DNA of 64,000 nt from Actinomycetota bacterium (GTDB lineage: Bacteria; Actinomycetota; Geothermincolia; Geothermincolales; RBG-13-55-18). The notes under the pieces are model-generated. The model saw nothing but the letters and a program-made list of their open reading frames with translations. It made no database searches and was not told the DNA's origin. The DNA lies in assembly GCA_030019255.1 (NCBI GenBank), contig JASEFK010000001.1, positions 269,107 to 333,106 of the forward strand, in the 5' to 3' direction. This document shows positions 1 to 64,000 of this stretch, piece after piece. Made by a program: the position numbers and the translations under genes. The first letter of the stretch is position 1; the number at the start of each line of letters is the position of its first letter.

Positions 1-38
1 CCACGTCCGTGGAGGGGATTCGTGCGAGAGGATCTCTG

Positions 39-67
39 TTGTTGACGCACATTGAGTATGATACAAT
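39..67 (+). promoter_or_regulatory. putative promoter of the rimP-nusA-infB operon
   Basis: TTGTTG at 39-44 and TACAAT at 62-67 are separated by 17 nt, a sigma-70-type arrangement. Transcription would start near position 74, a few bases before the hairpin at 96-116. A second partial -35 (TTGACG, 42-47) overlaps but gives a poor spacing. The call rests on motif match and position only. Confidence 0.5.
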
Positions 68-95
68 AGATGCCGAAACGAGAGCGGAAGCCGAG

Positions 96-116
96 GTGGG
101 CGAGCGCCCACTTTTT
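96..116 (+). terminator. intrinsic terminator-like hairpin in the rimP leader
   Basis: GTGGGC (96-101), a GAGC loop and GCCCAC (106-111) form a perfect 6-bp stem followed directly by TTTTT (112-116). It lies between the predicted start of transcription and rimP, so it may attenuate the rimP-nusA-infB operon rather than end an upstream one. It could also terminate a gene lying left of the window. Confidence 0.6.
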
Positions 117-136
117 GTTTGGCGATAGGGGTAGGA

Positions 137-613
137 ATGCACGCTTCGCCCTTCGAGGAGATGGAGGAAAGGCTGGAGGACATCATCGAGCCATGCCTCG
201 AGGGCAGCGGGGTGAGGTTAATCTCCGTCTTCGTGGAGAGGAGGGGGCGGCGCCTGGTGGTGACCGTCTGCTTGGACCGCGAAGGGGGAATAGACGTGGA
301 CACCTGCGCCGAGATGAGCGAGGTCATAGGGCGCCACCTGGACGTGGAGGGCATCATCCAGGAGAGCTACAACCTGGAGGTGGAGTCCCCCGGCCTGCAG
401 AGGGTGCTGCGCAAGCCGAGGGAGTTCCGCAGCTTCCGCGGCCGGGAGGTGGAGCTTCTGCTCAGGCAGCCCTTCGAGGGAAGGCAGAAGCTGCGCGGTC
501 TACTGCTGGAAGCGGACGAGGAAGGGATAACGGTGCGGGTGGACGACGAGGAGCTGGTCTTCCCCTACCAGGCCCTCAAGAGGACCAGGCTCTACTTCGA
601 GCCTCCCTGGTGA
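137..613 (+). CDS. rimP: ribosome maturation factor RimP
   Basis: RimP binds the 30S subunit and helps late maturation of 16S rRNA and S12 incorporation. The 158-residue product has the family signature YNLEVESPGL at residues 78-87, which joins the N-terminal alpha/beta domain to the C-terminal SH3-like barrel. I chose ATG 137, preceded by a purine-rich AGGGGTAGG; an in-frame TTG at 119 would add six residues with no ribosome-binding site. It is the first gene before nusA and infB, a near-universal order. Length is normal. Confidence 0.93.
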   Translation: MHASPFEEMEERLEDIIEPCLEGSGVRLISVFVERRGRRLVVTVCLDREGGIDVDTCAEMSEVIGRHLDVEGIIQESYNLEVESPGLQRVLRKPREFRSFRGREVELLLRQPFEGRQKLRGLLLEADEEGITVRVDDEELVFPYQALKRTRLYFEPPW

Positions 614-638
614 GGGCCGGAAAGCGGAAAGGGAGTGG

Positions 639-1775
639 ATGCCGGTGAATCAGGACTGGCTTGAGGCCCTGCGCCAGATCGAGAGGGAAAAGGGCATCGA
701 CGCCGAGCTGATCATCCAGGCCCTCGAGGCCGCCCTGCTGTCCGCCTACAGGAAGAACTACCCTCACTCGGAGGACGCCAGGGTGGAGGTCAACCGCGAG
801 ACGGGCAGCATTCATGTCTTCGCCCGCCGCGAGGACGAGGAGACCGGGGAGGTACAAGAGGAGGAGGTGACCCCCCGGGACTTCGGGCGCATCGCCGCCC
901 AGACGGCCAAGCAGGTCATCCTGCAGCGCATACGGGAGGCGGAGAGGGACCTGGTTTACGAGGAATACCAGGAGAAGGTGGGGGATATCGTCACCGGCAT
1001 CGTGCAGCAGTCCGAGCAGCGGTACACCCTGGTGGACCTCGGGAAGGTGGAGGCTCTCCTCCCCCATTCCGAGCAGATGCCCGGCGAAAGATACCGCCAC
1101 GGCATGAGGATAAAGGTGTACGTGGTGGAGGTGAGGCGCTCGAGCAAGGGTCCCCAGATTATCGTCTCCCGTACCCACCCGGGACTGCTGAAGCGCCTCT
1201 TCGAGCTGGAGGTTCCAGAGATAGCCGACGGATACGTGGAGATCAAGGCCGTGGCCAGGGAGCCCGGCCACCGTTCCAAGATAGCCGTGGTTTCCAACGA
1301 CCGCAACGTGGACCCCGTGGGAGCCTGCGTGGGCGCAAGGGGCTCACGGGTGCGCACGGTGGTCAACGAGCTGAAGGGCGAGAAGGTGGACATCGTCCCC
1401 TGGAGCCCGAAACCGGAGGAGTTCGTGGCCAATGCCCTGAGCCCGGCTACGGTGAAGAAGGTCATTTATCATCCCGAGGAACAGATGTGCGAGGTCATCG
1501 TCCCTGACAGCCAGCTTTCACTGGCCATTGGCCGGGAGGGACAGAACGCACGCCTGGCGGCTAAGCTCACCGGTTGGCGCATCGACATCCGCAGCGAATC
1601 CCAGGCGGGTGAGGGCGAGGAGGCTTTCGTGGCCCAGGCGGGAAAGCCGAGCGAGGCCTGGAGGGCTTCGGACGCCGAGGCGGAACCGGAAATGCAAGGG
1701 GAGGCGGCGGAAGGCGGACCGGAAGCGGAAACGGGCTCCGAAGCGGAACGGCCGGAAGCGGTGGACGAGGGATGA
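639..1775 (+). CDS. nusA: transcription termination/antitermination factor NusA
   Basis: NusA binds RNA polymerase and controls pausing, termination and antitermination. The 378-residue protein has an N-terminal polymerase-binding region (about 1-110), an S1 domain (about 115-180), and two KH domains, with GARGSR near 232 and IGREGQNA near 297. The last 50 residues are an acidic Glu/Ala-rich tail without the C-terminal repeats of enterobacterial NusA, as usual outside proteobacteria. It follows rimP by 25 nt. The ylxR and ylxQ genes often found between nusA and infB are absent; only about 110 nt separate the two here. Confidence 0.95.
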
Positions 1776-1884
1776 GGCGATATGCCGGTCTTGGTTTATG
1801 ATATATCTGTGATCTGTGGCGGTTCGGAAACTTGAGGACCATTCGGCCACGTGAGGGCGCTTGTTTCGCCGGGAAGGAAGAGAA

Positions 1885-4248
1885 ATGGCGGGAAAGAGGG
1901 TTCACCAGCTGGCCAAGGAACTGGGTATCACCAGCAAGCAGCTCCTGGAGGTCCTCCAGTCCATGGGGCAGGATATCCAGAACCCGCTTTCGGCGGTGAA
2001 CGAGGAGCTGGAAAAGGCGGTCAAGGAGAAGGTCGAGGGCAAGAAGGCGGCCCCTGCCCGCAAGAAGTCTCCCGCCAAACCGGCAGCAGCGGCGGCCAAG
2101 GAGAAGGAGGAGAAGAGGGAGAGGAAGCAGGCGAAAAAAACGGCGGCTCCCGCCCCCGCCAAGGGGACCGCGGTGAGGGAGACCGGGGCAGAGGAGCCCG
2201 GTGCTGCCGCCGGGGAGAAGGTCGGGGAACGCCCACTCGCCGTTTCCTCCGGGGCCAAGACCAAGGAGCCGGGCACCAAGGCGACGCCTCAACCCCCGGC
2301 GACCACGGAGGCCCCGGGTGTCCGCCGGGAAGCCCGTCCCCGTGCCGTACCTCCAAAGGAAAGGCGCGAGGCGCCGGGAAACCGGGGGAAGCCCGAAGTC
2401 GCTGCGCCGAGGCATCACCCGGTCCGGGAAAGGGAAAAGGCGGCTCGTGAGAGGGCGGTGCGGGAGCCGGTAACCAAGCCCATGCGCAAGGCCCTCCGCG
2501 TGCCATCGGGGATAACGGTTAAGGAATTCGCGCAGAGGGTGGGAAAAAGGCCGGTGGAAATATTACGCCTCCTGGCCGGCCTGGGAGAGAGGTCTGACGT
2601 GGACCGCCCCATACCCGACGACTACCTGCAGCTGCTGGCGGTGGAACTGGGTATAGAGTTGGAGATAAAGACCAGGATGACCGAGGAGATAACCCTTGAG
2701 GAGGACGCGCCGGAATCCCTGCGACCCCGTCCCCCCGTGGTGACGGTGATGGGGCACGTGGATCACGGGAAGACCTCACTTCTGGACGCCATCCGCAAGA
2801 CCAACGTCACCGACCGCGAGATGGGGGGTATCACCCAGCACATCGGGGCCTCGGTGGTGGAGTATCAGGGGCATAGGATAACCTTCATCGACACCCCGGG
2901 CCACGAGTCCTTCACCGCTCTGCGGGCCAGGGGAGCCAAGGTGACCGACCTGGCCGTCCTGGTGGTGGCCGCCGACGACGGGGTCATGCCCCAGACCATA
3001 GAGGCCATCGACCACGCCCGGGCGGCCGGGGTGCCCATCATGGTGGCGGTGAACAAGATCGACAAGCCGGAGGCCAATCCCACCCGGGTGAGGCAGCAGC
3101 TGACGGAGTTCAACCTGGTCCCCGAGGAATGGGGAGGGGACACCGTATTCGTGGACGTCTCGGCCAAGGAGGGGACCAACCTGGACCATCTCCTGGAGAT
3201 GATACTCCTCTTGGGGGAAATTCATGACCTCCGGGCCAATCCCGACGCCGCGGCCAGGGGATATATCATCGAGGCCCGCCTGGATAAGGGGCGGGGTCCG
3301 GTGGCCACCGTGCTGGTCAAGAGGGGTACCCTAAGGCGGGGGGACGCCCTGGTGGCCGGAAAGGCCTACGGAAGGGCCAGGGCCTTAATCGACGACCGCG
3401 GCAGGAACGTCGACCAGGCCGGACCATCCATGCCCGTGGAGGTGCTGGGGCTGAACACCGTCCCCGAGGCCGGTGACCAGTTCGTGGTAGTGGAGGACGA
3501 GAAGAAGGCCCGGGCCCTGGTGGAGGCGCGGCTGGCCAGGGAAAGGGCCGAGGAGGAACGGCGACCGGCCCGCACCCTGACCCTGGAGGACCTCTTCCGG
3601 CAGATACAGGAGGGGGAGGCCCAGGAGTTCAACCTCATAATCAAGGGAGACACCCAGGGTTCGGTGGAGGCGGTCCGCGACTCGGTGCTCAAGCTGAAGG
3701 TCGGGGACATAACGGTGAAGATCATCCACGCCGGCGTGGGGGCCATAAACGAGAACGACGTCATGCTGGCCAAGGCCTCCGGGGCGGTTATCCTGGGCTT
3801 CAACGTGCGCCCAGATTCCAAGACCCAGGAGATGGCGGAAAGGGAGCAGGTGGAGATACGCACTTACCGGGTCATCTACCAGCTTCTGGAAGATATAGAG
3901 GCGGCCCTCCGGGGCATGCTCAAGCCGGAATACGAGGAGGTGAGGACGGGCCTCCTGGAGGTGAGGGCCACCTTCCGCATACCCCGCCAGGGCACGGTGG
4001 CCGGCGCCCTGGTCAAGGAGGGGGAGATCACCCGAAACTCCAGGGTCCGCCTGGTGAGGGACGGGGTCATCATCTACGAAGGAGGCGTGGCTTCCCTCCG
4101 GCGCTTCAAGGACGACGTGAGATCGGTTTCCGCAGGCTACGAGTGCGGGGTGGGGCTGGAGAACTTCCAGGACATCAAGGAGGGAGACATAATAGAGGTA
4201 ATCGAGGTGCGGGAAAAACCGCCGGAGGAGGGGGCGTCGGTTTCCTGA
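1885..4248 (+). CDS. infB: translation initiation factor IF-2
   Basis: IF-2 is the GTPase that places initiator tRNA on the 30S subunit and promotes subunit joining. The 787-residue product has an IF2 N-terminal helical motif (residues 1-30), a long Lys/Ala/Pro/Glu-rich linker, a second N-terminal helical domain (about 205-245), the P-loop GHVDHGKTS near 290, DTPGH in switch II and NKID near 389, then domains II-IV. ATG 1885 is preceded by GGAAGGAAGAG; an upstream in-frame TTG (1861) is less likely. The low-complexity linker is typical of GC-rich bacteria. Confidence 0.96.
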
Positions 4249-4261
4249 GGAGGTCGCCGCC

Positions 4262-4549
4262 GTGTACGTTGGGGCCTTGAGGATGGAGCTGTACCTGCCG
4301 GAATGCCGCAGCCTCAAGGAGAAGAGGCAGGTGGTAAAGAGCATCATCGATCGCACCCGGAGCCGTTTCAACGTGGCCGTGGCCGAGGTGGACAAGCACG
4401 ATATGTGGCAGGTCTGCAGCCTGGGGATAACCTGCGTGAGCAACAGCGAATACAGCGCCCGGGAGACCCTCAACCGCGTGGATCGCGCCGTCCGCTCCCT
4501 GGGAAAGGCCGAGGTCCTGGACTCCCCAATAACCATCTTCACTCCCTGA
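4262..4549 (+). CDS. ylxP: DUF503 family protein (YlxP-like)
   Basis: This 95-residue protein belongs to DUF503, the family of Bacillus YlxP. It has the N-terminal beta strand MYVGALRMEL, then SLKEKRQVVKSI, and a central HDMWQ segment; the family is a small ferredoxin-like alpha/beta fold. Its function is not established, but it nearly always sits between infB and rbfA, which suggests a role in ribosome assembly. The GTG start at 4262 is preceded by GAGGAGG at 10-11 nt. It is 13 nt downstream of infB and evidently co-transcribed. Confidence 0.88.
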   Translation: MYVGALRMELYLPECRSLKEKRQVVKSIIDRTRSRFNVAVAEVDKHDMWQVCSLGITCVSNSEYSARETLNRVDRAVRSLGKAEVLDSPITIFTP

Positions 4550-4606
4550 ACGCCGTCTCAGGGCGCGATAGCCCGGCGGCGAGGTCGGCCCGCGAGGTGG
4601 ATACCC

Positions 4607-5005
4607 GTGATTCCCGAACGCATGAAGAGGGTCAATGAGGCTTGCAAGGAAGCCCTGGGCGAGATACTACAGGGGGAGCTCAAGGACCCCCGGGTGGGAT
4701 TCGTCACCGTGACCAGGGTGGAGGTCTCGCCCGACCTGCGCGTAGCCAGGGTCTGGTTGAGCTTCCTGGGCACGGCCGAGGAATCGGAGGCCTCGCTGCA
4801 GGCCCTGAGAAAGGCCAGAGGTTTCCTGCGCCGGGAACTGGGAAGGAGGGTGCGCCTACGGTATACCCCGGAGCTGATCCTTCACCAGGATCGCGGAGCG
4901 GAGACCAGCCAGAGGGTTCAGGGCATCCTTCATCACCTCCAGGAGGGGGAAAAGGGCAGCACCGGTGGAAAGGAAGGTGAGTCCGGTGCCGGAGGATCCG
5001 GTTAA
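4607..5005 (+). CDS. rbfA: ribosome-binding factor A
   Basis: RbfA binds the 5' helix region of 16S rRNA during 30S maturation and cold adaptation. The 132-residue product opens with IPERMKRVNEACKEAL, the conserved first helix, and continues with GFVTVTRVEVSPDLRVARVW, the core strands of its type-II KH fold; RYTPELILHQD near 85 is also conserved. The GTG start at 4607 places the first helix at the very N-terminus. The last 20 residues are Gly/Glu-rich and variable. It belongs to the nusA-infB-rbfA-truB ribosome-assembly operon. Confidence 0.94.
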   Translation: MIPERMKRVNEACKEALGEILQGELKDPRVGFVTVTRVEVSPDLRVARVWLSFLGTAEESEASLQALRKARGFLRRELGRRVRLRYTPELILHQDRGAETSQRVQGILHHLQEGEKGSTGGKEGESGAGGSG

Positions 5006-5135
5006 GGGTCAAGCGGCCGCCCGCGGTGCGGGAAGGACGGTCGCGGCAGTGGGCGACCAGAGGGAAACGAGGTCGTGAAACACGGGAAACGGGGATCGAA
5101 CGGTGGTTTACGGGCTTGAGGGGCTGGAAGGCGTC

Positions 5136-6113
5136 ATGAGCAAGGATGAGCTGCGAGCCGCCGTTCGTGCGGTGGAGGAGAGCGGCGTGGTATGCCTGTC
5201 CTCGCACGTGAACCCCGACGGGGATGGGCTGGGTTCCCTCCTGGGTCTGACCCTGGTCCTGCGCGCGCTGAGCAAGGAGGTATATTCCGCCCTCCCCAGG
5301 CCCGAGCAGTTTCCTCCCCAGTACCTGTTCCTTCCCGGGCGCGACTCGCTGTGCAGCCCGGAAGAGCTGCCGGAGAGCGCGGACCTCTTCATAGCCTTGG
5401 ACTGCAGCAATCCGGAGCGCTTGGAGGGGCTGAGGTCCCGGGCCGAGGCGGCGGGGTTGCTGGTGAACGTGGACCATCACGAGGACAACAGCCTTTTCGG
5501 GGATATCGACCTGGTGGATCCGAAAGCATCATCCACCTCCGAGCTGGTGTACCGCCTTATGCGCAGCGGGGATTGGGAATTGACGCCTGAGGTGGCCACC
5601 TGCCTGTACACCGGGCTGGTCACCGACACCGGCCGCTTCCAGCACCGCAACACCGGTCCGGGAGCCCTGGCGGTGGCCTCCGAGCTGGCCGCCGCGGGGG
5701 CGAACCTAGCCTTGATCTCTAGGGAGGTCTACGAGAGCCAGTCCCTTTCCTATACCCGGCTTGTGGGACGCGCCCTGGAGAGGGCGGAGGTCCTCGAGGA
5801 CCTGGGCCTGGTGTACAGCTACATCACCCAGCGCGACCTGAAGGAGACGGGGGCCTCCCTTCCGGAGACGGAGGACCTCATCGACCACCTCCGGGCGGTA
5901 CGGGGGACCAGGGTGGCCGCGTTGTTCAAGGAGCTGGAGGACGGCAAGGTAAGGGTCAGCCTGCGCTCCCGCGACGGGGCGGAGGTGGGGCCCGTGGCCA
6001 GGGCCCTGGGAGGCGGTGGACACGCCAGCGCCGCGGGGTACACCTCCGACCTGGACCTGGAGGGTAGCCTGGCCCGCCTGGTGGAGGTCCTGCGAAGAGC
6101 CCGCCATGGCTGA
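5136..6113 (+). CDS. nrnA: DHH/DHHA1 phosphoesterase, NrnA-type nanoRNase / pAp phosphatase
   Basis: NrnA-type proteins degrade 2-5 nt RNA oligomers and dephosphorylate 3'-phosphoadenosine-5'-phosphate. The DHH domain shows the metal-binding segments HVNPDGDGLGS near residue 24 and DHHEDN near 116. The DHHA1 domain ends in the substrate-binding GGGGHASAAGY. ATG 5136 has a GGAAGG just upstream; a GTG at 5103 would add 11 residues. It overlaps truB by 8 nt, so the two are translationally coupled. The rbfA-nrnA-truB order is typical of Actinomycetota and Firmicutes. Confidence 0.9.
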   Translation: MSKDELRAAVRAVEESGVVCLSSHVNPDGDGLGSLLGLTLVLRALSKEVYSALPRPEQFPPQYLFLPGRDSLCSPEELPESADLFIALDCSNPERLEGLRSRAEAAGLLVNVDHHEDNSLFGDIDLVDPKASSTSELVYRLMRSGDWELTPEVATCLYTGLVTDTGRFQHRNTGPGALAVASELAAAGANLALISREVYESQSLSYTRLVGRALERAEVLEDLGLVYSYITQRDLKETGASLPETEDLIDHLRAVRGTRVAALFKELEDGKVRVSLRSRDGAEVGPVARALGGGGHASAAGYTSDLDLEGSLARLVEVLRRARHG

Positions 6114-7014
6114 CGGAGACGTAGACGGCCTGGTTCTCCTGGACAAGCCGCCGGGACCCACCTCCCATGACCTGGTCCAGGAGTTGAGGCGGAGGGTGGG
6201 CGCCAGGAAGGCGGGACATGCGGGAACGCTGGACCCCCAGGCCTCCGGGCTCCTGGTGGTGCTCACGGGCAGGGCCACCCGGCTAGTGCCCTTCGTGCCC
6301 GGCGACCCCAAGGTCTACGAGGGGACGGTTATCCTGGGGCTGGAGACCGATACCCTGGACCTGGAGGGGGAGGTGGTCTCCCAGAGACCCTTCCGAGGAA
6401 GCGAGGAGCAGGTGCGGGAAGCGGTGCGTTCCCTGGTGGGGAGCTTTGAACAGCTGCCACCACGTTTCTCGGCGGTGAAACACGGGGGAAAGCCCCTGTA
6501 TTATTATGCCCGGAGGGGAGAGGAGGTTCCCCGCAGGCCGCGGCGGGTCGAGGTTTACGAGGCGGAGGTGTTGGCCTGCCGCCTCGGAGAAAGGGCGGAA
6601 GTGGACTTCCGGGTATACTGCTCCCCCGGGACCTACGTGCGGGAGTTGGCTCAGCGCTTAGGGAAACGGCTGGGATGCGGGGGGACGCTGGCGGGCCTCA
6701 GGCGGCTGGCCTCGGGGCCCTACCGCTTGGAGGAGGCGGTGACGCTCGAGGAACTGGCCCTACGGCTGGAAAGGGGAGAACCCGCGGTGCTTTCCCCGCT
6801 GGAGGCCCTTAGGGGATACGGAAGGGTGGAATTGAAAAGGGAGGGCTTGCGGACGGCGCTTCACGGAGCTCCCCTGGCGCCGGAGTTTCTGGAGGAAGGA
6901 GCAGGGTGGGCCGGGGGAGAGGTCCTGGCCGTGACCTACCGGGGGGAGCTGATAGGGGTCTATGAAGCCCATACCAACCCGCCCCGCCTGCGCCCCAAGC
7001 GCCTGATGGCTTGA
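6106..7014 (+). CDS. truB: tRNA pseudouridine(55) synthase
   Basis: TruB converts U55 in the T-loop of tRNAs to pseudouridine. The 302-residue product shows motif I (LDKPPGPTSHDLV) and the catalytic motif HAGTLDPQASGLLVV, with Asp in TLDP as nucleophile. CSPGTYVRELAQRLG is the third conserved block, and a C-terminal PUA-like segment follows. ATG 6106 overlaps the nrnA stop. The gene is followed by a terminator hairpin at 7082, so it appears to close the rimP operon, with ribF expressed separately or by readthrough. Confidence 0.95.
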   Translation: MADGDVDGLVLLDKPPGPTSHDLVQELRRRVGARKAGHAGTLDPQASGLLVVLTGRATRLVPFVPGDPKVYEGTVILGLETDTLDLEGEVVSQRPFRGSEEQVREAVRSLVGSFEQLPPRFSAVKHGGKPLYYYARRGEEVPRRPRRVEVYEAEVLACRLGERAEVDFRVYCSPGTYVRELAQRLGKRLGCGGTLAGLRRLASGPYRLEEAVTLEELALRLERGEPAVLSPLEALRGYGRVELKREGLRTALHGAPLAPEFLEEGAGWAGGEVLAVTYRGELIGVYEAHTNPPRLRPKRLMA

Positions 7015-7081
7015 GGCAGGCAAAAGGCCCTTTTTCCGAAGTCGGTGGCGAAAGGCATGAAGGTGGCGGGCCAGGAGGTCG

Positions 7082-7104
7082 CCTCGAGGTTTTTCGAGGT
7101 TTTT
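7082..7104 (+). terminator. intrinsic terminator between truB and ribF
   Basis: CCTCGA (7082-7087), the loop GGTTTT and TCGAGG (7094-7099) form a 6-bp stem followed by TTTTT (7100-7104). The stem is short but the geometry is right. It probably ends the rimP-truB operon; attenuation of ribF is an alternative. Confidence 0.6.
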
Positions 7105-7170
7105 AACGCCGCCGGGCGTGAGGTATGAAGTAAGAAGGAAGCACGTCGAGGTGGGGTACGAAAGGTAGTC

Positions 7171-8097
7171 ATGGAGATAATCCCCGGCCTGGAAGCCGTG
7201 CCCTCGGACCTGGGCGAGACAGTGGTGACCATCGGCATGTTTGACGGCGTGCACCTGGGGCACCGGCGCATCATCGAGATGGCCCACCTGGAGGCCCGGG
7301 AGCTGGGGCTGCGCTGCGTGGTCTTCACCTTCGACCGTCACCCCCTGGAGACCCTCAGTCCCGGCAAGCACCCACGGCTCCTCTCCTCCAGCGCCCAGAA
7401 GCTGCGCCTCCTGGAGGAGATGGACGTGGACCTGGTGCTCATGGTCCATTTCGACCGGGCCTTCGCGGACATCACCGCGGAGAGGTTCGTCTCCGAGATC
7501 CTGGCTGAAAAGCTCCATGCGCGGGAGGTGGTCCTGGGGGAGAACTTTCGCTTCGGAAGGGGGGGTGAGGGGGATATATCCCTCCTGGTGTCCCTGGGGG
7601 CGCATTACGGGATAGGGGTGACCCCGGTGCCCCTGCTCCGGGTGGACGGAGAGGTGGTCTCCAGCACCTCCATCCGCCGGCTGGTGGAGGAGGGAAGGGT
7701 GGAGGAGGCCGCCCGTCGTTTGGGGTGGGACTACCTGGTGGAGGGCGTGGTGGTTAGGGGGGACGGAAGGGGCAGGAGGTTGGGATTCCCCACCGCCAAC
7801 GTCGAGATCCATGACGACCGCTGCATCCCCGCCAACGGGGTGTACGCGGGCGAAGCCCACCTGGAGGGCAGGGTCATGCCCGCAGTGAGTTACATCGGCC
7901 GGGCGCCCACCTTCGCCCACCCCGACTCCCGGCGCAGGGTAGAGGTGCACATGCCGGGTTGGAAGGGCGAGGATCTCTACCAGCGCTACCTGGGCGTCTC
8001 CTTCCGCAGGAGGCTGAGGGGGGAGATGACCTTCGAGAGCCCGGAGGCCCTCCGGGAGCAGATAGCCAGGGATGTCCGAGAGGCCATGAGGGGATAG
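7171..8097 (+). CDS. ribF: bifunctional riboflavin kinase / FAD synthetase
   Basis: RibF phosphorylates riboflavin to FMN and adenylylates FMN to FAD. The N-terminal FAD synthetase domain carries [13 protein letters not shown] near residue 24 and a later [12 protein letters not shown]. The C-terminal kinase domain begins near 190 with [11 protein letters not shown]. At 308 residues it is the usual length. The start ATG follows a purine-rich GAAAGG. It acts downstream of the riboflavin operon at 21.6 kb; its location after truB and before rpsO is conserved in Actinomycetota. Confidence 0.95.
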
Positions 8098-8290
8098 GCG
8101 AGGACGGCCGTTATGCTTTCCCAACGGATCGCTTCTCTTCTCCACGATGGTTGTTGGACGTGCCGGTCAACGAGGAGCCTCCCATGGACCTTCTCCGAAA
8201 GACCCCTTCGCTCCTCGGAATCGCTTTGCGGCTACCTTGGCGAGGTCGGGACCGATCCCCGCTCCCTCCTTCGCCACGGGTCCCTCCCGA

Positions 8291-8320
8291 TTTACCCGCC
8301 TCCCGCCGCTGTGCTATCAT
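8291..8320 (+). promoter_or_regulatory. putative extended -10 promoter of rpsO-pnp
   Basis: TTTACC (8291-8296) and TATCAT (8315-8320) are 18 nt apart, and TGC directly precedes the -10 hexamer, an extended -10 motif. Transcription would start near 8327, giving a leader of about 110 nt before rpsO. The stretch 8098-8290 shows nothing else I can name. Confidence 0.5.
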
Positions 8321-8338
8321 CGAGTAGATGTAAGGAAG

Positions 8339-8407
8339 TTTGAGCGGTTGGGCGGGCACGCCCCGCTCGAACCTAGGCCTAGGGAGGGCGGTTGCCGCCC
8401 CCTTCTT
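8339..8407 (+). promoter_or_regulatory. structured rpsO leader (possible S15 autoregulatory element)
   Basis: Two stem-loops lie in the leader. The first pairs 8339-8346 with 8364-8371 and, above a 3-nt bulge, GGGCG 8350-8354 with CGCCC 8359-8363. The second pairs GGGCGG 8386-8391 with CCGCCC 8395-8400 and is followed by CCTTCTT. Between them is the perfect 12-nt palindrome CCTAGGCCTAGG. S15 represses its own messenger through leader structures of differing architecture in several phyla, so a similar role is plausible here but not shown. Confidence 0.4.
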
Positions 8408-8437
8408 GGGCCTACGGGGATCGAGGAGGTGAAAGGC

Positions 8438-8707
8438 ATGACCCTCTCCAGCGAGGAGAAGCAGTCCATCATCCAGGAATTCCGTGCCCACGAAAAGGAC
8501 ACGGGCTCCGCGGAGGTCCAGATAGCTCTCCTCACCAAGCGCATCGAAGAGCTCACCGAGCATCTCAAGGTGCACAAAAAGGACCATCATTCCCGGCGGG
8601 GACTTTTGAAGATGGTCGGCAAGCGGAGGAGGCTGCTCAACTACCTGCGGGAGAAGGATGTGGAAAGGTACCGGCAGCTGATCGAACGGCTCGGGCTTCG
8701 GCGGTAG
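8438..8707 (+). CDS. rpsO: 30S ribosomal protein S15
   Basis: S15 is a primary 16S rRNA-binding protein of the 30S platform. The 89-residue product has the conserved core [20 protein letters not shown] and [12 protein letters not shown], then the C-terminal [13 protein letters not shown] 8438 has the strong ribosome-binding site GAGGAGGTGA. Reading frames that open further upstream run through the structured leader and are not coding. It is followed after 57 nt by pnp, the usual pair. Confidence 0.97.
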
Positions 8708-8764
8708 CCCGCGGACGGCCACGCGCCGGACCGGACTTTATTTACGAATGGAGATGAGAAGAGA

Positions 8765-11062
8765 ATGACCAACGGAGAAGTGAAGAGGTTCTCGGCCGAA
8801 CTGTTCGGCAAGACCGTCCGTTTCGAGGTGGGAAAACTTGCCAGCCTCGCCGACGGAGCGGTGGTGATCTCCTGCGGAGGAACGGACATCCTGGTGACCG
8901 CCATGGGTTCCAAGAACGAGGTGGACCGCGATTTCTTTCCCTTGGTGGTGGACGTAGAGGAAAGAATGTACGCGGCGGGGAAGATCCCCGGGGGGTTCTT
9001 CCGCCGGGAGGGCCGCCCTTCGGAAAAGTCCATATTGACCGCACGGCTTATCGACCGCCCCCTGCGGCCCAACTTCCCGGAGGGGATGCGCATAGAGGTG
9101 CAGGTTATAGCCACCATCCTCTCCGTGGACCAGATAAATCACCCCGACGTGCTGGCGGTTAACGGGGCCTCGGCGGCCCTTTGCATCTCCGACATCCCCT
9201 TCAACGGGCCGGTAGGCGCGGTCAGGGTGGGCCTCTTCCCGGAGGGTCTGGCCATCAACCCAACCATCCCGGAGATGGAGAGGAGCACCCTGGACCTGGT
9301 GGTGGCCGGGGTCCTGGACCCGGAGAGCAACGAGGTGGACATCATCATGGTGGAGGCGGGGGCCTCCCAGGTCTCGGAGGCCGACCTGGTGGAAGCCATG
9401 GAGTTCTCTAAACAGGGCATACGGGAGATGATCCGCCTCCAGCAGCAAATGATCCAGGAGGTGGGCAAGCCCAAGCGGGAGGTGAACCTGCGCAAGTACG
9501 ACTTCGAGGCGGTGGAGAAACGCTTTCCGGACATGAGGGCCAAGGTGGAGAACCTCCTGCGGGAGATTGCCCGCAACCAGCTGGAGAAGCCGGAGAGGGA
9601 CAAGGCCCTGGAGAATCTCCTTAACGAGTTCACGCTGGCGGCGGAGATCGAAGGAACCACTGAGGAATTTTTGGCCTCCCTCAAGGAATATTTTGACCAG
9701 CTGGTGGGAAAGGCCATGCGCCGCATGATCGTGGAGGAAGATCTGCGGGTGGACGGCAGGCGCCCGGAGGATATTCGGCCCATCACCTGCGAGGTGGGGC
9801 TGGTGTCACGGACCCACGGATCGGGCCTCTTCGCCCGGGGACTTACCCAGGTGCTTACCCTCCTCACCCTGGGGCCCATAAGCGACATGCAGCGCATCGA
9901 CGACCTCTCCCCCGAGGAGAGCAAGCGCTTCATGCACCATTACAACTTCCCGCCCTTCTGCGTGGGGGAGACGGGCATCCTGCGGGGTCCGCGGCGAAGG
10001 GAGATCGGGCACGGGGCCCTGGCGGAGAGGGCCCTGGTCACCCTCATCCCGGACGAAGAGGAGTTTCCCTACACCATACGCCTGGTCTCCGAGGTCCTCT
10101 CCTCCAACGGGTCCACCTCCATGGCCTCGGTATGCGCCTCCAGCCTGGCTCTCATGGACGCCGGCGTGCCTGTCAAGGACAAGAAGGCGGTAGGGGGCAT
10201 CGCCATGGGGCTGATCAAGGAGGAGGACCGCACGGTGGTGCTCACCGACATCCAGGGCATCGAGGACAAGTACGGGGATATGGACTTCAAGGTGGCCGGC
10301 ACCGAGGATGGGGTAACGGCCCTCCAGATGGACATGAAGATTCGCGGCATCTCCGTGGAGACCCTGGAAAAGGCACTGGAACAGGCCCGTGAAGCCCGTC
10401 TCTACGTCCTGAAGAAGATGCGGGAGACCATCGCCGAACCCCGGGCCGAGCTCTCCCCCTACGCCCCCCGGGTGATATCCTTCGAGGTCCCAGTGGACAA
10501 GATACGCGAGGTCATCGGCCCCGGCGGCAAGGTCATCCACCGCATCATCACCGAGCACGACGTGGAGCTGGACATAGAGGACGACGGCAGGGTATTCATC
10601 ACCGCCAAGGACCTGGCCAGCGCGGAGGCGGCCAAGAAGATGGTGGAACAGATCATCCGCGAGGCCCAGCCGGGCGAGCAGTTCGAGGGAACGGTCACCC
10701 GGACCACCAGCTTCGGCGCCTTCGTGGAGTACCTGCCCGGAAAGGAGGGTCTCATTCATATCTCCAAGTTGTCCGACAGGCGCGTGGACCGCGTGGAGGA
10801 CGTGCTCAACGTGGGTGACAAGATCCGGGTGGAGGTCATGGAGATAGACAAGCTGGGTCGGGTGAACCTGCGCGGTTTAGACCTGAAGGTTCCGGAGGAG
10901 ACCGTGGTGGCGGGAGCCGCGAGGGAGGAGGGAAAGCCCAAGGGGTTCAAGGATACCCGCTCCCAGCCCCGCCATTCCCCGGGTTCCCAGGGCCGGCAGT
11001 CCCCGCGCAACCGGGGCAAGGGGGAGGGCAACCGGTTCAAGCAGGACAGGAGAAACTGGTAA
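8765..11062 (+). CDS. pnp: polyribonucleotide nucleotidyltransferase (PNPase)
   Basis: PNPase is the phosphorolytic 3'-5' exoribonuclease of the degradosome. The 765-residue protein has two RNase PH-like domains separated by a helical domain (about 240-320), a KH domain with IGPGGKVIH near 580 and an S1 domain starting GTVTRTTSFGAFVEYLPGKE near 640. The tail of about 60 residues is rich in Gly, Arg, Pro and Gln, resembling the RNA-binding tails of actinobacterial PNPases. RGLTQVLTLLTLG and the following segments form the catalytic second PH domain. Confidence 0.97.
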   Translation: MTNGEVKRFSAELFGKTVRFEVGKLASLADGAVVISCGGTDILVTAMGSKNEVDRDFFPLVVDVEERMYAAGKIPGGFFRREGRPSEKSILTARLIDRPLRPNFPEGMRIEVQVIATILSVDQINHPDVLAVNGASAALCISDIPFNGPVGAVRVGLFPEGLAINPTIPEMERSTLDLVVAGVLDPESNEVDIIMVEAGASQVSEADLVEAMEFSKQGIREMIRLQQQMIQEVGKPKREVNLRKYDFEAVEKRFPDMRAKVENLLREIARNQLEKPERDKALENLLNEFTLAAEIEGTTEEFLASLKEYFDQLVGKAMRRMIVEEDLRVDGRRPEDIRPITCEVGLVSRTHGSGLFARGLTQVLTLLTLGPISDMQRIDDLSPEESKRFMHHYNFPPFCVGETGILRGPRRREIGHGALAERALVTLIPDEEEFPYTIRLVSEVLSSNGSTSMASVCASSLALMDAGVPVKDKKAVGGIAMGLIKEEDRTVVLTDIQGIEDKYGDMDFKVAGTEDGVTALQMDMKIRGISVETLEKALEQAREARLYVLKKMRETIAEPRAELSPYAPRVISFEVPVDKIREVIGPGGKVIHRIITEHDVELDIEDDGRVFITAKDLASAEAAKKMVEQIIREAQPGEQFEGTVTRTTSFGAFVEYLPGKEGLIHISKLSDRRVDRVEDVLNVGDKIRVEVMEIDKLGRVNLRGLDLKVPEETVVAGAAREEGKPKGFKDTRSQPRHSPGSQGRQSPRNRGKGEGNRFKQDRRNW

Positions 11063-11078
11063 GGGGACCGCTGCCTCC

Positions 11079-12344
11079 ATGAGGGAAACCGGGTACCTGC
11101 GCACGGAGAACGCCAACGGCATACGCATCCTCACCGAGAAGATGCCCCACCTGCGGAGCGTAACCACCGGCTTCTGGGTGGGGGTGGGCTCGAGGGACGA
11201 GCCCCAGGAACTCTCCGGCATCAGCCATTTCATCGAACACCTCCTTTTCAAGGGCACCGAGAGGCGCTCCGCCCGGCGCATAGCGGAGGAGTTCGATGCC
11301 ATTGGCGGGGAGCTGAACGCCTTCTCGGCCAAGGAGTACACCTGCTATTACGCCAAGGTACTGGACGAAAACCTGGGGCAGGCCATGGACATCATGGTGG
11401 ACATGCTCCTGCACTCGCGCCTCTCTCCTCGGGACGTCGACGCGGAGCGCAAGGTCATCCTGGAAGAAATAGCCATGCACGAGGACTCGCCCGACGACAT
11501 CATCCACGACCTCTTCGTCTCCGCGCTGTGGGAGTCCCATCCGCTCGGACAGAGCGTGCTGGGCAACCAGAACGTCATACGCACCCTGCATAGCGAGGAC
11601 ATAAGGGATTTCTTCGACAAGTACTATTACCCGGAGAACATCGTGGTGGCCGTGGCCGGGAACGTTGAACACGAGGACATCGTGGAGATGGTGGAGGGGC
11701 TGATGGCCGTGGATGGGGGACGCGGCCGGCATGTCCGCCACTGCGTGGTCCCGGAGGTAAGGCCCCATACCGTGGTCTACGACCGGCCCACGGAGCAGGC
11801 CCACATCGTCATGGGAACCCAGGGGCTCCCGAGGCGCCACCCGTCCCGCTTTGCCCTGGCCGTCCTGGACAACATCCTGGGAGGAGGGATGAGTTCCAGG
11901 CTTTTCCAGAAGATCAGGGAGGAAAGGTCCCTGGTGTATTCCATCTTCTCCTACCATTCCATGTACGTGGAGACGGGCCTGGTGGCGATATACGCCGGCG
12001 CCAGCCCGGAGAACGCCCCCGCGGTCATGGAGCTGATCAAGGAGGAGATCGACCTGCTGCTGGAGAAGGGGATCACCGGGGAGGAACTGGAACGCGCCAA
12101 GGGCCACATCAAGGGGAACCTGGTCCTCAGCCTGGAGGACAGCGGAAGCCGCATGACCCGCCTGGGAAAGGCAGAGATAAGCGGGGGCGAGATATTGAGC
12201 CTGGACGAGCTGCTGCGGAGGGTGGAAGAGGTGACCGTGGACGACGTCCAGAAGCTGGCCCACGAACTCTTCGGCTCCCGGCGGCTGGTAGCCGTGATCA
12301 TCGGTCCCTTCGGGGACCGGGAATTCCAGGCCCACCTCTTCTGA
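11079..12344 (+). CDS. M16 family zinc metallopeptidase (PepR / mitochondrial processing-type)
   Basis: The 421-residue product is a pitrilysin-family protease with the inverted zinc motif HFIEH at about residues 49-53 and downstream conserved glutamates (KVILEEIAMHEDSP). A second inactive-type M16 half follows (RLFQKIREERSLVYSI). Members next to pnp in Actinomycetota and Firmicutes are usually annotated as insulinase-like processing peptidases; the physiological substrate is unknown. It starts 16 nt after pnp and is probably co-transcribed. Confidence 0.9.
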   Translation: MRETGYLRTENANGIRILTEKMPHLRSVTTGFWVGVGSRDEPQELSGISHFIEHLLFKGTERRSARRIAEEFDAIGGELNAFSAKEYTCYYAKVLDENLGQAMDIMVDMLLHSRLSPRDVDAERKVILEEIAMHEDSPDDIIHDLFVSALWESHPLGQSVLGNQNVIRTLHSEDIRDFFDKYYYPENIVVAVAGNVEHEDIVEMVEGLMAVDGGRGRHVRHCVVPEVRPHTVVYDRPTEQAHIVMGTQGLPRRHPSRFALAVLDNILGGGMSSRLFQKIREERSLVYSIFSYHSMYVETGLVAIYAGASPENAPAVMELIKEEIDLLLEKGITGEELERAKGHIKGNLVLSLEDSGSRMTRLGKAEISGGEILSLDELLRRVEEVTVDDVQKLAHELFGSRRLVAVIIGPFGDREFQAHLF

Positions 12345-12573
12345 GGGCCAGTAGGGAGTCCCGCTGAAGCGTGGGCGACGAGGGGGCAACGCCCGGCCGG
12401 CGGCGCTGCACGACTTGGGTAACCGGGTGCCCGGCGGCGCGGGCAGGAAGACGGAGCGAAAGACCACAACCGCAGGGGTTCGGTATTTAGCAACTTTCAC
12501 CGGGGTAATCAGCGTACTTTGAGGAAGGACAGGATGTGTCGAATGCCGGGACGTTGGTAGGAGGGAAGAGGTC

Positions 12574-13350
12574 ATGAAGGTTGGCGTGTGCGGTGCGGGG
12601 GGTCGCATGGGAAGGGAGGTCTGCCGGGCGGTTAGCGACGAGGCGGACCTCCATCTGGTATGCGCGGTGGACCCGGCCTTCGAGGGGAAGAGGCTCGCGG
12701 AGCTGGTCCCCGGATTGGATACCGACCTTCTGGTCCGGGGAGATGTGGGGGCCATGGCGGAGGCCGGAGTGGAGGTGATGGTGGATTTCACCGTGGCGCA
12801 GGCGGCCCGCGCCAACCTGCCGCGGGTTCTGCGGGAGGGTATCCCATGCGTGGTAGGGACCACGGGGTTCACCGCGCAGGACCTGGGGGAGCTGGAACGG
12901 GCGGCCGCGGAGGGAGGGGTGGGATGCCTGGTGGCTCCCAATTTCGCGATAGGCGCGGTGCTGATGATGGACTTCGCCCGGCGCGCCGCCCGGTACCTGG
13001 AGGAATGCGAGATAGTGGAGCTGCATCACCCGGCCAAGCTGGACGCTCCTTCGGGCACCGCCCGGAACACCGCGCGCCTGGTGCTCGAGGCACGGGGAGA
13101 GCGGGAGGTGGAGGAGAGGGAGGAGGGCCCGCGGGGACTGTCCGTGGGCGGGATACGCATCCACTCCGTGCGACTTCCCGGACTGGTGGCCCACCAGGAG
13201 GTCATCTTCGGGGGGAAGGGGCAGGTGCTCACCATACGCCACGATTCGCTGGACCGCACCTCATTCATGCCGGGGGTGCTGCTGGCCGTGCGCAAGGTGG
13301 GTGCCCTTTCCGGCCTGGTCCTGGGGCTGGAAAAGGTCATGGACCTTTAG
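12574..13350 (+). CDS. dapB: 4-hydroxy-tetrahydrodipicolinate reductase
   Basis: DapB reduces the DapA product in lysine and diaminopimelate synthesis, supplying peptidoglycan precursors. The 258-residue protein has an N-terminal Rossmann motif VGVCGAGGRMGREVCRAV, the central EIVELHHPAKLDAPSGTA with the catalytic His-His and Lys, and a C-terminal GVLLAVRKV. No other lysine gene is in the window. The 229-nt gap upstream (12345-12573) has no convincing promoter that I can see. The last codons are partly repeated downstream (see the repeat at 13304-13430). Confidence 0.95.
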   Translation: MKVGVCGAGGRMGREVCRAVSDEADLHLVCAVDPAFEGKRLAELVPGLDTDLLVRGDVGAMAEAGVEVMVDFTVAQAARANLPRVLREGIPCVVGTTGFTAQDLGELERAAAEGGVGCLVAPNFAIGAVLMMDFARRAARYLEECEIVELHHPAKLDAPSGTARNTARLVLEARGEREVEEREEGPRGLSVGGIRIHSVRLPGLVAHQEVIFGGKGQVLTIRHDSLDRTSFMPGVLLAVRKVGALSGLVLGLEKVMDL

Positions 13351-13430
13351 TCGATACCCGGGTATTGCCGGCCGCGCGCAGGGCGGGTACCCTTCCGGTG
13401 CGGCACGGGGCTGGAAGAGGTCGTTGACCT
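13304..13430 (+). repeat. imperfect duplication of the dapB 3' end
   Basis: The segment 13304-13347, which ends dapB, is echoed at about 13390-13430. The best part, GGGGCTGGAAAAGGTCATGG against GGGGCTGGAAGAGGTCGTTG, differs at three positions and would encode GLEKVMDL against GLEEVVDL. The second copy is not part of a plausible gene and looks like a decayed duplication. Confidence 0.5.
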
Positions 13431-13713
13431 GCACGGTGTTTCCACAATCCGGCTTACTCAAGTCCGCGAGCGCGCCCGGAGGTCCGCTTATCGGGGAGGG
13501 CGGGGCGGCGAGGGACCCGCGTCGCTCCTCGCGGAAAGGTTCGCCTTCCAAGGATTTCGCCTGCTACGACGATTTCGCAACGTACTGGAAGGCGGCGCGG
13601 ACGGAAGGTATGAAGGTGTCGGTGGTGGAAGTTAATTTTGTATTAGATTGCACGCGGAGATCTTGCGTGGGATCAACTGTCGGGATGCCCGTTTTTCCGG
13701 GCCGGAGGTGAAA
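13351..13713 (+). other. gene-free stretch between dapB and ftsK
   Basis: I see no convincing gene, tRNA or terminator in these 363 nt. They contain the decayed dapB-tail copy (13390-13430) and, at the right end, an AT-richer patch (TTAATTTTGTATTAG, 13632-13646) that could hold the -10 region of an ftsK promoter, although no good -35 box is visible. Confidence 0.5.
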
Positions 13714-16059
13714 GTGTCCGGTTCACACGGCAGGAAGGGGAGAAAGAAAGCCTCCGGGGCCCGAAGGGCCGCACCCTCGAGGCGCCGGAACAAGCGCGGG
13801 CGGCAGGAAGGACTGCCCCGCAACCTCCGGGAGATATACGGGGTCTCCCTGATCGTGGCGGGGATTCTCCTCCTCCTGGCCCTTTTCTCCGCCCTGGGCC
13901 CGGTGGGCAGGGGCCTGGAGTGGTTCTTCTCCTACATCCTGGGTTACATGCGTTTCCCGGTACCCTTCCTGGTGACCGGAGTAGGGCTTGCCCTGCTGCT
14001 CGGGCGGCTGGGGGATATGGAGAGGGCAAAGGAGGGGAAATGGAGTGTGACCTGGGTGGAGCTGGCGGGGGCCTCGGTGCTGCTCATGGGGGCCTGTGCC
14101 CTATTTCACCTCCGGGTGGGTGATCCGGAGGAGATGTTCGTTCTGGACAACCTCTTTCACGGCGGCGGACTGGTGGGGGCGGCTCTCTCCTGGCCGCTGG
14201 TCAAGCTGCTGAGCCGGCCAGGGGCCTACGTTATGGTGGTGGGGATGCTGATGGTGGGATTCCTGCTCCTCACCGGCCTGACCCTTTCCCAGTACCTTCA
14301 GGAGAGGGTGGAGAAGAGGCTGAAGGCCAGGCGAATGCGGCGCGCCGCCCTGAAGCCCAAGGGTGCGGAGAAGGGAAAGGCACCCGTTCCCCCGCCGGCG
14401 GAGGAAAAGGCTCCGGCGCCGGTACAGGTGGGAGCGGCGGAGGAAACGGTACCCGGGGAAGTCAGCCCCCCGCGACCGCGCCCGGAAAAGATTACCCCTC
14501 CCGCGCTGGTGATCGAGGAGGGCGGCCAGGTGGCCCTGGAGGTCAGGGAGGAGCCGGGCAAGCCCTACCGGCTGCCGCCGCTGGAGCTCCTGGTGCGCTC
14601 GGAAAGATCTTCCATCTCCCACAAGAGCGTGAACGAGAGCATAGCGGTGCTGGAGCGCACCCTGAGGGACTTCGGCGTGGATGCCGCGGTGACCCGGGTG
14701 ACGCGGGGACCTACGGTGACCCGCTTCGAGGTGGAACTGGGCTCCGGGGTCAAGGTTAACCGCGTGCTCAACCTGAGCGATGACATCGCCTATGCCATGG
14801 CCTCCCCGGATATACGCATCATCACTCCTATTCCGGGGAAGTCGGCCATAGGTATCGAGATTCCCAACCGGGAACGCGACCTGGTGACCCTGGGTGACAT
14901 CCTATCCGCTCCCCGGGCCAGGAAGCCGGATTCCCCCCTGCGGGTGGGGCTGGGTATGGACGTCTCTGGGCATCCGGTGCTCATCGACCTGCGGGACATG
15001 CCCCACCTCCTGATGGCTGGGGCCACGGGAACCGGCAAGAGCTGCTGTATCAACGCCATAATCGCCTCCGTGCTCATGACCGCCCCGCCCGACGAGGTGC
15101 GCATGATTCTGGTGGATCCCAAGTACGTCGAGCTGAGCCATTTCAACGGTATCCCGCACCTTCTGGCGCCGGTGATTACCGATCCCAAGAAGGCCTCCAG
15201 CGCCCTGGCCTGGGTGGTGAGGGAAATGGAGTACCGTTACCAGGTGCTCTCCAGGGCGGGGGTTAAGAACATCGTGGCCTATCTGGCGGCCCTGAAGGAA
15301 GGGCTGAGCCGGGAAAGGGACGAGAACGGCCAGCCGCTCTTCCCGGCCATGCCCTACATACTGGTGGTCATTGACGAGCTGGCGGATCTCATGATGGTCG
15401 CCCCGGCGGAGGTGGAGGACTCCATCGCCCGCATCGCTCAGATGGCCAGGGCGGTGGGGATTCACCTGGTGGTGGCCACCCAGCGCCCGTCGGTGGACGT
15501 GGTGACCGGCCTGATCAAGGCCAACATGCCTTCCCGCATTGCCTTCACCGTGGCCAGCCAGGCGGATTCCAGGGTCATCCTGGACGTGGGCGGGGCGGAG
15601 AAGCTGGTGGGGCACGGCGATATGCTTTTCCTCCCCGCGGGGACCTCCAGGCCCCTGCGGGTGCAGGGCGCCTATGTCTCGGAGAGGGAGATCGCCGCCA
15701 TAACCGGGTACATCAAGCGCCAGAAACGGGCCGAGTACAGCGAGGACATCATGGAGGAGGCGGGAGGGGAGAAGAGGGAGAAGGAACACGAGGACGAACT
15801 CCTGGACGAGGCCATCGAGATCGTGGTGCGCTCCGGGATGGCCTCCGCATCCCTTCTGCAGAGGAAGCTCCGGGTGGGCTACGCTCGCGCCGCGCGGCTG
15901 GTGGACATCATGGAGGACCTGGGTATCGTCGGCGGTTTCGAGGGCAGCAAGCCCCGTGCCGTCTTGATGACCGAGGAGGAGCTGGAGGAGATGAAGCGCC
16001 GCCGGGAGAGGTCTCGGGAAGCCGGGGGCGAGCCCTCCACGGCAGGCGGCATCACCTAG
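13714..16059 (+). CDS. ftsK: FtsK/SpoIIIE family DNA translocase
   Basis: FtsK anchors at the division septum and pumps chromosomal DNA, coordinating segregation with division. The 781-residue protein has about four transmembrane helices in residues 40-200, a Lys/Pro/Glu-rich linker (about 200-290), then the motor with Walker A GATGTGKS near 436 and Walker B ILVVIDELADLMM near 550. The C-terminal gamma winged-helix domain (LLDEAIEIVVRSGMASASLL) reads polar DNA motifs. I chose GTG 13714 because GGAGG lies 5 nt upstream; 13648 would add 22 residues with no ribosome-binding site. Confidence 0.95.
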   Translation: MSGSHGRKGRKKASGARRAAPSRRRNKRGRQEGLPRNLREIYGVSLIVAGILLLLALFSALGPVGRGLEWFFSYILGYMRFPVPFLVTGVGLALLLGRLGDMERAKEGKWSVTWVELAGASVLLMGACALFHLRVGDPEEMFVLDNLFHGGGLVGAALSWPLVKLLSRPGAYVMVVGMLMVGFLLLTGLTLSQYLQERVEKRLKARRMRRAALKPKGAEKGKAPVPPPAEEKAPAPVQVGAAEETVPGEVSPPRPRPEKITPPALVIEEGGQVALEVREEPGKPYRLPPLELLVRSERSSISHKSVNESIAVLERTLRDFGVDAAVTRVTRGPTVTRFEVELGSGVKVNRVLNLSDDIAYAMASPDIRIITPIPGKSAIGIEIPNRERDLVTLGDILSAPRARKPDSPLRVGLGMDVSGHPVLIDLRDMPHLLMAGATGTGKSCCINAIIASVLMTAPPDEVRMILVDPKYVELSHFNGIPHLLAPVITDPKKASSALAWVVREMEYRYQVLSRAGVKNIVAYLAALKEGLSRERDENGQPLFPAMPYILVVIDELADLMMVAPAEVEDSIARIAQMARAVGIHLVVATQRPSVDVVTGLIKANMPSRIAFTVASQADSRVILDVGGAEKLVGHGDMLFLPAGTSRPLRVQGAYVSEREIAAITGYIKRQKRAEYSEDIMEEAGGEKREKEHEDELLDEAIEIVVRSGMASASLLQRKLRVGYARAARLVDIMEDLGIVGGFEGSKPRAVLMTEEELEEMKRRRERSREAGGEPSTAGGIT

Positions 16060-16442
16060 CCTCCCCGGCCATTATGTATCACCTGGCCTCTCCAGCCCTT
16101 TTCTACCTTTCGAGAAGACAGACCCTCTCCGGGAAGACGATGTTGATGTCGACGTTGGCAAGGAACCCGCAGCCTACGGCCATTACCGGGAGAGGACTGC
16201 CTGACCGGTGCGAAAACCGTGTGCACGCCCGGTTTAAGGCTGCCGGAGGTTGGGAACAGAAATTAAATTGGAGCCTTGCGTAGGCGGGCCTTTGCGGTCA
16301 CCCTGCGGGCACGGAAAGGGACCGCGAGCTTGTGGTTCGACGTGGAGGCTCCGGGTCGCCTTCAGACAAAGAATGGAAATCCGGACCAAAGGCGGAAGAG
16401 CGAAAATACATCGTTGCTGCTGGAACGCGTAACGGGGAGGCA
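16060..16442 (+). other. gene-free stretch downstream of ftsK
   Basis: About 380 nt without a gene I can support. A 69-codon frame at 16074-16283 has no recognisable domain and no good ribosome-binding site. No tRNA-like T-arm, riboswitch core or T-run terminator was found on either strand. A non-coding RNA of unfamiliar type cannot be excluded. Confidence 0.4.
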
Positions 16443-16473
16443 TTGAGGAGCAGCTCGACAGGTTTGCTATAAT
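16443..16473 (+). promoter_or_regulatory. putative extended -10 promoter
   Basis: TTGAGG (16443-16448) is followed after 19 nt by a consensus TATAAT (16468-16473), directly preceded by TGC, giving the extended -10 motif TGCTATAAT. It would start transcription near 16480, about 58 nt before the small gene at 16538, and could also drive rimO. Confidence 0.6.
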
Positions 16474-16537
16474 CGATATCGGGGACCGTCGCCGAACATA
16501 TTTGGAGGTAACCGGTTCTTAGGCGAGGACAATTTTC

Positions 16538-16792
16538 ATGGGGGAACGGGAGGGGGAGTTGGCCAACAAGCTGGCTATGGAGGTGGAAAAGATACTCTCC
16601 GCGGCGGTGGGCGACTTCATCGCCAAGGCCACGGTGAAGAAGAATTGCGAACTTATCGGGACCACACCGGACGAGCTCACCATGGAGCATCTCCCGGCAC
16701 TTGCGGAAAAGATCGAGAGGTCGGTCTCCTTCTTCTCCGGCCGGGAAGTGGGCAGCGGGGTGGCCGAAAAGATCAAGTCCCTGAGGATTTGA
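16538..16792 (+). CDS. small protein of unknown function, 84 residues
   Basis: I do not recognise a named family. The product is acidic and mainly helical: an N-terminal helix (GEREGELANKLAMEVEKIL), a central block with NCELIGTTPDELTMEHLPAL, and a C-terminal amphipathic helix ending VAEKIKSLRI. There is no signal peptide, membrane segment or metal-binding cluster (one Cys only). The composition matches neighbouring genes, and a good promoter precedes it, so I believe it is real. GAGG lies 9-10 nt before the ATG. It is followed by rimO after about 100 nt, so a role in translation or RNA modification is possible but is guesswork. Confidence 0.7.
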   Translation: MGEREGELANKLAMEVEKILSAAVGDFIAKATVKKNCELIGTTPDELTMEHLPALAEKIERSVSFFSGREVGSGVAEKIKSLRI

Positions 16793-16889
16793 CCCCAGGC
16801 CGCGGCGCGGACCCATGTACCCGCCACCTGTTGGCGCACTTCCGGAAACCGCGGTTCCCTTACCCCTGCGGGGAAGGTGCACGAGTACC

Positions 16890-18380
16890 ATGTATTTTCA
16901 CCTGACCACCCTGGGGTGCCCCAAGAACCAGGTGGATTCGGACTACCTGGCCAGCCTGCTCCTGAGGGCCGGATGGAAATTTCAGGAAGATCCATCCCGG
17001 GCGGACCTGGTCATCGTGAACACCTGCTCCTTCATCGTGCCCGCGGTGGAGGAGTCCGTGGAGGCGGTCCTGGAGCTGGCGGAGGCGCGCGAGGGAGGCG
17101 GCCTGCTGATGGTGGCGGGGTGCCTGGTGTCCCGCTACGGGCCGGAGACGCTGGCCCGGTTGTTGCCGGAGGTGGACCTTTTTCTTTCCCCGGCCGAATA
17201 TCCTCGGGTTCTCTCCATCCTGGAAGGACGGCATGACCCGGCGCGGGAGCGAACCGGAAAGGTGGAAGCGCGCACCTCCACCAAGCACACCAGGCCCTCT
17301 CCGATGGCGGAGGCGGAGGAACGGCCCGGAGAAACTGCGGCGCGTGCCTACTCTTCCACCCTGCACAGGGGTTACGTGTACGTGAAGGTGAGCGAGGGAT
17401 GCCACCGCCACTGTTCCTACTGCGCCATACCCCGCATACGGGGGCCCCTGGTCTCTCGCCCCGAGGGGGAGATAATCGAGGAAGTATCCTTCTTTCTCCG
17501 CCGGGGAGCGCGGGAGATAGTCCTGGTGGGGCAGGATACCACCTCCTACGGGAGGGATCGGGAAGGAAAGGGTCGCCTTCCCTCGCTCCTCAAGGAGCTC
17601 TCCTCGCTGAATGGTGATTTCCGCATCAGGGTCATGTACATGCACCCTGACGGCGTGGAAGAACCCCTCCTGGAAGCCATGGACCACCCCAGGATTTATC
17701 CCTACTTCGACCTGCCCTTCCAGCACGTGGACCCTGTGGTGCTGCGGGCCATGGGCAGAAGGGGTGACCTCGATTCCTGCCGCAGACTGGTGAAGACCAT
17801 ACGCCGGGAGTTCCCGGAGGCGGCTTTGAGGGCCACCTTCATGGTCGGCTTTCCCGGCGAGGATGCCTCTTCCTTCCAGCGGCTGTACCGTTTCGTGGAG
17901 GAATCTCGTTTTGACTGGCTGGGTCTTTTTGGCTATTCTCAGGAAGAAGGTACCCCGGCCTATCCCCTTGGAAAGGGTTCTTCGCGTCAGGTTAAAGGGG
18001 ATCGCCTGCGGAAGCTTTCCCTGCTCCAGGAGGAGATAATGCGGGACAGGGCGCAGCAGGCGGTGGGGAGGGACCTTCGAGTGCTGGTGGAGGGGGAGAG
18101 CGACGAGGCGCCCGGTTACTGGGAGGCCCGCTCCTATCGAGAAGCGCCCGAGGTGGATGGAGTGGTCTTCATACCCCACGGTGGGGACCTGAAGGCCGGC
18201 GAGTGGTGCGAGGTCCGGATAACCGCCGCGGAGGGCATCGACGTCATCGCCGTCCCCAGGGGAAGACTCGAGGAACGGGAGAGGACGATACCCCTCCCGG
18301 CCGATAGGGATGCAAAGAACACCGGGAGGGGATTCGTCCCGGCCGGTGAAGGAGAGCAGGCCCCGCGGGGTTCTCGGTGA
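16890..18380 (+). CDS. rimO: ribosomal protein S12 (aspartate) methylthiotransferase RimO
   Basis: RimO adds a methylthio group to a conserved aspartate of S12 using two 4Fe-4S clusters. The N-terminal domain carries TTLGCPKNQVDSDY and later cluster cysteines (NTCSF, GCLV). The radical-SAM motif is C171-x3-C175-x2-C178 in GCHRHCSYC. The C-terminal TRAM region includes EAPEVDGVVFIPHG, the RimO-type pattern that separates it from MiaB and MtaB. At 496 residues it is longer than the usual 430-450, owing to a low-complexity insertion around residues 112-150 and a C-terminal extension. ATG 16890 follows GGGGAAGG. Confidence 0.92.
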   Translation: MYFHLTTLGCPKNQVDSDYLASLLLRAGWKFQEDPSRADLVIVNTCSFIVPAVEESVEAVLELAEAREGGGLLMVAGCLVSRYGPETLARLLPEVDLFLSPAEYPRVLSILEGRHDPARERTGKVEARTSTKHTRPSPMAEAEERPGETAARAYSSTLHRGYVYVKVSEGCHRHCSYCAIPRIRGPLVSRPEGEIIEEVSFFLRRGAREIVLVGQDTTSYGRDREGKGRLPSLLKELSSLNGDFRIRVMYMHPDGVEEPLLEAMDHPRIYPYFDLPFQHVDPVVLRAMGRRGDLDSCRRLVKTIRREFPEAALRATFMVGFPGEDASSFQRLYRFVEESRFDWLGLFGYSQEEGTPAYPLGKGSSRQVKGDRLRKLSLLQEEIMRDRAQQAVGRDLRVLVEGESDEAPGYWEARSYREAPEVDGVVFIPHGGDLKAGEWCEVRITAAEGIDVIAVPRGRLEERERTIPLPADRDAKNTGRGFVPAGEGEQAPRGSR

Positions 18381-18393
18381 AAGGAAGGTTTCC

Positions 18394-18996
18394 TTGCCCA
18401 TACCAGTTATTGCCAAGTGGAAGGAGAAGGTGGGGGTTTCCGGCGCGGATGAATGGAACCTGCCCAATGCCCTTACCCTGTCGCGTATCCTGATCTCCCC
18501 GCTGATCGTGGCCCTTCTCCTGAAGGAAAGCCGCCGCAGGAACCGCCTGGCGGCGGCGGCGCTGGGCGTGGCGGCCCTCACCGATTTCCTGGACGGTTTC
18601 CTGGCTCGGAGACAGGGTAACGAAACCAGGCTGGGGCAGTTCCTGGACCCCCTCGCGGACAAGATATGCATCTCCTCCGTTTTCGTCATGCTGGCTCGAC
18701 GCGGCCGCCTCGCCGGCTGGGTCCCGGGGGTGATCATCGGCCGCGAGGCCCTGATCACCCTCTTCCGGGTGTACGCCGGAAGCCGGGGGGGCTCGGTGCC
18801 GGCGAGCGTATGGGGAAAACTGAAGACCAATTCACAGCTTCTGGCCCTTCTGGCGGTGATAATGGAGGAACAGGGGAAGAGGCCCGGAGCGCTGCGCGAT
18901 GCCGCTGTGGCCGGGGCGGTGGCCCTCACCGTCTATTCCGGGCTGGATTACATGCTCAAGGCCAGGCGCTATCTGCCTCCTGCGGAAGGAGGGTGA
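18394..18996 (+). CDS. pgsA: CDP-alcohol phosphatidyltransferase, PgsA-like
   Basis: PgsA makes phosphatidylglycerophosphate from CDP-diacylglycerol and glycerol-3-phosphate in the membrane. The product (about 200 residues) contains the complete family motif D-x2-D-G-x2-A-R-x8-G-x3-D-x3-D in TDFLDGFLARRQGNE followed by GQFLDPLADK. Four to five hydrophobic helices are visible. TTG 18394 has AAGGAAGG 5 nt upstream; the frame is open to 18310, but that part lies within rimO. The rimO-pgsA-cinA order is common in Gram-positive phyla. The exact substrate within the CDP-alcohol family is inferred. Confidence 0.9.
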   Translation: MPIPVIAKWKEKVGVSGADEWNLPNALTLSRILISPLIVALLLKESRRRNRLAAAALGVAALTDFLDGFLARRQGNETRLGQFLDPLADKICISSVFVMLARRGRLAGWVPGVIIGREALITLFRVYAGSRGGSVPASVWGKLKTNSQLLALLAVIMEEQGKRPGALRDAAVAGAVALTVYSGLDYMLKARRYLPPAEGG

Positions 18997-18999
18997 GGC

Positions 19000-20241
19000 G
19001 TGAAGAGGTGTGCCCTCCTGGCCGTGGGCGATGAGCTCCTCGACGGCAGGATCACCAATACCAACTCCGACTTCATATCCTCCCGTCTCCTGCCCCTGGG
19101 GTGGAAGGTAGTGCTGCGCGCGGAGGTGGGTGATGACCTGGAAACACTTTCCTCCACCGTGGCCTTCGCCCTGGAGGCCTGCGACCTCCTCGTGGTGACC
19201 GGAGGGCTGGGTCCCACCGGGGACGACCTGACGCGGGAGGCGGTGGCCCGGTCCCTGGGGCGGGAACTGGAGAGGGACCCCGAGGTGGAGGAGAGGCTGC
19301 GCTCCTTCTTCTCCACCATGGGTAGGGAGATGTCGCCCTCCAACGCCAGGCAGGCGGACCGGGTGCGGGGAGCGGAGTGGCTGCACGCCCGCCTGGGGAC
19401 GGCGCCGGGGCAGTGGATAGAGGAATCCGGCAGGATCATCGTTTTGCTCCCCGGGGTTCCGCGGGAGATGCGGGACATGCTGGATAACGACGTGATTCCT
19501 CGCCTGAGGGAAAGGTATCCGGGAGGGGAGATGGCCGCCGCCGTTCTCCTGGTGGCCGCCCGCCCGGAGTCCGAGGTGGGGGAACTGGTGGGCGAGGTCC
19601 TCGGGGAACTGGAGGGCCTGAAAGTATCCTACCGGGCCCTGACCGGGCAGGTTGAGGTGCGCCTCACCGCGGAGGACGGGAGCCTGGTGGAGGAGGGGAT
19701 GAAGAGGGTAAGGGAAGTGCTGGGCGACTGGGTGGTGGCGGAGGGCGAGGAGAGCCTGGAGGGAAACCTGGGACGTGAGCTGCGGGAGCGGGGACTGACC
19801 CTGGCGGTGGCCGAATCGTGTACCGGCGGGATGATCGGGGAGAGGATAACCCGGGTGTCGGGAAGCTCGGACTATTTCCGGGGCGGGGTGGTGGCCTACA
19901 GTTATCAAGCCAAGGAGGAACTTCTGGGCGTGGACGCCGTTTTGTTGCGCGAGAAGGGGGCCGTCAACGAGGAGGTGGCCGCGGCCATGGCCAGGGGAGT
20001 AAGGGAGAGGCTGGGCGCGGACCTGGGCCTCTCCGTGACCGGGGTGGCCGGCCCGGGCCAGGGAGGGGAGAGGGAACCGGTGGGCACGGTGGCCCTGGCC
20101 ATCGTGGATGGGAAGGAGACCTCGGCCTTCAAGTACCGCCTTCCCGGGAACCGGGAGATGGTGCGCACCTTCGCCGCCAACATCGCCCTGGCCCTTGCCT
20201 ATTTCCGGGTGCGGGGCGTGAAGGTGGAAAGGCTGCGTTGA
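19000..20241 (+). CDS. cinA: CinA family protein with nicotinamide-nucleotide amidase domain
   Basis: The 413-residue protein joins an N-terminal MoaB-like domain (LLAVGDELLDGRITNTNSDF, then VVTGGLGPTGDD) to a C-terminal PncC amidase domain (AVAESCTGGMIGERIT, VTGVAGPGQGG). PncC domains hydrolyse NMN to nicotinate mononucleotide in NAD salvage; the N-terminal domain acts as an ADP-ribose pyrophosphatase in studied homologues. GTG 19000 follows GGAGGGTGAGG. It lies 3 nt after pgsA. In many bacteria recA is next, but it is not here. Confidence 0.93.
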   Translation: MKRCALLAVGDELLDGRITNTNSDFISSRLLPLGWKVVLRAEVGDDLETLSSTVAFALEACDLLVVTGGLGPTGDDLTREAVARSLGRELERDPEVEERLRSFFSTMGREMSPSNARQADRVRGAEWLHARLGTAPGQWIEESGRIIVLLPGVPREMRDMLDNDVIPRLRERYPGGEMAAAVLLVAARPESEVGELVGEVLGELEGLKVSYRALTGQVEVRLTAEDGSLVEEGMKRVREVLGDWVVAEGEESLEGNLGRELRERGLTLAVAESCTGGMIGERITRVSGSSDYFRGGVVAYSYQAKEELLGVDAVLLREKGAVNEEVAAAMARGVRERLGADLGLSVTGVAGPGQGGEREPVGTVALAIVDGKETSAFKYRLPGNREMVRTFAANIALALAYFRVRGVKVERLR

Positions 20242-20295
20242 GGACGCGGGGGTCCGGGGCCGGGCATCGAAGAGCGACGGCGGGGATCGCGGAGC

Positions 20296-20889
20296 ATGGG
20301 AAAGAAGGCGGAGGAAGGCGAAAGGATACGGCTCTTCGTAGCCCTAGACCTTCCGGAGGAGGTGCGGGAGAGGATCGTGACGGCGGCGAGAAAGCACGCC
20401 GGGCTCCTTCCCCAGGCCCGCTGGGTGAGGAAGGAAAACCTGCACCTGACCTTGAAATTCATCGGAGAATATCCCGGGAGGAAGGTGGAGAAACTGGTGA
20501 CCATCGTGGAGGGCGAGACGGCGAAAAAAGAGCCGTTCACGGCTTCCCTGAGGGGTTGCGGTGGTTTTCCCTCCCCCGGTAGGGCTCGCGTCATTTGGGT
20601 GGGGATGGAGAAGGGGGAAAAGGAGGCGGCCGCCCTGGCCGCCGAGCTAGACGCCGGCCTGGCGAAGGCGGGGGTGAAGAGGGAGACGCGCCCTTTCCGG
20701 GGCCACCTCACCCTGGCACGGCTAAGGAATCCCGCGGATTGCTCCTCCTGGCTGGCCTCTCTCGAGGAGGACCTCGCCGGGCTGGAGGAGATGGACTTCC
20801 GAGTGGAAGATATAACCCTCTATCGTAGCATACTCTCCGCGGAAGGCCCCACCTACGTGCCACTGAGGCGGTTCGAACTGGGGAGGTAG
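20296..20889 (+). CDS. thpR: RNA 2',3'-cyclic phosphodiesterase
   Basis: ThpR (formerly 2'-5' RNA ligase, LigT) opens 2',3'-cyclic phosphates on RNA ends. The 197-residue product begins with the typical RLFVALDLPEEVRERI and holds both catalytic HxTx motifs: HLTL in NLHLTLKFIGE near residue 51 and HLTL in RGHLTLARLR near 137. It sits between cinA and rpe, and all three are closely spaced. Length is normal. Confidence 0.92.
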   Translation: MGKKAEEGERIRLFVALDLPEEVRERIVTAARKHAGLLPQARWVRKENLHLTLKFIGEYPGRKVEKLVTIVEGETAKKEPFTASLRGCGGFPSPGRARVIWVGMEKGEKEAAALAAELDAGLAKAGVKRETRPFRGHLTLARLRNPADCSSWLASLEEDLAGLEEMDFRVEDITLYRSILSAEGPTYVPLRRFELGR

Positions 20890-20893
20890 TGCC

Positions 20894-21553
20894 GTGACCG
20901 GAATTAAGCTGGCCCCCTCCCTCCTCAACGCCGACTTCGCCGACCTTCGCGGGGCCGTGTCCTACATCGAGGGGCTGGCGGACGCGGTCCACCTGGACGT
21001 GATGGACGGCAACTTCGTGCCCAACATCACCTTCGGCCCCCTGGTGGTGCGGGCGGTGAGGGAGATCACCCAGCTTCCCCTGGACGTGCACCTGATGATC
21101 GCCCACCCCGCCGAATTCGTGGAGGATTTCGTGGAGGCCGGGGCGGACTGGATCTCCTTCCACGCCGAGGTGACCAGGTATCCCGGGGAAATTCTGGGAA
21201 TGATCCGCGGTTTCGGGAAGAGGGCCGGCATGGTCATCAATCCGCAGACTCCCGCGGAACGCGTTTTCGAGTACCTCGAGCTCTGCGATTACGTCCTGGT
21301 CATGACGGTCATGCCGGGCTTCGGGGGCCAGGCCATGATACCGGAGACCCTGGAAAAGGTGGGGGAGATCAAAAGGGAGGCAGCCCGCCTGGGCCTGGAG
21401 GTGGAGGTGGAGGTGGATGGAGGGGTGAAGACCGAGAACCTACTCCGGGTCAAGGAAGCGGGGGCGGACATCGTGGTGGTGGGCTCCTCCATCTACGCGG
21501 CCCCCGATCCCCGCCGGGCGGCGGAGGAGATCCGCCGCCTCCTGGACGACTGA
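20894..21553 (+). CDS. rpe: ribulose-phosphate 3-epimerase
   Basis: Rpe interconverts ribulose-5-phosphate and xylulose-5-phosphate. The 219-residue TIM barrel shows APSLLNADFADL, HLDVMDGNFVPNITFGP with metal-binding His and Asp, a central DYVLVMTVMPGFGGQ and a C-terminal VDGGVKTENL. The GTG start at 20894 is 5 nt after thpR. The enzyme supplies pentose phosphates, and ribulose-5-phosphate is also a substrate of RibBA encoded just downstream, though the riboflavin genes have their own promoter. Confidence 0.95.
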   Translation: MTGIKLAPSLLNADFADLRGAVSYIEGLADAVHLDVMDGNFVPNITFGPLVVRAVREITQLPLDVHLMIAHPAEFVEDFVEAGADWISFHAEVTRYPGEILGMIRGFGKRAGMVINPQTPAERVFEYLELCDYVLVMTVMPGFGGQAMIPETLEKVGEIKREAARLGLEVEVEVDGGVKTENLLRVKEAGADIVVVGSSIYAAPDPRRAAEEIRRLLDD

Positions 21554-21567
21554 GTCCCTATCCCTCA

Positions 21568-21596
21568 TGGACAAGAAGGCGGGAAGGAAATATAAT
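21568..21596 (+). promoter_or_regulatory. promoter of the riboflavin operon
   Basis: TGGACA (21568-21573) and a consensus TATAAT (21591-21596) are exactly 17 nt apart, the best sigma-70-type promoter in the window. Transcription would start near 21603, immediately before the FMN riboswitch. Confidence 0.75.
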
Positions 21597-21608
21597 TTTT
21601 CCAGCGAG

Positions 21609-21716
21609 GTCTTCGGGGCAGGGTGAAAATCCCGACCGGCGGTGAAAGTCCGCGAGCCTCAGGGCAGAGCCGGTGGAATTCCGGCACCGACGGTGATAGT
21701 CCGGATGGGAGAAGGC
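21609..21716 (+). promoter_or_regulatory. FMN riboswitch (RFN element)
   Basis: The conserved RFN blocks are all present in order: CTTCGGGGCAGGGTGAAA, CCCGACCGGCGGTGAAAGTC, CCGGTGGAATTCCGG, CCGACGGTGATAGTCC and GGATGGGAGAAGG. The closing stem P1 pairs 21609-21614 with 21711-21716. An intrinsic terminator follows 19 nt later, so FMN binding most likely stops transcription before ribD. Confidence 0.96.
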
Positions 21717-21735
21717 CTGGCGGTGTCCGCAAGCG

Positions 21736-21763
21736 GGCGCCGGGTTTTCTCCCGGCGCCTTTT
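21736..21763 (+). terminator. expression-platform terminator of the FMN riboswitch
   Basis: GGCGCCGGG (21736-21744), the loop TTTTCT and CCCGGCGCC (21751-21759) make a perfect 9-bp stem followed by TTTT. Located between riboswitch and ribD, it is the expected OFF-state terminator. Confidence 0.9.
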
Positions 21764-21887
21764 ATTGTGCTCCCACGACATGCGGGTGACGGAGGAAGGG
21801 GAAGGCGCCGGCAGGAAGAAGGAACCACCCTCACCCGGGAGGAGGTGTGGCCGGGAACCTGGCCCCGGTGGAGGTGTATTCATAACG

Positions 21888-23039
21888 GTGTCCCATCCAG
21901 GCACTGAGGAGGACGTAAGGTACATGCGGCTGGCCCTGTCCCTGGCAGCCCGGGGTAGGGGCATGACCCATCCCAACCCCATGGTGGGCGCGGTGATGGT
22001 CAGGGACGGCAAGGTGGTGGGCAAGGGTTACCATCGCGGCCCCTTCACCCCTCACGCAGAGGTGGTGGCCTTGGCCGAGGCGGGCGAGAGGGCCGCTGGC
22101 TCGACGCTCTACGTCACCCTGGAGCCCTGCAACCACCACGGGAGGACGCCGCCCTGCACGGAGGCGGTGCTGCGGGCAGGGGTGGCCCGGGTGGTGATCG
22201 CCGCCCCCGATCCCAACCCCGGCGTGAAGGGAGGCGGAGCCGAGAGGCTGCGCTCCGCAGGAGTTGAGGTCGTTACGGGCGTTTTGCAGAAGGAGAGCGA
22301 GGAACTGAACGCGGCCTACGTAAAGTACGTGACCACGGGCCTTCCCTTGGTCACCTTGAAGGTGGCCGCGACGGCGGACGGCAAGGTGGCCGCGCGGGGT
22401 GGCCTTTCACGCTGGATAACCGGGAAGGCGGCCCGCCGCCTGGTACACGAGATGAGGCGGGCCAGCGACGCGGTACTTGTGGGGCGGGGGACCGTAGAGG
22501 CCGATGACCCGGAGCTGACCGTGCGGCACGTGCCCCTGCGGGGAGCCCACCACCCGCTGCGCGTGGTGGTGGACTCGCGCCTCTCCATGAGCCTGGACCG
22601 CAAGCTGGCCCGCGGGGGCATCCCCAAGGTGGTGGTGGCCACCACGCGGGAACACGACGCGGCGAAGGCGGAGGAATTGCGCCGGCGGGGGGTGGAGGTC
22701 TGGGTCCTTGATTCCTCCCCGGATGGAGGCGTGGACCTCCTGGAACTCCTGAAGGCCCTGGGAAGGGCGGAGGTAGCGCACCTCCTGGTGGAGGGAGGGC
22801 CCTCTCTCCTGGCCTCCTTTATGCGGGAGGGACTGGCTGACCGGCTGGCCCTCTTCCTGGCGCCCCGGGTCTTCGGTGACCGCGAGGCCCGGTCCTGGGT
22901 GGAGGGGCTGCGGGTGGAGGATCCCTCGCGGGGGTTACCCCTCCGGTGGACGCGCCAGAGGCGCGTGGGTGAGGACCTCCTGCTGGAGGCGGAGGTAGTG
23001 AAGCCGGGAGGTGCGGAGGCGGCGGGAGGAGGCGATTGA
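21888..23039 (+). CDS. ribD: bifunctional riboflavin deaminase/reductase RibD
   Basis: RibD deaminates the pyrimidine ring and reduces the ribosyl side chain in steps two and three of riboflavin synthesis. The deaminase domain has HAEVVAL and TLEPCNHHGRTPPCTEAV (zinc His and two Cys). The reductase domain, from about residue 150, contains AATADGKVAARGG and ends LFLAPRVFGD. The frame is open back to 21642 through the riboswitch, which cannot be coding. I chose GTG 21888 after GGAGG, with ATG 21924 as the alternative. Product length is about 383 residues. Confidence 0.93.
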   Translation: MSHPGTEEDVRYMRLALSLAARGRGMTHPNPMVGAVMVRDGKVVGKGYHRGPFTPHAEVVALAEAGERAAGSTLYVTLEPCNHHGRTPPCTEAVLRAGVARVVIAAPDPNPGVKGGGAERLRSAGVEVVTGVLQKESEELNAAYVKYVTTGLPLVTLKVAATADGKVAARGGLSRWITGKAARRLVHEMRRASDAVLVGRGTVEADDPELTVRHVPLRGAHHPLRVVVDSRLSMSLDRKLARGGIPKVVVATTREHDAAKAEELRRRGVEVWVLDSSPDGGVDLLELLKALGRAEVAHLLVEGGPSLLASFMREGLADRLALFLAPRVFGDREARSWVEGLRVEDPSRGLPLRWTRQRRVGEDLLLEAEVVKPGGAEAAGGGD

Positions 23040-23042
23040 GCC

Positions 23043-23711
23043 ATGTTCACGGGAATCATCGAGGAAACGGGCACGGTAGTCGAGGCCGCATTCTCCCTCC
23101 AGGGGGGGACCCTGCGCATCTCCTGCCCAGGTTTATGGAAGGAACTGGTATTGGGAGAGTCGGTGGCCGTCAACGGGGTGTGCCTTACGGTGACGGACAC
23201 CCGTGAAGGCACCTTCGCTGCGGACGTCTCCCCGGAGAGCCTGCAGCGGAGCACCCTGGGTGGCCTGCGCCACGGGGAGGTGGTCAACCTGGAGAGGGCC
23301 CTGCGCCTGGATTCCCGCCTGGGCGGGCACCTGGTGCAGGGGCACGTGGACGGGGTGGGCAGGATAGAGGAGATACGGGAGGAGGGCAGGGGACGCACCT
23401 TCTTCATCGGCTCACCCGAGGATATATCCGTCTACCTGGTGGAGAAGGGATCGGTGGCCGTGGACGGTATAAGCCTCACCGTTAGCGGGCTGCGGGGGAC
23501 GAGCTTCAGCGTGGCGGTCATCCCCCACACCCTGGCGGTCACCAACCTGGGACGACGCCGGGTGGGGGACGCGGTGAACCTGGAGGTGGACATCATCGCC
23601 AAGTACGTGCGCTCCTACCTGGAGCGGGGAATGTCCTCGCCGGGGGAGGGGGACGCGCGGTCCGGGGGCGGAGATCTCTACCGCAAGCTGGTGGAAGGCG
23701 GTTTCATCTGA
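23043..23711 (+). CDS. ribE: riboflavin synthase alpha subunit
   Basis: This enzyme dismutates two molecules of 6,7-dimethyl-8-ribityllumazine to riboflavin. The 222-residue protein is two lumazine-binding repeats: MFTGIIEETGTV with VNGVCLTVTD, then GHLVQGHVDGVGRI with VDGISLTVSG. It starts 3 nt after ribD. The family normally has about 200-215 residues; the extra C-terminal residues are Gly-rich. It receives its substrate from RibH, encoded at the end of the operon. Confidence 0.95.
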   Translation: MFTGIIEETGTVVEAAFSLQGGTLRISCPGLWKELVLGESVAVNGVCLTVTDTREGTFAADVSPESLQRSTLGGLRHGEVVNLERALRLDSRLGGHLVQGHVDGVGRIEEIREEGRGRTFFIGSPEDISVYLVEKGSVAVDGISLTVSGLRGTSFSVAVIPHTLAVTNLGRRRVGDAVNLEVDIIAKYVRSYLERGMSSPGEGDARSGGGDLYRKLVEGGFI

Positions 23712-23751
23712 TATCGAGACCCCATGAAGCACGAGAAGGAGGAATCGGGCG

Positions 23752-25008
23752 ATGGAGAAGAGGGAAAGCGAGACCGTGATCGCGGATGAGGAAGAAAGAG
23801 AGGAGAGACCCTTCGACACCATAGAGGAGGCCATCGAGGAGATCCGGGCGGGCCGGATCATCATCGTGGTGGACGACGAGGACCGGGAGAACGAGGGCGA
23901 TTTCGTGATGGCCGCGGAGAAGGTCACCCCGGAGGCCATCAACTTCATGGCCAAGTACGGCCGGGGCCTGATCTGCATGCCCTGCATCGCCTCCCGGCTG
24001 GACGAGTTGAACATCCACCCCATGGTGGCCGACAACACCTCCACCCACGAGACGGCGTTCACGGTGTCCATCGGCGCCAAGGGGAAGATAACCACCGGCA
24101 TCTCCGCCTACGACCGGGCGGTCACCATCAAAACGGTCCTGGACCCCAACACCCGCCCGGAGGACATCTCCAAGCCGGGTCACGTCTTCCCCCTCAGGGC
24201 GCGGGAGGGCGGGGTACTGCGCCGTGCCGGGCACACCGAGGCCGCGGTAGACCTGGCCCGCCTGGCCGGGCTGTATCCCGCCGGTGTGATCTGCGAGATC
24301 ATGAACGAAGACGGGACCATGGCCCGCGTGCCCCAGCTGGTGGAGATAAAGAAGCGCTTCGGCCTGAAGATGATCACCATCGAGGACCTGATCCGCTACC
24401 GTAACCGCAAGGAGAAGCTGGTGCGCCGGGTGGCCGAGGTGCGCATGCCTACCCAGTACGGCGAGTTCACGGCCATAGGCTACGAGTCCCTGGTGGACGG
24501 CAGGTGCCACCTGGCCCTGGTGAAGGGCGAGGTGGCTGGGCAGGAGAATGTGCTGGTAAGGGTGCATTCGGAATGCCTGACCGGGGATGTGTTCGGTTCC
24601 CTGCGCTGCGACTGCGGGTTGCAGCTGCGCAAGGCCCTCCAGATGATAGAGGAGGAAGGGCGGGGGGTGCTTCTCTACATCATCGGGCATGAGGGGAGGG
24701 GGATCGGCCTTCCTCACAAGCTGCGCGCCTACGAGCTGCAGGAGGAGGGGAAGGATACCGTGGAGGCCAACCTGGAGCTGGGATTCCCTCCCGACGCCAG
24801 GGATTACGGCATCGGCGCACAGATACTGCAGGACCTGGGGTTGACCACCATGCGCCTCCTGACCAACAACCCGGCCAAGAGGGTGGGGCTGGAGGGATAC
24901 GGCCTGAAGGTGGTGGAGCGTATACCTCTGGTGGTGGAGCCCTGCGAGGAGAATTACGCCTACCTGAAGGCAAAGAAGGAGAAGCTGAACCACCTTCTGG
25001 ATATCTGA
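23752..25008 (+). CDS. ribBA: bifunctional DHBP synthase / GTP cyclohydrolase II
   Basis: The N-terminal RibB domain makes 3,4-dihydroxy-2-butanone-4-phosphate from ribulose-5-phosphate ([13 protein letters not shown] near residue 40, and [11 protein letters not shown]). The C-terminal RibA domain opens GTP ([18 protein letters not shown] supplies the three zinc cysteines, and GHEGRGIGL follows). The fused 418-residue form is typical of Gram-positive bacteria. ATG 23752 has AAGGAGG upstream. It supplies both starting branches of the pathway. Confidence 0.96.
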
Positions 25009-25037
25009 GGGAACGAGCGAGGAAAGGAGAAAGGGAT

Positions 25038-25505
25038 ATGGCCAGTTACGAAGGCCACCTGGTGGCCAGGGGATTGAGGTTCGCCATCGTAGTCAGTCGC
25101 TTTAACGAGTTCATAAGCACCCGGCTCCTGGACGGCGCCCTGGACGCCCTCAAGCGCCACGACGCGGACATGGACCTGGTGGACGTGGCCTGGGTGCCGG
25201 GTTCCTTCGAGATCCCCCTGGTGGCCTCCCGGCTGGCGGAGTCCGGGAGGTACGACGCCATCATCTGCCTGGGGGCGGTGATCCGCGGTTCCACCCCGCA
25301 TTTCGAGTACGTGGCTGCGGAGGTCTCCAAGGGAATAGCCCGTGTCAACCTGGAGAAGGGGGTCCCCGCCGCCTTCGGCATCATCACCGCGGACAGCATC
25401 GAGCAGGCGGTGGAAAGGGCGGGCGCCAAGCAGGGCAACAAGGGTTGGCAGGCGGCGCTCACTGCGGTGGAGATGGCCAACCTGCTCAAGGAGATCCCCT
25501 CCTGA
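25038..25505 (+). CDS. ribH: 6,7-dimethyl-8-ribityllumazine synthase
   Basis: RibH condenses the RibB and RibD-pathway products to lumazine and assembles as a pentamer or icosahedral capsid. The 155-residue product contains [37 protein letters not shown] with the catalytic His, and a C-terminal [27 protein letters not shown] lies upstream of the ATG. It is the last gene of the riboflavin operon; no obvious intrinsic terminator follows. Confidence 0.96.
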
Positions 25506-26037
25506 AATACGTTCTCAGGGCATCCGGCCCAGCAGGCCCGTGATACCTTTCCCCGTTCCTGGGAACTGCCTGGTTGGGGAGACCGGGTGAGGGAAGGATA
25601 TCCACCCCCATGACGCCTTGCTCTGCCATATCCCCTGCCGTCCCGGGCTTCCCGCGCCGTCTTCATACGCCATGCGAGGCTGGAGATAGAGATTTACCGC
25701 GGCTGGCCTTCGAGAGGCTGTGTAACCCTCTTCTTGCGAGTTGGATTCAGCCTCCTGCATCTTCCCCGTCCTGCTCCATCCCATGAGGCTCCAGGTTGCC
25801 CAGGGTCTTTTCTCACTACCTTTCCTGCTCACCCGCGTTCGAGCGCCGCCTCAACCACTGCCTTTCACTCCTCTCTCCCTCCTGTGGATACCCTCGCGGG
25901 GTTTGATGTCCCCCGTGCAGCTCCTCCTTCCCGGATTCCCCGGAGCGTGCTCTCCCCCTGCTCAAAGGGGCGCATCATGCTGCCGATAAATGAAGACGGC
26001 GGCCCTTTTTTGGTCGAGGACCCCCGGGAGGACGGGA
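25506..26037 (+). other. gene-free stretch between ribH and the HD-GYP gene
   Basis: About 530 nt with no supported gene. The + strand is pyrimidine-rich here, opposite to the purine-rich + strand of flanking genes, so a minus-strand transcript is conceivable, but the minus frames show no known domain. A 7-bp inverted repeat GAGGCTG/CAGCCTC (25714-25720 with 25748-25754) is the only clear structure. No T-run terminator or tRNA was seen. Confidence 0.4.
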
Positions 26038-28122
26038 TTGGCGAGCGAACTCACCTGGGAAAAGGCGCGTGAACCTGAAGACGAGATGCGGAAGGCCATC
26101 CAGCCGGAATGCGCCCTTCCTGACCTCGGCGGGGTCCGTGCCCGGGAATCGGCATCCGAGCTCTTCCTGGCCCGGTACATGGAGCTGGTCCGGGCACGCC
26201 TGAGCGGAGATGAAGGGCGTCCGGAGGAGCTCGCCTCCCTGGTGGAAGAATGGACGAGACGGGATCCCGGGGCCCGGGAGTGGATGGAAGAGCTCCGCGC
26301 GCAGGCCGAGGTTTCACTCCGGGAGGAGATGAAGGTCCTTTCCTCCACCGAGGCGCGCCTGAAAGTGGAAAAGGCGCTCCTGGAGGTAAAGTGCCTTTTC
26401 CTGGAGGCCTGCCTCCGAGGCTGCGAGCGCAGGCTGCGGTTCATGGCGGAGAAGTGGCGGCAGATCGAAGACTTCCCGGATACCCTGGCTGCGGTGGTCG
26501 ATCCCCTGACCCTGGCCAGGGAGGGGCTGGAGCGCCTGAAAACGTTGCTGGGCCTGGAGAGGGCTGCGCTACTGGAGTTGGACCGTGGAGGCCACATGGT
26601 CCCCGTGGCCGGTGATACGGCCGGTATAGCCGGCCCGGTCGAGCTGGACGGGGAGGCGGCCGCTCGCTTCCTGGAGGGGCGCGGGACGATAAGCGTCGGG
26701 CTGCTGGAGGAATGCGGGGGACGGAAGCTGGGGGAGGGATGGGAGGGAGGCGCCCTGGTTCCCCTGGTGGTGCGGAAACGGGTCACCGGGGGGCTCCTCC
26801 TAGGGCGCGTCATGTCGAAGGGGCCGGGGGACGGCGGTTTCCTGGATCTGGAAACGGCGGAAAGGTTCGCCGGGCGGCTGGCCGTGGCCCTGGAGAACGC
26901 CCGGCTGCACGAGCGCGAGCAGAGAAAGATCCGGGAGACTCTGGCCCTCCTGGAGATAGCCAGGGTGGTCGGCTCCACCCTGGACCTGGAGGAGATCCTA
27001 AACCGCGTGGTGGGGATGGTGGTGGAGGTCTGCCCGGTGACCCTGTGCGCCGCCTACCTGGGCGAGAACGGCGTTTTCCGTCCCCGGGCCTGGCGGGGGT
27101 TCATCGAGGAGTTCGCGAGGGGACGGGATAGGGGCGACAGCGTCAGCCTTGCCGACCTTGGCGAGGAAGGAAGGCGGGCCCTCGAGGAAGGAAGGGCGGT
27201 CACCCTTCCGGTCGGGGAGGTGGGGAATCTCCTCTCCGGGAACATCCTCGCCGAGCACGGGGTGGAGGAGGTACTCCTGCAGCCGCTGCGCGCGCGGGGC
27301 GAGACGGTCGGCTTTCTGGCCCTCTTTCACACCGGTCGCCTGGATGAGGAGGAGGCCTGGGAGGAAAGACAGCTGGCGGAGGCCGTGGCCGCCCAGGCCT
27401 CCCTGGCGGTGGAGAACGCCTCCCTGTACGCGGATATAGAGCGGGGTTATTTCTCCACCGTGCAGGCCCTGGCCAAGGCCATCGAGGTGAAGGACCCCTA
27501 CACCCGGGGACATTCGGAGAGGGTGACCACCTACGCCCTGATGATCGCCGAGGCCATGGGTCTCGACGAGAGGGAGAAGCAGAAGCTGAAGTATGCCGCC
27601 ACCCTGCATGACATCGGCAAGATAGGCATCGCCGGGAGGGTGCTCAACAAGCCGGGAGCCTTGACCAAGGAGGAATACACCCACGTGAAGACCCACCCCA
27701 TCCTGGGGGACAGCATCGTGGAGCCGGTGGAATTCCTCCAGGAACCCAGGCCCATCATCCTCCACCATCACGAGCGTTATGACGGGAAGGGGTACCCGGA
27801 CGGGCTGAAGGGCGAGGACATACCCCTCTGTGCCCGCATCCTCTCCGTGGCCGACGCCTTCGAGGCCATGCGCTCCGACCGTCCCTACCGCAAGGCGCTT
27901 CCCCTGGAGGAGGCCCGAAGGGAGCTGGTGCGCAACGCGGGCACCCAGTTCGATCCTCGGGTGGTGGAGGTCTTCCTGGGCATCCTGGACAGGCACGGCG
28001 GCGATCCCATCCCCAGGGAAGAGCCCCCAGGGGGGGATGGGAGCGGGGGGCGGCTGCCGGCGGTGGGGACGCCGGAGGAGAAGGCCGGTGCGGCCCGGGA
28101 AACGGGCGGCATGGGGAGGTGA
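26038..28122 (+). CDS. GAF-GAF-HD-GYP protein, putative cyclic-di-GMP phosphodiesterase
   Basis: HD-GYP domains hydrolyse cyclic-di-GMP. The protein (about 694 residues) has an N-terminal helical region (1-140), two GAF sensory domains (about 140-300 and 300-465) and an HD-GYP domain (about 480-650). Key residues present are HSERV, HDIGKIGI (His-Asp near 524) and HHHERYDGKGYPDGL near 575-590, the full GYP signature, so it is likely active. No membrane segments are visible. TTG 26038 has GGAGG 6 nt upstream; ATG 25990 is the alternative but lacks a ribosome-binding site. It is followed after 7 nt by the receiver-GGDDF gene, implying one signalling module. Confidence 0.9.
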   Translation: MASELTWEKAREPEDEMRKAIQPECALPDLGGVRARESASELFLARYMELVRARLSGDEGRPEELASLVEEWTRRDPGAREWMEELRAQAEVSLREEMKVLSSTEARLKVEKALLEVKCLFLEACLRGCERRLRFMAEKWRQIEDFPDTLAAVVDPLTLAREGLERLKTLLGLERAALLELDRGGHMVPVAGDTAGIAGPVELDGEAAARFLEGRGTISVGLLEECGGRKLGEGWEGGALVPLVVRKRVTGGLLLGRVMSKGPGDGGFLDLETAERFAGRLAVALENARLHEREQRKIRETLALLEIARVVGSTLDLEEILNRVVGMVVEVCPVTLCAAYLGENGVFRPRAWRGFIEEFARGRDRGDSVSLADLGEEGRRALEEGRAVTLPVGEVGNLLSGNILAEHGVEEVLLQPLRARGETVGFLALFHTGRLDEEEAWEERQLAEAVAAQASLAVENASLYADIERGYFSTVQALAKAIEVKDPYTRGHSERVTTYALMIAEAMGLDEREKQKLKYAATLHDIGKIGIAGRVLNKPGALTKEEYTHVKTHPILGDSIVEPVEFLQEPRPIILHHHERYDGKGYPDGLKGEDIPLCARILSVADAFEAMRSDRPYRKALPLEEARRELVRNAGTQFDPRVVEVFLGILDRHGGDPIPREEPPGGDGSGGRLPAVGTPEEKAGAARETGGMGR

Positions 28123-28129
28123 CGGAGTT

Positions 28130-29113
28130 TTGTTCGATGAAATCCTGAGGGGCGATTCCTCCCGGGACCAGGATGGGGGGAGGAAGTTCAAGGTGCTGGT
28201 GGTGGACGACGACCCCAACATTCGCGAACTCATCGTGGAGACGCTGAACACCGAACGCTTCCACCCCCTGGAGGCGCGGGACGGGAAGGAGGCCCTCGAG
28301 CTCTGCGAGCGGGAGAGACCGGACATCGTGGTCCTGGACGTGATGATGCCCGACCTGGACGGGCTGGAGGTGTGCCTCCGCCTGCGGAACGAACTTCTCA
28401 CCAGCCACATTCCCATCATCCTCCTTACCGCCAAAGGGATGCTCGAGGACAAGATCAGGGGCATGGAGACGGGCGCCGACGATTACATCACCAAGCCCTT
28501 CGATCCCCTGGAGCTGGAGGCCCGCATCAACATGCACCTCAGGAGGTCCATCCGCGACGGTGAGGCCAGCCCCCTGACCGGACTGCCCGGCAACCGGGCC
28601 ATCGAGGAGGTCATCGAGGACCGTATCCTGAAGAGGTGCAAGTTTGCCGTATGTTACGTGGACCTCGACGACTTCAAGGCCTACAACGACCGTTACGGCT
28701 TCGTGGCCGGGAGCGAGGTCATCAAGATGACCGCCCAGTGCATTCTGGAGGCCCTGGACAAGTACGGGGAGGAGAGCGACTTCGTGGGCCACATAGGTGG
28801 GGACGACTTCATCGTGGTCACCGAGATGGAGAGGGCTCCCCTGATCTCCCAGGAGATAATCCGCCTCTTTGATTCCCGTATCCCCTGCCACTACGAGGAT
28901 GAGGACCGGGAGAGGGGGTACATCGTGAGCACGGACCGGCGGGGTAACGTGCAGCGTTTTCCCATCATGTCCATAAGCATAGCCGTGGTGCACAACACCT
29001 ACCGGGAACTGGACCACCCGGGAAAGGTGGCCCAGATCGCCGCCGAGCTTAAGAAATACGTGAAGACCATGCCGGGTAGCAACTTCATCTTCGACCGGCG
29101 CCGCCGGGACTGA
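28130..29113 (+). CDS. response regulator with receiver and GGDDF (degenerate GGDEF) domain
   Basis: Residues 20-140 form a receiver domain: VLVVDDDPNIREL (acidic pocket), the phospho-acceptor D70 in VVLDVMMPDLDG, LTAKG, and ADDYITKPFDP. Residues 150-320 are GGDEF-like: SPLTGLPGN, then YVDLDDFKAYNDRYGF, and the signature is GGDDF (223-227), with NDRYGFVAGSEVI in place of the usual NDxxGHxxGDxxL. The substitutions make diguanylate cyclase activity uncertain; it may be a nucleotide-binding or inactive output. TTG 28130 follows GGAGGT at 9 nt. Flanked by HD-GYP and histidine-kinase genes, it is the likely kinase partner. Confidence 0.88.
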   Translation: MFDEILRGDSSRDQDGGRKFKVLVVDDDPNIRELIVETLNTERFHPLEARDGKEALELCERERPDIVVLDVMMPDLDGLEVCLRLRNELLTSHIPIILLTAKGMLEDKIRGMETGADDYITKPFDPLELEARINMHLRRSIRDGEASPLTGLPGNRAIEEVIEDRILKRCKFAVCYVDLDDFKAYNDRYGFVAGSEVIKMTAQCILEALDKYGEESDFVGHIGGDDFIVVTEMERAPLISQEIIRLFDSRIPCHYEDEDRERGYIVSTDRRGNVQRFPIMSISIAVVHNTYRELDHPGKVAQIAAELKKYVKTMPGSNFIFDRRRRD

Positions 29114-29366
29114 TCCCCGGCGGGGCGGAAGGAGGGACGAATCCGGAGCGTAGTGGACCCGGCTGCGGAGCGGAACGGGGAGCGCGAGCCGGGGGCGCGG
29201 GGAAGCCGGGCCAGGGGAACGGCGGAAGGAACGCCTCGGAGATCCCGCCCGGCGGCTCCTGGTTGGTGGGCCGCCTCCGGCCCGTTGCCCGGCGCCGGCT
29301 GGAAAGAAGGGAGTGACCCGGAGCGTGGCGCCGAAAGCGGAGGTTAGGACGGTGCAAGGAAGACGC

Positions 29367-31562
29367 ATGGCCCTGCGGCCCCTGGCGCGGAGAGGGGGTC
29401 ACGTGGGACGGGTGGAGGTCCGGCTCCTTCTGACCTCCACCCGTTTCGTGGCCTCCCTCTTTTGGTTGACCATCGTGGTGGCCACCATGCTCTTCGTCCT
29501 TCCCTATTCGGAGCGCAACACCTCGCCCGTGTTCCCCTGGTTCGTGGCCATGTCCATCGTCGTCTACCTGGGACACCGCTTCTTCCCCTACGAGGGATAC
29601 CATCCCTGGGCCTTCTCCCTCCTGCTCCTGGCCACCGACGCCCTGGTGGCCATGATGGTCTACCTCACGGGAGGAAGCCGGAGCGGCCTGTCCCTGCTTT
29701 ACCTGACCGTGATCATCTTCTCCTCCGCTTACTTCGACCTCCTGGAGACCCTGCTTTTCACCGCCGTAACCTCCGCCGTCTACTTCGCGCCCTTCCTCTA
29801 CGAGAGGATGGATCTCGCCACCCTGAAGGAGATGGCCATGTCCGTGCCGGTGTATTTCCTCATCGCCCTCAGCGGCTTCTTCGTCATCAGCAAGGCCAGG
29901 GAGCAGGAAAGGGAAAAGAAAAAACTTTCGGACATCATCGACCGGGCGGACCGCAAGAACCGCGAACTCTCCGAGCTCTACGCGGCCTCCATCCGCTTCG
30001 CTTCCACCCTGAACCCGGAGGAGATAATCGAGGTCCTGGAGGAGAAGGCGGGCAACCTGGTCCCCGCCGACGCCATGCTGGTCTGCCTTTACGAGGGAGG
30101 GGAGGTCCTTCGGTTGCGTTCCTCCCGAAACCTCCGGGACGGCGAGGCCTTCCTCTCCCATCCCCCGGAGGCCAACCCCCTGTACGTGGCCGCCTCGGCC
30201 GTCCTTCCGGTGACCATCACCCGGGCCGACGAGGATCCCCGTTTCGACCCTTACATGAGGGAGGTGGGTTTCTCCTCCATGATCTGCGTGCCCCTTTTCG
30301 CCAGCAGCAGTGTGATCGGGGTCCTGGCCTGCCTCTCGCGGCTGGAAGAGGCCTACGACGACGACGACGCGCGGGTCCTGCTCACCCTGGCCAGCGAGGC
30401 GGCGCTGGCCCTGGAGAAGGCCGGGCTGTACAGGACCACCCTGGAGGACAAGAGCAAGATCGAGACCATCATCAACAGCCTGACCGACGCCCTCCTGGTG
30501 CTGGACCGCGAAGGGAAGGTGGTGCTGGCCAACCCCACCGCCTTGCGCCTCTTCGGGCTGTGGACTGGAGCCCCGGAGGAGCCCATAGGGAGGACCTTGA
30601 GGCGGGCGGAAGGAGAGGTCGAGTTCCGGGAGGTCGGGCTGGAGGAGGCCCTTCGCTCGGTGTTGCTCGAGGGCCGGCAGGTGAAGAACGAGATGGTCCT
30701 CAAGGCCGAGAGCGCCATATATTTCCAGGTAATGTGGCTTCCGCTCCGCGATTCAACGGGCGGTGTCATCGGGGCGGTGGTCATCCTCCACGACGTGACC
30801 GATTTCGTGGAGCTGGACCGCATGAAGTCCAACTTCATCTCCATGGTGTCCCATGAACTCAAGACGCCCCTGACCTCCATCAAGGGTTTCGTGCGCCTGC
30901 TGGATGCCGGCAGGGTGGGGCCGGTGAACGAGAAGCAGCGCCGTTACCTGGAGATAGTGCTTCAGCAGACGGAATCCCTGACCAAGATCATCGAGGACCT
31001 GCTGGACCTGTCCAGGATCGAGGCAGGGATAATCGAGGTGCGCAGGGAGAAGGTGGACCTGCGCGGGGTGGCGGAGGGAGTGATGATCGGGCTGGAGAAC
31101 CTTGCCCGCGAGAAGGGAGTGGAGGTGTACCTGGAGATGCCCGAAGGGCTCCCGCCCGTCGCCGGGGACCCGGAGCGCCTGAGACAGGTCTTCACCAACC
31201 TTATCCACAACGCCCTGAAGTTCACCCCTTCCGGGGGCAAGGTTCACATGCGGGCCCGGGAGATGGACGGTGAATGCCTGGTGGAGGTGGAGGACACCGG
31301 TATCGGTATATCCCCCCAGGACCTGCCCAGGATATTTGACAAGTTCTACCAGGTGGATTCCTCGTCCACGCGTCACCAGAGCGGTACCGGGCTGGGTCTT
31401 TCCATATCCCGGGAGTTGATCACCGCCCAGGGGGGCAGGATGTGGGCGGAGAGCGAGAAGGGGAAGGGCACCACCTTCAAGTTCACCGTACCCTTATGGG
31501 ATGGGGCGAATCCGGTGAAGGCGGAGACGGGACGGGAGGGGACGGGCGAATCGGGATCGTAA
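29367..31562 (+). CDS. membrane histidine kinase with GAF and PAS domains
   Basis: The 731-residue kinase has about six membrane helices in residues 25-180, a short coiled linker, a GAF domain (about 210-360), a PAS domain (about 370-470), then HisKA with SHELKTPLTSIKGF (phospho-His near 496) and an ATPase domain with NLIHNALKFTPSGG, EDTGIGI and GTGLGLSIS. The six-helix N-terminus resembles integral membrane sensor regions. ATG 29367 follows AAGGAAG; GTG 29313 would add 18 residues. The 253-nt gap upstream is very GC-rich and featureless. The receiver-GGDDF protein is the obvious cognate regulator. Confidence 0.9.
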   Translation: MALRPLARRGGHVGRVEVRLLLTSTRFVASLFWLTIVVATMLFVLPYSERNTSPVFPWFVAMSIVVYLGHRFFPYEGYHPWAFSLLLLATDALVAMMVYLTGGSRSGLSLLYLTVIIFSSAYFDLLETLLFTAVTSAVYFAPFLYERMDLATLKEMAMSVPVYFLIALSGFFVISKAREQEREKKKLSDIIDRADRKNRELSELYAASIRFASTLNPEEIIEVLEEKAGNLVPADAMLVCLYEGGEVLRLRSSRNLRDGEAFLSHPPEANPLYVAASAVLPVTITRADEDPRFDPYMREVGFSSMICVPLFASSSVIGVLACLSRLEEAYDDDDARVLLTLASEAALALEKAGLYRTTLEDKSKIETIINSLTDALLVLDREGKVVLANPTALRLFGLWTGAPEEPIGRTLRRAEGEVEFREVGLEEALRSVLLEGRQVKNEMVLKAESAIYFQVMWLPLRDSTGGVIGAVVILHDVTDFVELDRMKSNFISMVSHELKTPLTSIKGFVRLLDAGRVGPVNEKQRRYLEIVLQQTESLTKIIEDLLDLSRIEAGIIEVRREKVDLRGVAEGVMIGLENLAREKGVEVYLEMPEGLPPVAGDPERLRQVFTNLIHNALKFTPSGGKVHMRAREMDGECLVEVEDTGIGISPQDLPRIFDKFYQVDSSSTRHQSGTGLGLSISRELITAQGGRMWAESEKGKGTTFKFTVPLWDGANPVKAETGREGTGESGS

Positions 31563-31759
31563 AGCGCCGGCACCCCCTCTCCGGCTACACCTACTACGCT
31601 TACTCCCCTTACGGGAAAAAGAGGAGAATGCGCCTCATCCGGATGCATTCCAAGCCGATCTCCGTGGATCCTCCCCGTGTTCCTGGTGAAGGCAGGCGCT
31701 TGGTTCCCGGTCCAGGAAGTACGCCTTCGGATTTTTCATGACCCGGGGCTAAATGCCTG

Positions 31760-31788
31760 TTGCCTTGGGGGAAAGGATAAACTATACT
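31760..31788 (+). promoter_or_regulatory. promoter of the infC-rpmI-rplT operon
   Basis: TTGCCT (31760-31765) and TATACT (31783-31788) are exactly 17 nt apart. Transcription would start near 31795, leaving a leader of about 130 nt before infC. The 200 nt between the histidine kinase stop and this promoter show no gene or recognisable RNA. Confidence 0.7.
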
Positions 31789-31794
31789 TTTGCC

Positions 31795-31901
31795 TCGAAC
31801 AACAGAAGATGCAAGTAGAAGCGGTTTCGCTTCTCACCCTGGGCCACCGGCTCACAGGGTTTGGGAGAGCCCGTGGATAGCGGGGAAACCGCTATCCTTT
31901 T
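31795..31901 (+). promoter_or_regulatory. infC leader, probable L20-type transcription attenuator
   Basis: Three stems are visible: GAAGC/GCTTC (31817-31821 with 31828-31832), ACCCTG/CAGGGT (31835-31840 with 31854-31859) and the terminator at 31875. AGCGGTTT (31819-31826), half buried in the first stem, is the exact complement of AAACCGCT (31886-31893) in the terminator, so an antiterminator is possible. In Bacillus subtilis the same operon is attenuated by its product L20; whether L20 acts here is inference. Confidence 0.65.
31875..31901 (+). terminator. intrinsic terminator immediately before infC
   Basis: GGATAGCGG (31875-31883), the loop GGAAA and CCGCTATCC (31889-31897) form a perfect 9-bp stem followed by TTTT. 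It lies 25 nt before the proposed infC start and after the promoter, so it regulates the operon by premature termination. Confidence 0.85.
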
Positions 31902-31925
31902 CGTTTGGCGCGGGAGGGATGTCCT

Positions 31926-32450
31926 ATAGAAAAACACGTGCGCGTGAACGACGGGATCCGGGCCAGGGAAGTCCGGGTGGTGGGACCGGACGGAAAACAG
32001 ATAGGGATAAAGCCGCTGCAGGAAGCCCTGCGCCTGGCCGAGGAGATGGACCTGGACCTGGTGGAGGTGGCCCCCCTGGCGGATCCCCCGGTCTGCAAGA
32101 TCATGGACTACGGGAAGTACCGCTACGAGCAGACCGTGAAGATGAAGGAGGCGCGCAAGAAGCAGGCCGTGGTCAGCTTCAAGGAGATGAAGATGCGCCC
32201 CAAGATAGACCGCCATGACTACGAGATAAAGAAGAGGCACATCGAGAGGTTCCTGAAGGCCGGCCACAAGGTGAAGGTCACGGTGATGTTCCGGGGAAGG
32301 GAGATGACCCACACCGAGAAGGGCTTGGGGCTCCTCCAGCAGCTAGCCGAGGAGGTGTCCGAGCTGGGCACCGTAGAGTCGGAGCCCAAGCTGGAGGGGA
32401 GGAACATGCAGATGATCCTGGCCCCGGTGAATCCGGCCAGGAAGGGATGA
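31926..32450 (+). CDS. infC: translation initiation factor IF-3
   Basis: IF-3 keeps 30S subunits free and proofreads initiator tRNA and start codon. The 174-residue product begins IEKHVRVNDGIRAREVRVVG (normal IF-3 N-terminus) and includes EALRLAEEMDLDLVEVAP and the C-domain KVTVMFRGREM. I propose ATA 31926 as start: GGAGG (31913-31917) is 8 nt upstream, and the first residues then match the family. An in-frame TTG at 31905 has no ribosome-binding site and lies next to the terminator. Rare AUU/AUA/AUC starts are a known IF-3 autoregulation device. Confidence 0.93.
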   Translation: MEKHVRVNDGIRAREVRVVGPDGKQIGIKPLQEALRLAEEMDLDLVEVAPLADPPVCKIMDYGKYRYEQTVKMKEARKKQAVVSFKEMKMRPKIDRHDYEIKKRHIERFLKAGHKVKVTVMFRGREMTHTEKGLGLLQQLAEEVSELGTVESEPKLEGRNMQMILAPVNPARKG

Positions 32451-32505
32451 GCCCTCGTGCCCCCGGAACGGATGAGAGATATAGGAAGAAGGAAGTGAGG
32501 AGAAC

Positions 32506-32703
32506 ATGCCCAAGATGAAGACCCACAGGGGCGCCGCCAAGCGCTTCGAGATAACCGGGAGCGGCAGGATAAGGCGACGGAAGGGATACGGAAGCCACCT
32601 GCTGGTGAAGAAGAGTTCCCGGCGAAAGCGCACCTATCGCGTGAAGCAGGAGGTCTCTCCGCACGATGCCTTCAACGTGAGGAAGCTCCTGCGGCTGGGC
32701 TGA
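32506..32703 (+). CDS. rpmI: 50S ribosomal protein L35
   Basis: L35 is a small basic protein of the large subunit. The 65-residue product starts [20 protein letters not shown] and continues with [12 protein letters not shown], both hallmark segments. GAGGAGA precedes the ATG. It is the middle gene of infC-rpmI-rplT. Length is normal. Confidence 0.96.
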
Positions 32704-32750
32704 GGGGCGGCGGCCTCTACCCGATCTCATTTGGAAAGGGATGGTGGACC

Positions 32751-33137
32751 ATGTCCAGAACCAGGCACTCCGTAGCCAGGAGGAAGAGAAGGAAGAAGAT
32801 CTTGGCCATGGCCAAGGGCTATCGGGGGGCGCGCAGCCGCACCTTCCGCAGCGCCCACGAGCAGGTCATGCATTCCCTGCAGTACGCCTACCGAGATCGG
32901 CGGGCGAGGAAGAGGGACTTCCGCCGGCTGTGGATAACCCGCATCAACGCCGCCGCCCGGTTGAACGGCATGTCCTACAACCGCTTCATCCGGGGGTTGA
33001 AGCTGGCGGAGGTAGAGGTGAACCGCAAGGTGCTGGCGGACCTGGCGGTGAACGATCCCGCCTCCTTCTCCGAGCTGGTAAGGATAGCCAGGGAGCATCT
33101 GGAGAGCGAAACGGAGGCGAAGGAGGCGAGTGCCTGA
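32751..33137 (+). CDS. rplT: 50S ribosomal protein L20
   Basis: L20 is an early 23S rRNA-binding protein and, in E. coli and Bacillus, the repressor of its own operon. The 128-residue product opens with [20 protein letters not shown] and has [20 protein letters not shown] and [19 protein letters not shown]. It is about ten residues longer than usual because of a Glu-rich C-terminus. Its stop overlaps the start of the RNA methyltransferase gene. It is the candidate regulator of the infC leader. Confidence 0.96.
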
Positions 33138-33945
33138 TGGGGTTCGCCTGGCGGGAATCATAGAGAGCCCGAAGAACGAACGCATAAGGCGTTACCGCCG
33201 CCTGCTCAAGCGTACCTTCCGCTACCGCGAGGGACGGTTCCTGGCCGAGGGAATGAAGGCGGTGGCCGAATCCCTGGAGGCTTCCCTTCCTCCCGAATGT
33301 ATCATCTGCGATGAAAAGGGGCTGCGGGCCCTGGAAGCCTATTCCGACTACCTGCAAAAGAGGAACGTCCCCTGTTTCCAGGCCGCCCCTGCGGTCATGG
33401 AGCTTCTCACCTCCACGGTCACCCCCCAGGGAGTGGTCGCCGTATGCCCCATGTTGCACCAGCCCCTGGAGGAATTCCTGGCCGACGGGCCGCCCGTGCT
33501 CCTGGTGGCGGACCGGGTGCGGGACCCCGGCAACCTGGGAACCATGGTGCGCATCGCCGATGCCGCGGGTGCGGGAGGAGTGATCGTCTGCTCCGAGAGC
33601 GTGGACCTCTACAACCCGAAGACGGTGCGCAGCACGGCGGGTTCCATCTTTCACCTCCCGGTATGCGTGGGCCTGGAAGCGGAAACGGTGCTCAAGTCGC
33701 TGAAGGAAGCCGGATACGCCCTGGTGGTGGCCGATGCCCGGGAAGGCACGGTGGTCTGGGAGGTGGAATGGCCGGAGCGGACGGCCCTGGTGATGGGGAA
33801 CGAGGCCTGGGGGGTTCCGGAGCAGGAGGAGGAGATGGCGGACGGCCGGGTGAGGGTGCCTATCACCGGCCGGGCCGAGTCCCTCAACGTGGCCGCCGCC
33901 ACGGCGGTCATCCTCTACGAGATACTGCGCAAGAGGTGGAGATGA
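33130..33945 (+). CDS. TrmH/SpoU family RNA 2'-O-methyltransferase
   Basis: The 271-residue protein has an N-terminal L30e-like substrate-binding domain ([19 protein letters not shown], then [13 protein letters not shown]) and a C-terminal SPOUT knot with the three SpoU motifs: [31 protein letters not shown] and [15 protein letters not shown]. These enzymes methylate a ribose in 23S rRNA or tRNA; the exact site cannot be told from sequence. The GTG start at 33130 overlaps rplT by 8 nt. A methyltransferase between rplT and pheS is a common actinobacterial and Firmicutes arrangement. Confidence 0.92.
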
Positions 33946-33982
33946 ATTCGTTGTAACGAGTTTTCTCAAGAGAGGTGAAGCC

Positions 33983-35053
33983 ATGATCCCCGAGGAGCTG
34001 GAGGAGGAGATGCTGGCCCATCCCCGCCTGGGGCCGGTGTACAGGAGATTGAAGGAAGACCTGGCGAGGGCGGCGGACGGTCGAAGCCTGGAGGAAATAA
34101 GGGTCGCCTACCTGGGCAGGAAGGGCGCGGTCACCGCCGTGCTGCAGGGCATCAAGGACCTGCCCCCCGAGGAGAGACGGAGCACGGGTCGGCTGGGCAA
34201 CCTGCTCAAGGAGGGGCTGGAGGAGGAGCTGGCCTCCCGTCTGGAACGCATCCGGGAGGCGGAGATGGAGGAATCCCTGCGCCGGGAAAGGCTGGACATC
34301 TCCCTTCCGGGGAGACGCATACCCTACGGCACCCGTCATCTCCTTTCCTCCATCATCGAGGAGATAGAGGACATCTTCATTGGCCTCGGATACCGGGTGG
34401 CGGAAGGGCCGGAGGTGGAGCTGGACTATTACAACTTCGAGGCCCTCAATACCCCGGATTGGCATCCCTCCAAGTCCCTGCAGGACACCTTCTACGTGGA
34501 GGTCCCCGGGAGCGAGCGGCGGGACGTGCTCCTGCGCACTCACACCTCGCCAGTGCAGATAAGGGTCATGGAATCCACCCCACCCCCCATTTATATCATC
34601 GCCCCCGGCAAGGCCTATCGGCATGACGTCCCGGACGCCACCCACTCTCCCATGTTTCACCAGGTGGAGGGACTGGCCGTGGACGAGGGCCTTTCCCTGG
34701 GGGACCTCAAGGGTACCCTGGTAACCTTTGCCAAGAGGATGTTCGGGGAGGACCGGGAGGTCCGCTTCCGTCCCCACTTCTTCCCCTTCACCGAGCCCAG
34801 CGCGGAGGTGGACGTGTCCTGCAACATGTGTGGGGGAGCCGGGTGCCGGGTGTGCAAGGGAACGGGATGGCTGGAGATCCTGGGCGCCGGTATGGTGGAC
34901 CCCAACGTCTTCGCCTACGTGGGATACGATGCGGAGAAGTGGAGCGGGTTCGCCTTCGGCATGGGCGTGGAACGCATCGCCCTCCTCAAGTACGGCGTGC
35001 CGGACATCCGCTACTTCTTCGACAACGACCTGCGGTTGCTGAGGCAGTACTGA
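33983..35053 (+). CDS. pheS: phenylalanine-tRNA ligase alpha subunit
   Basis: PheS is the catalytic class-II subunit of the (alpha-beta)2 enzyme. The 356-residue product has an N-terminal coiled coil (residues 1-90), then GRRIPYGTRHLLSSIIEEIE, motif 2 around VLLRTHTSPVQIRVM, FHQVEGLAVDEG, and motif 3 GFAFGMGVERIALLKYG with the C-terminal DIRYFFDNDLRLLRQ. GAGAGGTGA precedes the ATG. No T-box leader is visible in the 37-nt gap upstream. pheT follows after 14 nt. Confidence 0.97.
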   Translation: MIPEELEEEMLAHPRLGPVYRRLKEDLARAADGRSLEEIRVAYLGRKGAVTAVLQGIKDLPPEERRSTGRLGNLLKEGLEEELASRLERIREAEMEESLRRERLDISLPGRRIPYGTRHLLSSIIEEIEDIFIGLGYRVAEGPEVELDYYNFEALNTPDWHPSKSLQDTFYVEVPGSERRDVLLRTHTSPVQIRVMESTPPPIYIIAPGKAYRHDVPDATHSPMFHQVEGLAVDEGLSLGDLKGTLVTFAKRMFGEDREVRFRPHFFPFTEPSAEVDVSCNMCGGAGCRVCKGTGWLEILGAGMVDPNVFAYVGYDAEKWSGFAFGMGVERIALLKYGVPDIRYFFDNDLRLLRQY

Positions 35054-35067
35054 GGGGGTGGAGATGG

Positions 35068-37554
<2,487 letters not shown>

Positions 37555-37818
37555 ACCCGCCACCCTAGGACCACGACCACCGGGCTGGCGCGGATGAGCA
37601 TGGAGTGAGCCTCCCCTCGTCGGCGTAAAATGGTCCACCGGATACGATGGTGAAGGTGCGAGAACGGTCATTGTGAGGACTGGGAACCCGCCTGCGCCGA
37701 CCCGAGGCCGGTGCCCACGTCCGCCGAACCCACGCAGAAGAATGACTCACCCTTTCCGCCTTTTACGATAAAGGGACACCTTGAGGTGAGGCGAAGAGGT
37801 CCTCGGGAAGCCTCCGGT

Positions 37819-38100
37819 TCAGGCCTCCGCTTGGCTGAGGAAAGCGCGGTTGAATTTGCGCATGATGCGCGACTTGCGGTTGGCGGCGTTGTTCTTGTGG
37901 ATGATGCCGTCACCCGCCGCCTTGTCCAGGGCCTTCACCGCTTTCTTGAGGTAAAGCTCGCTCTCCTCCCGGTCGCCGCGCTGCAGAGCGGCCTCGAACT
38001 TGCGGATATAGGTCTTGATTTCCGATTTGCGGGAACGATTGCGCAGGCGGCGCTTGGCGGCCTGGCGCATGCGCTTCTCCTGCTGCTTGATGTTGGGCAA
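37819..38100 (-). CDS. rpsT: 30S ribosomal protein S20
   Basis: S20 is a primary 16S rRNA-binding protein. The 93-residue helical product begins PNIKQQEKRMRQAAKRRLRN and includes GIIHKNNAANRKSRIMRKFN, the conserved C-terminal block. The start is TTG at 38100 with AGGAGG 8 nt upstream; an ATG between them is in another frame. E. coli rpsT also uses UUG, which matters there for autogenous control. Minus strand, divergent from lepA, the usual pairing. The 37555-37818 gap shows no clear terminator for either flanking gene. Confidence 0.95.
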   Translation of the reverse strand: MPNIKQQEKRMRQAAKRRLRNRSRKSEIKTYIRKFEAALQRGDREESELYLKKAVKALDKAAGDGIIHKNNAANRKSRIMRKFNRAFLSQAEA

Positions 38101-38131
38101 GGGCCATTCCTCCTTTCCTCAAACAGCGCCC

Positions 38132-38159
38132 ATTTTAGCACAACCTGCGTGCCTGGCAA
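38132..38159 (-). promoter_or_regulatory. promoter of rpsT
   Basis: On the minus strand TTGCCA (complement of 38154-38159) and TAAAAT (complement of 38132-38137) are 16 nt apart, and TGC precedes the -10 box, an extended -10. Transcription would start about 25 nt before the rpsT TTG. Confidence 0.65.
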
Positions 38160-38202
38160 AGGGATTGACGGAACGGCGTGGGCCTGTCCGCAGCGTGACG
38201 GC

Positions 38203-38211
38203 TGATATAAT
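38203..38211 (+). promoter_or_regulatory. extended -10 promoter of lepA
   Basis: TGATATAAT at 38203-38211 is a consensus extended -10 element. No good -35 hexamer sits at 16-18 nt upstream; TTGACG at 38165 is too far. Transcription would start near 38218, only about 12 nt before the lepA ATG. Confidence 0.6.
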
Positions 38212-38229
38212 TACCTCGGTGTTTATGAC

Positions 38230-40044
38230 ATGGAAAGGGACAGGATTAGGAACTTCTGCATCATCGCCCACATAGACCACGGCAAATCCACCCTGGCGGA
38301 CAGGTTCCTGGAGATCACGGAGACCGTCCCCCGGCAGAAAATGGCCGATCAGTATCTGGACCGCATGGAGCTGGAGCGGGAACGGGGCATCACCATCAAG
38401 GCCCAGGCAGTGCGCATGGAATGGTCTCCTGAACCGGGTGACGTCTACCGCCTCAACCTCATCGACACCCCGGGGCACGTGGACTTCTCCTACGAGGTTT
38501 CCCGGAGCCTGGCCGCCTGCGAGGGAGCCGTCCTCCTGGTGGACGCCGCCCAGGGGGTGGAGGCCCAGACGGTGGGGAACGCCTACCTGGCGGTGGAGGC
38601 GGGCCTTTCCATCATTCCGGTGGTGAACAAGATAGACCTGCCCGCGGCGGACATGGAGGGAACAAGTATGGAGCTGGCCGACCTCCTGGGGGTCGATCCC
38701 GCCGAGGTCATGGGGGTTTCGGCCAAGACCGGCGAGGGGGTGGAGGAGCTCCTGCGCCGGGTGGTAGAGGAGGTCCCTCCCCCGGGAGGAGACCCGGAGC
38801 TTCCCCTGCGGGCCCTGGTCTTCGACTCTTCCTACGACACCTACCGGGGTGTGGTGGCCTTCATCCGCGTGATGGAGGGAAGGGTAGCCAAGGGGGACCG
38901 GGTCCTGTTCATGGCCTCGGGAACCCGGGCCGAGGTGGACGAGGTGGGTTATTTCTCCCCCGACATGACCTCCTGCCAGGAACTGGAAGCAGGGGACGTG
39001 GGCTACATCATCACCGGGGTCAAGGATGTGAGCCGCATCAAGGTGGGGGATACGGTCACCGGATACGACCGCCCGGCCGCGGAACCCCTCCCCGGCTACC
39101 GCGAGCCCAAGCCCATGGTCTTCGCCGGCATCTATCCCGTGGACTCCGATGACTTCCAGGAGCTGGAAGAGGCCCTGCAGAGGCTGAAGCTTAACGACGC
39201 CGCCCTCACCTTCACCCGGGAGAACTCCAAGGCCCTGGGGTTCGGCTTCCGCTGCGGTTTCCTGGGGCTTTTGCACATGGAGATCGTCCAGGAGCGGCTG
39301 GAGAGGGAATACGGCCTGGACCTGGTGATCACCGCGCCCAACGTGGTCTACGAGGTGGAAAAGAGGAACGGCGAAGTCATCCACATCCACAGCCCCTCCG
39401 AGCTCCCGGACATGGCCGTGGTGCGCGAGATACGCGAGCCCTACGTACAGGCCACCATCCTGGTTCCCCCGGATTACGTGGGACCGGTGTTGGAGCTGGT
39501 CAAGGAGCGGCGGGGCGTATACCAGGACATGACCTACCTCTCGGGGCGACGCGTCGAACTCCGCTGCCGCCTCCCCCTGGCGGAGATGGTGGTGGACTTC
39601 TACGACCAGCTCAAGTCGCGAAGCCGGGGATACGCTTCCCTGGACTACGAGCACCTGGGCTTCCTTCCCGGGGACCTGGTGAAGCTGGACATCCTTATTC
39701 ACGGCGAGCCGGTGGACGCCCTGTCCTCCATCGTGGAGAGGGGGCGAGCCCACGAGTTCGGGAAGCGGGTGGTGGTGAGGCTGCGGGAGCTCATCCCCCG
39801 CCAGCTCTTCGACGTGCCCGTGCAGGCGGCGGTGGGCAGCCGGGTGGTGGCCCGGGAGACCATCAAGGCCCGGCGCAAGGACGTCCTGGCCAAATGTTAC
39901 GGAGGTGACGTGACGCGCAAGAAGAAACTCCTGGAAAAGCAGAAGGAAGGCAAGAAGAGAATGAAGATGGTGGGGAAGGTGGAGATCCCCCAGGAGGCTT
40001 TCATCTCCGCCCTCCGCATGGGAAGGGAGGAGAGGCCAAGATGA
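38230..40044 (+). CDS. lepA: elongation factor 4 (LepA), back-translocating GTPase
   Basis: LepA is a ribosome-binding GTPase that acts in initiation and stalled elongation. The 604-residue product starts [20 protein letters not shown] with the P-loop at 14-21, then [29 protein letters not shown], and the LepA-specific C-terminal domain containing [17 protein letters not shown]. No Shine-Dalgarno sequence is visible in the very short predicted leader, so the message may be leaderless. The hemW start overlaps its stop. Confidence 0.97.
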
Positions 40045-41144
40045 GGCTGTATGTCCACTGGCCCTTCTGCCACCGCCGCTGCCCGTACTGTGATTTCGTG
40101 GCCCGCACGGCGAACCGTCGCCTCATGCGAGAATACGCCGTGGCTCTCAGGAAGGAACTGGAAATACGCGCCGGTGGGATCCGTCGGGGAGCCGGCTTAC
40201 GCTCCCTGTACCTGGGCGGCGGAACGCCGTCCACCCTGTCCGGCGGAGAGGTGGGCGAGCTGGTGTCCCTGGTGGGGCGGTTGTTCGGATTCCGGCGGAA
40301 TGCGGAGATCAGCGTGGAGGTGAACCCCGCCACCTGGGGGATGGAGGACTTCCGGCGGGCGCGGCTCGCGGGGGTGAACCGGGTGAGCATCGGGGCCCAG
40401 TCGATGGAGGATGGTTGCCTGTGTCGACTGGGAAGATTATACGATTCCGAAGAGGTGCGGAGGGCGGTGAAGAATGCCCGCCGCGCCGGCATACCTTCCG
40501 TGTCCCTGGATCTGCTCTATGGTCTTCCACTCGGCTGGGGCGGCTACCTGGGGAAAGACCTGGAAAGGGCCCTCGAGCTCTCGCCCCATCACCTGAGCCT
40601 GTATGCCCTCACCCTCCATCCCGGTACGCCTCTGGCGGACGCCGTGCTACGCGGGGAAGTTCTCCTACCCGACGAGGACGAGGTGGCGGATGAGTACCTC
40701 ATGGCCAGGGAAATTCTGGCGGAGGCCGGATACCTCCATTACGAGATTTCCAATTTCTGCCTTCCGGGACACGAGTGCCGACACAACATGGCCTACTGGA
40801 GGCGTGAAGAATACCTGGGAGTGGGAGCGGGCGCCCATTCGCTGTGGAGGGGACGGCGCTTCCGGAACCGGGAAAGCGTCCTGGGCTACCTCAATGACCT
40901 CCGGAAAGGAGAACTTCCCGTGGCGGAAGAACAGAACCTGGAGGGGAAGGAGATCCGGGAGGAGAGGATAATGCTCGGGCTGCGTACATCCAGGGGAGTG
41001 CCGGAGCGTCTTTTGGGGAAGACCGAGAAGATAGCGGAAATGGAATCCCTGGGACTGCTGCGCAGAACCGGGAGGCGCGTGTTTCTCACCCCGCCTGGGA
41101 TGTTGCTCTCCAACGCGGTGATCGCCGACCTCATGTGCGCTTGA
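40041..41144 (+). CDS. hemW: radical SAM protein HemW (heme chaperone, coproporphyrinogen oxidase-like)
   Basis: HemW binds heme and a 4Fe-4S cluster and is thought to deliver heme. The 367-residue product has [20 protein letters not shown] with cluster cysteines C10, C14 and C17, the GGGTPS motif and [10 protein letters not shown]. The three-Cys motif lacks the extra Cys of true oxygen-independent coproporphyrinogen oxidase HemN. It overlaps lepA by 4 nt and precedes hrcA, a conserved lepA-hemW-hrcA order. The hrcA promoter overlaps its stop codon. Confidence 0.92.
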
Positions 41145-41170
41145 CGGGCCGTTGCCGCTGCGGGTAACTT
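41141..41170 (+). promoter_or_regulatory. promoter of hrcA-dnaJ
   Basis: TTGACG (41141-41146), overlapping the hemW stop, and TAACTT (41165-41170) are 18 nt apart. Transcription would start near 41177, directly at the CIRCE operator. Confidence 0.6.
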
Positions 41171-41179
41171 ATTTATTGA

Positions 41180-41206
41180 GTAGCACTCAAAGGAGGAGAG
41201 TGCTAA
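41180..41206 (+). promoter_or_regulatory. CIRCE operator (HrcA-binding inverted repeat)
   Basis: GTAGCACTC (41180-41188), a 9-nt spacer and GAGTGCTAA (41198-41206) match the CIRCE consensus TTAGCACTC-N9-GAGTGCTAA in 17 of 18 positions. The spacer contains the ribosome-binding site GGAGG, and the last base is the A of the hrcA ATG. HrcA bound here would block its own transcription. Confidence 0.95.
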
Positions 41207-42234
41207 TGCTGGACAAGAGGCAGCAGAAGATACTCAAGGCGGTCGTCTACAAGTATATAATGACCGGGGTCCCGGTGGGCTCCAAGTCCCTGGCGGAAAG
41301 CCTAAATTTGGGCATCAGCCCGGCCACCATACGCAACGAGCTGAACAAGCTGGAGGGGATGGGCTATCTCTACCAGCCCCACGTCTCCGCCGGGAGGGTG
41401 CCTACGCCCCTGGGATACCGTTTCTACGTGGATTCCCTCATCGGACGCACCCGCCTGCGGGAGGAGGAGAAGGAGGCCATCCTCACCCTCTTCTCCAGCA
41501 AGACCAAGGAGCTCGAGGACCTGCTCCAGGAGACCACCAACCTGCTTTCCCGTCTAACCAGCACGGCGGCCATGGTCATAGCCCCCACCCTCCGCCGCAA
41601 CCTCATCAAGCATGTCGACCTGGTGAGGCTGGCCGGGGAGGCTATGCTCCTGGTGATCATCACCGACACCGGACGCGTGGAGAAGAAGCTCCTGGACCTG
41701 GAAACGGGGGAACAGGAAGTGGACCTGGACGCGGTGCAGGGATATCTGAACCGCCACCTGCAGGGAAAGGGCTCCGAGGACCTGCGGGAATTCCGCGCAA
41801 GAAAGGGCATGCGCGACCCCAGGGCCGCGCGGCTGGCCGAGAGGGTGGTGGAGACCATAAGGGACATCCTCACCCAGGACCAGTACGAGAAGATCTACGT
41901 GGGCGGGACCACCAACCTGCTCCGCTACCTGGACGAGGAGGGCAGGAGCCGCATAGAAAGCCTGCTCCGGCATTTCGAGGAACAGTATTTCCTCCTCAAC
42001 CTGCTCGGAGAGGTCATCCGGGCCAAGGAGCTCACCGTGCGCATCGGGGACGAGAACGTCTTCAAGGAGCTGCAGTACTTCAGCCTGGTGGCCACCCCGT
42101 ACGCGGTGGGCGAGGAGACCATGGGGACGGTCAGCGTCCTGGGACCCACGCGCATGGACTACGCCAGGGTGATCCCCACTGTGGACTTCATCGCCAAATC
42201 CCTCAGCCGCACCCTGGAGATGCTGAGGGGTTGA
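41206..42234 (+). CDS. hrcA: heat-inducible transcription repressor HrcA
   Basis: HrcA binds CIRCE operators and represses chaperone genes, with activity modulated by GroE in other bacteria. The 342-residue product starts MLDKRQQKILKAVVYKYIMT, followed by the winged helix (GISPATIRNELNKLEGMGYL, HVSAGRVPTPLGYR) and the C-terminal HrcA domain ending SVLGPTRMDYARVIPTVDFI. ATG 41206 lies at the end of the CIRCE repeat and has GGAGG in the CIRCE spacer. dnaJ follows after 11 nt; grpE and dnaK are not in the window. Confidence 0.96.
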   Translation: MLDKRQQKILKAVVYKYIMTGVPVGSKSLAESLNLGISPATIRNELNKLEGMGYLYQPHVSAGRVPTPLGYRFYVDSLIGRTRLREEEKEAILTLFSSKTKELEDLLQETTNLLSRLTSTAAMVIAPTLRRNLIKHVDLVRLAGEAMLLVIITDTGRVEKKLLDLETGEQEVDLDAVQGYLNRHLQGKGSEDLREFRARKGMRDPRAARLAERVVETIRDILTQDQYEKIYVGGTTNLLRYLDEEGRSRIESLLRHFEEQYFLLNLLGEVIRAKELTVRIGDENVFKELQYFSLVATPYAVGEETMGTVSVLGPTRMDYARVIPTVDFIAKSLSRTLEMLRG

Positions 42235-42245
42235 GGGGGTGAAGT

Positions 42246-43364
42246 GTGGGTATCATGAAGGACTATTATGCGGTTCTGGGCGTTTCCCGGCACGCGGATC
42301 AGGAGGAGATCAAGAAAGCCTACCGAAAGCTGGCTCGCCGCTACCACCCCGACGTGAACCGCGGCGATCGCGAGGCCGCAGAGCGCTTCAAGGAGATAAA
42401 CGAGGCCTACGAGGTCCTTGGTGATCCCGCCAAGAGGAGGAGGTACGACCTCTACGGGGACGCCTCCGGCACGCCCTCCGTCTTCGAGCGCGGCTTCGAG
42501 GGCTTCGGAGATCCCTTCGATGGCCTGTTCGACCTTTTCTTCGGAAGGGGGCGCACCCGCACGGCTCACGCCCCTCGCAGAGGAAGCGACCTGGTGGCGG
42601 TGGTGGAGATAACCTTGGAGGAAGCCTACCGGGGCGTGGACAAGGTGGTGGAGGTCCCCCGCCACATGACCTGCGATTCCTGTGGCGGGACCGGGGTGGA
42701 GAGCGGTTACGCCATGGACCTTTGTCCGGAGTGCGGAGGGGAGGGGAGGATAACCCACATCCGGCGCAGCGCCTTCGGCACCTTCACCTCCTCTACCACC
42801 TGCCGGCGCTGCGGGGGCCAGGGGGAGATAAACACCCACCCCTGTCCCCGCTGCGGCGGATCGGGGGCGGTGGAGGCCGTGGACCCCGTGGAGGTGGAGA
42901 TACCGGCGGGTATCGACGATGGGGACCGCATACGCGTGCCGGAAAAGGGCGAGGCGGGATTCCTGGGAGGCCCACCCGGCGACCTCTACGTGGAGGTGCA
43001 CGTGGCGGAACACGAGTTCCTGCAACGGGAGGGTAACGACCTCCGAGCGGTGGTGGAACTGGGCATGGCGGAGGCCGCCCTGGGCACGGTAGTGGAGGTA
43101 CCCACCCTGGACGGGACGGAGAAGCTCACCATTCCCGCCGGCAGCCAGCCCGGCCAGGTCTTCCGACTCCCGGGCAAGGGGATGCCTCGCCTACGTTCCC
43201 GGGGCAGAGGCGACCTGTACCTGGTGCTGGACGTCCAGGTGCCCCACGACCTCACGGCGGAACAGAGGAGGCTCCTGGGGGAATTCCAGAGATTGGAATC
43301 CGAGAAACGCAAAGGGCAGGGCTGGCGGGAACGTTTGAGAAAGGCGATGAGGCCCCAGCATTGA
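42246..43364 (+). CDS. dnaJ: chaperone protein DnaJ
   Basis: DnaJ stimulates the DnaK ATPase and holds unfolded clients. The 372-residue type-I protein has a J domain with HPD near residue 35, a short Gly/Phe-rich region ([20 protein letters not shown]), four zinc motifs [24 protein letters not shown] and CPRCGGSG, and the C-terminal substrate domain. GTG 42246 follows GGGGGTGA; ATG 42255 is an alternative. Placement behind hrcA, without dnaK, is typical of the second dnaJ gene of Actinomycetota. It should be under CIRCE control. Confidence 0.95.
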
Positions 43365-44077
43365 CGATCGCCAGGTTCTACCTCGAGGATCTCGCGGAAA
43401 CCGCGGACTGCGTCTATCTTGAGGACGAGGAGCATCATCACGTCCGGGTCCTGCGCCTAAGGCGCGGCGAGGAGGCCCTTCTGCTGGACGGCAGGGGGAT
43501 GGTCTACCGCGCGGTGGTGGCCGAGATAACGCCCCGCCGCACCAGGCTCGAGATCCTGGACCGACGCCGGGAGGAGGAGGAAAGGCCGCGTTTCCTCCTC
43601 TACCAGTCAACGCTTCCCTCCTCCCGCATGGAGGAAGCGCTGCGGCGCAGCGTTGAGCTGGGGGTCGGCGGGGTTATCCCCTTCCTCTCCCGGCGCTCGC
43701 GCCCCCTTCCGGACCCCGGAAGGCTGGAGAGATGGCGTCGGGTGGTCCGGGATGCCTCCCGGGTGGCCGGCAGGGCTTACCTGCCTCGGGTGGAGGAGCC
43801 CCTGACCTGGGAGGGGTTGATAGGATGCGTTTCCTCCTCGCCCGTGACCCTGCTGGCCGATGAGCGGGGCGGTATCCGCGTTGCGGAAGCGCTTCGCGGG
43901 ATGGAGGAAGAGGTGGCCTTGCTGGTGGGGCCGGAAGGCGGATTCGAGATTGAGGAAAGGGAACAGCTCCTCAAGGCGGGAGCCGTCTCCGTGACCCTGG
44001 GCAGGTACAACCTGCGTGCGGAGTCGGCGGGCGCGGTCATGCTTGCCGCGGGAAGGGCCTTTTTCGGGCTCTTGTAG
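43361..44077 (+). CDS. rsmE: 16S rRNA (uracil(1498)-N3)-methyltransferase
   Basis: RsmE methylates U1498 of 16S rRNA with SAM. The 238-residue SPOUT-class protein shows [20 protein letters not shown] in the PUA-like N-terminus and, in the knot, [13 protein letters not shown] and [19 protein letters not shown]. The TTG start overlaps the dnaJ stop by 4 nt, implying coupled translation. dnaJ-rsmE is a common neighbour pair. The usual LR.ETA motif reads LRAESA here, a mild variant. Confidence 0.93.
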
Positions 44078-44136
44078 AGTTTTTTGAAAAACCCGTGCCG
44101 CAACGGACCGGTTGGAATGGAAGACGCTGGTGGAAG

Positions 44137-45426
44137 ATGGGAAAGGTGGCCGTTTATTCCCTGGGGTGCAAGGTAAACCAGGCGGAGAACGAGGAACTGG
44201 CCATGGAACTTGCACGGCTCGGCCACCGCCTGGTAAGGGATCCGGCAGAGGCTGATTTGTGCGTGGTCAACACCTGCACGGTTACCGCGGAGAGCGACCG
44301 CAAGTGTCGCAAGCTCATCCGGGGCCTGGCCCGGAGGGGAGCCTGCAGCCTGGTGGTGGCCGGCTGCTACGCGGAGTTGAATCCGGAGTCGCTCTCCCGG
44401 ATGCCGGGCGTGGTAGCCCTGATACCCAACCGGGAAAAGGACGGTTGGGCGGAGAGAATACACGCCATGCTGCCGCCTCCGCGGGAGCCGGACGAGTACC
44501 GGGCCGGGCGTTCCCGGGGCTTCATCAAGGTCCAGGACGGGTGCCAGAGGAACTGTTCCTACTGCGTGGTTCCCCTTGCCCGCGGCCCGGAGCGTTCCCG
44601 CCCTTTGGACGAGGTCCGGGAGGTCGCTGCTCGTCTCCTGGACAGGGGATGCCGCGAGCTGGTGCTGAGCGGGGTGAACCTGGGAAGATATGGAAAGGAT
44701 GAAGGTTACGACCTCGGAACCCTGGTAAGGGAGATCCTCGGGCTGGAGGGCGGTTTCCGGGTCCGCCTGAGCTCCATCGAGCTCGAGGACCTGCGCACGG
44801 AATGGCTGGAGGAGTGGTCCCGAGAAGAGAGGGTCTGCCCTCACCTGCACATCCCGCTGCAGAGCGGCGATGACCGCATCCTGCGGGAAATGGGCAGGGG
44901 CTACGATTCCTGGCAGTTCCTGGAGATGGCGGGTAGGCTGCGCCGCCTGTGGCCCGGGGCGGCCCTGACCACGGAGGTGATAGTGGGTTATCCCGGCGAG
45001 GACCGCGTGGCCTTCCAGCGTACGGTGGAGGTCCTGCGGAAGGCGGGCGTCTCCAGGGTTCACGTCTTCCGTTTCTCCCCGCGTCCCGGTACCCGGGCCT
45101 GGGAAAGGAGGGAAAAGGTGGACGCGGAGGAAGCGGAAAAAAGGTCGGAGCACCTCCGCCTGCTGGCCGAGCGGTGGCGGCTGGAATACATCCGCCGCCA
45201 CCTGGGGGAGGAACGGGACCTGCTGGTTGAAGGAGAAGCCCTCCGGGACGGAGAGAAGGTCTTTTTGGGTACCACGGAGGATTACGTGAAGGCCCTGCTT
45301 CGCCGGGAGAACTCCGCCCCGGTTCCGGGCTCCCTGGTACGGGTGAGGTTGGAGGGCGTGGTTGATGGAAGGGCACTGGCGGTACCGGCGGGCGGAGGAG
45401 GAAGTCTGGTGGGTAAGGAGAAATAG
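44137..45426 (+). CDS. mtaB: tRNA (N6-threonylcarbamoyladenosine(37))-methylthiotransferase MtaB
   Basis: MtaB converts t6A37 to ms2t6A37 in tRNAs decoding ANN codons. The 429-residue product has VAVYSLGCKVNQAENEEL, the MtaB-type N-terminal signature (LGCKVNQ rather than the LGCPKN of RimO), NTCTVT, and the radical-SAM cysteines C136, C140 and C143 in GCQRNCSYC. A TRAM-like C-terminus follows. ATG 44137 has GGAAG just upstream. It lies between rsmE and the HIT gene; a second methylthiotransferase, rimO, is at 16.9 kb. Confidence 0.92.
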   Translation: MGKVAVYSLGCKVNQAENEELAMELARLGHRLVRDPAEADLCVVNTCTVTAESDRKCRKLIRGLARRGACSLVVAGCYAELNPESLSRMPGVVALIPNREKDGWAERIHAMLPPPREPDEYRAGRSRGFIKVQDGCQRNCSYCVVPLARGPERSRPLDEVREVAARLLDRGCRELVLSGVNLGRYGKDEGYDLGTLVREILGLEGGFRVRLSSIELEDLRTEWLEEWSREERVCPHLHIPLQSGDDRILREMGRGYDSWQFLEMAGRLRRLWPGAALTTEVIVGYPGEDRVAFQRTVEVLRKAGVSRVHVFRFSPRPGTRAWERREKVDAEEAEKRSEHLRLLAERWRLEYIRRHLGEERDLLVEGEALRDGEKVFLGTTEDYVKALLRRENSAPVPGSLVRVRLEGVVDGRALAVPAGGGGSLVGKEK

Positions 45427-45524
45427 GGGAGCGAGAAGGCGTTGGAGGCAGGGCGGTAGTGACACCCGTTTTATGACGTCGAGGGCAAGAGGAGAGACAT
45501 CGGGGAGCACAAGGGGAGGTGAAG

Positions 45525-45869
45525 ATGGAGGACTGCATCTTTTGCCGCATAGCGGAGGGGGAAATGGACGCCGAGATCGTCTATTCCGACGACCGGGTGG
45601 TGGCCTTCCGGGACATCAATCCCCAGGCCCCCGTGCACGTGTTGGTGATCCCCCGCAAGCACCTGCGCACGGCCTTCGACCTGGGGGAGGAGGACGGGGA
45701 TCTGCTTTCCCACATCTTCAAGGTCATCCAGCGTATATCCGAGGAGGAAAGCATAGCCGGAACGGGAGTGCGCATCCTCACCAACGTGGAGAGGGGCGCG
45801 GGGCAGAGCGTTTTTCACCTCCACTTCCACGTCCTGGGAGGGAGGCAGATGCTCTGGCCACCGGGCTGA
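45525..45869 (+). CDS. HIT family nucleotide-binding hydrolase
   Basis: The 114-residue product is a histidine triad protein: MEDCIFCRIAEGEMDAEIVY at the N-terminus, INPQAPVHVLVIPRKHL in the middle, and the triad HLHFHVLGGRQM at the end. Such Hint-type proteins hydrolyse AMP-linked phosphoramidates; the in vivo substrate is uncertain. CIFC could bind zinc. ATG 45525 is preceded by GGGGAGGTGAAG. The HIT-phoH order is conserved in Actinomycetota and other Gram-positives. Confidence 0.93.
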   Translation: MEDCIFCRIAEGEMDAEIVYSDDRVVAFRDINPQAPVHVLVIPRKHLRTAFDLGEEDGDLLSHIFKVIQRISEEESIAGTGVRILTNVERGAGQSVFHLHFHVLGGRQMLWPPG

Positions 45870-45890
45870 GCGGAGGAGGTAGAGAGGAAC

Positions 45891-46910
45891 TTGTCGCAGG
45901 ATAACAAAACGCGGGAAGCCGAGGGTGGCAGACGGGAGCTCAAGATACTCGTCCCGGGCAACCAGCCCATGGTCAACCTGCTGGGGGAGAGGGACGAGCT
46001 CCTGAAGATCGTGGAGAAGTCCTTCCGCAGCAGCATCCTGGTACGCGGCAACGAGATCATCATTTCCGGCGAGGAGGAAGAGGAACTTGAGGCCCTGGCC
46101 AAGCTCTTCGAGGAGCTCATCATGCTGCTCACCTCGGGTATTGACCTCACTCCCGAGAGCGTGGAGCGGGCCATCGAGATGGTCCTGGCGGAGGAGGACC
46201 TCAAGCCCACAGAGGTCTTCTCGGACATCATCATCTCCCGGAGAGGTAAGGCCATCCGCCCCAAGACCCCCAACCAGAAGCGATACGTGGAGGCCATCCG
46301 CAACAACACCATCGTCTTCTCCATCGGTCCGGCGGGAACCGGTAAGACCTACCTGGCCATGGCCATGGCCGTGAAGGCCCTCCTTTCCAGGGAGGTGGGG
46401 AGGATAATCCTGACCCGGCCCGCGGTGGAGGCAGGGGAGAAACTGGGGTTTTTGCCCGGGGACATGTACCAGAAGGTGGACCCCTACCTGCGCCCGCTCT
46501 ACGACTGCCTTTACGAGATGCTGGAGGTAGAGAAATTCACCAGGTACATGGAGCAAGGAATCATCGAGGTCGCGCCCCTGGCCTACATGCGGGGGCGCAC
46601 CCTCAACGATTCCTTCATCGTCCTGGACGAGGCCCAGAACACCTCCCCGGAGCAGATGAAGATGTTCTTGACCCGGTTGGGATTCGGCTCCAAGGCGGTG
46701 GTGACCGGGGACATCACCCAAATAGACCTTCCCGGCGGGCAGCCCTCGGGGATGAACGTGGTGCGGGAGATACTCACCGGCATCGAGGGCATCGAGTTCG
46801 TCTACCTGGACGAACGCGACGTGGTGCGGCACAAGATCGTCCAGGAGATCGTCAAGGCCTACCGCCTCTACGACCTGCGTTCCGGGAGGAGCGAGGAAGG
46901 AAGCAAGTGA
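45891..46910 (+). CDS. phoH: PhoH-like ATPase
   Basis: PhoH-family proteins are P-loop ATPases related to superfamily-1 helicase cores, linked by neighbourhood to RNA metabolism with YbeY. The 339-residue protein has an N-terminal KH-like region (residues 20-90), Walker A SIGPAGTGKTYLAMAMAV near 145-160 and Walker B FIVLDEAQNTSPEQMKMFL. VVTGDITQIDLP is the third conserved motif. The start is TTG 45891, preceded by GGAGGAGGT. It is followed by pgpH and ybeY. Confidence 0.93.
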   Translation: MSQDNKTREAEGGRRELKILVPGNQPMVNLLGERDELLKIVEKSFRSSILVRGNEIIISGEEEEELEALAKLFEELIMLLTSGIDLTPESVERAIEMVLAEEDLKPTEVFSDIIISRRGKAIRPKTPNQKRYVEAIRNNTIVFSIGPAGTGKTYLAMAMAVKALLSREVGRIILTRPAVEAGEKLGFLPGDMYQKVDPYLRPLYDCLYEMLEVEKFTRYMEQGIIEVAPLAYMRGRTLNDSFIVLDEAQNTSPEQMKMFLTRLGFGSKAVVTGDITQIDLPGGQPSGMNVVREILTGIEGIEFVYLDERDVVRHKIVQEIVKAYRLYDLRSGRSEEGSK

Positions 46911-46982
46911 CCGGCACCCTCCGTCGATCCGCTGGAAGAACCTGGGACCCCAGCTCAACGCGTTCCGGGGTTGCGACTGGTG

Positions 46983-46988
46983 TATAAT
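46983..46988 (+). promoter_or_regulatory. -10 box of a putative pgpH promoter
   Basis: A consensus TATAAT at 46983-46988 sits 15 nt before the chosen ATG 47004. No convincing -35 hexamer is visible. Transcription would start near 46995, giving a leader of about 9 nt with no ribosome-binding site. Confidence 0.45.
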
Positions 46989-47003
46989 AGAAAAATAAGA
47001 GCC

Positions 47004-49103
47004 ATGGAAGACAAGGAAGGTTCAAAACGGTCCCGGAAGGGACGGAAAGCAAGGTTTCCCGCCTCGGGAAAGGTCAGGTCACTTCTGGTCTCTCTCGCCG
47101 CTCTCCTTATCCTGCTCGCCGTCCTGGTTTTCGAATATCTGCCCAGGCCGGCACGCTTCGAGGTGGGCAAGCCGAGCACCGAGACGATCATCTCCCCTCG
47201 CGATTTCGAGGTGCTGGACGAGGAAGGCACCGAGCTTTTACGTGACCAGGAGAGACGGAGGGTCCAGGACATCTTCGTCAACCGGGAGGCCCTCAACCGG
47301 GCCCTGCTGCGCCTGGAGAGCTTCTTCTCGCAAGTGGCCGAACTGCGCGACGCGGAGACGGCGGAAGCGGAGAAAATAGCCGCCCTGCGCCAGGAGTTCG
47401 GTACCGGCATGAGCGAGGGTACCCTGAAGGTGCTCTTGGGTTCCTCACCGGAGGACGCGAGATTACTCCACGCCTCCGTTTCCCAGCTGGTGAGCCAGGC
47501 CATGTCCCGTCCGGTCTCCTACGACAACCTGGAAAAGGTCAGGAATGAGGCGTCGGAAAAGGCCATGTCCCTGTCGCTGGTGGAGGAGTTCCGCAGGGCC
47601 GCGGCCGAACTCGCCTCCGCTTTTCTCGCCATCAACACGGCCTATTCGGCGGAGGCGGTTATGCGGGACGTGGAGGAGGCCGCCCGGGCCGTGCCGCCGG
47701 TTTACGTCCGCTACGTGGCCGGGCAGAAGATAGTGGGCAAGGGGGAGATCATTACCCCCCTCATCCTGGCCTCCCTGCGGGAGGTCGGGGCCCTGTCGCC
47801 CATGGGCAGCTACCAGCAGGTGGTGGGGGTGGCGCTCATCACCGTCCTGGTCTACCTGGGAGCGGCCTTCTTCTTTCTCCGTTACCGGGAAGCGGAGCTG
47901 GCGGAGTGGAGGTCCATGGCCGCCCTCTGCCTGCTCTTCCTGGCCTATGTCTTCCTGGCGCGCCTCTTCGCCCTCTTCGCGGACCAGAACCCTCTGTGGG
48001 GTTACCTGGTGCCTTCGGCGCTGGTGGGGTTGACCCTGGCAGCGGTGCTGGATAACCTGACCGCCCTGTTCACGGCGGTGACGGCCGGGATCGTGGGCGG
48101 CATCCTGCTCAAGGGCAATTTCCCCCTGGCGGTATACGTGCTGCTCTCCGGGATGGCCGGGGCCATGGCCATCGGGCGCCTCAGGAAGAGGGACATGCTG
48201 CTGAAAGCGGGCATGGGAATCTCGCTGTTCCTGGCCCTCGCCGCCATGCTGACCGCTTCCCTTTTCAAGGAGCTGCGCCTGGTATTCCTCTCCGGCGCCA
48301 TCGGCCTGGGTAACGGGGCTCTCTGCGTGCTTCTTACCCTGGGGGCCATACCAGTGATGGAGAGGATATCCGGTACCCTCACCCCCATGCACATGCTCGA
48401 GCTGGCCTCGCCAGACCACCCGCTGATGAAGCTCCTTATAAGCAAGGCCCCGGGAACCTACAGCCACAGCATCGTGGTGGGCAACCTGGCCGAGGCGGCC
48501 GCCCAGGCCATAGGCGCCGATCCCATCCTTACCCGGGTGGCTTCATACTATCATGACGTGGGGAAGGTGAAGAGGTCCTCCTTCTTCGTGGAGAACCAGC
48601 CGGAGGGATTCAACGGGCATAACGGGCTGAAGCCCAACCTCAGCGCCCTGGTGATCACCGCCCACGTCAAGGAGGGGGTGGAGCTGGCCAGGGAATACCG
48701 GCTTCCGTCCGAGGTGATGGAGATCATACGCCAGCACCACGGGACCTCCCTGGTGCGCTATTTCTATGCCCAGGCGCTGAAGGATAAGGGCCCCGCCGAG
48801 AAGGTTACCGAGGCCCGTTTCCGCTACCCGGGACGCAAGCCGCAGACCAAGGAGGCGGCGGTGGTCATGCTGGCCGACGCCGTGGAGGCCGCGGCCAAGG
48901 CCCTCGACCGGCCCACCCCGGTCCAGCTGGAACAGCTGGTGCGCAACATGATCCGGGAGAGGCTGGACGACGGGCAGCTGGACGAATCGGGGCTGACCCT
49001 GGCCGATCTGGAAAAAATAACCAGGGAGTTCACCCGCGTCCTGTGCGGCATGTACCACGTGCGGGTGGAATACCCGGCGCTGGTGAAGGAGGAGGGGGCG
49101 TAA
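47004..49103 (+). CDS. pgpH: 7TM-HD family cyclic-di-AMP phosphodiesterase (PgpH-like)
   Basis: PgpH-type proteins hydrolyse cyclic-di-AMP, a regulator of potassium and osmotic balance. The protein (about 699 residues) has an N-terminal membrane anchor (residues 32-50), a large extracellular 7TMR-HDED domain (about 55-265), seven membrane helices (about 265-460) and a cytoplasmic HD domain with HSIVVGNLAEAAA, YYHDVGKVKRSSFF (His-Asp near 516), and ITAHVKEGVELA and IRQHHGTSLV. ATG 47004 is followed by a basic segment; the frame opens at 46971, inside the likely promoter. The phoH-pgpH-ybeY order matches Firmicutes yqfEFG. Confidence 0.92.
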   Translation: MEDKEGSKRSRKGRKARFPASGKVRSLLVSLAALLILLAVLVFEYLPRPARFEVGKPSTETIISPRDFEVLDEEGTELLRDQERRRVQDIFVNREALNRALLRLESFFSQVAELRDAETAEAEKIAALRQEFGTGMSEGTLKVLLGSSPEDARLLHASVSQLVSQAMSRPVSYDNLEKVRNEASEKAMSLSLVEEFRRAAAELASAFLAINTAYSAEAVMRDVEEAARAVPPVYVRYVAGQKIVGKGEIITPLILASLREVGALSPMGSYQQVVGVALITVLVYLGAAFFFLRYREAELAEWRSMAALCLLFLAYVFLARLFALFADQNPLWGYLVPSALVGLTLAAVLDNLTALFTAVTAGIVGGILLKGNFPLAVYVLLSGMAGAMAIGRLRKRDMLLKAGMGISLFLALAAMLTASLFKELRLVFLSGAIGLGNGALCVLLTLGAIPVMERISGTLTPMHMLELASPDHPLMKLLISKAPGTYSHSIVVGNLAEAAAQAIGADPILTRVASYYHDVGKVKRSSFFVENQPEGFNGHNGLKPNLSALVITAHVKEGVELAREYRLPSEVMEIIRQHHGTSLVRYFYAQALKDKGPAEKVTEARFRYPGRKPQTKEAAVVMLADAVEAAAKALDRPTPVQLEQLVRNMIRERLDDGQLDESGLTLADLEKITREFTRVLCGMYHVRVEYPALVKEEGA

Positions 49104-49538
49104 ATGCGGGTCCTGGTCAATCGCCGCAGCCGCTCCGCCTTCGACGAGGAGGCCCTGCGCAGGGCCTGCCTGAAAGCCCTGCGCTCGGAGGGGGCGGGAG
49201 GGAAATGCGTGGTATCGCTCACCGCCCTGACCGAGAGGGAGATGGCGGATTACAATCGAAGATATCTCTGCCGGGAGGGCCCCACCGACGTCCTGGCCTT
49301 CCCCCTGGGAGAGACCGACGGAGGCTCCCTTCTCCTCGGGGACGTACTTATATGCCCGGCCTTCGTGCGCCGCCACCGGAAACGATACGGAGTGGAGGAG
49401 GGAAGGGAACTGGAGCTGGTGGCCGTGCATGGCGTCCTGCACCTTCTGGGTTATGACGACCAAAGCGAGGAAGAAGCGATGCTCATGGACCGCAAGGCCC
49501 GGGAGATCCTGGGCTTGAAGGAGGAGGCCCGGCGGTGA
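49104..49538 (+). CDS. ybeY: endoribonuclease YbeY
   Basis: YbeY is a metal-dependent RNase involved in 16S rRNA 3'-end maturation and ribosome quality control. The 144-residue product has CREGPTDVLAFPLGE and the metal site HGVLHLLGYDD (residues 109-119). In the family this reads H-G-x-L-H-L-x-G-Y-D-H, so the third metal-ligand His is Asp here; the first two His are kept. It directly abuts pgpH and overlaps corC by 4 nt. Activity is likely but the altered ligand is worth noting. Confidence 0.9.
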   Translation: MRVLVNRRSRSAFDEEALRRACLKALRSEGAGGKCVVSLTALTEREMADYNRRYLCREGPTDVLAFPLGETDGGSLLLGDVLICPAFVRRHRKRYGVEEGRELELVAVHGVLHLLGYDDQSEEEAMLMDRKAREILGLKEEARR

Positions 49539-50857
49539 GCCAGGCGGCCCCCTATCCCTTGACTGCCGCATCCCTCACGGGCGGGGCTATTGCTTGGAGG
49601 GTGGCGGTGCTGGTTGGACTGCTCCTGGCGGCGGCTTTCCTGGCCATGGCGGAGATATCGCTGGTCAGCGTGAACCGCTACCGGGTGCGCTCCAGGCGGG
49701 AGGAGGGAGACCGGAGGGCGGAGCGCCTGGAGAGGCTGTTGGAGCAGCCCAACCGTTTCCTCTCCACCATCCTCATACTCACCCTCCTGGTACAGGTGGG
49801 GGCTTCGGCCCTGGCCACCGGGCTGGCCCTGGGACTGGGTCTGCCAGGCCCCACGGCCATCGCCACGGGGGTGATGACCTTTCTCATCTTCATCTTCTCC
49901 GAGATGGCCCCCAAGACCTATGCCACCAACCATCCCGAGAGCACCGCCTTTCTGGTCGCCCCGGCGGTTAGAGTGCTCTCCGCCATCTTCTATCCCCTGG
50001 TGCGGTTCCTCATCGCCATCTCCAACGGCCTGATCAGGCTGTGCGGTGGGAAGACCATGCGGGAGGGACCCTTCGTGACCGAAGGGGACATCAAGGCCCT
50101 GGTCACCGCGGCGGAGGAACAGGCGGTCATCGAGGAGGAGGAGAAGAAACTCATCCACTCCATCTTCGAGTTCGGAGACACCCTGGTGAGGGAGGTTATG
50201 ATCCCGCGCACGGACATGGTCATGCTGGAGGAAGGGGCGAGCATGGAGGAAGCCCTGGAGGTCATCATGAGCTCCGGCTTCTCCCGCATCCCCGTCTACC
50301 GGCGCGACTTCGACCACATCGTGGGGGTGCTCTATGCCAAGGACCTCCTTCCCTATCTCAAGCGGGGAGAGAGCGATGCCCGTCCCAGGGACCTCCTGCG
50401 GGAGGCCTACTTCGTCCCCGAGACCAAGCGGGTGAGCGAACTGCTCAACGAGATGAGGGCCCTCACCATCCACATGGCCATCGTCCTCGACGAGTATGGC
50501 GGGACCTCGGGGCTGGTGACCATCGAGGACCTGCTGGAGGAGATCGTGGGGGAGATATTCGACGAATACGACAGCGCACGCGAGCTCTACGAGAGCCTGG
50601 GGGACGGCCGGTACACCTTCGACGCCCGCATCTCCATCGACGACCTCAACGAGATGCTGGGGATCCGGTTACCGGCACACCAGTGGGATACCCTCGGGGG
50701 CCTCATGTACAACCTCATGGGAAAAATTCCCAAGCAAGGGGAATCCGTGGAGTTCGAGAACCTGCGGCTGACCGCCCAGAAGGTGGTGGGGAGGCGCATC
50801 GCCAAGGTTCTCCTCGAGGTGCTGGACCGTGAGGAAAGCGGAGGGGAAGGGGATTAA
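49535..50857 (+). CDS. CNNM/HlyC-CorC family transporter with CBS domains
   Basis: The 440-residue protein has an N-terminal CNNM (DUF21) membrane domain with about four helices in residues 20-175, two CBS domains (about 205-330: [52 protein letters not shown]), and a C-terminal CorC/HlyC domain. Members are implicated in magnesium or cobalt efflux; older annotations call them hemolysins. The GTG start overlaps ybeY by 4 nt. A CNNM gene after ybeY is characteristic of Actinomycetota, where era often follows; era is not here. Confidence 0.92.
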
Positions 50858-51623
50858 GGAAGGGAACGCGGACTGGCTGGAAGCGGGCCGCCTTCTGGGG
50901 GAGGGCATGGCCCTTTATTTCACCCGCCGTTGGGGAGGCGTGAGCCCGCCGCCCTTCGCCTCCCTAAACCTCTCCGTGAACAACGGGGATGATCCCCGTA
51001 ATGTCCTGGAGAACCGCTCCCGGGTGGCGGAGCGTCTCGGGGTGGAGCTCCGGGACGTGGTCTTCATGCGCCAGGTCCACGGGACCCGGGTACGCCGGGT
51101 GCTCGGGGGCGGAAGGCGGAGGGAGAGGGTCGTCCCGGCCGCCGACGGCCTCTTCACCACCCGACCCGGGCTAGTGCTGGCGGCGCTGACCGCGGATTGC
51201 GTGCCCCTGGCCCTTGGGTTCCCCTCCCCGCGAGGGGTGGCCATGCTCCACGCGGGATGGAGGGGTACACTCAATGATATAGCAGGGGAGGCCCTCCGGA
51301 GGTTGCGCTCCCTGGGGGTGCGTCCCGAGGAGGTGCGCGCGGTCATGGGACCGGCCATCGGCCCCTGCTGCTACCGCGTGGATAAAGGCAGAGCCCTCCT
51401 CTTCGTCGAAAAATATGGCGAGGAGAGCGGGGTAGTCACGGGTGACGGGGAGCGCCGCCTGGATCTCTTCCGCGCCAACCGCATCAACCTGTTGCGGGCG
51501 GGCCTGCGGGAGGAAAATATCCTTCGGGTAGGAGGGTGCACCTGTTGTGACGAGGACTTCTTCTCCTTCCGGAGGGAGGGGGTGACGGGGAGGCAGGGTG
51601 CCTTCGTATTCCTGCTCCCCTGA
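50829..51623 (+). CDS. pgeF: polyphenol oxidase / purine nucleoside phosphorylase YfiH family (PgeF)
   Basis: YfiH (laccase-domain) proteins are copper or zinc enzymes acting on purine nucleosides, and PgeF edits peptidoglycan precursors in E. coli. The product shows RRWGGVSPPPFASLNLS, RQVHGTRV, LTADCVPLAL and HAGWRGTLNDIAGEALRRL, with the metal His/Cys/His set, and GPAIGPCCYRV. GTG 50829 overlaps corC by 29 nt; ATG 50907 with GGGGAGGG upstream is an equally possible start, giving 238 residues. It begins the pgeF-yggS-sepF cell-division neighbourhood, here interrupted by acyP and an mgtC-like gene. Confidence 0.9.
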   Translation: MRKAEGKGIKEGNADWLEAGRLLGEGMALYFTRRWGGVSPPPFASLNLSVNNGDDPRNVLENRSRVAERLGVELRDVVFMRQVHGTRVRRVLGGGRRRERVVPAADGLFTTRPGLVLAALTADCVPLALGFPSPRGVAMLHAGWRGTLNDIAGEALRRLRSLGVRPEEVRAVMGPAIGPCCYRVDKGRALLFVEKYGEESGVVTGDGERRLDLFRANRINLLRAGLREENILRVGGCTCCDEDFFSFRREGVTGRQGAFVFLLP

Positions 51624-51740
51624 GGAATGCTAGTGGTTGTGCCCGCCGGGATGGAAGTAGACCGGAGGCGCGGACCGCGCCGCCGCAACATCGTCCATAG
51701 TGAGTCTTGATAAGGGAAAGGAAGTCACGGAGAGGGTAAG

Positions 51741-52025
51741 ATGGCCAAGGCGAGGGCTCATGTGTGGGTGAGCGGGCGGGTTCAGGGTGTTTATTACCGT
51801 TCCTACGCCCAGGACGCTGCCCGGAGGCTGGGCGTCAAGGGATGGGTGCGCAACATCCGCGACGGTCGGGTGGAGGCGGTCTTCGAGGGAGAGGAGGAGG
51901 CGGTGCGGAAGATGGTGGAATGGTGTTGGAAGGGTTCCCCGTCCTCGCGGGTCACCGACGTGGAGGTGGCCTGGGAGGAATACCGGGGGGAGTTCGAGGA
52001 CTTCCGCATCACCTACGGTTACTGA
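51741..52025 (+). CDS. acyP: acylphosphatase
   Basis: Acylphosphatase hydrolyses carboxyl-phosphate bonds such as acetyl phosphate. The 94-residue product has the anion-binding loop GRVQGVYYRSY with catalytic Arg and GWVRNIRDGRVEAVFEG with catalytic Asn, the complete signature. GAGGGTAAG lies just before the ATG. It sits in the 120-nt-plus break after pgeF. Length is normal for the family. Confidence 0.95.
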   Translation: MAKARAHVWVSGRVQGVYYRSYAQDAARRLGVKGWVRNIRDGRVEAVFEGEEEAVRKMVEWCWKGSPSSRVTDVEVAWEEYRGEFEDFRITYGY

Positions 52026-52035
52026 GGATGGGCTG

Positions 52036-52695
52036 GTGAAGGAGACGGAAATAATTCTGCGCCTTCTGGTGGCCGCCGCCTGCGGCGGGATCATCGGCGT
52101 GGAAAGGGAACGCGGGGACCGCCCGGCCGGGTTCCGCACCTACATACTGGTTTCCCTCGGAGCCGCCCTCTTCACCCTGCTCTCCCTCACCGCCTTCCCC
52201 GAAGCGGACACCGCACGGGTGGCGGCGCAGATAGTGGTGGGTATAGGTTTTCTGGGCGCCGGGGTTATCGTCATCTACGGGGGCACCCACGTGGTGGGCA
52301 TCACCACGGCGGCCACCATGTGGGCCACGGCGGCGGTGGGCATGGCCGCCGGGGCCGGGTACCTGGTGACCGCGGGATACTGCACCGGGATCATCCTCCT
52401 GGTGCTCCTCGCCCTACCCTGGGTGGAATCCCGGGTCATCTCCCGGTTCCTGAGGAGGAGGCTGTACTTCACCGTCCGCTCCACACCCCGCGAGGGTCTG
52501 GTGCAGGAGGTGCGGGAGGTACTGGATGCCCGCCGCATACCCCACGTGCTGTTGAGGATGGAAAGCTGCAGGGCTGGAGAGGGGGAATGCGTCATCCTGC
52601 TCCGGGCCACCGTCTCCGGAAAGGTGGACGTCCTCGAGGTGGTGGACGAGCTGAGCGGAATTTCCGGCGTGACCTGGGTGGGTTTCGAGGAATGA
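52036..52695 (+). CDS. MgtC/SapB family membrane protein
   Basis: The 219-residue protein has four to five membrane helices in residues 5-140 with the family signature GGIIGVERERGDRPAGFRTY and GFLGAGVIV, then a soluble ACT-like C-terminal domain (about 150-219). MgtC proteins are tied to magnesium limitation and, in pathogens, to ATP synthase control; the role in free-living bacteria is unclear. GTG 52036 lies 10 nt after acyP with GAGGA upstream. The frame is open further left but overlaps acyP there. Confidence 0.88.
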   Translation: MKETEIILRLLVAAACGGIIGVERERGDRPAGFRTYILVSLGAALFTLLSLTAFPEADTARVAAQIVVGIGFLGAGVIVIYGGTHVVGITTAATMWATAAVGMAAGAGYLVTAGYCTGIILLVLLALPWVESRVISRFLRRRLYFTVRSTPREGLVQEVREVLDARRIPHVLLRMESCRAGEGECVILLRATVSGKVDVLEVVDELSGISGVTWVGFEE

Positions 52696-52722
52696 ACGTT
52701 TCGCCGTGAGACGAGGGGGGAT

Positions 52723-53400
52723 ATGGAAATAAGGGACAACCTGCTCAGGGTGAAGGAACGCATAGCCCGGGCCGCCGAAAGGGCGGGAAGGGATCCCGGC
52801 GAGGTTAAGCTGGTGGTGGTGAGCAAGGGCAGAACGGTAAGCGAGATAAAGGAGGTCCTTGCGGCGGGACACAGGTCCCTGGGAGAGAATCGGGCCCAGG
52901 AGCTGCGGGAGAAGATGGCCGCGCTTCCCGATGACGTGGAGTGGCATTTCGTTGGCCATCTGCAGACCAACAAGGTTAATATGGTAGTGGGAAAGGTGAG
53001 GCTCATCCATTCCCTGGACAGCCTGAGGCTGGCGGAGGTCGTCTCCGCCCGGGCGTGCAGGCTGGGAACGGTACAGGAGGTGCTCCTGCAGGTGAACGTC
53101 TCCGGGGAGGCCAGCAAGTTCGGCATCGCCCCCGGGGAGGCGGAGGAGCTTTTGGAGAAGTTGGCCGCACTTCCGGGATTGAGGGTGAAGGGGCTGATGA
53201 CCATGGCCCCTGCCTGGGCGGAGGGGGAATCCGCCCGGCCCTTTTTCCAGCGCCTGCGCGAGTTGAGGGAGGAGCTGAGGAGGTCCTTCCCGGAGACGTG
53301 CCTGGATCACCTGAGCATGGGCATGACCCAGGATTACGAGGTCGCGGTGGAAGAAGGAGCGGATCTGGTCCGGGTGGGCACGGCCGTCTTCTCGGGTTAA
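52723..53400 (+). CDS. yggS: YggS family pyridoxal phosphate homeostasis protein
   Basis: YggS/PROSC proteins bind PLP on a lysine and keep vitamin B6 balance. The 225-residue TIM barrel has VVVSKGRTVSEI (PLP Lys), GENRAQELREKM, WHFVGHLQTNKVNMVV and the phosphate-binding end LSMGMTQDYEVAVEEGADLV with VRVGTAVFSG. GAGGGGGGAT precedes the ATG. The yggS-sepF-yggT-divIVA order matches Bacillus ylmEFG-divIVA and actinobacterial gene clusters. Confidence 0.94.
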   Translation: MEIRDNLLRVKERIARAAERAGRDPGEVKLVVVSKGRTVSEIKEVLAAGHRSLGENRAQELREKMAALPDDVEWHFVGHLQTNKVNMVVGKVRLIHSLDSLRLAEVVSARACRLGTVQEVLLQVNVSGEASKFGIAPGEAEELLEKLAALPGLRVKGLMTMAPAWAEGESARPFFQRLRELREELRRSFPETCLDHLSMGMTQDYEVAVEEGADLVRVGTAVFSG

Positions 53401-53421
53401 AATCTTCATGGGAGGTATGCC

Positions 53422-53868
53422 ATGGCTGGGTTCTTTCGCAAGGCCCTGATCTACCTGGGGCTGGTGGAGGACGACGAGTTCGAGGAGCTGATGGAATACG
53501 AGGAGTCCGAGGTTCCGGAAGCTCCTCCGTCCCGGCGAGCCCTGCTCGAGGATGCCAAAGTCTCCTCCCTGCAGCCGGTATCCAGCCGGCAGGTGAGGGT
53601 ACACATGGTGGAGCCGAAGTCCTTCAACGAAGCCGAACAGATCGGGCAGAAGTTCAAGGCGGACATACCGGTGATCATCAATCTCCAGCAGGCGGACCCC
53701 GAGCTGGCCAAGAGGCTCATAGACTTCGCCAGCGGCCTCACCTACGGGCTGGACGGAGGCATACAGCGCGTGGCGGACCGGGTTTTCCTTCTTACCCCGC
53801 ACAACGTGGAGGTTTCCGCCGAGGACAAACGCTGGCTCCGGGAAAGGGGCTTCTTCAACCAGTTCTAA
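53422..53868 (+). CDS. sepF: cell division protein SepF
   Basis: SepF anchors FtsZ to the membrane and organises the septal ring. The 148-residue product has an N-terminal amphipathic membrane-binding helix (AGFFRKALIYLGLVED), an acidic linker and the C-terminal SepF domain (MVEPKSFNEAEQIGQKFKAD, VIINLQQADPELAKRLIDF, FASGLTYGLDGGIQRV). GGAGGTATGCC precedes the ATG. In Actinomycetota, which lack FtsA, SepF is the main FtsZ anchor. Confidence 0.95.
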   Translation: MAGFFRKALIYLGLVEDDEFEELMEYEESEVPEAPPSRRALLEDAKVSSLQPVSSRQVRVHMVEPKSFNEAEQIGQKFKADIPVIINLQQADPELAKRLIDFASGLTYGLDGGIQRVADRVFLLTPHNVEVSAEDKRWLRERGFFNQF

Positions 53869-53874
53869 TGTCCG

Positions 53875-53909
53875 TTGCCCGGGGGGTTTCGATGACCCCT
53901 GAAGGGCAA
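53875..53909 (+). other. stem-loop between sepF and proC
   Basis: TTGCCC (53875-53880) pairs with GGGCAA (53904-53909), enclosing a second stem in which GGGGT pairs with ACCCC. It is not followed by a T-run. It may be a factor-dependent terminator, a processing site, or part of the proC leader. Confidence 0.4.
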
Positions 53910-53965
53910 GGGTTCTGAGCGCAGCTTTGGCCGGGGTTTTTGGGTGATCTCAAGACGAGGTGCGC

Positions 53966-54763
53966 ATGGCAAGGATAGCTTTTATCGGGGGCGGGAGGAT
54001 GGCCGGGGCCATGCTGTCCAGACTCATCGCCTCCGGCTGGTGCCGGGGGGAGGAGGTCCTGGTTTCCGACGTCGACCGGCATAGACTCGAGGAACTGGCA
54101 GCGGAGTACGGAGTCGGGATTACCACGTATAACCGGGAGGCCGCGGCCGGATCGGAGACGCTCGTCCTGGCGGTCAAGCCGCAGCAGTTCGACGAGGTGC
54201 TGGAGGAGATAGCGGGAACGGTCCATGCGGGCCAATTGCTGATCTCTATCGCCATGGGAAAATCCACCCGCCACATAGAGGAGAGGCTTCCGGAGGGCAT
54301 ACCGGTGGTCAGGGTCATGCCCAACAACCCGGCCATGGCCGGGGCGGCGGTATCGGTGATCAGCCCGGGAAGGCATGCCCGCGAGGAGGACATGGAGCGG
54401 GTGGCGGACATCTTCAGCCGGCTGGGTGACGTCTACCGCGTCGATGAGGCCTACCAGGACGCGGCTATGGCCCTCTCCGGTTGCGGACCGGCCTATTTCT
54501 ACCTCATCGCCGAGGCCCTGGCCGACGCCGGGGTGAAGCTGGGGCTGGACCGGGAGCTGGCCCTCAGGCTGGTAGCGGGGACCATGCTGGGCGCCGCCCA
54601 GATGCTCCGCCTCTTCGATTACGGACCCTCGCGCCTGAAGGATATGGTGGCCTCGCCCGGCGGCTCCACCATCATGGCTCTGGAGGCCCTGGAGGAGGGA
54701 GGTGTGCGGGCGGCTTTCTTCAAGGCCGTGGAAGCGGCCTATCGCCGGGCCAGGGAGGTGTGA
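53966..54763 (+). CDS. proC: pyrroline-5-carboxylate reductase
   Basis: ProC makes proline from pyrroline-5-carboxylate with NAD(P)H. The 265-residue product has the Rossmann motif IAFIGGGRMAGAMLSRLIAS, AVKPQQFDEVL, RVMPNNPAMAGAAVSVIS and the signature ALSGCGPAYFYLIAEALADA. ATG 53966 is chosen; a GTG six bases upstream lies too close to the GAGG. It lies between sepF and yggT, and its stop is 1 nt before yggT, so it belongs to the division operon without an evident functional tie. Confidence 0.95.
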   Translation: MARIAFIGGGRMAGAMLSRLIASGWCRGEEVLVSDVDRHRLEELAAEYGVGITTYNREAAAGSETLVLAVKPQQFDEVLEEIAGTVHAGQLLISIAMGKSTRHIEERLPEGIPVVRVMPNNPAMAGAAVSVISPGRHAREEDMERVADIFSRLGDVYRVDEAYQDAAMALSGCGPAYFYLIAEALADAGVKLGLDRELALRLVAGTMLGAAQMLRLFDYGPSRLKDMVASPGGSTIMALEALEEGGVRAAFFKAVEAAYRRAREV

Positions 54764-54764
54764 A

Positions 54765-55043
54765 TTGCGGCTCCTGGGGGAGGTCCTGTGGTGGATACTC
54801 TTCGTCTACATGTGGCTGATCGTCTGCCGGGTGCTTATAAGCTGGTTTCCGGTACGCTGGCCGCGGGGACTGCGCTCCCTGGTGGTGCTGATCTACGACC
54901 TCACGGAGCCGATGCTATCCACATTGAGAAGGATAATACCAGCCATACCCATGAGCGGGAGGGTGGCCCTGGATGCTTCCCCCTTCGTGGCCATCTGCAT
55001 CATCGCCCTCCTGCAGTGGGTCGTTTCGGTGTTATTTAGATGA
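54765..55043 (+). CDS. yggT: YggT family membrane protein
   Basis: The 92-residue protein has two hydrophobic helices (about residues 3-25 and 70-90) flanking the family motif LISWFPVRWP and DLTEPMLSTLRRIIP. YggT/YlmG proteins are linked to cell division and, in plastids, to cytochrome assembly, but the molecular role is unknown. TTG 54765 has GGAGG 6 nt upstream, and the start lies just after the proC stop. It sits in the conserved sepF-yggT-divIVA order. Confidence 0.9.
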   Translation: MRLLGEVLWWILFVYMWLIVCRVLISWFPVRWPRGLRSLVVLIYDLTEPMLSTLRRIIPAIPMSGRVALDASPFVAICIIALLQWVVSVLFR

Positions 55044-55155
55044 GGCGAGGCGTCGATATAGATACTCGGAAGCTTTTGGCGAGAGGCGGTTTTCGGGATA
55101 TCGGGAAGACCCGGAAACGGGAAACCCAAGGCGGTTGAAGAAGGAGGCGGTTGAA

Positions 55156-56049
55156 TTGGCTATCGGCCCCATGGATATCCATCACAAGGAATTCAGTACC
55201 GTACGTGTGGGTGGATACAACAAGGAGGAAGTGGACTCCTTCCTGGATATGGTGGCGGACGAGCTGGACAGGCTCCTTCACCGCAACCAGGAACAGGCTG
55301 AGCTCATCGAGAGCATGCGGGAGAAGGTGGCCCAGTTCGATTCCATGCAGCAGACCCTCCAGAACGCCCTCATAAACGCCCAGAAGAGCGCGGACAACAT
55401 CGTCCAGGAAGCCAGGATGCAGGCGGAAGCGCAGCTCAAGGAGGCCCAGGAGCGCAGCCTGCGCATCCTGGAGGAGGCCAAGACGGAGAGGGAGCGTATC
55501 CTGCAGTCCTATGCCGGGATACGGGAGCAGGTGCTGCGGTACATCGCTACCATCCGGGAGATGCTGGACAGGAACCAGGGACTCATCCGGGAATACGAAG
55601 CGCGCCTGGCATCCGTCGAGATCCGGGAGCCGGTCCCCGAGAGGTCTCCCACCGCCGCGGCGGAGCCCGCCGGGGCGTCCGTACAGCCCATGGCCGCACC
55701 CGCCGGCGTGACGGAGCCCGGCGTGGTGGAAGGGCCGGCCCGGAGAGTAGCGGAAACGCCGTCCGTGCCGCCGGTGGTGGAGGCGGCCCTGCAGGCGCCT
55801 GCCGGTGGGGAGAGACCTGCGGCTCCCGGAGAAAGGGTTGCCCCCGCTTACGCGGCACCGGCCTCTCAACCGGAAGTGGCCCCGGAACCGCGCTTCGAGC
55901 TCCCGCCGGCCGGACCCGCGGTGACCCCGGAGCAAGAGATGGAGATCCTGGAGCGTTCCCTCAGGAGGGAGGAAAGGGAGGAGACGCCTCCTCCGGCGGC
56001 CGAGCCTCCGTCGCGGGAGGAAAAGGAGAAGCATTTCTTCTGGGAGTGA
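55156..56049 (+). CDS. divIVA: DivIVA domain protein (Wag31-like)
   Basis: DivIVA proteins mark negatively curved membrane at poles and septa; in Actinomycetota they direct polar growth. The 297-residue product has the N-terminal DivIVA domain (GPMDIHHKEFSTVRVGGYNK, EVDSFLDMVADELDRL), a long coiled coil (about 35-155) and a disordered Pro/Ala/Glu-rich tail (about 160-297). TTG 55156 has GGAGG 8 nt upstream; ATG 55171 is an alternative. The long tail is unlike the short Bacillus protein and may bind partners. A strong terminator follows at 56119. Confidence 0.93.
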   Translation: MAIGPMDIHHKEFSTVRVGGYNKEEVDSFLDMVADELDRLLHRNQEQAELIESMREKVAQFDSMQQTLQNALINAQKSADNIVQEARMQAEAQLKEAQERSLRILEEAKTERERILQSYAGIREQVLRYIATIREMLDRNQGLIREYEARLASVEIREPVPERSPTAAAEPAGASVQPMAAPAGVTEPGVVEGPARRVAETPSVPPVVEAALQAPAGGERPAAPGERVAPAYAAPASQPEVAPEPRFELPPAGPAVTPEQEMEILERSLRREEREETPPPAAEPPSREEKEKHFFWE

Positions 56050-56112
56050 GGACTCGGAGTCGTCGGGAGGGACAGTGGGTCATCGACGATCCCTTGCAGC
56101 CTGATAGGACGC

Positions 56113-56148
56113 AAAATGGCCCCCGGGAGCGTGCATCCGGGGGCTTTT
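56113..56148. terminator. bidirectional intrinsic terminator between divIVA and the DUF167 gene
   Basis: GCCCCCGG (56119-56126) and CCGGGGGC (56137-56144) form a perfect 8-bp stem with a 10-nt loop. TTTT follows on the + strand and AAAA precedes at 56113-56116, giving a T-run on the minus strand too. It can end divIVA and the convergent DUF167 gene. Confidence 0.85.
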
Positions 56149-56269
56149 CGTGTTGTCCGGAGACGGGGAAGATGGACTTCCACCTCGAGCGGTGACGGAA
56201 GCGAGCGTAGAACCCGGCGGACGGGGGGAGCCTTTTGCGGACCGGCACTTCCCTATAGTTTCATATTAA

Positions 56270-56584
56270 CTATTTAATAGTAAAATATTTTGAAAGCCGG
56301 ATTTCGGCCTCCTCGAGGGTCATGCCCTTCAGCAACACGGTCTTGTTGCGGGAGGAGGCCCCACGTACCAGCTCCAGTTCCGACGCCGCCACCCCCAGCA
56401 TCCCGGAGAGTATTTTCAGCGCCTCGCGGTTGGCCTTTCCGGCCTCGGGGGCCGCGTGCACGGCCAGCACCAGCCTTCCCTCCCGCACCTCCACCGCCCC
56501 GCTGCGGGAGGAACCGGGGCGCACCCTCAAGTCGAGGAGGGCACCCCGCTTGGAAGGCCGGAGAGGAGAATCGCCTCGTGCCAT
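56270..56584 (-). CDS. DUF167 / YggU family protein
   Basis: The 104-residue product belongs to DUF167 (E. coli YggU, human C15orf40): LRVRPGSSRSGAVEVREGRL, AAPEAGKANREALKILSGML and LVRGASSRNKTVLLKG are the family core. Its function is not known. ATG at 56584 lies 6 nt after a perfect TATAAT on the minus strand, suggesting a leaderless message; an ATG at 56602 would put the -10 box inside the gene. In many genomes this gene lies next to yggT or divIVA. Its stop lies in a small AT-rich palindrome. Confidence 0.88.
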   Translation of the reverse strand: MARGDSPLRPSKRGALLDLRVRPGSSRSGAVEVREGRLVLAVHAAPEAGKANREALKILSGMLGVAASELELVRGASSRNKTVLLKGMTLEEAEIRLSKYFTIK

Positions 56585-56590
56585 GGATTG

Positions 56591-56596
56591 ATTATA
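56591..56596 (-). promoter_or_regulatory. -10 box of the DUF167 gene
   Basis: The minus strand reads TATAAT (complement of 56591-56596) and then CAATCC before the ATG at 56584. Transcription would start at or next to the start codon. No consensus -35 hexamer is evident. Confidence 0.5.
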
Positions 56597-56809
56597 GGCC
56601 ATCCGATACGCCCCAGCGGTCCGCCTCTCGGTTTTGAAACGGTGAAGCAAGCGTCGGCACGGATGGAGAACGGTCCATAATGCACATTCTATGACCGTCG
56701 ACACGTTGCGTGCGCCAGGTCGGGTTTCCGGACGCCGGCGCTCGAGCGGCGGAGTATCGAGCCCGGAAGAAAAGTGCCGCGCTCCACGCGTCCGGTCGCG
56801 GGACGTCTG

Positions 56810-56838
56810 TTGCGCCACGGCAGTCCGCGTGATAATAA
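56810..56838 (+). promoter_or_regulatory. putative promoter of ileS
   Basis: TTGCGC (56810-56815) and TAATAA (56833-56838) are 17 nt apart, and TGA precedes the -10 box. The leader to ileS would be about 32 nt. No T-box specifier stem or AGGGTGG-like T-box core was found in the 290 nt between the DUF167 gene and ileS. Confidence 0.45.
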
Positions 56839-56876
56839 TGGAGCAAAATAAACGGAGGACACGGAGTGAGGACGGC

Positions 56877-59642
56877 ATGGACTACCGATCGACGCTTAAC
56901 CTGCCCCGCACGGAATTCCCCATGAAGGCCGACCTGCCGCGCCGCGAGCCGGAGATACAGCGCTTCTGGAAGGAAATGGATATCTACCGCCGGGTGCTGG
57001 AGAAGAACCGGGGGCGGCCGTCCTTCATCCTTCACGACGGGCCTCCCTACGCCAACGGTGATATTCACCTGGGAACGGCCCTGAATAAGATCCTCAAGGA
57101 CATCATCGTCAAGTACAAGAGCATGCGGGGTTATTTCTGCCCCTACGTCCCCGGCTGGGACTGCCACGGGCAGCCCATCGAGCACGAGGTGGAGAAGAGG
57201 CTGGGAGAGGAGAGGGGAAAGCTGGACGTCATGGAGGTCCGCAGGCGCTGCCGTGACTACGCCCTGCATTTCGTGGAGCGGCAGTCCTCCCAGTTCCAGC
57301 GCCTGGGAGTACGGGGCGATTTCGAGAACCCCTACCTGACCCTGAAGCCCGCCTACGAGGCGGTCAACATACGCGTCCTGGGCGAGCTGGTCCGGAGGGG
57401 GCTGGTGTACCGCAGTCGTAAGCCCATTCACTGGTGCCCCCGCTGCGTGACCGCCCTGGCCGAGGCGGAGCTCGAATATCACGACAAGACCTCCCCCTCC
57501 ATCTACGTGAAGTTTCCCCTCCTTGATCCCATCCCCGGCCACGAGGACCGTGAGGCCGGCGTGGTCATCTGGACCACCACTCCGTGGACCCTCCCGGCCA
57601 ACGTGGCCGTGGCCCTGCACCCGGACATGAACTACGTGCTGGTCGAGACCGATGGGTCGGCCCTCCTAATCGGCGAACCCCTGCTGGAGAAAGCGCTGTC
57701 GGAGATGGGAATCGAGGATTACCGGGAACTGGGACGACTTACCGGGGAAAAACTGGAAGGCCTGCGGGCGCGGCATCCCTGGAGAGAAAGGCCCTCCATG
57801 CTGGTGGTATCGGAGTTCGTGACCACCGAACAGGGCACGGGGGCGGTGCACATCGCTCCGGGACACGGGGAGGAGGACTACCAGGTGGGGCTGGAATATG
57901 ACCTTCCCATGCCCATGCCGGTGGACGACCAGGGCAGGTTCACCTCTGAGGCCCCGGAGTTCGAGGGGCTCTTCATCGAGGACGCCAACCCCCGCATCGT
58001 GGAGGACCTGCGCCGTCGGGGACTGCTCCTGGGGTCGGGTGAGCTGCTCCACCCCTATCCCCACTGCTGGCGCTGCAAGGGACCGGTCATCTTCCGCGCC
58101 ACCCCGCAGTGGTTCGTGGGCGTGGACCGGGAATACGAGGGCTCCACCCTCCGGCAACGGTGCCTGGAGGCGGTGAAGGAGGTGCGGTGGATACCCGGCT
58201 GGAACGTCCGCCGCATGGTGGGGATGCTGGAAAGCAGGCCGGACTGGTGCATATCCCGCCAGAGGGCCTGGGGGGTACCCATCCCGGCCTTCTACTGCCT
58301 GGGATGCGGCAGGGAGATCATGACCCCCGAGACGCTGCGCAAGGCGGAGGAGCTCCTGGCCGCTGAGGGGTCGGACGCCTGGTTCCTGCGGGAGGCGGAG
58401 GAGATACTGGGCCCCGATTTCCGCTGCCCGGAATGCGGGGGAACCAGGTGGCGCAAGGAGACGGACATCCTGGACGTGTGGTTCGAGTCCGGGGTGAGCC
58501 ACGAGGCCGTGCTCCTGCAGTGGGAGGATCATTACTGGCCCTGCGACATGTACCTGGAGGGGAGCGACCAGCACCGTGGATGGTTCCAGACCTCGCTGCT
58601 CACCGCGGTGGGGGCCAAGGGCGAACCCCCTTACCGTTCCGTGCTCACCCACGGCTTCGTGGTCGACGGCGAGGGCCGGAAGATGTCCAAGTCCCTGGGC
58701 AACGTCATCAGTCCCCTGGAGATATGCGACCGGCTGGGGGCGGACATCCTGCGCCTCTGGGTGGCGGCGGCGGACTACACGGTGGACATCCCCGCCTCGC
58801 GGGAGATCTTCGACCGCCTGGTGGAGGCCTACCGTCGCATACGCAACACGCTGCGCTTCCTCCTGGGGAATCTCTACGATTTCCGGCCCGCGGAGGACAC
58901 CGTTCCCCCGGAGGATATGGAGGAGCTGGACCGCTGGATACTTTCCCGGCTGCAGAGGCTGGTGCGCAGGTGTACCCAGGCCATGGACGCCTACCAGCTG
59001 CACGTGGTCTTCCATGCCTTGCACAACTTCTGCGCCGTGGACCTCAGCGCCCTTTACCTGGACATGCGCAAGGACTGCCTGTACACCTTCGCCGCGGATT
59101 CGCGTCCCAGGCGTTCCTCCCAGACGGCTTTGTGGAAGCTGCTCAGGACCATGACCATGCTCATGGCCCCCATACTCTGCCACACGGCGGAGGAAGTGTG
59201 GCAGGTCATGCGCGGGGATGGAGACCCGGAGAGCGTGCAGCTCGCCGACTGGCCGGAGGTGGAGGAAGGGCTGGAGGACGCCGGACTGGAGGAGATTTTT
59301 GACCACCTGCTGCGCCTGCGCGAACAGGTGACCAAGGCCATCGAGGAGAAGAGGACGGCCAAGGAACTGGGGACCTCCCTGGAGGCCATGGTGAGGCTGA
59401 CCCTGCCCGGATCGTGGAAGGAACTGGTGGAGCCCAGGAAGGAGCTCCTGGCCACCCTGTTCATAGTGTCCAGGGTGGAGGTGGACTACGGGGAGGGGGA
59501 AGAGGTCCGGGTGGAGGTGGGGAAGGCACCGGGGTCCAGATGTTCCCGCTGCTGGAACTACCGCCCCTCGGTGGGACGGGATTCCGACCATCCTGAGCTC
59601 TGCGATCGCTGCCTGCCGGTGGTGCTGGCCGCCGAGGGTTAA
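56877..59642 (+). CDS. ileS: isoleucine-tRNA ligase
   Basis: IleS charges tRNA-Ile and edits valine. The 921-residue class-I enzyme starts MDYRSTLNLPRTEFPMKADL, with HLGT in place of HIGH near residue 64 (PPYANGDIHLGTALNKILKD), the CP1 editing domain (about 190-400), KMSKS in GRKMSKSLGN near 602 and a C-terminal zinc site (CSRCWNY and CDRC) near 890-915. It is the eubacterial type. ATG 56877 follows GTGAGGA; the frame is open upstream to 56691, but that part has no homology. It follows divIVA as in Bacillus and relatives. Confidence 0.96.
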   Translation: MDYRSTLNLPRTEFPMKADLPRREPEIQRFWKEMDIYRRVLEKNRGRPSFILHDGPPYANGDIHLGTALNKILKDIIVKYKSMRGYFCPYVPGWDCHGQPIEHEVEKRLGEERGKLDVMEVRRRCRDYALHFVERQSSQFQRLGVRGDFENPYLTLKPAYEAVNIRVLGELVRRGLVYRSRKPIHWCPRCVTALAEAELEYHDKTSPSIYVKFPLLDPIPGHEDREAGVVIWTTTPWTLPANVAVALHPDMNYVLVETDGSALLIGEPLLEKALSEMGIEDYRELGRLTGEKLEGLRARHPWRERPSMLVVSEFVTTEQGTGAVHIAPGHGEEDYQVGLEYDLPMPMPVDDQGRFTSEAPEFEGLFIEDANPRIVEDLRRRGLLLGSGELLHPYPHCWRCKGPVIFRATPQWFVGVDREYEGSTLRQRCLEAVKEVRWIPGWNVRRMVGMLESRPDWCISRQRAWGVPIPAFYCLGCGREIMTPETLRKAEELLAAEGSDAWFLREAEEILGPDFRCPECGGTRWRKETDILDVWFESGVSHEAVLLQWEDHYWPCDMYLEGSDQHRGWFQTSLLTAVGAKGEPPYRSVLTHGFVVDGEGRKMSKSLGNVISPLEICDRLGADILRLWVAAADYTVDIPASREIFDRLVEAYRRIRNTLRFLLGNLYDFRPAEDTVPPEDMEELDRWILSRLQRLVRRCTQAMDAYQLHVVFHALHNFCAVDLSALYLDMRKDCLYTFAADSRPRRSSQTALWKLLRTMTMLMAPILCHTAEEVWQVMRGDGDPESVQLADWPEVEEGLEDAGLEEIFDHLLRLREQVTKAIEEKRTAKELGTSLEAMVRLTLPGSWKELVEPRKELLATLFIVSRVEVDYGEGEEVRVEVGKAPGSRCSRCWNYRPSVGRDSDHPELCDRCLPVVLAAEG

Positions 59643-59695
59643 GGGCCGCAAGAGGGTAAGCCTCTGCACAGGCGCGAACGAGACGCATTCCGGGG

Positions 59696-59723
59696 TTGTC
59701 GGGTCGCGAAAATGATGCATAAT
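59696..59723 (+). promoter_or_regulatory. putative promoter of dksA/traR-lspA
   Basis: TTGTCG (59696-59701) and CATAAT (59718-59723) are 16 nt apart; an overlapping TAATAT gives 18 nt. Transcription would start near 59730, about 40 nt before the DksA-like gene, which has GGAGG in its leader. Confidence 0.5.
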
Positions 59724-59769
59724 ATTAGGGATAAACCGGAGGCTCGGATCGGAGGTAAAAGGCCGGATC

Positions 59770-60144
59770 ATGAACAAGAAAAAGATGGCCGCTTTCAAGA
59801 AGATCCTGCTCCGCGAGAAGGAGATGCTGGAGAAACAGTACCGCGATCTCGAGCAGGGAAACCTGCTCGCCTCCCAGTCGGACTTCTCGGGAGAGATGCC
59901 CTTCGAGGAGGAATACGCGGCCAGCGGCACCAGCACCTTCGAGCGGGAGAGGGACCTCTCCCTCTCCGAGAACGTCAAGGACCTCCTCCAGAAGGTAAAC
60001 GAGGCCCTGGAACGCATCGAGAACGGGACCTATGGGATCTGCGAGATGTGCGGCCTGCCCATACCCGAGGAGCGCCTCGAGGCGCTGCCCTACGCCAACC
60101 TCTGCATAGTTTGCAAGCAGAAGGAAGAACAGGCTATGCGCTGA
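59770..60144 (+). CDS. TraR/DksA family zinc-finger protein
   Basis: The 124-residue protein has an N-terminal coiled coil (about 1-70) and the C4 zinc finger C91-x2-C94-x17-C112-x2-C115 (YGICEMCGLP, YANLCIVC). DksA-type proteins enter the RNA polymerase secondary channel and modulate initiation with ppGpp. The acidic coiled-coil tip differs from E. coli DksA, so a YteA- or actinobacterial TraR-like role is as likely. It overlaps lspA by one base, a conserved pairing with lspA and rluD in Actinomycetota. Confidence 0.9.
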   Translation: MNKKKMAAFKKILLREKEMLEKQYRDLEQGNLLASQSDFSGEMPFEEEYAASGTSTFERERDLSLSENVKDLLQKVNEALERIENGTYGICEMCGLPIPEERLEALPYANLCIVCKQKEEQAMR

Positions 60145-60596
60145 TGGCGGCGACAGCCGCCACCGCCCTGGCCGCGGATCAGGTCAGCAAGGCCCTGGTG
60201 CGCTGGTTGCTTCCCCTGGGAAAGAGCTTGGACGTGGGCCTGTTCTCCCTGCGACAGGTCCGCAACCCGGGAACCGCCTTCGGGTTGATACGGGGGCAGT
60301 CCCTCCCCTTCTTCCTGGGAAGCGTGGCCCTTCTCCTGGTCCTCATGCTGGTGCTCTGGAGGTTCCGCAGGGAGGAGGGAAGGGTCTTCACGGCAGCCCT
60401 GGGCTTGATAATCGGAGGGGCCCTGGGTAACATCGTCGACAGGATAGCCCTGGGGGCGGTGGTCGATTTCATCGATCTCCGTTTCTGGCCGGTCTTTAAC
60501 CTGGCGGATACGGCCATAGTCTTCGGGGTGGGAATGGCCCTCGCGATGGTGATCCGGGATGTCTGGAGGGAGGGGAAGAACGCCGCGCGGGGTTGA
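60144..60596 (+). CDS. lspA: lipoprotein signal peptidase (signal peptidase II)
   Basis: LspA cleaves the signal peptide of diacylglyceryl-modified prolipoproteins in the membrane. The 150-residue product has four hydrophobic helices and the motifs AADQVSKALV, NPGTAFGL, GGALGNIVDRIALGAVVDF and VFNLADTAI, which carry the two catalytic aspartates (near D99 and D122). ATG 60144 overlaps the dksA stop. Together with lgt just downstream it forms the first two steps of lipoprotein maturation, a tight functional pair. Confidence 0.94.
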   Translation: MAATAATALAADQVSKALVRWLLPLGKSLDVGLFSLRQVRNPGTAFGLIRGQSLPFFLGSVALLLVLMLVLWRFRREEGRVFTAALGLIIGGALGNIVDRIALGAVVDFIDLRFWPVFNLADTAIVFGVGMALAMVIRDVWREGKNAARG

Positions 60597-60655
60597 GGAC
60601 CAGGGCTCCAGCGCGCGGCGGCACCCGCCGGTAGAGGTGAGCTGAAGGAGACACG

Positions 60656-61423
60656 TTGCGTCCCGAACTATTCAGGATAGGTCCTCTCACTGTGCATTCC
60701 TACGGGTTTTTTCTGGCCCTGGCTTTCATCGTGGGCATGCTGGTGAGCTTCCTCTACCTGCGGCGTAAGTTCATCGACGCCTACGTGGTCTTCGAGCTGG
60801 TCCTGGCCGCCGCCGTGGGAGGCATCGTGGGAGCCCGCCTCTTCTACGTCGTGGGCCACTGGAGGGAATTCTCCTCCCGCTGGTGGGAGGCTTTCAAGTT
60901 CTGGAACGTGCAGGGGCTGGTCTTTTACGGGGGCTTCATCCTGGGCATACTGGCCGCGGTGGCCGTGGTCAGGCTTAGGGGCGTTTCCGCGGGACAGGTG
61001 CTGGATTCGGGAGGTTTGGCCCTCCCTGCCGCCCTGGCCGTGGCCCGCGTCGGCTGCTACCTCAACGGGTGCTGTTTCGGGAAAAGTTCCGGCCTTCCCT
61101 GGGCGGTGACCTTTCCTTTGCGCACCCAGATGGAAATGGGCATGCCCCTCAATCCCGTGCATCCCACCCAGATCTACGAGCTGCTCATGGACCTGGGCAT
61201 CTTCGTCCTCCTCCTGGCCGTGCACCGCCGTTTCCGCTACCGCGGGGAGATAATGCTCTCCTTCATCATGCTCTACGCGGTGGCCCGCTTCACCAACGAG
61301 TTCTTCCGCTATCACACTAATCCCCACGCGAACCTCTTCTTCCAGGCGCTGAGCGCGGCGGCTTTCCTGGCCACGGGGCTGGTCCTGGTTTTCCGGAGAA
61401 GGCTGCTCGCGGAGGACAGGTGA
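60656..61423 (+). CDS. lgt: prolipoprotein diacylglyceryl transferase
   Basis: Lgt transfers diacylglycerol from phosphatidylglycerol to the lipobox cysteine of prolipoproteins. The 255-residue product has about seven membrane helices and the motifs VHSYGFFLALAF, GGIVGARLFYVV, GLVFYGGFILG, ARVGCYLNGCCFGK and NPVHPTQIYE, where the HPTQ block near 170 is conserved. The TTG start at 60656 follows GAAGGAGA. It acts before LspA in the same pathway and is encoded 60 nt downstream of it. Confidence 0.94.
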   Translation: MRPELFRIGPLTVHSYGFFLALAFIVGMLVSFLYLRRKFIDAYVVFELVLAAAVGGIVGARLFYVVGHWREFSSRWWEAFKFWNVQGLVFYGGFILGILAAVAVVRLRGVSAGQVLDSGGLALPAALAVARVGCYLNGCCFGKSSGLPWAVTFPLRTQMEMGMPLNPVHPTQIYELLMDLGIFVLLLAVHRRFRYRGEIMLSFIMLYAVARFTNEFFRYHTNPHANLFFQALSAAAFLATGLVLVFRRRLLAEDR

Positions 61424-61424
61424 C

Positions 61425-62351
61425 TTGCGTGTCTTCAGTTGTACCGTCGGCCCCGGGGATGCCGGCAAGAGGCTGGACGTATTCCTGGCCGAGCGGACCG
61501 GCCTCACCCGGGGCAGGGTGCAGAAACTGATCGCCGCGGGGAAGGCCAGGACGGGAGGCGAGACCAGGGAAAAGCACTACCGGGTGCGCCACGGTGAGGA
61601 GGTCAGCCTGGAACTTCCGCCACCCGAGCCGGCGGAACCGAAGCCGCAGGACCTCGGGCTGCGGGTACTCTACCAGGACCGCCACCTGGCGGTGGTCTCC
61701 AAGCCGGCGGGCATGGTGGTCCATCCCGCCGCCGGCCACAGGGAGGGAACCCTGGTCAACGCCGCTCTCTTTTCCCTGGACGGGCTGTCCGGGGTAGGCG
61801 GGACGCAACGTCCGGGCATTGTCCACCGCCTGGACCGGGATACCTCGGGCCTGCTGGTGGTGGCCAAGGACGACCGCGCCCACCTGCGCCTGCAGGAGAT
61901 GGTCAGGGAACGCACCCTGAAGCGCTTCTACCTGGCCCTGGTACACGGGGTGCCGGCTTCACCACTGGGCACGGTGGAGGCCCCGGTGGGAAGGGATCCC
62001 CGGGATCGCAAGAGGATGGCCGTCACCTCCCGCGGCGGCAGGCCCTCGGTAACCCATTTCCGGCTGCTGGAGGACTTCGGCGCGGCCTCCCTCCTGGAGG
62101 TGGAGCTGGTGACCGGCAGGAAGCACCAGATAAGGGTGCACATGTCCTATATCGGGCACCCGGTGGTGGGGGATGCGGTTTACGGCAGGAAGGGGAAGCT
62201 AGAGAGGGAGCTGGGACTTTCCCGCCAGTTCCTGCACGCTTACAGGCTGCAGTTTCCCCATCCCTTCACCGGGGAGGCCCTGGAATTTGAGGAGCCCCTG
62301 CCCGCCGACCTGGCCGGAGCCCTGGACCGGCTGCGCGGCTCGGTCCCGTGA
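61425..62351 (+). CDS. rluD: RluD-family 23S rRNA pseudouridine synthase
   Basis: RluA/RluD-family enzymes make pseudouridines in 23S rRNA (positions 1911, 1915 and 1917 for RluD). The 308-residue protein has an N-terminal S4 RNA-binding domain (DVFLAERTGLTRGRVQKLIA), then KPAGMVVHPAAGH and the catalytic HRLDRDTSGLLVVAKDD with Asp nucleophile near 136. ATGRKHQIRVHM-like TGRKHQIRVHMSYIGHPVVG closes the active site. The TTG start follows GGAGGACAGG, 1 nt after lgt. The exact target uridines are inferred from family. Confidence 0.93.
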   Translation: MRVFSCTVGPGDAGKRLDVFLAERTGLTRGRVQKLIAAGKARTGGETREKHYRVRHGEEVSLELPPPEPAEPKPQDLGLRVLYQDRHLAVVSKPAGMVVHPAAGHREGTLVNAALFSLDGLSGVGGTQRPGIVHRLDRDTSGLLVVAKDDRAHLRLQEMVRERTLKRFYLALVHGVPASPLGTVEAPVGRDPRDRKRMAVTSRGGRPSVTHFRLLEDFGAASLLEVELVTGRKHQIRVHMSYIGHPVVGDAVYGRKGKLERELGLSRQFLHAYRLQFPHPFTGEALEFEEPLPADLAGALDRLRGSVP

Positions 62352-62714
62352 GGTTGTCCGCGATCTCCATCTCCCTCCCATCCCCATGGCGGGCAGCCCC
62401 CAGATGCCCGGGTTTGGGATGAATAGGGCCTCTACCGTCCCCCCTACCGGTGTCCTTGTCCTTTCACGCTGCGGGTCTGCCCGGGGACGGACCGTAGCCG
62501 AGAGCCCCTCATTTCCCGGCAAAGCCTGCGCGGCAGGGGAACGGAATCCCAGGTTCACCAAGCGGTCGCCTGCCACGAAAGGGGACCTGGGGGGCTCAAC
62601 CCCATTGCGGGTACCGTATCCCCGTCCCAGGTGATAAGTACCGGCGGGTAACCTTTTACCGCCTCCGGAGGACCGCTCACCCCCCGAAAGGACGCGTTCT
62701 CGGGAATTGCTTAA
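62352..62714 (+). other. gene-free stretch with several inverted repeats
   Basis: About 360 nt without a supported gene. Visible structures are CCCAGGT/ACCTGGG around 62549 to 62598, a GGCGGGTAA/TTACCGCC pair around 62645-62670, the palindrome CCTCCGGAGG, and repeated GCGGGTA motifs. I do not recognise a riboswitch core, tRNA or known small RNA on either strand. It may be a structured RNA, a decayed mobile element or simple spacer. Confidence 0.4.
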
Positions 62715-62755
62715 CCTTTCTCCGCCTCCGGGGGATAAAAATAGAGAAAGGAGGC
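62715..62755 (+). promoter_or_regulatory. hairpin that can cover the ribosome-binding site of the next gene
   Basis: CCTTTCTC (62715-62722) pairs perfectly with GAGAAAGG (62744-62751), and the alternative GCCTCC (62724-62729) pairs with GGAGGC (62750-62755). Both pairings involve the Shine-Dalgarno sequence AGGAGG (62749-62754) of the gene at 62759. Regulation of translation by this structure is inference. Confidence 0.45.
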
Positions 62756-62758
62756 AAA

Positions 62759-63055
62759 ATGTGCCGGCGTCCCGCGAATACCAAGGCTGCCATATACAAC
62801 GGCACATCCGGAAGCCTGGTGAGGATACAGCTTCTGACCCTCTTCCACCGCAACCCGGGACTGAAGGGCACCAGCGTGGAGCTGGCGGAGGCCATAGGGA
62901 GGGACCCGGACGCGGTGGAGGAACAGATCCGCAAGCTTGTCCAGCTGAGGATACTGGAAGAGGTTGAGGGAGGGCCCTCCTACCGCTACCTGCCACCCCG
63001 GAGTATGGACGGCGGTAAGGGGTTCGGTGGACCTGAAGCCCCGGAGATCAATTGA
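62759..63055 (+). CDS. small winged-helix DNA-binding protein
   Basis: The 98-residue product resembles a winged helix-turn-helix regulator: LVRIQLLTLFHRNPGLKGTS forms the first helices, VELAEAIGRDPDAVEEQIRK the turn-recognition helix pair, and LEEVEGGPSYRYLPP the wing. No ligand or metal domain is present; one N-terminal Cys only. The strong AGGAGG lies 4 nt before the ATG and can be masked by a hairpin. The target is unknown. It converges with the nuclease gene at 63099-63965. Confidence 0.75.
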   Translation: MCRRPANTKAAIYNGTSGSLVRIQLLTLFHRNPGLKGTSVELAEAIGRDPDAVEEQIRKLVQLRILEEVEGGPSYRYLPPRSMDGGKGFGGPEAPEIN

Positions 63056-63098
63056 AGGTAGGAACGGGGTCCCCTGGAGGGGCGAGCGCAGCGAGGCC

Positions 63099-63965
63099 TC
63101 ATATCCGATCATCACCGGGATGAAAACCGGGATCCAGCTCGAGGAGCTGCTTTTCCAGCTCCTCGATCATGCGGTCCAGGTTCCGGCGTCGGAGCAGGAG
63201 GGCCCTGCGCCGGGATTCCAGTTCTTCGCGCAGGTCCCCCGAGCTTGCGCGCGCGGGACAGATGTCCGTGAATGAGCACCAGGGACATACGGGGTTGGGG
63301 GTGGGCGGAAACCTTCCCTCCCGTATGCCTTCCGCCACGCGGGCCAGCCGCGCGCGCACGTCCGCCAGCGAGTCCTCGTCCCGCGGCGAGGTGGTGAACC
63401 TCTGGTTGATGAGGAGGTAGTAGAAGGTGAGCTTGGCGGGAGTGATGCCCCAGAGCTCGCGGCAGGCCATCTGGTAGATGGGGAGCTGGAGGTCCTCGCG
63501 CAGGCGCCTCAGTTCCGGCAGCCTGCGGTTGGTCTTGTAGTCGATGACCTCGTAACTTCCGTCGGGATGGCGGTCAACCCGGTCGATGACCCCGGTGAGC
63601 AGGTAGCCGTCCATGGGGATCTCGAAGCGTTGCTCGACGGCCACCGGAAGGCGGAACTGGTCCCGGTTGCGTAGATAGAAGGATTCCAGGACCTCCCTGG
63701 CATGGCGAAGGAAGCTCCTCTCCTCCTCCTCGTCGGCGTACCCCTCGCTTTCCCAGCAATTCTCCAACCGGGCCAAGAGGTCCTCCAGGGAAGGAGGCTC
63801 CGGGACGTCCCGTCCGTAGAACCATTCCAGCGCGGCATGGAGGCTCCTCCCGAAGGAGAGATAGGGTGAGGGCGGGACCTCCAGGCCGTCCACGTACTGG
63901 AAGCGGTAGGCGAGCGGACACCTCTCGTAGGTGCTGACTGCCGTGTAGCTCAACCTTATCTCCAC
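63099..63965 (-). CDS. PD-(D/E)XK nuclease family protein, RecB/Cas4-like
   Basis: The 288-residue product has the RecB-type nuclease core: LSYTAVSTYERCPLAYRF (N-terminal QxxY/Cys region), GRSLHAALEWFY, GVIDRVDRHPDGSYEVIDYK with the catalytic Asp and D-Y-K, QLPIYQMACREL, and C-terminal cysteines in CPWCSFTDICPA that with Cys near 16 could bind a 4Fe-4S cluster. It stands alone, without helicase or cas genes in the window, so a DNA-repair exonuclease role is most likely. A GTG start at 63965 follows GAGGAAG. A long C-terminal helix rich in Glu and Arg follows the cysteines. Upstream context lies beyond the window. Confidence 0.88.
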   Translation of the reverse strand: MEIRLSYTAVSTYERCPLAYRFQYVDGLEVPPSPYLSFGRSLHAALEWFYGRDVPEPPSLEDLLARLENCWESEGYADEEEERSFLRHAREVLESFYLRNRDQFRLPVAVEQRFEIPMDGYLLTGVIDRVDRHPDGSYEVIDYKTNRRLPELRRLREDLQLPIYQMACRELWGITPAKLTFYYLLINQRFTTSPRDEDSLADVRARLARVAEGIREGRFPPTPNPVCPWCSFTDICPARASSGDLREELESRRRALLLRRRNLDRMIEELEKQLLELDPGFHPGDDRI

Positions 63966-64000
63966 TTCTTCCTCCGTTTCCCCGCGGACCCGCGGAGCGC

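Follow-up and report, generated by a model that had tools for sequence, protein, structure and literature searches.

A probable L20-type transcription attenuator upstream of infC in an Actinomycetota bacterium and the distribution of its predicted core in the phylum

Analysis of a 64,000-nucleotide stretch of DNA from an Actinomycetota bacterium (the window, to which all coordinates below refer) indicates that the 5' untranslated region (5' UTR) of the infC-rpmI-rplT operon, read on the coding strand, is very likely a transcription attenuator that senses ribosomal protein L20 and whose core appears to be homologous to that of the Bacillus subtilis L20 leader. This reading is directly supported by the anatomy of the leader, its homology with Firmicutes leaders, the covariation of both core helices, and the coadaptation of the first hairpin with the terminator. 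The leader belongs to a known RNA class with an unexpected distribution and is not a new kind of system. An initial annotation, made from the letters of the sequence, had proposed an L20-type attenuator in what seemed to be an actinobacterial genome; the host does belong to the phylum Actinomycetota, as follows from two genomes assigned to the same phylum, one showing 85–90% identity with Mycobacterium-type loci over about 1 kb and the other 100% identity with a named Actinomycetota MAG.

The leader is preceded by a sigma-70-type promoter recognized by sequence, TTGCCT-17-TATACT (31760–31788, + strand), which was located exactly in the initial annotation and predicts a transcript start near 31795. 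No other sigma-70-like site was found in the region 31560–33200 (0.4 expected by chance), and most relatives possess a TATACT-like -10 element upstream of the core at a similar distance. The core begins with an AAG (31813–31815) that contains an invariant AA dimer, lies 5' of hairpin 1, and forms part of the predicted L20 site. According to folding and covariation, hairpin 1 (AGAAGCG GTTT CGCTTCT, 7 bp) occupies positions 31817–31834; its presence before infC had been noticed earlier, with the end placed at 31832 instead of 31834. A single unpaired C separates it from hairpin 2 (ACCCTG ... CAGGGT, 31836–31860), which had been missed and whose closing ACC/GGU contains two consecutive G-C pairs. 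Hairpin 2 is presumably the second half of the L20 site, the core of which it would form together with hairpin 1. After a short spacer, there follows an intrinsic, Rho-independent terminator hairpin, GGATAGCGG-GGAAA-CCGCTATCC (31875–31897, 9 bp, -16.1 kcal/mol), with an interrupted U-tract, TTTTCGTTT (31898–31906), exactly as the 9-bp terminator had been described. The terminator is thus placed between the predicted L20 site and infC, and the Shine-Dalgarno region of infC, GGGAGG (31911–31917), is conserved in relatives. The leader region as a whole folds more stably than shuffled sequences (z -2.66).

Downstream of the leader and on the same strand are located infC (31926–32450; initiation factor IF3, Pfam IF3_N and IF3_C), rpmI (32506–32703; L35, Ribosomal_L35p), and rplT (32751–33137; Ribosomal_L20), which encodes L20, the proposed ligand of the leader. 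The end of rplT is overlapped by a gene of a SpoU-family rRNA methyltransferase (33130–33945; SpoU_methylase), which is probably co-transcribed with it, and pheS (33983–35053; tRNA-synt_2d) is probably part of the same transcription unit. The start codon of infC is most likely the rare codon ATA at 31926–31928 and not the TTG of the listed open reading frame, and ATA is found at this position in 13/13 members of the family that have the leader core. Among other relatives, ATA, ATT, or ATC is apparent as the start codon. Since ATA is a rare start of the kind that IF3 discriminates against, self-control by IF3 is probably layered on the attenuator.

The covariance search that the initial annotation had suggested gave the L20 leader (L20_leader, RF00558) as the best Rfam match in the leader (31807–31909, 25.8 bits, E 0.0038, 311 bases searched); the match spans the full length of the model (positions 1–127). 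In the whole genome, this model yielded a single match at E ≤ 1 (E 0.0082), in agreement with the L20-type reading. The score lies below the Rfam gathering threshold of 58.7 bits, which is a reporting cut-off and not a biological feature. As a control, eight infC leaders of Firmicutes were scored with the same model and reached 29.1–58.2 bits, i.e., all of them also remained below 58.7, so that this threshold cannot distinguish members from non-members in the present case. A search at the gathering score in the window and at E ≤ 10 in the leader supported no other Rfam class for the leader, and no T-box (RF00230) was found in either search. The only match in the window at the gathering score was an FMN riboswitch (21605–21720, + strand, 116.7 bits).

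In addition, a covariance model designated R1 was built from 33 Actinomycetota infC leaders alone, with the core AAGN[hairpin]C[ACC...GGU]. This model recovered the eight Firmicutes leaders (best E 1.6e-10), with starts no more than 2 nt from those of the Rfam L20_leader matches. Since R1 and the Rfam model find each other's phylum at the same positions, the leaders of both groups appear to share a homologous core. The leader resembles the Firmicutes L20 leader (RF00558; B. subtilis infC-rpmI-rplT) in the regulated gene, the operon, the core AAGNAG[hairpin]CUCACC...GGU, and the intrinsic terminator downstream of this core; it differs in being shorter (about 100 nt) and G+C-rich, in its short spacer, and in the antiterminator strand, which in the family of the window pairs with the terminator loop and 3' arm.

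The infC leaders of relatives were collected by anchoring on the infC protein. A match to infC was found in 28/31 genomes of the class, and 27 of these 28 contain the element AAGNAG[hairpin]CUCACC...RGGUU. In a first alignment (A1), 96.9% of the cells of the core helices were paired, with 34 both-side changes, and 0/500 shuffles scored as high; for hairpin 1, 97.9% of cells were paired, and three pairs showed changes on both sides. In a phylum-wide alignment of 45 leaders (A4), 95.1% of cells were paired, with 98 both-side changes versus 33.5 in shuffles, and none of 500 shuffles was as high in paired cells, both-side changes, or covariation score. All 45 aligned Actinomycetota leaders share, without variation, the AAG, the C that precedes ACC, and ACC/GGU. 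Hairpin 1 is closed by an A-U pair in 29 of them and by a G-C pair in 16; in hairpin 2, the fourth pair, next after ACC/GGU, is CG, GC, UA, UG, or AU. One genome of the same family (G009, 62% complete) has lost the L20 core upstream of infC (contig C224, locus L144), where all that is left is a single G+C-rich hairpin followed by U-rich sequence; its infC starts with ATC.

The bases AAGGU (1000–1004) and ACCGAAG (1151–1157) of Escherichia coli 23S rRNA, which presumably belong to the L20 site, correspond to AAGGC and GCCGAAG in this genome. L20 leaders and the 23S site have been reported to share two consecutive G-C pairs and an AA dimer (PMC7247131). According to this definition (PMC7247131, PMC6097659), both elements are invariant at the junction of hairpins 1 and 2 in the 45 Actinomycetota leaders. 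In the 23S rRNA gene of the genome (G000:C7:82648-86408, locus L251, reverse strand), 736 nt are inserted near E. coli position 1912–1913; the insertion shows a weak match to a group I intron (24.1 bits, below the cut-off) and contains an ORF whose product resembles a LAGLIDADG endonuclease (GWYLAGFADGEGSF...).

The same data bear on the identity of the ligand. A real structured attenuator might respond not to L20 but to IF3, to L35, or to a general cue, for example temperature or the speed of transcription, that would set the balance between antiterminator and terminator. L20 is proposed here from homology and from similarity to rRNA, and the infC start at ATA, a codon of the kind that IF3 discriminates against, already makes an input from IF3 plausible. 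However, the core matches that of Firmicutes leaders, on which the action of L20 has been shown in B. subtilis (PMC6097659), the bases that do not vary coincide with those reported for L20 sites, and start-codon discrimination by IF3 would act on translation and not on the terminator. A ligand other than L20 is therefore considered unlikely.

The initial annotation had further pointed to an exact 8-nt complementarity between hairpin 1 and the terminator, through which the two hairpins could be exchanged for an antiterminator. The complementarity is real, with the hairpin 1 element, AGCGGTTT, situated at 31820–31827, one base later than first given; the full pairing comprises 9 bp between AGCGGTTTC (31820–31828), the predicted antiterminator strand inside hairpin 1, and GAAACCGCT (31885–31893) of the terminator loop and 3' arm. 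Hairpin 1 would accordingly play two roles, being a stem of the L20 site in one state and supplying the antiterminator strand in the other. For the analysis of coadaptation, 69 genomes from 22 families were used, and terminators were exchanged between families; here, as in the complementarity comparison, some terminators that the finder did not locate were placed manually. The mean energy of the duplex between hairpin 1 and its own terminator was -17.2 kcal/mol versus -13.7 kcal/mol (sd 0.78) after permutation, and the longest helix was 8.1 bp versus 6.4 bp; in both measures, 0/3000 permutations were as good. Hairpin 2, which served as a control, gave no signal with the terminator in this test (25% of permutations as good) and was rejected as an antiterminator.

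Exact complementary words differ between genera, and the exact 8-nt identity is retained only in the closest ones. Where the words differ, other bases mostly maintain the pairing, as in the genome G008, in which both sides have changed and pair as AGCGGTC/GACCGCT. The matched arm of the terminator also varies: mainly the loop and 3' arm are used in the family of the window and mostly the 5' arm in sister families of the class, where pairing of hairpin 1 with the 5' arm reaches up to 14 bp (G027). The complementarity is thus kept as a relation across families, and its loss in relatives, named at the outset as a result that would count against the attenuator, was not what was found.

These comparisons also bear on the notion that the 5' UTR is structured but non-regulatory, its terminator being a constitutive brake and the complementarity arising from shared AGCGG bases. 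AGCGG is indeed common to hairpin 1 and the 5' arm of the terminator, so that hairpin 1 automatically matches the 3' arm, and within the family of the window, the complementarity is mostly conserved, not exchanged. Nevertheless, across families the sequences differ and the matched arm changes while the complementarity persists, the coadaptation result is the same when the family of the window is left out, and both sides have changed in G008; such a passive origin is very improbable. Attenuation by a ribosome stalling on a translated leader peptide (MQVEAVSLLTLGHRLTGFGRARG, 31809–31880) and thereby selecting hairpins is the least credible explanation, given that its 23-codon ATG frame, the one ORF found, does cross both hairpins and stop inside the terminator, but has no Shine-Dalgarno-like sequence before the ATG at 31809 and no run of one codon, lacks the ATG in the same-genus leaders of G002 and G003, and has not been preserved in relatives, in contrast to the covarying RNA helices.

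Folding of the full-length leader gave -48.9 kcal/mol for the terminator state and -42.7 kcal/mol with the antiterminator forced; since the terminator state is more stable by 6.2 kcal/mol, read-through requires kinetic trapping. In 3'-truncated transcripts of 10 of 13 genomes of the family, the minimum-energy fold is that with the antiterminator as long as the final 1–3 nt of the terminator stem are missing; in the remaining three members (G004, G006, and G012), it was not formed in this analysis. The last bases of a terminator stem are still held in the polymerase while the U-tract is made, so the antiterminator has a real time window. Together with the coadaptation, the folding of truncated transcripts suggests that the terminator competes with an alternative structure and favors the exchange of hairpins that had been proposed. 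Against an L20-sensing attenuator count the low Rfam score, the greater stability of the complete terminator state, the use of the terminator loop and 3' arm in place of the 5' arm, the three family members that did not form the antiterminator, the interrupted U-tract, and the loss of the core in G009.

For the L20-sensing attenuator, the following course of events can be suggested, in which L20 binding and premature termination are presumed and the direction of control is taken from B. subtilis, where L20 favors the terminator (PMC6097659, PMC10931766). At low levels of L20, the 5' half of hairpin 1 (31820–31828) would pair with the emerging terminator loop and 3' arm (31885–31893), the terminator stem would stay incomplete, and the polymerase would read into infC-rpmI-rplT and probably further into the methyltransferase gene and pheS. 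With more L20 present than 23S rRNA, the protein would bind the junction of AAG, hairpin 1, and hairpin 2, a putative copy of the rRNA site. Bound L20 would hold hairpin 1 shut and so remove the time window of the antiterminator; the terminator could then form, and the operon would be switched down.

The distribution of the core was assessed with several searches. A scan of 297 genomes of the phylum with R1 gave many matches; 33 of the 40 that were followed up have the core 104–306 nt before infC, and nearly all of these 33 possess a recognizable terminator between the core and the gene. When named genomes were scanned with a simple pattern, 58/80 loci had the core upstream of infC, compared with 0/400 shuffled leaders; these loci belong mostly to Rhodococcus, Nocardia, Gordonia, Mycobacterium, Dietzia, and Firmicutes. 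A broader model, R2, agreed with the pattern scan and gave no match in nine proteobacterial loci. R2 is less specific on whole genomes, as evidenced by a 30.9-bit match away from infC in one Desulfobacterales genome, so the phylum-wide counts rest on matches upstream of infC and not on R2 E-values. An R2 match inside a coding frame of the genome under study (G000:C5:181098), considered as a second L20 leader, was set aside as chance. The predicted core is present in most Actinomycetota examined and is recognizable even in Mycobacterium.

Leaders of Actinomycetes have the core and usually a terminator, but hairpin 1 shows no match to the terminator: own and cross-genus energies are identical (-10.6 and -10.6), and an antiterminator of the window type is not claimed for them; the switch there works otherwise or not at all. 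In L004, L007, L023, and other loci of Actinomycetes, the core and a G+C-rich terminator lie 140–330 nt before infC without such matching. One locus from a contig titled Acidobacteria bacterium (L038) has an infC leader of the Mycobacterium/Mycolicibacterium type, for which reason the contig is probably mis-binned or mislabelled.

The infC 5' UTR of M. tuberculosis was previously found to be 326 nt long and abundant, with a UTR/CDS ratio of 2.6 in the exponential and 4.9 in the stationary phase; its authors compared it to the L20 leader of B. subtilis and reported no L20 motif (PMC3207917). Other mycobacteria have the core of the L20 site at that position, whereas the antiterminator pairing seen in the class of the window is undetectable in Actinomycetes. 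Such a long and abundant 5' UTR is compatible with early termination and proves nothing about L20.

Previously, the L20 leader was described as narrowly distributed to Firmicutes (PMC6097659) or to Firmicutes and Thermotogales (PMC3766115). It is not listed for Corynebacterium glutamicum (PMC3890552) or in surveys of Corynebacteriaceae and Mycobacteriaceae, and autogenous control by ribosomal proteins in Actinobacteria has been described as almost unknown (PMC8470358). No report of an L20 leader in Actinomycetota was found in a search confined to open-licence papers. As for other L20-dependent systems, the control of rpmI-rplT in E. coli involves the same regulator protein and the same idea of rRNA mimicry (PMC10931766); it differs in acting on the translation of two ribosomal protein genes and not on infC, and through a different RNA scaffold, with a long-range pseudoknot and an irregular hairpin and without a terminator. 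A candidate L20 r-leader of deltaproteobacteria likewise has two consecutive G-C pairs and an AA dimer as its proposed L20 site (PMC7247131), but it is built on another scaffold, and Table 1 of that work gives rpsT as the regulated gene.

Taken across the phylum, the data make it more likely than not that the ancestor of Actinomycetota already had L20 autoregulation of infC through one homologous RNA, shared with Firmicutes; in Mycobacterium, Corynebacterium, Nocardia, and a genome of 9 Mb from the phylum, this RNA would have the form AAGN[GGAG..CUCC]C[ACC..GGU]. In the same reading, the expression platform would have been rebuilt several times, the antiterminator swapping terminator arms between families and another arrangement being used in Actinomycetes. 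A conserved L20 leader across the phylum would be a directly testable autoregulator and could explain why the infC 5' UTR of M. tuberculosis is so long; it would also present a case in which one protein-binding core is kept while the surrounding terminator and antiterminator are rewired.
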